DNA from: a virus
Strand: one strand, 5' to 3'
IMG/VR virus record: IMGVR_UViG_3300044691_000850
Location: 1 to 29,601 of that record
Length of the DNA: 29,601 nucleotides
A model generated the notes under the pieces. That model did not search any database, was not told the DNA's origin, and worked only from the letters and a program-made list of their open reading frames with translations. Position numbers and translations under genes: made by a program. Positions 1-29,601 of this stretch are shown here, piece by piece; the first letter of the stretch is position 1, and the number at the start of each line of letters is the position of its first letter.

Positions 1-168
1 GCTCTCCTTGGCGACAGTCCACCCGCAAGTCTCAGTGAGGTTAAGCGAATGCTTGGCCGGCTGGCCGCACGCGGCCTCGTCTATCATTCCCGCGCGAATG
101 ATACCTATCGCGTCACGATCGCGGGGCGTGATGCTCTTGTGTCCGCACCGGGAGAGAGCGGCAAATGA
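1..168 (+). CDS. C-terminal part of a winged-helix DNA-binding protein (truncated by window edge)
   Basis: The frame is open from base 1 to a TGA at 166-168 and gives 55 residues. The start lies outside the window. The visible part reads like the second half of a winged-helix domain: a recognition-helix-like stretch (LSEVKRMLGRLAARGLV) followed by a two-strand wing (YHSRANDTYRVTIAGRDAL). This order is common in MarR-like and phage accessory regulators. The tail (SAPGESGK) belongs to a seam sequence repeated at later gene ends. The last four bases overlap the next start (ATGA), so translation is probably coupled. The family is inferred from the pattern only, and the regulatory target cannot be told. 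Confidence 0.5.
   Translation, partial: ALLGDSPPASLSEVKRMLGRLAARGLVYHSRANDTYRVTIAGRDALVSAPGESGK
133..168 (+). repeat. Gene-junction seam repeat, copy A
   Basis: This is the first of five related junction sequences. It runs from GCTCTTGTGTCCGCACC through a GGGAGAG ribosome site to the ATGA stop/start overlap. It encodes the C-terminal tail of the upstream protein and the initiation signal of the downstream one. Confidence 0.5.
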
Positions 169-341
169 GCAGCTACGACGATTGGAAAACCCACAACCCG
201 GATGATGACCGTTGCGAATTTTGCGGTGCGGCGCCTTGGGAATGTCGCGGCGCTTGGCAACCGAACAACTGCAATGGGGAGTGTGGCAAGGGCTGGCGCG
301 ACCCTGACCACGAATACGAGAAGATGAGGGACGACGCATGA
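165..341 (+). CDS. Small Cys-rich (zinc-knuckle-like) accessory phage protein
   Basis: This 58-residue ORF starts with an ATG that overlaps the previous stop and ends in an ATGA overlap with the next gene. The protein is acidic and polar and has four cysteines: CEFCG near residue 17, then C at about 28, 36 and 40. The spacing suggests a small zinc-binding fold. It also has several tryptophans in short motifs (DDWKTHNP, GKGWRDPDHEYEK). Similar tiny Cys-rich proteins are common in rhizobial phages, but their role is unknown. Coding is supported by tight coupling on both sides and an upstream GGGAGAG ribosome site. Confidence 0.6.
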   Translation: MSSYDDWKTHNPDDDRCEFCGAAPWECRGAWQPNNCNGECGKGWRDPDHEYEKMRDDA

Positions 342-556
342 ACATCCCCGAAATCGGAAATTGGTTGATGCCCAAGGATGGGCGCTGGCCCGGCATGGTG
401 GTGGCCGTGTTGCCGTCAGGCAAGCAATGTATTTTGGCGCGCAGACTCCCTCCCCATTATCGCGTGACCGAGACAGTACACGCCGTATCGGACCTAAAAG
501 GACCGATGACGGGTGTGGTGGCGGCACGCCCACAACAATCATCCCCGGAGAAATGA
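338..556 (+). CDS. Hypothetical small phage protein (72 aa)
   Basis: The ATG overlaps the stop of the upstream gene (ATGA), which suggests coupled translation within the small-gene operon. The protein begins MNIPEIGNWLMPKDGRWPGM and has a beta-rich middle (VVAVLPSGKQCILARRL), compatible with a small barrel domain. I do not recognise a family. A second ORF in another frame starts at 361, but this frame fits the gene chain better because it joins exactly to the upstream stop and ends three bases before the next ATG. Confidence 0.5.
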   Translation: MNIPEIGNWLMPKDGRWPGMVVAVLPSGKQCILARRLPPHYRVTETVHAVSDLKGPMTGVVAARPQQSSPEK

Positions 557-559
557 CCC

Positions 560-832
560 ATGGGAACGAAGAACAATCCAGGTAAATTTGACTGCTATGC
601 GAACGCGCTCCCGGACGAGCCGATGTTCATACTGCTCGCCCGTGATCCGGATTTCTGGAGTCTTGTGCACCAATGGGCAGAACGGCGCGCTCGCGATATT
701 TACTGCGGATTACGACCTCAGTCCGATATGGCGATGGTGGGAGAAGCTGAGGAATGCGCGTGGAACGGTCAAAAATGGCGCAGAGATAATAACGGGATTT
801 GGCGCTCCCCACAGGAGACCGCCAGTGAGTGA
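560..832 (+). CDS. Conserved hypothetical phage protein (NNPGxFDCY type, 90 aa)
   Basis: This 90-residue protein starts at an ATG with GGAG nine bases upstream. Its opening (KNNPGKFDCYANALPDEPMF), followed by ILLARDPDFW and LVHQWAERRA, is a pattern I associate with small accessory proteins of alphaproteobacterial phages. No function is known to me. The C-terminus (SPQETASE) matches the tails of neighbouring proteins because its last bases form seam copy B. The stop overlaps the next GTG start by 8 bases (GTGAGTGA). Confidence 0.65.
   Translation: MGTKNNPGKFDCYANALPDEPMFILLARDPDFWSLVHQWAERRARDIYCGLRPQSDMAMVGEAEECAWNGQKWRRDNNGIWRSPQETASE
803..832 (+). repeat. Gene-junction seam repeat, copy B
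   Basis: This copy contains CAGGAGACCGCCA followed by GTGAGTGA, which holds both the next start (825) and the upstream stop (830-832). The GGAGACCGCCA core is identical to that of copy D. Confidence 0.55.
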
Positions 833-1010
833 CGAATTTGATCGCCTTTCCGAGGTCTGCCGGATGGCAAAAATAAACTACGCCACCGCAGAGCGCGCTC
901 TATCGTCTGCGAGGTTTGCCCTGAACTATGCCGAGCGGCAACTTAAAGAGGAATGGGACAAGATGCAGTCACGCGCTCCTATGTCCGCACGGGGGGGCGC
1001 CAGTGAGTGA
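825..1010 (+). CDS. Small helical phage protein (61 aa, GTG start)
   Basis: The start is set by the seam: AGGAG at 813-817, a seven-base spacer and a GTG at 825 that overlaps the upstream stop. The frame is open further upstream, but that part would overlap the previous gene entirely. The product is highly helical (FDRLSEVCRMAKINYATAER, then a second amphipathic helix ending AERQLKEEWDKM) and probably forms a coiled coil. The tail (SARGGASE) is encoded by the next seam copy. Family and function are unknown. Confidence 0.55.
   Translation: MSDEFDRLSEVCRMAKINYATAERALSSARFALNYAERQLKEEWDKMQSRAPMSARGGASE
973..1010 (+). repeat. Gene-junction seam repeat, copy C
   Basis: This copy reads GCGCTCCTATGTCCGCAC, then GGGGGGGCGCCA and GTGAGTGA. 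It has the same 8-base stop/start overlap as copies B and D. Confidence 0.55.
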
Positions 1011-1374
1011 TTTCATTCCATGGCTTCGTGGCCTGGCTGAGAAGGGCGGCAGAGGCGTCGTCAACAACATCGACGCACGTTGCCTTGGACGCATAGCGGA
1101 CGAACTAGAGCGGCTGACCGCTCAAGAGAAGGATTATCGCGACTTGACGCGATCACTTATCGATATGAGCGGCAGCGCTCCTGTCCCCGAGCAGACGCCA
1201 ACCAAAGAGGACTTCGCCGAGTGGTCGCGCGTCTGGCACAACACATGTGAAACCATCCTGATGATGCTTGAATTGCCCGGTAGCGGCTCTCCGCAGGAAA
1301 TGTTGGCGCAAGTTCAGGCTTATGTGGGGTCTCGTCCTGCTGTGTCCACACCGGGGGAGACCGCCAATGATTGA
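1003..1374 (+). CDS. Hypothetical phage protein (123 aa, GTG start)
   Basis: The GTG at 1003 overlaps the upstream stop by 8 bases and follows a run of G residues in the seam. The protein has two parts: a helical N-terminal part (VSDFIPWLRGLAEKG, then RIADELERLTAQEKDYRDL) and a second part from about residue 67 (KEDFAEWSRVWHNTCETILMMLEL). The linker between them (SGSAPVPEQTP) is encoded by DNA resembling a seam repeat, which may mark an old fusion of two small genes. Its tail (VSTPGETAND) is the recurring seam-encoded peptide. I do not recognise a family. Confidence 0.5.
   Translation: MSDFIPWLRGLAEKGGRGVVNNIDARCLGRIADELERLTAQEKDYRDLTRSLIDMSGSAPVPEQTPTKEDFAEWSRVWHNTCETILMMLELPGSGSPQEMLAQVQAYVGSRPAVSTPGETAND
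1333..1374 (+). repeat. Gene-junction seam repeat, copy D
   Basis: This is the fullest copy: TGTGTCCACACCGGGGGAG, ACCGCCA, then AATGATTGA carrying the next ATG (1367) and the upstream TGA (1372-1374). GGGGGAG lies seven bases before the ATG and is the ribosome site. Confidence 0.6.
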
Positions 1375-1714
1375 TCCTGACGATCTGACGACGCCTTACA
1401 TCCCAACGCTGGTTGAGTTTGCCGACCCGCCGCGCCTTGAATACGTCACTAAGGATTGCGCCTGCATCTACAATCCAGTTGATGAGCGGTTTTGCTACAT
1501 CACTGATATGGAAACCCGGAAGATAATCGGCTTCCAATTTATGTTGCCGAGCAAGCCGAAGTCGATTTTCCCCGAGCGGCGAGAATTTTCGCTTGAAGGA
1601 ACCGGCTTCACGCTGCGGGAATGCGGTTGCTCGATAGGTCTCTGTGACGGCTCCGGCGTCAAGGACGGGACATGCCGCATCGCTCCTGTGGGAACACAAC
1701 GAGGCGGGTCATGA
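1367..1714 (+). CDS. Cys-containing hypothetical phage protein (115 aa)
   Basis: The ATG at 1367 follows the GGGGGAG of seam copy D and overlaps the upstream stop by 8 bases. The middle of the protein looks beta-rich (CACIYNPVDERFCYITDM, then KIIGFQFML). The C-terminal third has clustered cysteines (ECGCSIGLCDGSG and GTCR), which may bind metal. Earlier in-frame starts exist but lie inside the upstream gene. The end overlaps the next ATG as ATGA. Function is unknown. Confidence 0.55.
   Translation: MIDPDDLTTPYIPTLVEFADPPRLEYVTKDCACIYNPVDERFCYITDMETRKIIGFQFMLPSKPKSIFPERREFSLEGTGFTLRECGCSIGLCDGSGVKDGTCRIAPVGTQRGGS
1681..1714 (+). repeat. Gene-junction seam repeat, degenerate copy E
   Basis: This is the most diverged copy: CGCTCCTGTGGGAACACAAC, then GAGGCGGGTC and ATGA. 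It keeps the GCTCCTGTG opening and the position directly before a stop/start overlap. Confidence 0.35.
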
Positions 1715-1890
1715 GCGCGCTTCGCTGTTGGCTACTCTGGCATCTCATGGGCTGGCGATCAGTCTTGCTGATTGATTTCGACGGAGAGGTAAATGCGCGT
1801 TTGGTGCGGGGCTTTAAGTCGCGGCCAGTTGCAAGGCGTATGGGGTTCGGAGTTTCGACCCCGTTCAACTTCTTCCAAATGGCGCGGTAA
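1711..1890 (+). CDS. Small hypothetical phage protein (59 aa)
   Basis: The ATG at 1711 overlaps the upstream stop (ATGA), with GAGGCGGG just before it. The protein starts MSALRCWLLWHLMGWRSVLL and continues IDFDGEVNARLVR, then a basic segment (GFKSRPVARRMGFG). The hydrophobic N-terminus followed by a compact beta-like core is typical of tiny rhizobial phage proteins of unknown role. Tight coupling to the upstream gene is the main evidence for coding. Confidence 0.5.
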   Translation: MSALRCWLLWHLMGWRSVLLIDFDGEVNARLVRGFKSRPVARRMGFGVSTPFNFFQMAR

Positions 1891-1949
1891 AAGGCGCATC
1901 GTATGCGCTTCTATACGACACGGCGCGACCTGAAGGAGATGCAACGAAA

Positions 1950-2057
1950 ATGCCGCGTCCCGCAAGAGGCCCTAGGCTCTATCTCAGTGAGCCAGCCGCA
2001 TCGCAGCATGGCATGACTGCCGCCGAAGATCGGGTCGATCAGTTCTGCAGTACGTAA
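1950..2057 (+). CDS. Short ORF with an integrase-N-terminus-like opening (35 aa, possible remnant)
   Basis: AAGGAG at 1933-1938 stands 11 bases before the ATG. The product begins MPRPARGPRLYL, which resembles the first residues of many rhizobial prophage tyrosine recombinases. The expected following strands (W.I.DG type) are missing and the frame ends after 35 codons, with no recombinase body downstream. It may be a truncated integrase start used as a recombination seam, or an unrelated micro-protein. An overlapping 37-codon ORF in another frame (1903-2016) is a weaker alternative because it has no good ribosome site. Confidence 0.3.
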   Translation: MPRPARGPRLYLSEPAASQHGMTAAEDRVDQFCST

Positions 2058-2155
2058 ACGAGTATGAGAGTGCCGGGCGAGCGCGCCCTAGCGCAAGGAT
2101 GACAGCCCGTTAGGGTCAGTCAGTCATAGGTCGCTTAAAAGCCGCTGCGGGCGGC

Positions 2156-2161
2156 AGGAGG
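2156..2161 (+). promoter_or_regulatory. Strong ribosome binding site that decides the start at 2168
   Basis: A perfect AGGAGG touches an ATG at 2162 and stands six bases before a second in-frame ATG at 2168. Normal spacing favours 2168. Confidence 0.7.
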
Positions 2162-2167
2162 ATGACG

Positions 2168-2383
2168 ATGGCAAACCTAACGATCAATATCGACATGGGC
2201 AAAAAATGCGCCGAGTGCGGGAAAGGCGGGGCCGTCGATAGCGGGATCTGCTTGGCCTGCACTACGAAGGTCATCAAGGGCAAGCCCATGAAGTCGCCCA
2301 TCGGAAGGGCGGTAGCAGCGCGCTTCAAGAATGACCCCGGCAGGCCGGTTCCTAAGCACGGCTCCGGCTGTGTGAGCGCCTAA
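2168..2383 (+). CDS. Small zinc-ribbon-like phage protein (71 aa)
   Basis: The chosen start has an ideal AGGAGG with six-base spacing. The protein opens with a short beta strand (MANLTINIDM), then a treble-clef-like pair CAEC and CLAC at about residues 14-17 and 28-31, then a basic tail (KSPIGRAVAARFKNDPGR). The CxxC...CxxC pattern implies one zinc site. Similar proteins occur in alphaproteobacterial phages, often near regulatory or packaging genes, but no role is established. It is the last gene before the non-coding stretch ahead of terminase. Confidence 0.65.
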   Translation: MANLTINIDMGKKCAECGKGGAVDSGICLACTTKVIKGKPMKSPIGRAVAARFKNDPGRPVPKHGSGCVSA

Positions 2384-2715
2384 CCGTCTGGCAAGATTTT
2401 GAAACCCCACTGGCGCCGACGGCTGGCACGACCGGCTTCGCCAAACCGCCGCGACGGCGATCGAACAGTTGGCCGGCTAGGAGATCGAGTGCATCGGTCC
2501 AGCGCGAGCCCGCCGGTTCACGCTGGCGCGCCGCCTGCGCCTGACTGCATCCCGCAGGCGGCGGCCCTTTCGGTAGGGGTTTTCCCTGCAAATCCGCGGG
2601 TCCTCCTGGCAGGTCAGACCAAATACGGGCGAACTGAGCGCGCGCCATCGCCAGCAAGGCAGCTTTTAAAATAGCTTGAAGTTCACGGGAGAGCCTAACA
2701 GGCGGGTGAAGTTTC
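2384..2715. other. Non-coding stretch upstream of terminase
   Basis: About 330 bases contain no convincing gene. ORFs on both strands here are rich in Arg, Pro and Ala and have no good starts. The stretch contains the hairpin at 2529-2563 and a small inverted repeat CCCTTTCGGTAGGG just after it. In lambda-type phages the cos site lies directly before the small terminase gene, so cos or a leader RNA may be here. This placement is inference only. Confidence 0.4.
2529..2563 (+). ncRNA. Strong hairpin, possible leader RNA, terminator or cos-associated structure
   Basis: CGCCGCCTGCG at 2529-2539 pairs perfectly over 11 bp with CGCAGGCGGCG at 2553-2563 around a 13-base loop. A second small hairpin and the sequence GGGGTTTTCC follow by 2585. 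The T run is short and distant, so a classical intrinsic terminator is not clearly supported. Whether it is transcribed is unknown. Confidence 0.35.
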
Positions 2716-3315
2716 GTGAAGACCATCATCACCAAGCAGGAATTCGCGGCTCGCAAGAACCGCAAGCCGTCGGCGATCTCGAACTGGATCGCGGCCGGCA
2801 AGATCAGCAGGGGCGCCCTGGTCGGCGAGGGGGTCCGAGCCCGCATCTGGGTCGAGCAGGCCGAACGCGACCTCGAGGTCGGACTCGATCCCGGCCAGCA
2901 GTCGGCGCAGCCGGTGCCCGTTACGGCATCGACGCCCGCGGCGGCAGATTCGGGTCCCCGAGCCGCTGCCTTGCCGGAAGACGAAGACCTCAGGCGCCGC
3001 CGCAAGGCCGATGCCGACCGCGCCGAGCACGAAGCCGAAGCGGCGGGGCGCAAGCTTCTAGTCGACAGCGGGCGCTATGTGGTCGCGGCGGACGCCGCGG
3101 CTGCATGGGGCCGCGAGGCGGCGAAGATGGTGAGCGACGTCGAGACGTTCATGTCGACCACGCTGTCGCGTGAGATCGCCGAAAAGCACGGGCTGGACTG
3201 GCGGGCGTTGTCGGTGGAGATGCGCGAATCGTTTCGCAAGCACCGCTCGACCGCCAGCGAGCACGCCGCCCGGCGCCGCGAGGTGATCGAACAGGAAACC
3301 GCCGGAGCCGATTGA
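2716..3315 (+). CDS. Terminase small subunit-like protein
   Basis: The 199-residue product has an N-terminal helix-turn-helix segment (TKQEFAARKNRKPSAISNWI, then GKISRGALVGEG) suited to recognising packaging-site DNA. A low-complexity Ala/Pro linker follows, then a charged helical region (EDLRRRRKADADRAEHEAEA) and a C-terminal helical domain. This layout matches Nu1-type small terminases, which bind cos and recruit the large subunit. The start is a GTG at 2716 with no good ribosome site, so a slightly different start is possible. It sits directly before the large terminase gene, as in lambda. Confidence 0.7.
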   Translation: MKTIITKQEFAARKNRKPSAISNWIAAGKISRGALVGEGVRARIWVEQAERDLEVGLDPGQQSAQPVPVTASTPAAADSGPRAAALPEDEDLRRRRKADADRAEHEAEAAGRKLLVDSGRYVVAADAAAAWGREAAKMVSDVETFMSTTLSREIAEKHGLDWRALSVEMRESFRKHRSTASEHAARRREVIEQETAGAD

Positions 3316-3317
3316 AA

Positions 3318-5279
3318 ATGTCGATCCTGGTCGATCCACGGGTGCTGGCGCTTACCGTGGTCGAGACGGTGATGAAGCCGCCGCCGCCCGCCGACCTGAT
3401 CGAATGGGCCGAGTGCAATATCGTGTTTGGCCGGGAGTCGCCGTTTCCCGGTCCCTACCGCCGCGAGACGGTGCCGCAGCTGCAGCGCCTGCTCGAGGTG
3501 CTGTCGCCGGACCATCCGACGCCGACGGTGACGGTGCGGGGTGCCGCTCAAATCTTCAAGACCACGGTGGCGCAGATTTTCATCGGCGGCCGGATGGACA
3601 TCGACCCCTGCGACATCGGTTATGTGCATCCCTCCCACGACAACGCCATCCGCTGGGCGCGGCGAAAATGGAAGGTAATGCGCAAGCAGTCGAAAGCGCT
3701 GTCCCGCATCTTCGGCGAACAGAAATCGCGGGATTCGACCGACACCACGCTGTACCAGGAGACCCGCGACGGCCGCGGGTCCTTGCAGATCTCCGGCGCC
3801 AATTCGCCGGCCTCGCTATCGATGGTGTCCTGGCCGGCTCAAGTCCAGGACGATCTGTCGAAATGGACCGTCAACGATGCCGGCGACCCTGAAGCCCAGG
3901 CCGACAGCCGCTCCGGCGCATTCGAGTGGCGCAAGACGCTGAAAATATCGACCCCGCTGGTCAAGAAGACCTGTCGGATCACGCGGAATTTCGAGCGCGG
4001 GACACAGGAATGGTGGCATGTGCCATGCCCGCATTGTCAACACTACCAGCCGCTGCGCTGGGAAAATTTTCATTCCAACCTCGATCGGGACAAGCCGGAG
4101 GAAGCACATTTCACCTGCGCGTCGTGTGGCGCCGCGATCGAGATCAAGCATAAGGCCGCGATCTTGCGCCGCGGCCGGTACGTTCCCGATAATCCGAAGG
4201 CACGGGAAATTTCGGTGCAGGCATCGCGGGCCGAGATGCCGAATTACGATTGGGCCGAGATCGCCCGGCAATGGTTCATCGTCGAGGGCAATCCTCAAGC
4301 CGAGCAGGTCTACCTCAACGACTGGTGGGGGCTTCCTTACGAGACCGCCGGCGAGGCCCCGCCCTGGCAGCATGTTCGCGACCGCGCCAACGGCACCGAC
4401 GAACATGGAAATTCACTACCGGATGCACCGACCTATGAACGCGGGAGAATCCCGCCGGGAGGATTGCTGGTCTGCCTCGGGGTCGACGTCCAGGGCGACC
4501 GGGTTGAGGTTCACATCAAGGCGTTCGGCGAGCACCTTCGTCGTTACACCGTCGACTACGAGATCATTCCGCATTTCATCGGCGACGAAAAAGGCGAAGC
4601 CGCCGCCGCCCTCGACAAACTGCTGACGAAAACCTTTCCCGACGCCTTCGGCAATGCCCGCGGCATCGACATGCTGGCGATTGACGGCAACGCCTATACC
4701 AAGGACGTGTTCGCCTGGGCCAAGCGCCATCCCTGGACCAAAGTGATTGTGGTCCGCGGTGCCAAGTCCGACCTGGCGCCGCCGCTGGCGCTGACCAAAA
4801 CCGAACGCAAGCCGGACGGCACCACGCGCAAGACGCAGAAGAGGTTTTACAATGTCGGTGTCTCGGCGCTGAAATCCTCGCTCTATGAGGTGATGCGACG
4901 TCCTGATCCGCTCGCGCGCGGGTTCTGCGGTTACCCGAAAGGGCTTGACGACGAATTCTACCGCCAGCTCACCGCGGAAAAACGCGAAGTCGCGGTCGAC
5001 AAGCGCTCAGGCTTTCCCCGCGCCTTCTGGCGCAAGGACCACGACCGCAACGAAGTGCTCGATACCGAAATGTACGCGGAAGCCGCCGCGGTTCGCTGCG
5101 GCTGGTACACCCGGACGGCGGAGAGTTGGGCAGCGTTGAGGGCCGAGCGCGAGAAGATCAACGAAAACGGCACGGCGGATTTGTTTGATCCCGCGCGCGA
5201 CGCCACCACGACGGCGGCTCACCCCGCCAAACCCAATGTCCACAACATCGCCGACATCGGCCGGCTCCTGAACGGGTAG
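3318..5279 (+). CDS. terL: Phage terminase large subunit, GpA family
   Basis: The 653-residue protein is the packaging motor ATPase and nuclease (lambda gpA is 641). An ATP-binding loop lies near residues 70-83 (VRGAAQIFKTT), with an acidic Walker B-like segment near 168-183 (QVQDDLSKW). A CPHC/CASC zinc knuckle is at about 237-240 and 267-270. The C-terminal nuclease shows candidate acidic residues in GVDVQGD (about D390), AIDGN (D456) and EVLDTEMY (D582). The ATG at 3318 just follows the upstream stop. A TTG six bases earlier is also in frame but overlaps that stop. The P-loop lacks the usual GK[TS] glycine, a variation known in GpA proteins. Confidence 0.93.
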   Translation: MSILVDPRVLALTVVETVMKPPPPADLIEWAECNIVFGRESPFPGPYRRETVPQLQRLLEVLSPDHPTPTVTVRGAAQIFKTTVAQIFIGGRMDIDPCDIGYVHPSHDNAIRWARRKWKVMRKQSKALSRIFGEQKSRDSTDTTLYQETRDGRGSLQISGANSPASLSMVSWPAQVQDDLSKWTVNDAGDPEAQADSRSGAFEWRKTLKISTPLVKKTCRITRNFERGTQEWWHVPCPHCQHYQPLRWENFHSNLDRDKPEEAHFTCASCGAAIEIKHKAAILRRGRYVPDNPKAREISVQASRAEMPNYDWAEIARQWFIVEGNPQAEQVYLNDWWGLPYETAGEAPPWQHVRDRANGTDEHGNSLPDAPTYERGRIPPGGLLVCLGVDVQGDRVEVHIKAFGEHLRRYTVDYEIIPHFIGDEKGEAAAALDKLLTKTFPDAFGNARGIDMLAIDGNAYTKDVFAWAKRHPWTKVIVVRGAKSDLAPPLALTKTERKPDGTTRKTQKRFYNVGVSALKSSLYEVMRRPDPLARGFCGYPKGLDDEFYRQLTAEKREVAVDKRSGFPRAFWRKDHDRNEVLDTEMYAEAAAVRCGWYTRTAESWAALRAEREKINENGTADLFDPARDATTTAAHPAKPNVHNIADIGRLLNG

Positions 5280-5281
5280 AC

Positions 5282-6919
5282 ATGACAGCTTTAGCAGTTG
5301 CAAAGCCCCGGATTCGCGTGCCGGCGGGCGGAATGGCGTTCCCGGCCGGACTGCCGTCGCGGCCGCAGCCGCAGTCGCGCTTCATGCACGACATGCACGG
5401 CATGGAATCGCCGCATCTGTTCCGCTGGAATCCGGCGTTGCGCGATGCCTCCGACGACGTCCGTCAGGTATGGCGGCTGGCCACCGCGCGCACCGTCGAT
5501 CAGTTCCAGAATTCCGGATGGTTGTCGGGGGCGGTCGATCAATCAACCTCCTCGGTGGTCGGCGCCGAGGGCCTGCATCTCAACGCCAAGCCCAACGCGG
5601 CGGCGCTCGGCTGGTCGCTCGCCGACGCCAATCAATGGGCGCGCAAGGTTGAGGCGCGGTTCTCGGTCTATGCCGAAAGCAAGCTCAGCGTCGATGCCAC
5701 GGGCCGCTCATGGTTTGGTCAGTTGCTGGCGCAGGCCTACCGGCACTGGATGGCGACCGGTGAAATCCTGGCGACGCTGCCGCTGATCTCGCGGCCGGGC
5801 AGCCAATGGCGCTCCAAGCTGAAATTACTTCCGGCCTGGCGGATGTCGGATCGCACCGAGCTTGCCTACCTGAAGCAGGGCGTGCGCATCGACAGTTACG
5901 GCCATCCGGTCAGTTATATCCTCAAGGTGATGACCACCTACGGCTCGCTGGTCGAACAGGAATTCCCGGCGCGGGACGGCTACGGCCGCCCGATGGTCGT
6001 ACACATTTTTGACGGCGAGCCGGAGCAGACCCGCGGCATCACGCCGTTTATTTCCGTGCTCAAGGTGGCCAAGCAATTTGACCAGCTCGCAGACGCGACG
6101 CTGACTACCGCACTGATCCAGACCATCTTCGCGGCGATGTTCAAGTCTTCCGGAACGGGAGAGGACGCCCTCGACGCAATGCAGTCGGGCAGCGAACAGC
6201 ACTCGAAATTTCTCAGCCTGCAGCTCGAAAAATCCGAGTGGTACAAGAAAACCGATATCAATCTTTCCCAGCACGGCAAGATCCTGCACGGTTTTCCCGG
6301 CGACGAGCTGCAGTTCTTCCGTTCCGAACATCCGAACGGTAATTACGACCAGTTCGCCAAATTTCTGCTGCGGGAATGTTCGCGCGCCGCCGCTGTTACG
6401 TACGAGGAATACACCGGCGACTGGGCCGGTGCGACGTTCTCGTCCAGCAAGATGGGCATCGCCACCAACTGGCCGAGGATCCTGTATCGCCGCCGCAACA
6501 TCGTGGCGCCGCTGGCGCAGGACGTCTACGAGGCGTTCCTCGAGGAAGACATCGAGAATGGCGATACGCCGTTTCCCGGCGGGGTCAAAGGCTTTCTGGA
6601 AAACCGCGAGGCGGCCTGCCAGGCGTTCTGGCGCGGCCCGACGATGCCGCAGGCCGACGAGCTCAAGGCGGCGCTGGCGGCCAAGCTGGAGCTGGAAATA
6701 GGCCTGCCGAAATCCGTGGTCTATCGCAAATATGGCGTCGACCCTGAAGATGCCGCCGATGAACGGCGCAGGGAGCGCGACTATGACGGCGATCTCGGGC
6801 CAGGCACCGTATTTGCGGCGCCGGCCGACATGAAGGCTGCGCTCGCTCTGACGGGCGATGCACCTTCAAAGGATAATTCGAACAGTTCGGGCAAGGATTC
6901 GAACGAGGAAACCGACTGA
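5282..6919 (+). CDS. Phage portal protein, lambda gpB type
   Basis: The 545-residue product is close in size to lambda gpB (533). It has an N-terminal arm, then the typical helical and stem sequences (QFQNSGWLSGAVDQSTSSVV; RGITPFISVLKVAKQFD; ALIQTIFAAMFKS) and a crown-like C-terminus ending in a Ser/Asp-rich tail. Portal rings form the DNA entry vertex and bind terminase and connector proteins. The ATG lies two bases after the terminase stop and the gene ends in a TGATG overlap with the next gene. Some portals of this class are trimmed by the head protease; whether this one is cannot be told. Confidence 0.92.
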   Translation: MTALAVAKPRIRVPAGGMAFPAGLPSRPQPQSRFMHDMHGMESPHLFRWNPALRDASDDVRQVWRLATARTVDQFQNSGWLSGAVDQSTSSVVGAEGLHLNAKPNAAALGWSLADANQWARKVEARFSVYAESKLSVDATGRSWFGQLLAQAYRHWMATGEILATLPLISRPGSQWRSKLKLLPAWRMSDRTELAYLKQGVRIDSYGHPVSYILKVMTTYGSLVEQEFPARDGYGRPMVVHIFDGEPEQTRGITPFISVLKVAKQFDQLADATLTTALIQTIFAAMFKSSGTGEDALDAMQSGSEQHSKFLSLQLEKSEWYKKTDINLSQHGKILHGFPGDELQFFRSEHPNGNYDQFAKFLLRECSRAAAVTYEEYTGDWAGATFSSSKMGIATNWPRILYRRRNIVAPLAQDVYEAFLEEDIENGDTPFPGGVKGFLENREAACQAFWRGPTMPQADELKAALAAKLELEIGLPKSVVYRKYGVDPEDAADERRRERDYDGDLGPGTVFAAPADMKAALALTGDAPSKDNSNSSGKDSNEETD

Positions 6920-7152
6920 TGGCCGATCCGGACTGGACTGATCCGTGCGCGGTCACGGCATGGCTGGCGCCGCAGCTCTACAAGGTGGCGGCCGGGCAGG
7001 CGGTTGCGACCGTCAAGCATGGCGAGGAGATGGTGACCTTCTCCCAGGCCAATTTCCAGGCGCTGCAGGCGCTTTATCTGCAGGCCTCCTCCGACTGCGC
7101 CAGAAAGTCCGGCGCGACCACCGGGCGCCGCCGCGCCTTCGTCGCGCGCTGA
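6919..7152 (+). CDS. gpW-like head-tail joining protein
   Basis: The 77-residue protein contains VATVKHGEEMVTFSQANFQA, which fits the beta hairpin and helix of lambda gpW (68 residues, VATVQKDGRRVEFT...). gpW plugs the portal after packaging and prepares it for tail attachment. The N-terminal part (DPCAVTAWLAPQLYKVAAGQ) corresponds to the first helix. The ATG overlaps the portal stop (TGATG). In lambda W precedes the portal gene; here it follows it. Confidence 0.75.
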   Translation: MADPDWTDPCAVTAWLAPQLYKVAAGQAVATVKHGEEMVTFSQANFQALQALYLQASSDCARKSGATTGRRRAFVAR

Positions 7153-7163
7153 AGGGAAAGATC

Positions 7164-7340
7164 ATGACCGACCAGGAACTGCAGGCAACCTTCGCCAAGC
7201 TCGTTGACGCAATTAAACGCGATGACGATCAGGCCGGGCAAGAGGCCGCACTCGCTCTCGGCAAGGCGGTCGTCGGCGCAGTCCTGCGCATTGCCGATGC
7301 GATGGAGCATATCGGCCGCAACATGGCGCCGATCGCATGA
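7164..7340 (+). CDS. Small helical protein between gpW-like and protease genes (58 aa)
   Basis: The ATG at 7164 follows an AAGGGAAAG ribosome site. The product is almost entirely helical: DQELQATFAKLVDAIKRDD, then QEAALALGKAVVGAVLRIAD and AMEHIGRNMAPIA. Its stop overlaps the protease start (ATGA), so it is part of the head operon. I do not recognise a family. Its size and position suggest a head-assembly accessory protein, which is inference. Confidence 0.6.
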   Translation: MTDQELQATFAKLVDAIKRDDDQAGQEAALALGKAVVGAVLRIADAMEHIGRNMAPIA

Positions 7341-8716
7341 CGATACTCGCGCGGATCGCCGAACGGGTATTGAACCGGCCGCTGCTGGTGCATCCCGACA
7401 AGCTGCCGATCGTGCTCGGCGTCTTGCAGGGGCGTATTCCGCTTGGCGATATCTCCGACATGCGTCGCCAGGCCGAGGCTCATATCGAGGCGATGCCGCC
7501 GTCGGCGCGTGTTGCGATGCTGGGGCCGTCGGCGTCGCGCTTTGTCGGCGACAGCGCCGAGCGCGATGCCAATGGCCGGGCCATTGGCGGGCTGCCCTAT
7601 CGCAGGACTTCAGACGGCATCGCGGTCGTCACCATTACGGGATCGCTGATCAACCGCGGCGCCTGGATCGGCGCTTCCTCCGGCGAAACCTCCTATGAAG
7701 GCATCAAGTTTCAGGTCGGCAGCGCTGTCAACGATCCCAAGGTGCGCTCGATCCTGCTGGACATCGAAAGCCCCGGCGGAGAGGCGGTCGGCGCTTTTGA
7801 GGCGGCGGATGCGATCCGCGCCGCAGCGAAGCAGAAGCCGGTCACCGCTGTGGTCAATGGCATGGCAGCTTCCGCGGCCTACGCGCTGGCCTCTGCGGCG
7901 GACCGGATCGTCACGACATCGACGGGCATGTCGGGCTCGATCGGCGTCGTCATGTTGCATGCCGACTATTCGCGTTTCCTCGATGCGGAAGGTGTGACGC
8001 CGACGCTGATTTTCGCAGGCTCCCACAAGGTCGACGGCAACCCGTTCGAACCCTTGTCCGATGCCGTGCGCTCCGATCTGCAGGCCGAGGTCGACAATTT
8101 CTATGCGCTGTTCGTGAAGACCGTCTCGTCCGGCCGCAAGGGGCTGTCGCCATCGGCGGTCCGGGACACCCAGGCCAAAACCTTTCTCGGCAAGGAAGCG
8201 GTCGACCGCGGCCTCGCCGACGCTGTTGGCACGTTCGAAACCGCGCTCGCCGATCTCTCCCGCGGGCTTGCCCGCACCACGTCCATCCCAACCAAAGGAG
8301 CCAAAATGGACAATTCCGAAGGTGCGCCCGCCGCTGCGGGCATTTCACTGGCCGACCATGAAGCGGCGGTTACCAAGGCCAAGGGCGACGGCGCCAAGGA
8401 AGCCGGTGCTGCCGCGCAGACCCGGATCAAGGCCATTCTCGGCAGCGAGGAAGCCAAGGGCCGCAAGGATCTGGCCAAACATCTGGCGTTCGATACCGAC
8501 ACCGCGGCGGAAGCCGCCGTCGCGATCCTCGCCAAATCGCCCAAGGCCTCGACCGAGAAGGCCGTTCCCTCCCTTGCGGAGCGCTCGAATACCGCGCTGG
8601 CGCTCGGCGGCCCCGCACCGCGCGACAGCGAAGCTTCGGCGAAGCAAGCCGAAGGTCTCAACCCGTCCGCGGTCTACGGCAGCCGCCGCGCCGCGGTCGC
8701 CGGCAAGGCCCGATAA
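7337..8716 (+). CDS. Head maturation protease, S49 (SppA-like), with C-terminal scaffold region
   Basis: The 459-residue protein matches lambda gpC in size (439) and domain order. The S49 core spans about residues 90-300: LLDIESPGGEAVGAFEAA, the nucleophile S179 in NGMAASAAYALASA and the general base K231 in FAGSHKVDGN form the Ser-Lys dyad. The C-terminal part after residue 323 is Ala/Lys/Glu-rich and resembles a scaffold. An in-frame internal start there gives a separate product. The protease would clear the scaffold and trim portal and head proteins inside the procapsid. The ATG overlaps the previous stop. Confidence 0.9.
   Translation: MTILARIAERVLNRPLLVHPDKLPIVLGVLQGRIPLGDISDMRRQAEAHIEAMPPSARVAMLGPSASRFVGDSAERDANGRAIGGLPYRRTSDGIAVVTITGSLINRGAWIGASSGETSYEGIKFQVGSAVNDPKVRSILLDIESPGGEAVGAFEAADAIRAAAKQKPVTAVVNGMAASAAYALASAADRIVTTSTGMSGSIGVVMLHADYSRFLDAEGVTPTLIFAGSHKVDGNPFEPLSDAVRSDLQAEVDNFYALFVKTVSSGRKGLSPSAVRDTQAKTFLGKEAVDRGLADAVGTFETALADLSRGLARTTSIPTKGAKMDNSEGAPAAAGISLADHEAAVTKAKGDGAKEAGAAAQTRIKAILGSEEAKGRKDLAKHLAFDTDTAAEAAVAILAKSPKASTEKAVPSLAERSNTALALGGPAPRDSEASAKQAEGLNPSAVYGSRRAAVAGKAR
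8306..8716 (+). CDS. Nested scaffold protein from an internal in-frame start (Nu3-like)
   Basis: Codon 324 of the protease gene is an ATG preceded by AAAGGAG at 8294-8300 with five-base spacing, an excellent ribosome site inside a coding frame. Translation from it gives a 136-residue protein (MDNSEGAPAAAG...) with charged helices and no protease core. This reproduces the arrangement of lambda C and Nu3, where the scaffold is made from the 3' part of the protease gene. The product would organise capsid assembly and be removed later. Direct proof of internal initiation is not available from sequence. Confidence 0.75.
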   Translation: MDNSEGAPAAAGISLADHEAAVTKAKGDGAKEAGAAAQTRIKAILGSEEAKGRKDLAKHLAFDTDTAAEAAVAILAKSPKASTEKAVPSLAERSNTALALGGPAPRDSEASAKQAEGLNPSAVYGSRRAAVAGKAR

Positions 8717-8721
8717 AACGC

Positions 8722-8755
8722 CTCCCGGCGGCGACGCCGGGGGCCCCACCTTTTT
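8722..8755 (+). terminator. Hairpin with GCGA tetraloop and T5 run between scaffold and decoration genes
   Basis: CCCGGCG at 8724-8730 pairs with CGCCGGG at 8735-8741 around a GCGA (GNRA-type) loop; one wobble and one further pair extend the stem. Five T residues follow at 8751-8755, after a nine-base GCCCCACC-containing gap. It may act as a partial terminator or an RNA-stability element that sets the dose of the capsid genes downstream. Confidence 0.45.
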
Positions 8756-8795
8756 CCCAAAAACCCCCGCGCAGCGGACAACAGGAGACAGTGAA

Positions 8796-9176
8796 ATGAC
8801 GACACTGACCGAAGGCCGCCACGCGGCGGAAGGCGTTATCTTCGAGGAGGAAGCCCAGTATTCCCGCAAGGTGGTGACGGTGCACGGCGGTTATACCGGC
8901 GCCGCCAAAATCAACGCCATGACGGTGCTGGGCAAGCTCACCTCGGGCGGCAAGTTTGTGCCGTCGCCGGCGTCCGGCGCCGACGGGTCACAGACCGCCG
9001 TTGCGATCAACCTCTATCCGATCGATCCGACGCTGGCCGATGTCGATGCGGTCGTTTTGGTCCGCGCATCGGTCGTCGCCGCCGCCGCCCTTTCCTATGA
9101 AGCGACGGTCGATACCGACAACGAGAAGGCCGCCAAGGCGTCCCAGCTCGAAGCCGTCGGCATCGTCGTTCGTTAA
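8796..9176 (+). CDS. Head decoration protein, lambda gpD type
   Basis: The 126-residue protein (lambda gpD is 110) shows the gpD pattern: a flexible N-terminus (ILFEEE-like VIFEEEAQYSRKVVTV), an 'AMTVLGKLTSGGKFVP' strand pair, and a C-terminal 'ADVDAVVLVRASVVAAAALS' core. The trimers stabilise the expanded capsid at its three-fold sites. The ATG at 8796 follows CAGGAGACAGTGAA, with AGGAG nine bases upstream. The gene lies between scaffold and major capsid genes, as in lambda. Confidence 0.88.
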   Translation: MTTLTEGRHAAEGVIFEEEAQYSRKVVTVHGGYTGAAKINAMTVLGKLTSGGKFVPSPASGADGSQTAVAINLYPIDPTLADVDAVVLVRASVVAAAALSYEATVDTDNEKAAKASQLEAVGIVVR

Positions 9177-9238
9177 GCCCGCGCGCGACCCGATCCTTTT
9201 TCGAAACCACAACCAAATCCAACCCCCCGGAGACCACG

Positions 9239-10261
9239 ATGTCCGAAGTTTTCGACGTCTTTAATGAAGACCCCTTCACCGTGGTCAGCCTGACCGCGTC
9301 CGCCAACCGGATGCCCTTTGTGCCCGGCCAGGTCTCCTCCTCCGGCCTGTTCGAGGAGGACGGCGTGCCGACCACGACAATCCTGGTCGAGGAGCTCAAC
9401 GGCTCGCTGTCGATGATCGCACCATCGCCGCGCGGCGGTCCGGGCGAAGCGATCGCCCAGGACAAGCGCAGCATGCGCTCGTTCGTGATCCCGCACTTCC
9501 AGCGCGATGACGCGGTCATGGCGGACGAGGTGCAGGGCGTGCGCATGCTCGGCATCAACAATGCTCTGGAAACGGTGCAGAACCGGGTCGACGTCAAGAT
9601 GGGCCGGCATTTCCGCGATCTGGATACCACCCTCGAGCACCAGCGGGTCGGCGCCATCAAGGGCGTCATCACCGACAAGAACGGCGGCGCCATGTTCGAC
9701 TTGTTCGCCACCTATGGCATCAGCGCGCCGGCCGATATCGCCTTCGCGCTGACCACCGACACCACCAAGGTCCGGCAGCTCACCCTCTCGGTCATCACCA
9801 CGATCGAGGACGTACTCCAGGCGGCGAGCTATGGCGGCATTCGCGGCTATTGCGGCAAGACCTTCTGGAGCAACCTGATCGAGAACAAGTCGGTCAAGGA
9901 GACCTACCTCAACACCGTGCAGGCGCAGGAACTGCGCGGCGATCCCAGTGCCAAGGAATTCGAGTTCGGCGGCATCACCTTCGAGCGCTACCGCACCGGC
10001 TCGAAAGCCGCCGCGGCCAGCGCCGGCGGCGCGTTCATCGGCGATACCGAATGCCGCTTCGTCGTCGAGGGCGTCCCGGGCCTGTTCCTCACCCGGTTTG
10101 CGCCGGCGGACTATGAGGAGACCGTCAATACCATCGGCCTGCCGCGCTACGCCAAGCAGTATGCGATGCTGAACGACAAGGGCCGCATGCTGGAGATGCA
10201 GTCCAACCCGATCAACATCTGCACCCAGCCCAAGACGCTGCTGCGCGGCGTCGGCAGCTGA
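9239..10261 (+). CDS. Major capsid protein, lambda gpE type
   Basis: The 340-residue product is almost the same length as lambda gpE (341). Recognisable stretches include DVFNEDPFTVVSLTASANRM near the start, 'RSMRSFVIPHFQRDDAVMAD' in the middle, and the C-terminal 'GLPRYAKQYAMLNDKGRMLE' followed by 'MQSNPINICTQPKTL'. The protein takes the HK97 fold and forms the icosahedral shell. The start has CCGGAG about six bases upstream. No separate delta-domain is visible, which fits a separate scaffold. Confidence 0.92.
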   Translation: MSEVFDVFNEDPFTVVSLTASANRMPFVPGQVSSSGLFEEDGVPTTTILVEELNGSLSMIAPSPRGGPGEAIAQDKRSMRSFVIPHFQRDDAVMADEVQGVRMLGINNALETVQNRVDVKMGRHFRDLDTTLEHQRVGAIKGVITDKNGGAMFDLFATYGISAPADIAFALTTDTTKVRQLTLSVITTIEDVLQAASYGGIRGYCGKTFWSNLIENKSVKETYLNTVQAQELRGDPSAKEFEFGGITFERYRTGSKAAAASAGGAFIGDTECRFVVEGVPGLFLTRFAPADYEETVNTIGLPRYAKQYAMLNDKGRMLEMQSNPINICTQPKTLLRGVGS

Positions 10262-10275
10262 TCCGTTAGCGATCG

Positions 10276-10905
10276 ATGCCGACGACCTGGTGGACCGTCG
10301 CGCCCGAATGGCAGGGCGAGACGGTCTTCATCGTCGGTGGCGGTCCCTCCGTCACCGGCCAGGACATCGAGTTATTGCGCGGCCGCAAGGTCATCGCCGT
10401 CAATTCGAGTGGCGGCGTCGCGCCGTTCGCCGACCTGCTGTATTTCGCGGACGGCCGCTGGTGGCGCGAAAACAAGCCGTCGGTCGCCGAGTTCAAAGGC
10501 CGCGTCATAACCACATCCGACGAAGTCAAAAATCAGCCGGGCATTCTGCTGCTACAGCGCAGGTATCCACCGGGACTTGCGGTCAATCGGTCGGAACTGA
10601 CGGTTCTGAAGACGGGAATGACGGCGGCGATCAATCTAGCGGTTCATCTCGGCGCCGCGCGCGTCGTGACGCTTGGGCTCGATGGTGGTCCAGCCGAGGA
10701 CGGTCGCACGCACCATCATCGGCCGCATAACTGGGGCCAGATCGAAGCCAACTGGAAATTGCAGCGCGAGGAGTTGGCGACGCTCGTCGAGCCGCTGCGC
10801 GAGCGCGGCGTCGAACTCGTCAACGCGTCGCCGGGTTCCAAAATCTCTTTATGGCCGATCATGAGTTTGGCCGATTATCTCAAAACGGAATGCGTGAACG
10901 CATGA
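10276..10905 (+). CDS. MptE/DUF115-like Rossmann protein
   Basis: The 209-residue protein begins with a nucleotide-binding-like loop (VFIVGGGPSVTGQDIELLRG) and continues VIAVNSSGGVAPFADLLYFA followed by DGRWWREN. It then has 'TGMTAAINLAVHLGAARVVT' and a C-terminal 'GVELVNASPGSKISLWPIMS'. This order is seen in a widespread phage protein family related to DUF115/MptE-like proteins and, more remotely, to GT42 sialyltransferases. Its activity is unproven; nucleotide-sugar or pterin chemistry are both conceivable. It overlaps the next gene by ATGA and starts 14 bases after the capsid stop, so it shares the head operon. Confidence 0.65.
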   Translation: MPTTWWTVAPEWQGETVFIVGGGPSVTGQDIELLRGRKVIAVNSSGGVAPFADLLYFADGRWWRENKPSVAEFKGRVITTSDEVKNQPGILLLQRRYPPGLAVNRSELTVLKTGMTAAINLAVHLGAARVVTLGLDGGPAEDGRTHHHRPHNWGQIEANWKLQREELATLVEPLRERGVELVNASPGSKISLWPIMSLADYLKTECVNA

Positions 10906-11837
10906 ACAAGGCGGCCCTGTTGGTCAGAGGGATGCACGGGCTCGGCGACAATCTGCACCAGCGCGCGGCGCTGCGGCAGTTGATGCAACGCCATGATGTA
11001 TGGCTGGAATCGTCGTGGGTGGCGCCGTATTGGGATCTGATCGGGCAGGGGCTCAAGATTGTACGCAAGGCAACGCCGCTGCGCACCCAAACCAAGAATG
11101 CGGAGCGCGAGGCGGCGTTGTTCACGAAGCTCCCGGCACCGGTGAAGGTGCCGCATATGCAGGCCTGGTATCGGCCGGAGGAGGTGCGTCGCCGCGGCTC
11201 GGTGCTGGCGGCAATGTGTGCCAGCCTGAATTGTGATGAGGCTGCCGCCGACTTCCGGCTGCCGCTGCCGCGGACATGGTTCGATCGCGTCGACACGCTG
11301 ATTGCGGGTTGGCGACCGTCGAAGCCGATCCTGATCTACCGGCCGCTGGTTGAGCGGAAGGAGTGGAGCGGCTGCGCGGCCAGGAATCCGGATCACGCCG
11401 GCTATTCTGAACTGTTCGCTTCACTGCGAGACCGGTTCTTCGTGGTGTCACTGGCTGACCTTGTGCCCGGCATCGAATGGATTGTTGGGCGCCCGGTCGC
11501 AGCCGATGTGACGCTGCACCAAGGGGAGTTGGACTTCGAGGTTATGGCGGCGCTGTTCGCGCGCGCCGCGTTAACGTTCTGTTCGCCCGGGTTTGCCGTG
11601 ATCCTGAGCCAAGCGGTGGGTACACCGGTAATCTGCACCTTTGGCCGCTATGAGCGCGCCTATTCGTTCTCCGCCGGCGCGCGGCTTTCCCCGTATCTCG
11701 GCATCGAGCCGGTCCATCCCTGTGACGATTTCAGGCATGACGACGTCGGCGACAAGACCATCGATCTGCCGCGCGCGCTGGCGATGGTGAACGCCTTTGT
11801 CGCCAGCGATGGGAGCTTTGATGATCGCGCGGCGTGA
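10902..11837 (+). CDS. GT9-like (heptosyltransferase-type) glycosyltransferase
   Basis: The 311-residue protein has a GT-B-like two-domain layout. The N-terminal domain starts ALLVRGMHGLGDNLHQRAAL, matching the acceptor-side loop of ADP-heptose transferases. The C-terminal domain has 'FVVSLADLVPGIEWIV' and the donor-site-like 'FCSPGFAVILSQAVGTPVI'. Such enzymes transfer sugars from nucleotide donors to LPS or other acceptors. The substrate here is unknown. It starts at an ATGA overlap and ends by overlapping the next gene by 17 bases. Sitting between capsid and connector genes, it may modify the virion or the host surface; this is inference. Confidence 0.7.
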   Translation: MNKAALLVRGMHGLGDNLHQRAALRQLMQRHDVWLESSWVAPYWDLIGQGLKIVRKATPLRTQTKNAEREAALFTKLPAPVKVPHMQAWYRPEEVRRRGSVLAAMCASLNCDEAAADFRLPLPRTWFDRVDTLIAGWRPSKPILIYRPLVERKEWSGCAARNPDHAGYSELFASLRDRFFVVSLADLVPGIEWIVGRPVAADVTLHQGELDFEVMAALFARAALTFCSPGFAVILSQAVGTPVICTFGRYERAYSFSAGARLSPYLGIEPVHPCDDFRHDDVGDKTIDLPRALAMVNAFVASDGSFDDRAA

Positions 11838-12126
11838 GTTGCTATTGTGGGCGTTGTGGCCCCTGGGCCTGGTCGGCGGCGCTGCGCTGCGCCTGCACGA
11901 GAGGGCGATGGCGTCAAAAATCGTTCCACAAAAATATCGCAGGCAATCGATTCAATATTTCTGGACCGACGGGTCAGGCCGTTCCGGCAGCAGCCTTCAC
12001 GACGCTCCCGACGATGCGAAGGCCTACCTGATCTGGCCCGGCGCCGATCGCGTTGCCCGGCTTGGCGGCGGCCCCGTCAGCCCCGAGGCCGAGCGGATCG
12101 CGCGCGAAAAATGGGGAGTTGGCTAA
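11821..12126 (+). CDS. Small membrane-anchored protein (101 aa)
   Basis: The ATG at 11821 lies inside the end of the glycosyltransferase gene. An N-terminal hydrophobic helix (about residues 7-23, LLLWALWPLGLVGGAALRL) follows two arginines and may anchor the protein in the inner membrane. The rest is soluble and polar (QKYRRQSIQYFWTDGSG; AKAYLIWPGADRVARLGGGP). No family is recognised. Its place between a glycosyltransferase and a methyltransferase suggests a helper for that module. The exact start is uncertain because of the overlap. Confidence 0.5.
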   Translation: MIARRELLLWALWPLGLVGGAALRLHERAMASKIVPQKYRRQSIQYFWTDGSGRSGSSLHDAPDDAKAYLIWPGADRVARLGGGPVSPEAERIAREKWGVG

Positions 12127-12127
12127 G

Positions 12128-12781
12128 GTGACCACGCTCGCCCGACGATCGCCCGCGCCGATGCAATCGGTTGCGCCCGCCTATGTGCCGCCGCGGCGGC
12201 GATGCGTCACGCTGCCCGAGATGGCGCCGGTCGATCTGACCGGCCTGCACACCCGCTACGTACACCAGGGTGAGCTGGCGGCACTGATCCATCTGATCGG
12301 AAGCGTTCGCCCACGATCCGTCATCGAATTCGGCGCCAATTCCGGTCGGACGGCGAAAGCGATTTTGCGCAACGTGCCCGGTATCGAGCGCTATGTCGGC
12401 ATCGACGTGCCTCCGGGCTACGTGCCCGAGAAACAGGTGCAGAGCCGCGAGGTGCCGGACCGGCCAGGAGAACTCGCCCTGGACGACCCGCGCTTCCGCC
12501 TCTTGCTCGCAGGGCGCGGTTCACACGATCTCGCGCCCGATGATCTGCCTGACGCAGACGCGGCCTTCATCGACGGCGATCATTCCGCGCGCGGCGTGAG
12601 GCGCGACTATGCTCTTGCCAAGGCAAAAGTCAGACCTGGCGGCATCATCGTCTTTCACGATGACAACGGCCGAGACACTGTCGATGTGTCCCGCGTGCTC
12701 GACGAACTCGCCCATGGTGGCGCGCCCATCGTGCACGTCGATAGCACATGGCTTGCCTATGAGAGGATCGAGGCCGTTTAA
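12128..12781 (+). CDS. Class I SAM-dependent methyltransferase
   Basis: The 217-residue protein carries the Rossmann methyltransferase motifs in order: motif I VIEFGANSGRTAKAIL (about 65-80), an acidic loop GID (91-93), IDGDHSARGVRRDY (148-161) and GGIIVFHDD (171-179). The pattern resembles Methyltransf_24-type enzymes, often linked to glycans or small molecules. The GTG at 12128 has GGGGAG nine bases upstream; an ATG at 12161 is an alternative. It ends the enzyme insert of the head region. The target is unknown; a sugar added by the neighbouring glycosyltransferase is a reasonable guess. Confidence 0.75.
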   Translation: MTTLARRSPAPMQSVAPAYVPPRRRCVTLPEMAPVDLTGLHTRYVHQGELAALIHLIGSVRPRSVIEFGANSGRTAKAILRNVPGIERYVGIDVPPGYVPEKQVQSREVPDRPGELALDDPRFRLLLAGRGSHDLAPDDLPDADAAFIDGDHSARGVRRDYALAKAKVRPGGIIVFHDDNGRDTVDVSRVLDELAHGGAPIVHVDSTWLAYERIEAV

Positions 12782-12854
12782 CCGGTTTCGATTTAGCCGA
12801 TATGCCCGCGATCTCGCGCAGGCCGTTTACGAACTGAGCAGAGAAGGTGATCCC

Positions 12855-13250
12855 GTGAGTTTCCTGCCGACGTCCAGAACCATTCAAAATCCAGTGCTGT
12901 CGACGCCCGGGGCCGAACCTGCCGCCCCCGTCCTTTCGCCGTCACAGCAGCTTGACGGTCACCTTGCATCGGCGATCGCCGAATTGTCCTCAACGAAAGT
13001 CACATCGATGACAGCGCCCGCTCCAGGAAGCTTCGCCGCCAGCCTTCGCGCCATGATGGAAGAGGCCCGCGCCGGTATCGCCCAGGCGAGATCGGATGGT
13101 CTCGCGAAGGTCGGCGAGGCAGTCCAGAAGTTGAACGACGCCAAGCTGCAGACCCAGCAGGTCACGGGTTCAATGGCCAAGACGATTGCGGACGAGGCTG
13201 ATGCAGTCCTGGCCGAACTTGGTCAGATTTCAAACCTTCCGCCCGAGTGA
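12855..13250 (+). CDS. Helical structural-region protein (131 aa)
   Basis: The GTG at 12855 has AAGG seven bases upstream. A Pro/Ala-rich N-terminus is followed by long amphipathic helices (SLRAMMEEARAGIAQARSDG, then GEAVQKLNDAKLQTQQVTGS and TIADEADAVLAELGQISN) likely to form a coiled coil. Related proteins seem to be common in Rhizobiales prophages between capsid and connector genes. Its length equals that of lambda gpFI, which has the same map position, but I see no sequence likeness, so only positional analogy can be claimed. An in-frame ATG at 12759 would overlap the methyltransferase gene. Confidence 0.6.
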   Translation: MSFLPTSRTIQNPVLSTPGAEPAAPVLSPSQQLDGHLASAIAELSSTKVTSMTAPAPGSFAASLRAMMEEARAGIAQARSDGLAKVGEAVQKLNDAKLQTQQVTGSMAKTIADEADAVLAELGQISNLPPE

Positions 13251-13253
13251 TCG

Positions 13254-13394
13254 ATGGCGGATGAGCCGGTTGAAATCGCGTCTATTCAGCTTGTGATATC
13301 GGCAAGCAGCACACCGCTTGATATCGCGACTACAAGCGCCGATCTCGATGTCGTTCAGAGCGCATCAATCGATCTTGATATCGAGGCATCGTAA
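13254..13394 (+). CDS. Tiny acidic protein with DI-type repeats (46 aa)
   Basis: The ORF starts at ATG 13254, three bases after the upstream stop, and its TAA touches the next ATG (TAAATG). The product has no basic residue apart from the N-terminus and shows a short beta-like periodicity: VEIASIQLVISASS, then LDIATTSADLDVV and SIDLDIEAS. It may be a small beta-stranded structural peptide. Tight packing between two genes is the chief evidence. No family is recognised. Confidence 0.5.
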   Translation: MADEPVEIASIQLVISASSTPLDIATTSADLDVVQSASIDLDIEAS

Positions 13395-13706
13395 ATGAGC
13401 GACGTCATTGTCCGCGGGAACGTCATGAGGGTAGTCGCGAGCCCCAAGGACGCTAATGGCAATGCCGTGGCGCCGTCCGCAGTTGATATGTATCTGACCT
13501 ATACGGATTCCACCGGTGTCATTGGCACTCACGGGCCGCTCACCATGAGCAGCGATACCGCGGGAACGACATGGACTGCGGAATTTGACACGTCGGTAGC
13601 TATGGAGGGGCCGCTGTTCGGCTCCATCCGAGCGAGCAATCCGTCGGCGGCGGTCGACTTTATCCGGCGGCTTGTCGCCAATCCGGCAAATCCGGACCCG
13701 GCATGA
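13395..13706 (+). CDS. Ig-like beta-sandwich phage protein (103 aa)
   Basis: The ATG directly follows the previous TAA. The product is beta-rich with alternating hydrophobics: IVRGNVMRVVASPKDANG, then VDMYLTYTDSTGVIG, TTWTAEFDTSV and GPLFGSIRASNP. This layout suggests an Ig-like or carbohydrate-binding-like sandwich, of the kind seen in small head or neck accessory proteins. Its stop overlaps the next ATG (ATGA) of the connector gene. The precise role is unknown. Confidence 0.55.
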   Translation: MSDVIVRGNVMRVVASPKDANGNAVAPSAVDMYLTYTDSTGVIGTHGPLTMSSDTAGTTWTAEFDTSVAMEGPLFGSIRASNPSAAVDFIRRLVANPANPDPA

Positions 13707-14050
13707 TCGATTTTGGAGCGCTGCTTTACGATCCGATTTATGCGGTCCTCGGCGTCCCGGCGCTGCTTACGCCGGCGACCGACGCGTCCGAAATTCCTCT
13801 GACCGTGATCGACAAGACCGAAGGCGTCGTAATCGATGAGGGAAATAGCATATCGATTTCGACCATCAAGCCGGCAGCGGTAGTGCGCATGAGCGAGATT
13901 TCGGCAAAGGGCATGGTGCGCGCAGACCTGAAGCAGGGAATTATCCGCTTCAATAGCGGTAATTGGACGATCGTCGCGATACAGCCGAAGCCGAGCCCGT
14001 CAGGGCCCGGCGAACTCTACCTGATACTTGAAGCGGTGGATTCGGTGTGA
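13703..14050 (+). CDS. Head-tail connector, gpFII-like
   Basis: The 115-residue protein (lambda gpFII 117) starts MIDFGALLYDPIYAVLGVPA, then has the beta-barrel strands expected of a connector: EIPLTVIDKTEGVVIDE, RMSEISAKGMVRADLKQGII and WTIVAIQPKPSPSGPGELYL. Connectors of this kind seal the filled head and bind the tail. The map position, just before the tail terminator, agrees. The start overlaps the previous stop and the end overlaps the next start (TGATG). Confidence 0.65.
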   Translation: MIDFGALLYDPIYAVLGVPALLTPATDASEIPLTVIDKTEGVVIDEGNSISISTIKPAAVVRMSEISAKGMVRADLKQGIIRFNSGNWTIVAIQPKPSPSGPGELYLILEAVDSV

Positions 14051-14499
14051 TGGCGGAAGATATTCGCGAAGCCATCCTGGCTCGGTTGCTGGTTGTGATG
14101 CAGTCAATCCCGGGCGAGAGCGACGTCGCGCGAAATAAGCTTCTCAACGACGACGGGTCGCTGCAGCAGCTCGTTCTGGTCGACGGCGAAGAGGTTCTCT
14201 TTGACGATGGAGGCCTTTCGAAGAGGCCGAAATTGTCACAACGGCAAATGAAGATGTACCCGCTCGCAGTCGTGGGGTCGATTGCGAAGTCAAAGGATGT
14301 CGGCTCCGATCTATCTGCCAGGCGCGGAAAGATCATCAAGGCCATCGAGGCGGACGCAGAGTTGGCGTTGCTTACGGTGAAGAATGAGGGCGGCCGATAC
14401 GTCGGGATCGATAACAACTTCGCCGCGGCATATCTCACGTTGGCGCAGGCGCCGATGAGGTTCGAGTTCACATACCTGCTGCGCCCGAGTCAGTTCTGA
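14050..14499 (+). CDS. Tail terminator-like protein (gpU type)
   Basis: The 149-residue product begins with an amphipathic helix (DIREAILARLLVVMQSIPG), followed by DVARNK and a strand LQQLVLVDGEEVLF. This pattern is common in tail terminators of siphophages, which cap the growing tail tube and bind the connector. It is somewhat longer than lambda gpU (131). Position between the connector and tube genes supports the call. An in-frame GTG one codon upstream is possible, but the ATG in the TGATG overlap is simpler. Confidence 0.6.
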   Translation: MAEDIREAILARLLVVMQSIPGESDVARNKLLNDDGSLQQLVLVDGEEVLFDDGGLSKRPKLSQRQMKMYPLAVVGSIAKSKDVGSDLSARRGKIIKAIEADAELALLTVKNEGGRYVGIDNNFAAAYLTLAQAPMRFEFTYLLRPSQF

Positions 14500-14566
14500 T
14501 CGCGAATCCCGCCTGCACGGGCCTCATGCAGCCATCCCACATGAAAACTTTCGAAGGAGAGACCAA

Positions 14567-15094
14567 ATGACTGTCTGGACCCATATCGGCAACGTGCAGG
14601 ACTGGAGTATCACTCCGAATCCGACGGTGATCAAACACAAGAATACGCAAGGTCCGTTTAAGCGGATCGACTTGGTCGTTCCTACGCTGGTCGAAATGAC
14701 TTTCGCGACCAAATTGGATGAATGGGTCGAGGACAATATCCTGATGGCTCTACTCGGCGAGACCGCTACCGACAGCGTCGGCAGCTACATCAAGATCGGC
14801 GTTTCCGTGGTTCGTCGCCAGATGAAGTTCGTTGGTGCCAACGCCGTTGGCGCGCGATGGGAGGTCATCCTGCCGAGCGTGTTCATCAATGCCAAGGATA
14901 CAATCCAGTTCCTGGGCAGCGATGATTTTGCTCCCCTTCCACTATCCGGCGACATCTTGATCGATGCCACCCTGGGAGCCTTTGGCACCGTTCGCTCCCT
15001 GTCCGGCGCCACTGGAGATGCGCCAGTCGCGACTCCAAGCGAACTGAATGACTATCTCGGCACCGGTTCGGTCTACACCGCTCCGCTCGCGTAA
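14567..15094 (+). CDS. Major tail tube protein
   Basis: The 175-residue protein has a strong GAAGGAGAG ribosome site about six bases before the ATG, as expected for a highly expressed structural protein. It is beta-rich (VWTHIGNVQDWSITPNPTVI; RIDLVVPTLVEMTFATKLDE; VGARWEVILPSVFINAKDTI) and fits the two-sheet tube fold. The C-terminal part (SLSGATGDAPVATPSELNDY) is loop-like. It lies between the terminator and the tail chaperones, the usual place of gpV-type tube proteins. Confidence 0.7.
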   Translation: MTVWTHIGNVQDWSITPNPTVIKHKNTQGPFKRIDLVVPTLVEMTFATKLDEWVEDNILMALLGETATDSVGSYIKIGVSVVRRQMKFVGANAVGARWEVILPSVFINAKDTIQFLGSDDFAPLPLSGDILIDATLGAFGTVRSLSGATGDAPVATPSELNDYLGTGSVYTAPLA

Positions 15095-15101
15095 GTTTCT
15101 C

Positions 15102-15563
15102 ATGGACATGCAGAGTATCGCACCGGCGACAAAGACCGTTCCGCTCGGTAGCGGGACGGTGGAGATCACCGGATTATCGTTGCGCAAGCTGACAGAGTTA
15201 GTGCTGCGTTTTCCCGAATTGCTGGCGTTGGCTGCGGGTAAGATGGATCTTGCAGGATTGATGGTGTCGGCACCGGACGCCATGCTGGCAGTCTTTGCTG
15301 TCGGTTTCGCTGCTCCGGCCAAGCCGCGATTTTGGGAATTCTGGAAGCAGTTTCGCGATGAAGCGATGGTCCTCAAAACCTTTGACGAGGCTGCAACCGG
15401 TCAGCAGATCGATATCCTTACCAAGATGTTCGAAATCACCTTTGCGGGTGAGAGTGCCCGCCCTTTCCTCGCGGGCGTTCTAAAAATGATCCGCGCGCCC
15501 GAAACAAACCAAGACCCGCCAGAAACATCAGCGCCGAATACGCCGGACTCGTCGAGTTCCTGA
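15102..15563 (+). CDS. Tail assembly chaperone, gpG-like (short product)
   Basis: The 153-residue protein contains VEITGLSLRKLTELVLRFPE and a helical core (FWEFWKQFRDEAMVLKTFDE). It ends in a Pro/Ser-rich tail. It precedes the tape measure and is followed by a short overlapping frame, as in lambda G and T. Such chaperones coat the tape measure during tail assembly and are not in the virion. The start is uncertain: ATG 15102 and 15108 both lack a clear ribosome site, and ATG 15048 would overlap the tube gene by 47 bases. Confidence 0.7.
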   Translation: MDMQSIAPATKTVPLGSGTVEITGLSLRKLTELVLRFPELLALAAGKMDLAGLMVSAPDAMLAVFAVGFAAPAKPRFWEFWKQFRDEAMVLKTFDEAATGQQIDILTKMFEITFAGESARPFLAGVLKMIRAPETNQDPPETSAPNTPDSSSS

Positions 15564-15733
15564 TCCATTGCGGGCATTCGGCCGAAGACATCTGGAGCTA
15601 CACGCCAAAGCAGGCGTCCGCCTTCGCCCGGATGGCGCAGAAACGGCTGAAGCGCGATTTCTCGCTCGCCGTACTCGTCGCGCGCGGCAAGGGCGACGAG
15701 GTCAAGAAGACCTTTGATGATTGGGACCGGTAA
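15102..15733 (+). CDS. Tail assembly chaperone, GT-like -1 frameshift product
   Basis: The -1 frame opens at 15452 and runs to a TAA at 15731-15733. It encodes a clear protein (SAEYAGLVEFLIHCGHSAED, then KQASAFARMAQKRLKRDFSL) but has no ATG, GTG or TTG before 15632. A backward slip on the A5 run at 15482-15486 would fuse 128 codons of the short product to 82 further residues, about 210 in total (join 15102-15485 and 15485-15733). This is the lambda G/GT logic, in which the longer form bridges chaperone and tube protein. The next gene's ATG touches the TAA. Confidence 0.65.
15480..15488 (+). promoter_or_regulatory. Probable -1 ribosomal frameshift site
   Basis: In the zero frame the codons are CTA AAA ATG. 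The five A residues allow the Lys tRNA on AAA to re-pair one base back. The heptamer is not a canonical XXXYYYZ, so slippage is inferred from the overlap of the two frames. No obvious strong downstream stem was found by eye. Confidence 0.5.
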
Positions 15734-16372
15734 ATGGCTCTGCGCTACGATATCATCGGCGATTATCCGAAGATGATGAAGGCGGAAAAGGCCCGTCTTG
15801 CCAAGGCTGCAACCGCAACGATGCGCGGCGTGCAGGATATCATCAAGCGGGACGGCCGCGCGGCGATTGGTGCTGGCGGGTTTTCGTCGCGGTTCCAGAA
15901 TGCGTTCCGGGTCAATCTCTATCCGTCATCGGGAGATGCGCTTAATCCGGTGGTGTTCGCCTATCACAAGGTGCCATGGGCTGGGCAGTTCGAGGATCCG
16001 CAGCCGGTTTCCGGGCATCCCCTGCTGTGGTTGCCGATTGACGCAAACCTTCCCTTGCAGGCGCGCGGTAAGCGCTGGACGCCGAAGGATTTCACCAACC
16101 AGATCGGGCCGCTGCGCAGCGGCAAGCGCGGTTCTAAGCCGCTTCTGTTCGGCCAGGTACGCGTCGGGAAATCCGGCGGCGTGCTGGCGCTGCCATCGAA
16201 GCGCGGCAATCGCCACTTTTCGAAGCAAGACAAGGAGTGGCGTCCGGTGTTTGTCGGCGTCTCGTCCGTGACCGACCCGAAGCGGTTCGATATTTCGGCT
16301 GTCGTGGCGAAGGCTGACGGACAGATTGATGCGCTCTACGCCAAGGCGTGGGAGGAATCCGACCGTGGCTGA
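15734..16372 (+). CDS. DUF6441-like phage tail-region protein
   Basis: The 212-residue product starts immediately after the chaperone stop (TAAATG). An N-terminal amphipathic helix (MKAEKARLAKAATATMRGVQ) precedes a basic beta region including FRVNLYPSSGDALNPVVF and 'FEDPQPVSGHPLLWLPIDAN'. This order resembles the DUF6441 proteins found next to tape-measure genes in alphaproteobacterial phages. The overall shape is like tail-completion or connector-associated proteins, but its role is not established. The stop overlaps the GTG start of the tape measure. Confidence 0.65.
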   Translation: MALRYDIIGDYPKMMKAEKARLAKAATATMRGVQDIIKRDGRAAIGAGGFSSRFQNAFRVNLYPSSGDALNPVVFAYHKVPWAGQFEDPQPVSGHPLLWLPIDANLPLQARGKRWTPKDFTNQIGPLRSGKRGSKPLLFGQVRVGKSGGVLALPSKRGNRHFSKQDKEWRPVFVGVSSVTDPKRFDISAVVAKADGQIDALYAKAWEESDRG

Positions 16373-18656
16373 TAACAAGATCGTCCATCGCGTCTCGCTC
16401 GAGGGTGCGGACAAGGTCGCCAAGCAGCTGGAATCGATCGGGCTCGAGGGCGACAAATCCTTCAAGAAGGTCAAGCAGGCCGCGGAAGAATCCGCGTCTG
16501 GCATCCGGCGCGCCGGTGAATCATTTGGCGGCCTTGGTGGCAAGACGGAGCAAAGCAAGATTGCCGCGGAGCGTCTGCGTGAGGTGCTGCATACCCTGCA
16601 TCCCATTCTGGAGCAGGCCGGTCTCGGGCTTGGCAATCTCGGCGCCCTCGCGCGCGTCGCCGGCGCCGGTTTCGTGGCATTTGGCGCCGCCATCGTCGGC
16701 TCGGCGATCGTCGGGCTGGCGAAGCTCGCGGACCAGGCCGCGACGACCAAGAAAAAGCTGACCGATCTCGGCGCCGGATCCGGCGCGTTCAAGGGGATCG
16801 AGGAAGATGCCAAAAAGCTCGGAACCGATCCCGACAAACTGACCGGCGGCCTGCAGGAGCTGCTGCGGCTGCGCAATGAACTGAACAATAACGGACACGT
16901 CATCCATCCAACCCGGTTCGAAGGACCAGACGGCAAGCTGACCAGCGAGCCGCCCCCCGGCAGCGCATCCTCTCAGCAGTTCGGAAATCTCAGCGACGAA
17001 AAGTTGCGCGCCGCCAACCGGTCGCTGACATCGTTGTTGGAGGCCGGCAAGGCCGAAGACCCAGCCGCCGCGCGCGACGCTTTGCTGTCCTCGCTGCGGA
17101 AGTCAAAAGGGCTGACCTCGGAAGCGCTGCAGGGGCTTTCCGAGCAGTCCTATGGCGCCGCTGACAAGCTTTCGCAGTCGCTGCCGCAGCACTTTGGCAA
17201 CCAGCAGGACGCACAGCGTTTTCTGCAAAATGGCGGCAAGATTTCGCCAGAGGATGTGATCCATGGCCTGGGCAACGTCGAGCCGGATGCGGTAAAGGCT
17301 GCCGAGTCCTCCCGCAGCGTCTCGCAGGCATTCGAGGATCTTGGCGCTAGCGCTAAGCGGCTCACTGAAGAATTTACAGGAGCTGGCGCAGGTCTGGCGC
17401 AGAAGATCGACGGTGTCGCGCGCGCGATCGATGGGGTGACGGATCACTACGAGAAGTTTTTGCACCCAAAAGAGTATGAGCCCGGCGGCAGCAAATTTAC
17501 AGGACCTGTACGGCCAGAGGATATTGCGCCGAAATCCCAATCGTCCGAGAGCCTGAAGGATGTCTTCACCGGCGATCATGGTGACTTTATCGGCCGGCTG
17601 GTCGGATATCTCCGCAGCAGCGGCGCGACTGGCTTCAAAGGCGGTAATCCGTTCGGCGAGGCCATGACCTTTCTCAAGAAGGCGGCCACAGATCCGGGCA
17701 CTGTCGGTCAGGAAGATGCAAAGCCGGAGAGCGATCACCCGGCCGAAGTCCCTGAGGTTGCCAAGCCGACCGCCGAGGATCAAAGACGCCTATCGATCGA
17801 GGAAGGCTCGACGCTGTTCGGCGGCAAGAGCGATGCCTTCCATCCAATCGGTGGCGAGGCGCCCCGGCCTTACGACTTCTCGAAAGACCCGAACTATTCG
17901 CCGGTCACCAACGGCCCACGCAGCGAGGCTGGCGATCTGCAACAGGTCGCTAGCCTTGGCGACACAGCAAAACAGGTTTTTGAATCCTTCCTCGGGGCAG
18001 TGACCAAGCAGCCCGACCTCAAGCAGGATGGTCCGGCCGTCGGCGGCGGGATCCGCGGCGAAGGGGAACAAAGCCCGGACGACGCCACCAAGGCGGTCGC
18101 CGATCTCGGCTCCGCGGCGGATAGCGCCGGCAGCGGCCTGGCGTCGCTGGCACAGGCGGTGGCCGATGCGGTCGGTCGGCTGCAGTCCTCGGATAGCGGC
18201 ACTACGGCTCACGCTGCGCGCGGCGGTCTCATTCGGCACTTCGATGGCGGCGGCCATGTCAGCGGCCCCGGGACGTCGACCTCGGACTCGATTCCGGCGA
18301 TGCTGAGCGATGGGGAGTTTGTCCTCAATAAAAAGGCCGTGGATCGCGTTGGCGTCGCCAAGCTGCACGCCGCCAATGCGATGGGGCTCGCCAATGGCGG
18401 CCTGATCGATATCCCGCATCTCGCGCTAGGCGGCCTGCCAGACCTCTCGGCGCCGGCGCTGAGCGATTTCGGCGCATCGGGCGGCGGTGGGATGGACCTG
18501 TCGCATTACGGCACCGTCGATCTCCGGACCGACCATGGCGACCATCGCGTGATCACGCATGAGGACACGCTGCGCCACATGAATACCGCAGCGATCGAAG
18601 CTAAGACGTTCTCGGCCGGCAAGAAGCCCGGCTGGCACGGGGGCGCGTCGCGGTGA
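16365..18656 (+). CDS. Tail tape measure protein
   Basis: The 763-residue product starts at a GTG with GGAGG nine bases upstream. A charged helical N-terminus (LEGADKVAKQLESIGLEGDK) is followed by a hydrophobic stretch at about 87-120 (LARVAGAGFVAFGAAIVGSA) that could insert in the host membrane. A long helical, polar middle follows. Near residues 619-680 is the signature 'GGGHVSGPGTSTSDSIPAML' then 'SDGEFVLNKKAVDRVG', typical of phage tape-measure C-termini. It sets tail length and is threaded through the tube; it is a little shorter than lambda gpH (853). Position after the chaperones agrees. Confidence 0.88.
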   Translation: MADNKIVHRVSLEGADKVAKQLESIGLEGDKSFKKVKQAAEESASGIRRAGESFGGLGGKTEQSKIAAERLREVLHTLHPILEQAGLGLGNLGALARVAGAGFVAFGAAIVGSAIVGLAKLADQAATTKKKLTDLGAGSGAFKGIEEDAKKLGTDPDKLTGGLQELLRLRNELNNNGHVIHPTRFEGPDGKLTSEPPPGSASSQQFGNLSDEKLRAANRSLTSLLEAGKAEDPAAARDALLSSLRKSKGLTSEALQGLSEQSYGAADKLSQSLPQHFGNQQDAQRFLQNGGKISPEDVIHGLGNVEPDAVKAAESSRSVSQAFEDLGASAKRLTEEFTGAGAGLAQKIDGVARAIDGVTDHYEKFLHPKEYEPGGSKFTGPVRPEDIAPKSQSSESLKDVFTGDHGDFIGRLVGYLRSSGATGFKGGNPFGEAMTFLKKAATDPGTVGQEDAKPESDHPAEVPEVAKPTAEDQRRLSIEEGSTLFGGKSDAFHPIGGEAPRPYDFSKDPNYSPVTNGPRSEAGDLQQVASLGDTAKQVFESFLGAVTKQPDLKQDGPAVGGGIRGEGEQSPDDATKAVADLGSAADSAGSGLASLAQAVADAVGRLQSSDSGTTAHAARGGLIRHFDGGGHVSGPGTSTSDSIPAMLSDGEFVLNKKAVDRVGVAKLHAANAMGLANGGLIDIPHLALGGLPDLSAPALSDFGASGGGGMDLSHYGTVDLRTDHGDHRVITHEDTLRHMNTAAIEAKTFSAGKKPGWHGGASR

Positions 18657-19111
18657 CGAACATTCTCGACACAAAGGGCTCGATTCTGGCGATCGCGGAT
18701 GCCGGCGACAACGACCTGTTGCCGTTCTATTCGGCGCGCGAACTGACCCAGACCATGACGCCGATCGGGGCGTCAAAGTCGCAGCGCCGCACCATCAACG
18801 GGCAATTGGTCGACCTGTCGCAGCCAAAATTTCGCAAATATGCCTCGCAGATCAGCGCCCGCACCGTGCGGCCGCCGGCGATCGACAAGGTGTTTCCCGG
18901 TGCGCAGCTCGTGATCGATTGCGCCTATCTGCTGTCCTACGCCACGGCAGGCGGCAGTCCATCGCGGACAGTGGTGTCCGGCAGCTCGTTCACCGAGAAT
19001 GGTTGGACGTTCTACCGGCCGCAGATCGTCTTTCTGGTGACGGGTTTGAGCGTCGGTTTTGCCGAATGGGAAGCCGACAACGACTGGTCGATCAGCCTTG
19101 AGGAAGTCTGA
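18653..19111 (+). CDS. Minor tail protein upstream of hub (152 aa)
   Basis: The GTG overlaps the tape-measure stop (GTGA). The protein is beta-rich: SILAIADAGDNDLLPFYSAR, then LTQTMTPIGASKSQRRTING and a C-terminal pattern 'WTFYRPQIVFLVTGLSVGF' ending 'WSISLEEV'. The Arg-Arg-x-Ile-Asn-Gly and 'DLSQPKFRKYAS' parts read like a conserved tail-tip protein of Rhizobiales phages. It may join the tube to the hub. No named family is recognised. It abuts the next GTG without a gap. Confidence 0.6.
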   Translation: MTNILDTKGSILAIADAGDNDLLPFYSARELTQTMTPIGASKSQRRTINGQLVDLSQPKFRKYASQISARTVRPPAIDKVFPGAQLVIDCAYLLSYATAGGSPSRTVVSGSSFTENGWTFYRPQIVFLVTGLSVGFAEWEADNDWSISLEEV

Positions 19112-21766
19112 GTGACGATCGCGGCTGGCCCGTTCTATTTCGCGTGGGTCGACGCCGGCGCGGCGTTCGATCCTGCCGTCCACAATGTCATGGACGAATA
19201 CGTCTTCTCGCTGCGTCGGATCCTGACCGAGGGCGATAAGCCAAAGCTCGAGGTTGAGATCCGTAACCCGCATATCGGCATCCTCAACCCGAGCCGGAAA
19301 ACATGGATCTGGCTGTCGTGGGACACCGGAACGACCGCTGGCATCGTTCCGCTGTTCAATGGTCGGGTGGTGGCGACACCGGCCGGTATCTTTTCGGAAG
19401 TGATTAAGCTGCAGTTTGTGTCGTGGCCGGTGGACTATTTCAAGCAGCAACAGAACGTTGCCGAAGGGCTGAAGGTTACCGGATTTTACGACAAGGTTTT
19501 CCTCGATGTCGGCAAGCGCGACGATCCGGACTCCATCCTGGAGGCAAATTCAGCGCTCTGGCATGTCGATCCGATCACGCTAGTTGTCAGCGTCAGCGAC
19601 ATCCTGACCGGCGAGGACGGCAACGAGGACCTGCCCGCCGACGATATTTTCTATGACGGTTTCGACATGCATCTGAAGGAGGCTCCGCTAACTGCGGTGC
19701 TGATCGATGCAACGGTAAGCTGGACCCAGACCGCGCGCGGCTTCGTCGACATGGGCAACCGGGTGATCCAGTCCTATGGCGGCGACGGCATTATCTCGGA
19801 CTGGCCAAAGCCGCTGCAGTCGCTCGACGGTGGCTGGTCGGTGCAGTATTCGATCGCGGTTGACGTCTTCGGCATCATTTCGGCGCTGACGGGAAGCAGC
19901 AGCTATAGCTGGACCAATCAAGAGAAGCAGCATGAGGATGGCGATTCACTCAGTCTCAGCATTTCGACGACGGTCCCGCAACTCGTCGGGCCTTATCTCT
20001 CCTACGTCCTGACCGCAAAAATACAGCCGGGCCAGATCGATCCATTCGCCGTCGATGGCGATGGCGATCCATCGCCGCTCAATGTTCCGGCCAGCGCGGA
20101 TATCGCACTGGTCTATTGCCCGCTGTGGCAGGTCAACACGTCGCTGGTGCTGCGCTACGACGCCGCGCGCCAGCGCACCGAGCGGGTGCTGATCATGCTG
20201 CAGGCCGACCTGCAGGCCATCATCAACGATGCGCTGGTAACGCAGAATTCGGAGACGATTACAAAGCAGGGCGCCGATGTCGGCATTCCGATCATCGACC
20301 TATTAAACTGGACCACGGTCTCCGGTGCCGACGTCGCCGTCGACCAGATCATCTTCCCAGATGATCCACTGCTGCCAGGCGGGCGCAGCGTGCAGATATG
20401 CACCACGGCCGGCCATGCCGGCACCAGTGAGCCGGCTTTCAGCGATATTCCAGGCGATCCAACCACTGACGGCACAGCCGTATGGTCCTCGCTCGGCACG
20501 GCGACCCCGACCGAGAATGCTCCGGACTGGACGCCGGTCAGCCACGTTCCGGCCGGCGAGGTCATCCTGCCTCGGCTGCCGCTGTGGACCACATGGAAGG
20601 TGACGCTGCAGCCCGGGCTGGCGCAGTTTCCGCAAGTCGGTGTTGGCATCTCGCTCTACCAGATCGTGCAGGGGTCAAACGGTTACTTCTTCACCGCGAC
20701 GCTCGACGGCACCACCGACATCAAGGAGCCGGCGTGGCCGACCTCGTATGGCGCCACCATCGTCGACGGCAGCGTGACATGGACCTGCCTCGGCAACATC
20801 CTGCCGGACGGCAAGACCTATTTCCTCGCCAAGAGCGGCGGCACCACCGGCGCGCTCGGCATGATCCCGCCGTTCGGGTCGAACACCGCGCTGCACGCGC
20901 AGACCTCCGACAACGGTATCGTCTGGGTGTCCATCGGGTCCGGCGATATCCCGGCCGGTGGTACCCCCGGCAACGTCTGGTCGCGGTCGTATTTCCCGTC
21001 GGAACGGGGGCAAAAGAGCCTGCAATACCTGATCGCAATTGGCCGGGCGCATATGCTGATGCGGTCGAGGGCGGTCGAAATCGTCGCTGACTGCGCGTTC
21101 GAGCGCGGCATATCGCTGTCCTGCCGCAAGACCGCGACGCTTCACGATACAAGAAGAATTCCCGGCGGCGTGGCGCTGGGCAAGATCACCCAGGCCGAGC
21201 TCAGCGTGAACGGCGACAGCGGCGAGGCGATCTGCCATTTCACGGTCAGCTGCGCGATCGGCTACGGCGGCGCGGTCGAGGAAGTCGCTGGCGAGCCCGT
21301 CTATATCGATACCGATTATATCGACGACGACTACCAGCAGTTCACGGGGCAGACGATCGTCCTATCAACACTGACGGACGTCGGCTATTCGCCGCCGATC
21401 GCGGCGCCGGATGATGACGGGCTGGTATTCCCGCTCGATAAGGATCAGATCGTCGTCACCGAAGGGATCAAAGGTTCGCTGGAAGATCAGCGCCGCGCCA
21501 TCATGAGCTCGTTTGCTTCGATGGCGAAGGCGGCGCAAACCGCCCAGATTCCGGTGACGGCGATTTCGCAGTCGATCATCAATCAGAAAATCGAGATCCT
21601 TGCCAACGCGAACTCGATCTCCCGCGCGCTGCAACGGAACCCGATCTATTACGATGCCCAGATCAAACCGGTGAGTTCCGGGCCGTTCTTTGACGTCTAC
21701 AAGATCGATACGACGAAATTGCAGGCACCGCAGGGCATCAATCTGGAGGCGGCGAGCACACCATGA
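19112..21766 (+). CDS. Tail tip / hub protein with inserted SEP/WP repeats
   Basis: The 884-residue protein is the largest in the window. Its N-terminal 250 residues (EYVFSLRRILTEGDKPKLEV; RNPHIGILNPSRKTWIWLSW; GRVVATPAGIFSEVIKL) look like a hub domain. In the middle are three related units of about 30-35 residues at 433-462, 531-561 and 575-609. They follow the pattern EPAWPTSYGATIVDGSVTW, a motif common in phage host-contact proteins. The C-terminus is helical (SLEDQRRAIMSSFASMAKAA). It starts with a GTG directly after the upstream stop and ends in an ATGA overlap. It probably forms the tail tip; the receptor is unknown. Confidence 0.7.
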   Translation: MTIAAGPFYFAWVDAGAAFDPAVHNVMDEYVFSLRRILTEGDKPKLEVEIRNPHIGILNPSRKTWIWLSWDTGTTAGIVPLFNGRVVATPAGIFSEVIKLQFVSWPVDYFKQQQNVAEGLKVTGFYDKVFLDVGKRDDPDSILEANSALWHVDPITLVVSVSDILTGEDGNEDLPADDIFYDGFDMHLKEAPLTAVLIDATVSWTQTARGFVDMGNRVIQSYGGDGIISDWPKPLQSLDGGWSVQYSIAVDVFGIISALTGSSSYSWTNQEKQHEDGDSLSLSISTTVPQLVGPYLSYVLTAKIQPGQIDPFAVDGDGDPSPLNVPASADIALVYCPLWQVNTSLVLRYDAARQRTERVLIMLQADLQAIINDALVTQNSETITKQGADVGIPIIDLLNWTTVSGADVAVDQIIFPDDPLLPGGRSVQICTTAGHAGTSEPAFSDIPGDPTTDGTAVWSSLGTATPTENAPDWTPVSHVPAGEVILPRLPLWTTWKVTLQPGLAQFPQVGVGISLYQIVQGSNGYFFTATLDGTTDIKEPAWPTSYGATIVDGSVTWTCLGNILPDGKTYFLAKSGGTTGALGMIPPFGSNTALHAQTSDNGIVWVSIGSGDIPAGGTPGNVWSRSYFPSERGQKSLQYLIAIGRAHMLMRSRAVEIVADCAFERGISLSCRKTATLHDTRRIPGGVALGKITQAELSVNGDSGEAICHFTVSCAIGYGGAVEEVAGEPVYIDTDYIDDDYQQFTGQTIVLSTLTDVGYSPPIAAPDDDGLVFPLDKDQIVVTEGIKGSLEDQRRAIMSSFASMAKAAQTAQIPVTAISQSIINQKIEILANANSISRALQRNPIYYDAQIKPVSSGPFFDVYKIDTTKLQAPQGINLEAASTP

Positions 21767-21984
21767 CCTTAGAGACCATCATCCGTCCGTTCCAGACCAA
21801 CGACGTGTCGCCGCCGCGGCAGTATTTCAATGCGGGGCAGGTTGGGGTTCCGAATGTCCGGCTTCAATTCGGCCGCAGTGGGCAGGGCAAGACCTTCACC
21901 GGCAGCTATGCGTCGCGGCAGTCGAACTACATGACGCAATACGACAACGAAAAGTCGGACGCGACCTTCGGGACGGCCTTCTGA
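21763..21984 (+). CDS. Small tail-tip protein (73 aa)
   Basis: The ATG overlaps the hub stop (ATGA). The protein has a compact beta-rich look: TIIRPFQTNDVSPPRQYFN, then VPNVRLQFGRSGQGKTFTGS and YMTQYDNEKSDATFGTAF. Similar small proteins appear to sit between hub and fibre genes in related phages. The GRSGQGKT run resembles a P-loop but is too short and out of context to claim ATP binding. Function is unknown. Confidence 0.55.
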   Translation: MTLETIIRPFQTNDVSPPRQYFNAGQVGVPNVRLQFGRSGQGKTFTGSYASRQSNYMTQYDNEKSDATFGTAF

Positions 21985-21987
21985 TCC

Positions 21988-23949
21988 ATGACCAACGCGC
22001 CGGCCAACCGTAAAACGCACATCATCCGCATTCTCGGTACCAACAAGAATGGTGACGTGCTTCCGGATATCTGGCTCGATATCGAACGGATCGACGAGGC
22101 CAAGACGGTTTTTCAGAGCGCGGAGACCAACTGGCAGGGCTCGGTCCGGCGACTGAAGTGGCTTGATGATCCCGACTCGGACAATTTCGAGGAGGACGGT
22201 CCGAAGTCCCGCAAATCGCGGATCATCAAGGTCTGCTCGCCGGATGAGCCTGACCAGTCCGACCCGGAAGAATGGATTCCGGTTCGCGTTATCGACAAGA
22301 TGCGGTCGACCATCGGCGATCAGGGATCGGTTGGATCTTTCAACAATTCAGAGAGCACAGCGGCGCGCATCGTCAAGCAGCGCCGCATCCTGCATTACGA
22401 CACATCGATCGACGACGATGCGCAAGCCGCCTTTGATGCCGACCCGACTCGCAAGGTTTATGTCGCTCCAGCCGAGCGCTATTCTCGCAAGGACGGCAGC
22501 AAGGACGATGGTCAATGGATCGAGCACGAGGTCATCACCTTTCTAAAAAACCGGGTCAACAATCAGACCATGACCGGACAGGGCGGCGATGAGGGCAAAC
22601 AAACCAAGCTGCTGAATCAATATCTGATCGACGAATCCGAAGAAGCAAAGCTGGAGATCGTCGGAAACAATAATATAAACCCGCCGTGGCGGCTCGATCC
22701 GTTTCAATCGATCGTCAATGTGCAGATGGGAGCGGCAGCGACGGAATTTAGCGTCGGCAATGAAACAGGTCTGGTGCAGCAAGTTCCGGCGACAGTACCC
22801 GACACCGACAAGATGCTTATCTCTTTCTTTGTGCGAATCCCGCAAGCAACTTTCGATTATGCTGCCGGTCGGGGTTATCAGATCGACATGATCGATTTCG
22901 GCGCTAACGACTCGCGGTCTTATGAGGGGAATGAGTTCTTCGGTGGCGGGACGGTCTTTCGCGCATCGAGCGGGATCTACACAACAGGACCTGATTCGCT
23001 CACCGTGTTCATGTCCGGCGGATATCGTTCGGTCACAATATTCACGCCCATCGGGGACTATGTCGACGAGTTTGATTTTGGTGGACACTTGCTAACTACT
23101 GACCGCGTCTACTCGATTACCGCCGGTGCATCGCGCGACGGCGGCAGCCTGCTATCTGCCGACAAGTGGCATCATATTCTTGTGGTGGTGGATACGTCAG
23201 AATCGACTATCATTACCAACAACGCCTCCGGACGCGGTCTGACGTCAGCCGACCCGTATGTGCCCGCTACGGTCGGTCATTGCGACAGCGCACCGAGAAT
23301 TCAACTTTTTGTCGATAATCGCGACTACTCGCCAACAAGTATGGAATTCACCGTCGGGAGCCCGATAGACGCCGGCGATGGCCTGGGTGCGTTGCTGACC
23401 GTAAACCAAGAGTTTTACGGTCGCGTTCTTCCTGACTTTAGCCCGAGCACGTCAGGGCTCGGTATCTCTTGGGGCGTTCCGTGTACCGGCGATCTGGCCG
23501 TGATGCCCGGCACAACCAGTGACGCCGGTTTGTTTCCGGATGGCCCTATCTATGTTTACGCGGGCTCTCCGACGACGATTCAGCCATGGAAAATTGGCAT
23601 AAACGGGCTTGGCTTTGGCATTCCACAGATGGAATCAAGCCTTGAGGATGTTCCCGGTGAGGGGGTCATAAGCATCTCGACCGACATGGAAATGCAGTGC
23701 TTCCAGATGTGGACCAACGTCGCTCCCGATCTGAGAAATACTTCAGTCCGCGGCGCATTTTTGAAGATCAACGATGACGGCACCGGAAGTCCGGCGCCGG
23801 TCAGCGCCGCCGAGGCGTTATATGGCGAACCGGTCTATCGGTTCAATAGCGCAAGGTTTGCCAGAAATTCAGGGAGTGCCGGCGACGTGGCAACTGTCGG
23901 CGACATCAGGACATTCAGTCCGCCTGCGCGAAATATCGAACTGCCCTAG
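21988..23949 (+). CDS. LamG/concanavalin-like tail protein
   Basis: The 653-residue product has two parts. The N-terminal 230 residues are polar and charged (ILGTNKNGDVLPDIWLDIER; NWQGSVRRLKWLDDPDSDNF; EWIEHEVITFLKNRV-like QWIEHEVITFLKNR) and probably attach to the tail. The C-terminal part is a beta-rich sandwich: 'DKMLISFFVRIPQATFDYA', 'DKWHHILVVVDTSESTIITN' and 'RIQLFVDNRDYSP' fit a LamG-like glycan-binding fold. Its end 'RFNSARFARNSGSAGDVATV' is loop-like. The second half is visibly richer in A and T than the neighbours, which suggests exchange. Likely a host-range protein. Confidence 0.6.
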   Translation: MTNAPANRKTHIIRILGTNKNGDVLPDIWLDIERIDEAKTVFQSAETNWQGSVRRLKWLDDPDSDNFEEDGPKSRKSRIIKVCSPDEPDQSDPEEWIPVRVIDKMRSTIGDQGSVGSFNNSESTAARIVKQRRILHYDTSIDDDAQAAFDADPTRKVYVAPAERYSRKDGSKDDGQWIEHEVITFLKNRVNNQTMTGQGGDEGKQTKLLNQYLIDESEEAKLEIVGNNNINPPWRLDPFQSIVNVQMGAAATEFSVGNETGLVQQVPATVPDTDKMLISFFVRIPQATFDYAAGRGYQIDMIDFGANDSRSYEGNEFFGGGTVFRASSGIYTTGPDSLTVFMSGGYRSVTIFTPIGDYVDEFDFGGHLLTTDRVYSITAGASRDGGSLLSADKWHHILVVVDTSESTIITNNASGRGLTSADPYVPATVGHCDSAPRIQLFVDNRDYSPTSMEFTVGSPIDAGDGLGALLTVNQEFYGRVLPDFSPSTSGLGISWGVPCTGDLAVMPGTTSDAGLFPDGPIYVYAGSPTTIQPWKIGINGLGFGIPQMESSLEDVPGEGVISISTDMEMQCFQMWTNVAPDLRNTSVRGAFLKINDDGTGSPAPVSAAEALYGEPVYRFNSARFARNSGSAGDVATVGDIRTFSPPARNIELP

Positions 23950-24025
23950 CTCAACGGGCGACGTTGTCGCGATCAATCCGCCTAACTTTTTCTGCAACCG
24001 CCGCGGGGCGAGGGGATAATTCCGC

Positions 24026-25750
24026 ATGACGTTGCACTATCGCGAAACCGATCCGATCAGCGGGCGCTGGACCGCCAATACGTCAGGCGTCAAGCTGTCG
24101 TCGTTTCAGGGCGACGAGAATATCTGGACGCTGGATTTACGGATCACGGCGACGCAAGCCATGATCACGGCATCGCGCGGCATTGTCAGCATCACATCGT
24201 CGCTCGGCGAACTGACCTTCCATATGTCGGACTCTACCACTGAGGGACCGATCGCGATTCCAGTTCTGGCCTTTCACGGTCGTGGAGCATGGGCACCGAG
24301 CACGGCATATTCACTCAATGACACGTTCTACATCAACGGTGCCGCTTATCTCGTAGAATTTCCCCATACGTCCGCGCTGACCTTCAGCGCCGGTGCCAAT
24401 GACGGCATGGGACATGACTACTATTCTGTGATGATGCCTAATCCGGGCAACGCGCTGGCAACCGGCGGCAGCGCTGGCATGGTCTATACCAAGACTTCCA
24501 GCGCGGACTTTGCTGCCAATTGGAGCTTCGCCAGCGCCATCAATGTGACATTCTCGCCATCGACCGCCAGCGGACTTGTCTCAACCAACGTGGCGGCCGC
24601 CCTTGAGGAACTCGAAACACTGATCGGCACCGGTCCGGCGGGCTTCCTTCCGTTGTCGGGAGGAACGCTGACCGGTGTGCTGACCTTGTCCGCCGATCCT
24701 GCGAGCGCATTGCAACCGGCCACCAAGCAATATGTCGACGGCATCGCCCTGAATCTAGGTACGCGGGGCAGGGTGCGGGCTGCGACCACGGCGAACGTCA
24801 ATCTGGCCAGCGCGCTCGCCAACGGATCGACCGTCGACACATCGGTTACGCTCGTGACCGGCGACCTTGTGCTGGTGCGATCGCAATCCACCCCGGCCCA
24901 AAACGGCATTTACCTCGTTCCGGCGTCCGGCGCAGCCAACCGGTCAACTGAGTTTGCGGCCTACAATGATTATCCGGGCTCGCTGATTGCCGTGGAGGAA
25001 GGCACCAGCAATTCAGACACCATCTGGCTCTGCACTTCGAACACCGGCGGCACGCTCGGAACAACTGCGATATCATTCAACCAATCGTCGGCGTCTGGAG
25101 CGTTGCTGTCGTCGAATAACCTGTCCGATGTCGGCAACGCTGCAACGGCGCGCACAAACCTTGGACTCGGAACCTCAGCAACGCACGCATCCGGTGACTT
25201 TGCGCTGACGGCAAACAATCTTTCCGACCTTGCAAACGCCGCATCGGCGCGGACCAATCTGGGGCTTGGCACCTCTTCTACCCACGCGGCCGGGGACTTC
25301 ATGCTGAGCGCCAACAATCTGGCTGACTTGGCGAGTGCTGCGACGGCGCGGACCAATCTCGGGCTAGGCACAGCGGCCACCTCAGCCGCAACGGCATTTC
25401 AGACTGCGGATGCCCAACTTTCCAGCCTGATCCGTCAGAATTCGCAGAGCGCTGCCTACACCACGGTGCTTACCGATGGCGGCAAACATATTTTGCATCC
25501 TTCCGCCGACACCGCGACGCGAACCTTCACAATCGACAGCAACGCTAATGTTGCCTATCCCATCGGAACCGCAATTACCTTCGTAAATCAGAACGGAGGC
25601 GGCGCCATCACCGTCGCGATCACTAGCGACACCATGCGCCTGGCCGGTGCAGGGTCTACCGGAAGCCGGACGCTGGCAGCTAACGGTATCGCCACGGCTC
25701 TGAAAATCACAAGTACGGAGTGGATTATATCTGGCACGGGGCTTACCTGA
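24026..25750 (+). CDS. Tail fibre protein with internal repeats
   Basis: The 574-residue protein has a modular fibre layout. A chitin-binding-like module is at about 85-115 (GAWAPSTAYSLNDTFYING). The canonical fibre motif FLPLSGGTLTGVLTL plus 'ALQPATKQYVDG' is at 207-239. A 'RVRAATTANVNLASALANGS' domain runs from 248 to about 300. Three 33-residue repeats (NNLSDLANAASARTNLGLGT type) follow, then a C-terminal knob ending 'ALKITSTEWIISGTGLT'. Such proteins trimerise and bind the host surface. GAGGGG precedes the ATG. The stop overlaps the next ATG. Confidence 0.82.
   Translation: MTLHYRETDPISGRWTANTSGVKLSSFQGDENIWTLDLRITATQAMITASRGIVSITSSLGELTFHMSDSTTEGPIAIPVLAFHGRGAWAPSTAYSLNDTFYINGAAYLVEFPHTSALTFSAGANDGMGHDYYSVMMPNPGNALATGGSAGMVYTKTSSADFAANWSFASAINVTFSPSTASGLVSTNVAAALEELETLIGTGPAGFLPLSGGTLTGVLTLSADPASALQPATKQYVDGIALNLGTRGRVRAATTANVNLASALANGSTVDTSVTLVTGDLVLVRSQSTPAQNGIYLVPASGAANRSTEFAAYNDYPGSLIAVEEGTSNSDTIWLCTSNTGGTLGTTAISFNQSSASGALLSSNNLSDVGNAATARTNLGLGTSATHASGDFALTANNLSDLANAASARTNLGLGTSSTHAAGDFMLSANNLADLASAATARTNLGLGTAATSAATAFQTADAQLSSLIRQNSQSAAYTTVLTDGGKHILHPSADTATRTFTIDSNANVAYPIGTAITFVNQNGGGAITVAITSDTMRLAGAGSTGSRTLAANGIATALKITSTEWIISGTGLT
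25115..25411 (+). repeat. Three tandem 99-bp repeats in the fibre gene
   Basis: Repeat units begin at 25115, 25214 and 25313, each exactly 99 bases (33 codons). The encoded core TARTNLGLGT is identical or nearly so in all three. The DNA copies differ at many third positions, so they are old rather than recent duplications. Confidence 0.85.
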
Positions 25751-26430
25751 TGGCAGCCATTAGTCAGATGATGCTGATTGCGTGTGTCGGATCCGCATCT
25801 GGATCAGACGCGCTTGGAATGTCTTTCGTCACATCCGCCACCGCCTCGGTCGGTGCATCGTCTAAGACATTTACAGCGGTATCGATCGGGGCCGCATCTT
25901 CTACGCGGCTCGTCGTTATCACTATATCTATGGGACTAGTATCGCTGTCGTCGACTATTTCAAGCGTCATGATCGGCGGCATCAGCGCAACTCAGGCGTC
26001 ATACATAGAAAATACCGGCGCAGCCTTTGCGGCTTCGATCTGGTACGCTGCAGTGCCGACTGGATCGACTGCCGATATCGTCATCAACACGTCATCCAAC
26101 ATGGGCAGCGTGCTGATTGCGACATATCGACTGGCTGGCCTGAGTTCCAACACACCAACAAATACGAACGCAGCCCAAGCCACGCAGTCGACCGCGCTGT
26201 CATGCAACACCAATGTCTCCGCCGGCGGATTTTTGATAGCGGCTTCTGTCTTGGGGCTCGGCTCTACTGCCACATTCACGGGCACGTCCCAGGACGCCGT
26301 GGCGGCGCCGGCGGGGCACTATTACGCCTCATCCTTCACCGAGGGCGGCGCTCCCGAAACGCCTCGCACCGTTCAAATAACTCCAGCATCTACGGATCGC
26401 ATCGCGATTGCGACCGCGTCGTGGCGTTGA
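25750..26430 (+). CDS. Beta-rich tail-tip protein after the fibre gene (226 aa)
   Basis: The ATG overlaps the fibre stop (TGATG). The protein is rich in Ser, Thr, Ala and Gly and in beta strands: VTSATASVGASSKTFTAVSI, 'STRLVVITISMGLVSLSSTI', 'IWYAAVPTGSTADIVINTSS' and 'TVQITPASTDRIAIATASWR'. This fits a beta-sandwich tip or receptor-binding protein. It has little charge, unlike an intramolecular chaperone. Its first 15 residues are hydrophobic, but I do not see a convincing signal peptide. Position and composition support a tail role. Confidence 0.55.
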   Translation: MAAISQMMLIACVGSASGSDALGMSFVTSATASVGASSKTFTAVSIGAASSTRLVVITISMGLVSLSSTISSVMIGGISATQASYIENTGAAFAASIWYAAVPTGSTADIVINTSSNMGSVLIATYRLAGLSSNTPTNTNAAQATQSTALSCNTNVSAGGFLIAASVLGLGSTATFTGTSQDAVAAPAGHYYASSFTEGGAPETPRTVQITPASTDRIAIATASWR

Positions 26431-26498
26431 TGGTCGGCTTTACGTCTCGCCGAAAATGGAGAAGGCGTCGACCACGCTTTATTACGATGAAAAGCTGA
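26430..26498 (+). CDS. Possible 22-residue basic micro-protein
   Basis: An ATG overlaps the previous stop (TGATG) and opens a 22-codon frame rich in Arg (RRKWRRRRPRF). Only the overlap supports translation. It may equally be the decayed end of a longer gene. Confidence 0.15.
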   Translation: MVGFTSRRKWRRRRPRFITMKS

Positions 26499-26558
26499 AC
26501 GTCGCGTAAGCTTCTACCTGATCCCTTCTTTCCCGAAGCCATTTCCTCACGCGCCAGG

Positions 26559-26577
26559 CGCACGCCGGCGGCGTGCG
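26559..26577 (+). other. Hairpin before the endolysin gene
   Basis: CGCACGCC at 26559-26566 pairs perfectly with GGCGTGCG at 26570-26577 around a three-base loop. No T run follows, so an intrinsic terminator is not supported. It lies 19 bases before the endolysin ATG and could affect its translation or RNA ends. Confidence 0.35.
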
Positions 26578-26595
26578 AACCTATGGAGCATCACC

Positions 26596-27888
26596 ATGTC
26601 AGCCTGGCGCGGCATCATCGGTAAATCGTTTACGCCTGACGAATTCGAGAAGTATGTCGCATCGCTGAAATTCGGACTGTGGCGGCCGCGCTTCATCGTG
26701 GTGCACAATACCTCGGCGCCGGATCTCAAGACCTGGAACGGCTGGCAGGCGCGCAAGCCGCCGGTCCCCGACGAGAAATGGGCGCAGAACCTGGTCGGCT
26801 ATTACCGCGACCAGCAGCACTGGTCGGCCGGCCCGCATCTGTTCATCACGCCGCGCGGCATTCTGGCGTTCTCGCCGCTGACCGGGCCCGGCACGCATTC
26901 ACCGGCCTGGAATTCGATCACCTGGGGCGTCGAGACCGTCGGCGAGTTCGAGCATGAACCGTTTGCGGGAGCCGTGCGCGACAACCTGATCGCGGCGCTG
27001 GCGATCCTGCATGCCGCCGCCGGGCTGCAGCCCGAACCTTACGAACTGGGCGTGCGCGGGCTGCACTTCCATAAAGAGGACCCGATCACGACGCACAAAT
27101 CCTGCCCGGGCAAGAACATGGTCAAGGCCGAACTGGTCGCCGCGGTCGAGGCCGAGATCCTGCGCCGTCACGGCGGCGGTGGTCACGCCGCCCACGCGAC
27201 GCTGCTTGCGGATGTGGATGCGGCCGACGACATGGCCGCCGACCATGCCGATGATGCGGCGGTCGTTCCGATCGCCGCGCCGGCGCCGGCCTCGAACGTC
27301 CAGGGCGATCCGGTGCTGTTCTCGGTGCAGCGCCGGCTGAAGGCGATGAACTATAATCCGGGAGTCGTCACCGGCATCTGGGGCGGCATGACAGCCGGCG
27401 CGATCTCGGGTTTTCTCAACGATCGGCAAAGCCCGATTCCGGCACCAACATCGCTCGATATGTTCGACGGCGTAACCGCCGGCATCGTCGCCGAGCTGCG
27501 GCGTGCCGAAGCTGATGCGTTTGTGCGGCCGGTCACCACGGCGCGCGCCAGCGCCGATCCCGGCACGGTCGCGGCGGTGGCGCCCGAGGTGGTTCCGGCG
27601 CAGCGCAATTTCGTCAAGGCGGCCTGGGCTTCGCTGCTGGCGTTCCTGTCGGCGATCTGGACTTCGGCGGGCGACAAGATCCAGCAGGCCTGGGACTTCT
27701 TCACCGATCACAAGAACGATTTCGGCGACTCCTCGAGCCTGATGTCGACGGCATCGGGCTATCTCGGAGAGGTGCCGACGTCGCTGTGGATATTGCTCGG
27801 CGCGGCCGGGCTGGCCTGGATCGCGATCGACGCGCGCGACAGCGTCAAGAAAATCACCGCATCGGTGCAAACGGGGGCACGGCAATGA
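26596..27888 (+). CDS. Endolysin: N-acetylmuramoyl-L-alanine amidase with peptidoglycan-binding and C-terminal membrane segments
   Basis: The 430-residue protein opens with an amidase_2 (PGRP-like) domain. H37 in RFIVVHNTS, H157 or H159 in GLHFHKEDP and C170 in HKSCPGK are the likely zinc ligands, and E113 in WGVETVGEF may assist catalysis. It would cut the bond between MurNAc and the stem peptide. A peptidoglycan-binding-like helix bundle follows at about 238-276 (LFSVQRRLKAMNYNPGVVTG). After an Ala-rich linker the C-terminus carries a hydrophobic helix at about 395-411 (SLWILLGAAGLAWIAI). No N-terminal signal is seen. The stop overlaps the next ATG. Confidence 0.85.
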   Translation: MSAWRGIIGKSFTPDEFEKYVASLKFGLWRPRFIVVHNTSAPDLKTWNGWQARKPPVPDEKWAQNLVGYYRDQQHWSAGPHLFITPRGILAFSPLTGPGTHSPAWNSITWGVETVGEFEHEPFAGAVRDNLIAALAILHAAAGLQPEPYELGVRGLHFHKEDPITTHKSCPGKNMVKAELVAAVEAEILRRHGGGGHAAHATLLADVDAADDMAADHADDAAVVPIAAPAPASNVQGDPVLFSVQRRLKAMNYNPGVVTGIWGGMTAGAISGFLNDRQSPIPAPTSLDMFDGVTAGIVAELRRAEADAFVRPVTTARASADPGTVAAVAPEVVPAQRNFVKAAWASLLAFLSAIWTSAGDKIQQAWDFFTDHKNDFGDSSSLMSTASGYLGEVPTSLWILLGAAGLAWIAIDARDSVKKITASVQTGARQ

Positions 27889-28160
27889 TTATTGGATATG
27901 CAAGGACGGCGCTGGCCTTTCTCGAGGCGGCGGGACTGCTGACAAAGATTTTGATTGCGGCCGGGCTGATCGGCTCGGCCGCGATCGCCTATGGCGTCTG
28001 GCATCACCGGATTTACGAGAGCGGCGTCGCCGACGCGGTCGCCGGCATCGCGCGCGAAGATTCAAGGTTCATCGATCGCGCCATCAAGGCCCGCGACACC
28101 TGGCAGGCGTGCCACGATCAGCATCGCGGCTGGGACCAGACCACGGGGAGGTGCCTGTGA
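27885..28160 (+). CDS. Single-span membrane protein, i-spanin (Rz-like) candidate
   Basis: The 91-residue protein has a transmembrane helix at about 20-38 (TKILIAAGLIGSAAIAYGVW). A short helical domain of about 50 residues follows (DAVAGIAREDSRFIDRAIKA) and it ends with two cysteines near the C-terminus. It starts in an ATGA overlap with the endolysin and overlaps the lipoprotein gene that follows. One-span protein plus lipoprotein right after an endolysin is the usual spanin arrangement. The periplasmic part is shorter than in lambda Rz (153), so the call rests on context. Confidence 0.5.
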   Translation: MIIGYARTALAFLEAAGLLTKILIAAGLIGSAAIAYGVWHHRIYESGVADAVAGIAREDSRFIDRAIKARDTWQACHDQHRGWDQTTGRCL

Positions 28161-28627
28161 AGCTGTTGTCTGGATTGACTCTGGCGCTGCTGGCGCTGCC
28201 GCTCGGCGGTTGCGACTGGCAGACCTTCAAAAGCTCGGTCGCCGGCTCTTGCGCGGTGTTCGAGCGGCCGCCCTATGCGGTGCGCGGCAAGACGCCGTAT
28301 GACCAGGACGTCGCCGACAATTTTGTCGAAAGCGGGGTGGCGGGGTGCGACTGGCCACGGCCGGCGCCACGGCCGGCCGCACTCGACGTCACGCCTGGCA
28401 AAGTCGTGGTGACGACGTTGCCGAAAAAGCGCGGCATCATCCGGAAACTCCGCGATCGGATCCTGCCTGCGAAAGTGCCGGACTGGCCGCCGGCCGCGGC
28501 GCCGATCGACATACCGATTGTGCCGGCGCCGGCCGAAGCCGAGCCCCCGCCCGCCGTGGTCGAGGCGCCGCCACAGCCGCCGCGCAGCGCGCTCGACCGG
28601 TTGCTGCATCCCGACGATCGACTGTGA
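28157..28627 (+). CDS. Pro-rich lipoprotein, o-spanin (Rz1-like) candidate
   Basis: A signal peptide ends in a clear lipobox: VKLLSGLTLALLALPLGGC, with Cys19 as the lipidated residue. The mature protein is basic in the middle (PKKRGIIRKLRDRI) and Pro-rich in the C-terminal third (APAEAEPPPAVVEAPPQPP), as Rz1-type spanins are. At 156 residues it is longer than lambda Rz1 (60). The GTG start overlaps the stop of the candidate i-spanin (GTGA). It would sit in the outer membrane and help disrupt it at lysis. A non-spanin lipoprotein is possible. Confidence 0.55.
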   Translation: MKLLSGLTLALLALPLGGCDWQTFKSSVAGSCAVFERPPYAVRGKTPYDQDVADNFVESGVAGCDWPRPAPRPAALDVTPGKVVVTTLPKKRGIIRKLRDRILPAKVPDWPPAAAPIDIPIVPAPAEAEPPPAVVEAPPQPPRSALDRLLHPDDRL

Positions 28628-28642
28628 AAGGTGATTTGTAAA

Positions 28643-29014
28643 ATGAGCGAGGACGCAACGCAGGCGGCACTGCGGGAAATGAGCCACCAGATCGGCGGAC
28701 TTGAGGCGATCGTCAAAACGCTTGTCTCCACATGGCAGTCGCAGGAAGCCACCGCAACGCAAGGCCGGGCCAACCTGCATGCCAAGGTCGAGGCGCTCGG
28801 CGAGAAGGTGTCAACGCTGGCCAGCCGGGTCGACGTCGCGATCAAGGACATCACCGAGATCAAGCCGTCGGTCGAGGCGTTCGAGAACGCCAAGGCACAG
28901 GCAATCGGCGCCCAGAAGCTTGGCAAATGGATTTGGGCGGCCCTGCCGTTTGCCGGCGGCGGCATCGGCTGGGCGATCGCCAACTGGATATCGATCGGAC
29001 CAAAGCCGCACTGA
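28643..29014 (+). CDS. DUF1515-like membrane protein
   Basis: The 123-residue product has a long amphipathic helical N-terminal part (EDATQAALREMSHQIGGLEA; ANLHAKVEALGEKVSTLASR; VDVAIKDITEIKPSVEAFEN), probably a coiled coil. It ends in a transmembrane helix at about 93-117 (LGKWIWAALPFAGGGIGWAI). This resembles DUF1515 proteins found in rhizobia. An AAAGGTG site lies nine bases before the ATG; a GTG four codons upstream is in frame but less likely. Its place in the lysis region suggests a holin or a holin-associated role, not proven. Confidence 0.6.
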   Translation: MSEDATQAALREMSHQIGGLEAIVKTLVSTWQSQEATATQGRANLHAKVEALGEKVSTLASRVDVAIKDITEIKPSVEAFENAKAQAIGAQKLGKWIWAALPFAGGGIGWAIANWISIGPKPH

Positions 29015-29053
29015 CGTTCTTTCTCAATATTTTATTTTTAGGAAAGCATCACC

Positions 29054-29422
29054 ATGTTGAAAACCGCTTTCGCGGCGTGCGCGCTGCTGTGCGTGTCGAT
29101 CGCTCCCTTGTTCGCTGAAACCTGCATCGCCAGCCAGTATGGAGTCGGCGACGACTATCACGGCAAGCGCACGGCGTCCGGTGCGGTCTTCAATACCTGG
29201 GCGACCGCGCCCTACACGGTGGCGCACCGCACCCGGCCGTTCGGTTCATTCGTCACCGTCACCAATCTCGCCAACGGCCGCACGATCCGCGCGCGCGTCA
29301 CCGACCGTGGCCCGTTCGTGGCCGGCCGCTGCATCGATCTCGGCCGCGCCGGCGCGGTTGCGCTTGGCATGGGCGGCGCCGCGCCGGTGCGGGTCGAGGC
29401 GACGGCGAGGGCCGCACCGTGA
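29054..29422 (+). CDS. RlpA-like secreted double-psi beta-barrel protein
   Basis: The 122-residue protein has a Sec signal peptide (MLKTAFAACALLCVSIAPLF, then AE) that probably ends after residue 21. The mature part is a compact RlpA-like domain: ASQYGVGDDYHGKRTASG, 'YTVAHRTRPFGSFVTVTNL', 'NGRTIRARVTDRGPF' and 'GRCIDLGRAGAVALGMG'. H58 and D84 match the conserved pair important for lytic transglycosylase activity in RlpA. There is no SPOR domain and no lipobox. It has AGGAAAG eight bases before its ATG. It could be a second cell-wall enzyme of lysis. It overlaps the next gene by GTGA. Confidence 0.75.
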   Translation: MLKTAFAACALLCVSIAPLFAETCIASQYGVGDDYHGKRTASGAVFNTWATAPYTVAHRTRPFGSFVTVTNLANGRTIRARVTDRGPFVAGRCIDLGRAGAVALGMGGAAPVRVEATARAAP

Positions 29423-29601
29423 GCAAGGGCATCCTGACGCTCGGCGTCGTCGCCGTCATCCTGCTCGCCTTCCTCGGCGTCGAGCTGGCGTTCGACCGGT
29501 TTGCCCCGCGCACCGGGCTGGCCTGGCGCTGCTTGCTCGCGGTCAGCCTGTCGCTATTGATCACCGCGCTGTTTAGCCATTTCGCGGAGCGGCTGTCATG
29601 A
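29419..29601 (+). CDS. Two-helix membrane protein, holin candidate (60 aa)
   Basis: The GTG overlaps the upstream stop (GTGA) and the frame ends at a TGA on the last bases of the window. Two hydrophobic helices, about 4-24 (ILTLGVVAVILLAFLGVELA) and 34-54 (AWRCLLAVSLSLLITALF), are joined by a short basic loop (DRFAPRTG). Small size, two membrane spans and position in a lysis region fit a class II-like holin. An unrelated small membrane protein cannot be excluded. An ATG at 29598 overlaps its stop and may start a further gene beyond the window. Confidence 0.55.
   Translation: MSKGILTLGVVAVILLAFLGVELAFDRFAPRTGLAWRCLLAVSLSLLITALFSHFAERLS

Follow-up and report, generated by a model that had tools for sequence, protein, structure and literature searches.

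Virion glycosylation by phage-encoded glycosyltransferases has been described for the mycobacteriophages Che8 and Rita (Freeman et al. 2023, as presented in PMC11256854 and PMC12619734), where, according to these accounts, the predicted target is the capsid or another virion protein. In their F1 relative Maravista, the glycosyltransferase genes are placed by the same accounts near the 3' end of the genome, whereas the GT42-like, GT9-like, and methyltransferase genes analyzed here lie behind the capsid gene of phages of proteobacteria. The hdm operon of phages P1 and P7 (hdmB, hdmC, and hdmD, or pmgO, pmgP, and pmgQ) likewise encodes MptE-like proteins followed by a glycosyltransferase within a morphogenesis operon; however, that glycosyltransferase is HdmD-like in place of the GT9-like enzyme and methyltransferase found here, and the P1/P7 genes are labelled as head morphogenesis only. 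The Gtr serotype-conversion cassettes of temperate phages also comprise phage-borne glycosyltransferases, but neither GtrA (PF04138) nor a GT2/GtrB-type enzyme (PF00535) was detected in 20 phages carrying the present cassette, some records of which may be fragments, and the location in the late head genes is different. Among bacterial enzymes, the BAHT family member TibC is a protein O-heptosyltransferase with a catalytic Asp110 and a four-cysteine iron finger (PMC4358343).

In this study, we report an analysis of a three-gene cassette in a 29.6-kb virus record (IMGVR_UViG_3300044691_000850; 29,601 nt, hereafter the window), and of its relatives in annotated phages, viral contigs, and bacterial genomes. 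We propose, with moderate confidence, that the cassette constitutes a late-expressed, modular, and swappable module for glycosylation of virion proteins. Co-location of phage glycosyltransferases with virion genes, a criterion used for virion glycosylation, is observed at this locus. The cassette was not found described as a system in the open-access literature, to which the search was confined, and the same holds for its combination of enzymes, its location after the capsid gene, its gene fusions, and the exchange of its partners.

Gene layout and predicted enzymes of the cassette

The late operon of the window is lambda-like, with the gene order terminase, portal, S49 protease, decoration protein, gpE-type capsid protein, cassette, neck, tail, tape measure, and endolysin. 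The genes for the head decoration protein (8811..9176, plus strand; phrog_49, 2.1e-15), which is a possible acceptor, and the gpE-type major capsid protein (9239..10261, plus strand; Phage_cap_E, 5.5e-97; phrog_29, 8.7e-59), which is a candidate acceptor, are followed after a 14-nt gap by the cassette. An earlier note on this DNA had placed here an insert of four genes, encoding an MptE-like protein, a GT9-like glycosyltransferase, a small membrane protein, and a methyltransferase. Both the location, on the plus strand between the capsid gene and the neck and tail genes, and the identities of the three enzymes were borne out; the small membrane protein and two of the proposed gene starts were not.

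The first gene (10276..10905, plus strand) encodes a 209-aa MptE-like protein (phrog_4603, 2.2e-30), whose score with the Pfam MptE-like model is 17.6 bits, below the cut-off of 34.6 (E 0.0035). No match to the Pfam CST-I family was obtained, the MptE-like model being the only one reported at E<=1, and sequence profile searches of the PDB gave no significant match. A scan with the single protein as query found nothing, and its relatives were recovered only with alignment queries. The structural model of this protein (pLDDT 94) has the sialyltransferase CstII as its best fold match (4.5e-5, probability 1.00), followed by human ST8SiaIII, and MptE itself, a 6-hydroxymethylpterin diphosphokinase, is not among its first 50 fold matches. 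Residues G23, S25, D59, D136, H146, and N183 are invariant in 34 relatives. The window protein thus shares with GT42 (CstII) and the Pfam MptE-like family a Rossmann-type fold and a GxGPS-type motif near the N-terminus, but differs from them in lacking a CST-I match and in its sub-cut-off MptE-like score. Based on the model, it is predicted to be a glycosyltransferase of the sialyltransferase (GT42-like) fold.

The second gene (10902..11837, plus strand) encodes a 311-aa GT9-like glycosyltransferase of the GT-B type (phrog_6804, 4.7e-30). Its start, previously placed at 10851, was corrected to the ATG at 10902, which overlaps the stop codon of the MptE-like gene by 4 nt (ATGA), and the same overlap is present in several other phages. 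Neither Pfam (at E<=1) nor NCBIfam models matched this protein, and profile searches of the PDB yielded no significant match and no match to a PDB glycosyltransferase. Its AlphaFold model (pLDDT 95) resembles GT9-type GT-B enzymes, with TibC as the best fold match (4.8e-9), followed by WaaF (3e-8) and WaaC, at probability 1.00 and a TM-score of about 0.6. Asp16 of the GxGD motif is invariant in 48 of 48 relatives and, by its position in the motif, would be equivalent to the catalytic Asp110 of TibC. Most relatives also possess a C-x-C...[H/C]...C-x-K cluster near the C-terminus, which recalls, but differs from, the four-cysteine iron finger of TibC. This cluster is mostly lost in the window protein and its nearest relatives, as at the loci L010, L012, and L013; at 11721-11757 the window encodes PCDDFRHDDVGDK in place of the family motif PCxCFSHxHxCxK and retains a single cysteine. 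The likeness to BAHTs such as TibC (PMC4358343) therefore extends to the fold, the GxGD-type aspartate, and, in most relatives, the C-terminal Cys/His cluster. On the other hand, sequence similarity to TibC is undetectable, the Cys/His spacing is different, the protein opens directly with the GT-B domain and has no N-terminal beta-barrel, and there is no autotransporter substrate.

The third enzyme gene (12128..12781, plus strand) encodes a SAM-dependent methyltransferase of the Methyltransf_24 family (PF13578, 6.7e-12), which probably starts at the GTG at 12128 rather than at 12053 as previously assigned. A weak match to TIGR04371, a putative sugar O-methyltransferase (0.0015), and a profile akin to those of small-molecule O-methyltransferases of the PDB suggest a sugar O-methyltransferase, and there is a partial match to phrog_2675, annotated as DNA methyltransferase. 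The same gene follows the GT9-like gene in many phages, and this slot holds two families, the Methyltransf_24-like one of the window and another present in D3, Psp6, and Eowyn.

The small ORF of about 100 aa between the latter two genes (11809/11821..12126, plus strand), which the earlier note had counted as a membrane protein of the system, lacks relatives, both among the loci compared and in a dedicated scan of viral contigs, and its N-terminal hydrophobic stretch is borderline. As judged from these comparisons, the system is one of three genes, with this ORF outside it on present evidence. A small helical protein without a PHROG match is encoded next to the methyltransferase gene (12855..13250, plus strand); a look-alike, judged by eye, sits between the GT9-like and methyltransferase genes of L010. 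No promoter-like site was found between 8700 and 13500 of the window, and terminator-like sites in this region are no more numerous than in shuffled sequence; therefore, the three cassette genes are likely co-expressed with the capsid gene. A library of defence systems gave no meaningful match.

Recurrence, linkage, and exchange of the cassette genes

Among annotated phages, the GT9-like gene occurs in 14 records. In the annotated records examined, all three genes are present in Psp6, D3, PMG1, D14C, P7869, Mulvp2, and Eowyn, and the order in Psp6 (capsid, MptE-like, GT9-like, methyltransferase, and connector) is that of the window. KpGz_1 and KpHz_2, compared for the MptE-like and GT9-like genes, have neighbouring matches to both. 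The remaining records are further copies of these, with the exception of BUCT-ZZ01, which has the GT9-like and methyltransferase genes without the MptE-like gene, some 1.2 kb downstream of a T4-like neck gene. For a broader set, 80 of 342 GT9-like relatives found in viral contigs were fetched, 32 loci from bacterial genomes, mostly of alpha-, beta-, and gammaproteobacteria, were added, and clustering at 90% identity resulted in 69 non-redundant loci with 2.5-kb flanks. The MptE-like gene was found in 55 of these 69 loci, the methyltransferase gene in 54, and both in 50, so that co-occurrence across phages, which the earlier note had itself put forward as a check, was confirmed.

Gene fusions link the same partners. 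The MptE-like and GT9-like proteins are fused as one ORF in 11 of the 69 loci, the GT9-like protein is fused to the methyltransferase in L056, and all three domains are found within a single protein of about 1000 aa in L106 and L107. Proteins combining GT9-like and methyltransferase domains are also encoded in L064 and in L060, whose 944-aa protein has further GT-A-like and MptE-like-looking parts, as read by eye. The values of dN/dS for all three enzymes are about 0.1-0.25, consistent with purifying selection, with synonymous sites near saturation in the pairs that include the window. Such conservation in dozens of phages, together with purifying selection, places the three-gene set far beyond chance.

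Cassettes are flanked upstream mainly by genes for major head proteins, portals, and proteases and downstream by those for neck and connector proteins, and they span the unrelated capsid families gpE, HK97-type (PF05065), and Phage_capsid_4/gpT-like. To avoid choosing loci by the cassette, we used a control sample of 62 head modules for which capsid sequence was the only criterion. The GT9-like gene is present in 18 of them, in all 18 with MptE-like and methyltransferase genes behind the capsid gene (Fisher 3e-7, uncorrected for relatedness). Eight other modules combine the MptE-like gene with a glycosyltransferase similar to P1 HdmD, six have the MptE-like gene with neither glycosyltransferase, and 30 have none of these genes. 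The GT9-like and HdmD-like genes were never found together, and neither occurs without the MptE-like gene in any of the 62 modules (Fisher 4e-12, likewise uncorrected for relatedness).

The four cassette states require 12 changes on the capsid tree. Close capsid relatives such as L143, L144, and L145 have different partners, and the methyltransferase families are exchanged even where the capsids are close relatives (L144 versus L145 and L152). Relatives of the window capsid itself either carry the cassette (L128 and L130), carry the MptE-like gene without the GT9-like gene (L134 and L138), or show no cassette gene within 6 kb downstream of the capsid gene (L131-L133, L136, L137, and L139). Phylogenetic pair tests had at most four pairs on supported branches and remained below significance, as there are too few independent contrasts. 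As judged from this distribution, the cassette is an optional, exchangeable module.

Not all cassettes are placed after the capsid gene. The cassette precedes the terminase genes in enterobacterial loci such as L080, and in another class the GT9-like gene lies behind tail genes, without the MptE-like gene, beside genes for GDP-mannose dehydratase, an epimerase, and UDP-galactopyranose mutase, neighbours that tie the GT9-like family to nucleotide-sugar metabolism. The tail-side loci (L036, L053, L057, L059, L060, L064, L067, L069, and L072) represent phage sugar-nucleotide clusters, with GDP-mannose 4,6-dehydratase, epimerase, UDP-galactopyranose mutase, FkbM, and radical-SAM genes among the neighbours.

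Proposed virion glycosylation and alternative functions

The scheme that we infer for the catalytic activities, acceptor, donor sugars, order of steps, late expression, and biological benefit of the cassette is as follows. The genes would be transcribed together with the head genes late in infection, and the MptE-like and GT9-like enzymes would draw on host nucleotide sugars to link a short glycan to a head protein, to lengthen it, or both. The simplest acceptor would be the major capsid or decoration protein encoded next to them, as suggested by gene position and the TibC-like fold. The methyltransferase may then O-methylate a sugar, thus capping or diversifying the glycan, and exchangeable partner enzymes would produce different glycans on related capsids. 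The earlier suggestion of a sugar, perhaps methylated, on virion proteins gains support from the linkage, overlap, capsid-adjacent position, fusions, and TibC-like fold of these genes, while its acceptor and sugar are conjectural. A protein glycosyltransferase as the best fold match of the GT9-like protein supports a virion protein as the acceptor. Further points in favour of virion glycosylation are the recurrence of the cassette in unrelated head modules, the carbohydrate enzymes encoded alongside it, the decoration gene within the cassette of L010, the exchange of methyltransferase families between related capsids, and the intact motifs and purifying selection of the enzymes. Evidence against virion glycosylation includes the cassettes off the capsid position (L080, and L036 to L072 for the GT9-like gene behind tail genes), the six capsid-linked loci with the MptE-like gene but neither glycosyltransferase partner, and the loss of most of the family Cys/His motif in the window.

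Modification of the host LPS or LOS core, late in infection or in lysogens, to block re-adsorption of released virions or superinfection is the main rival, although we consider it unlikely. Enzymes of GT9 (WaaC/WaaF) and GT42 (CstII) modify the LPS/LOS core within the cytoplasm without requiring a flippase, and the fold matches of the GT9-like protein include WaaF and WaaC. A GT9 and methyltransferase pair in three P. aeruginosa prophages has also been interpreted as modifying DNA or O-antigen (PMC10449497). The earlier note had offered LPS modification as its alternative, and this was weakened: the absence of GtrA and GT2/GtrB-type genes from the 20 cassette phages, some of them possibly fragmentary records, disfavours Gtr-type conversion, leaving core modification. 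Against the latter stand the place of the cassette in the late head operon with no promoter-like site of its own, its occurrence across alpha- to gammaproteobacterial hosts, whose LPS cores differ, and the protein glycosyltransferase as the closest fold of the GT9-like protein.

It is improbable that the MptE-like protein is a capsid assembly or maturation factor without glycosyltransferase activity, accompanied by hitchhiking accessory genes. In the sample chosen by capsid sequence its gene immediately follows the capsid gene, also in the six loci without GT9-like and HdmD-like genes, and its P1/P7 homologues are labelled head morphogenesis; however, it is missing from 30 of the 62 related head modules and is fused to a GT9-like domain in many phages. 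Moreover, P1 pmgO and pmgP, which were matched to P7 hdmB and hdmC by position and tblastn, are nonessential (PMC10695390), which fits a role in modification better than one in assembly. Hypermodification of phage DNA by base glycosylation and methylation, to which the partial phrog_2675 match and annotations in D14C-like prophages could point, is very improbable given the small-molecule (Methyltransf_24/23) type of the methyltransferase, the late head-gene position, and the lack of a thymidylate-synthase-type hydroxymethylase in 20 cassette phages (control genomes were positive; some records may be fragments).

Extending virion glycosylation beyond the window, we tentatively suggest, at slightly short of even confidence, that proteobacterial phages share a widespread, modular capsid-glycosylation locus, in which a GT42-like gene is anchored behind the capsid gene and its interchangeable partners are either a GT9-like gene together with a methyltransferase from one or the other of two unrelated families, or an HdmD-like glycosyltransferase. 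In many tailed phages, the shell probably bears a custom, exchangeable sugar added by enzymes that the phage itself encodes. If this is correct, virion glycosylation would be a common and exchangeable trait of proteobacterial phages and not a mycobacteriophage curiosity, with a bearing on phage stability, immune recognition, and interactions with host surfaces, and glycan coats would differ between closely related capsids, in what would be the phage equivalent of serotype switching. Capsid-adjacent glycosylation would then be hidden under labels such as alpha-2,3-sialyltransferase, DNA methyltransferase, and head morphogenesis, and the annotation of much-studied phages (P1, P7, and D3) would change.

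Accessory genes and candidate acceptors

Several genes intervene within the cassettes. A TylF-type methyltransferase (L029), pyruvyl transferases (L033 and, weakly, L074), and a sulfotransferase (L125) are glycan-decorating enzymes. In L010, whose GT9-like protein is nearest to that of the window, a lambda-D-like decoration gene lies between the MptE-like and GT9-like genes; its 428-aa product (L010 5667-6950) carries the lambda-D-like decoration domain (PF02924) at the N-terminus, ahead of a long C-terminal part.

Two candidate acceptors were rejected. The S/T/P-rich SSASPAAPASPKQT-like tail of a small ORF between the capsid and MptE-like genes was considered as a conserved glycosylation site; that ORF overlaps the MptE-like gene, and the motif is read as an out-of-frame copy of the MptE ASGPS codons. 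Genes with collagen-like Gly-X-Y repeats were considered as a general acceptor and occur in 17 loci, only 11 of them among the 69 non-redundant ones; a control scan with a capsid-region protein of L050 recovered only three loci. The collagen-like genes (L028 4750-5583, L029 4295-5071, L050 5085-5732, L055 4881-5510, L075 4903-5904, L021 1625-2689, and L023 2017-3291) lie between the head genes and the cassette, and several continue into a shared C-terminal domain (GSFWIAQRDT-like). Their products are possibly fibre-like virion proteins and alternative acceptors.

Tetraselmis viridis virus S20 (L009), whose record names a green alga as the host, yet whose genome is that of a tailed phage, encodes two MptE-like proteins together with glycosyltransferases and a methyltransferase in the interval from the capsid gene to the head-closure genes. 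An assembly titled Chryseobacterium (L116) contains a cassette that closely resembles those of Pantoea (L115 and L117), and contamination or a wrong title is likely. HNH endonuclease-like genes were found inside the cassette in L028 (6498-6992, HNH and AP2 by Pfam) and, by eye, in L054 (7977-8468) and L087 (7861-8397); homing endonucleases often insert in this manner. The GT9-like gene of a Mixta prophage is interrupted by about 1.8 kb of other sequence (L123 7588-9400). Finally, the gene immediately upstream of the GT9-like gene in D3-like Pseudomonas phages is annotated as anti-CRISPR (L007 5665-6021 and L091 4662-5021), so that accessory genes of other kinds enter at this site as well.
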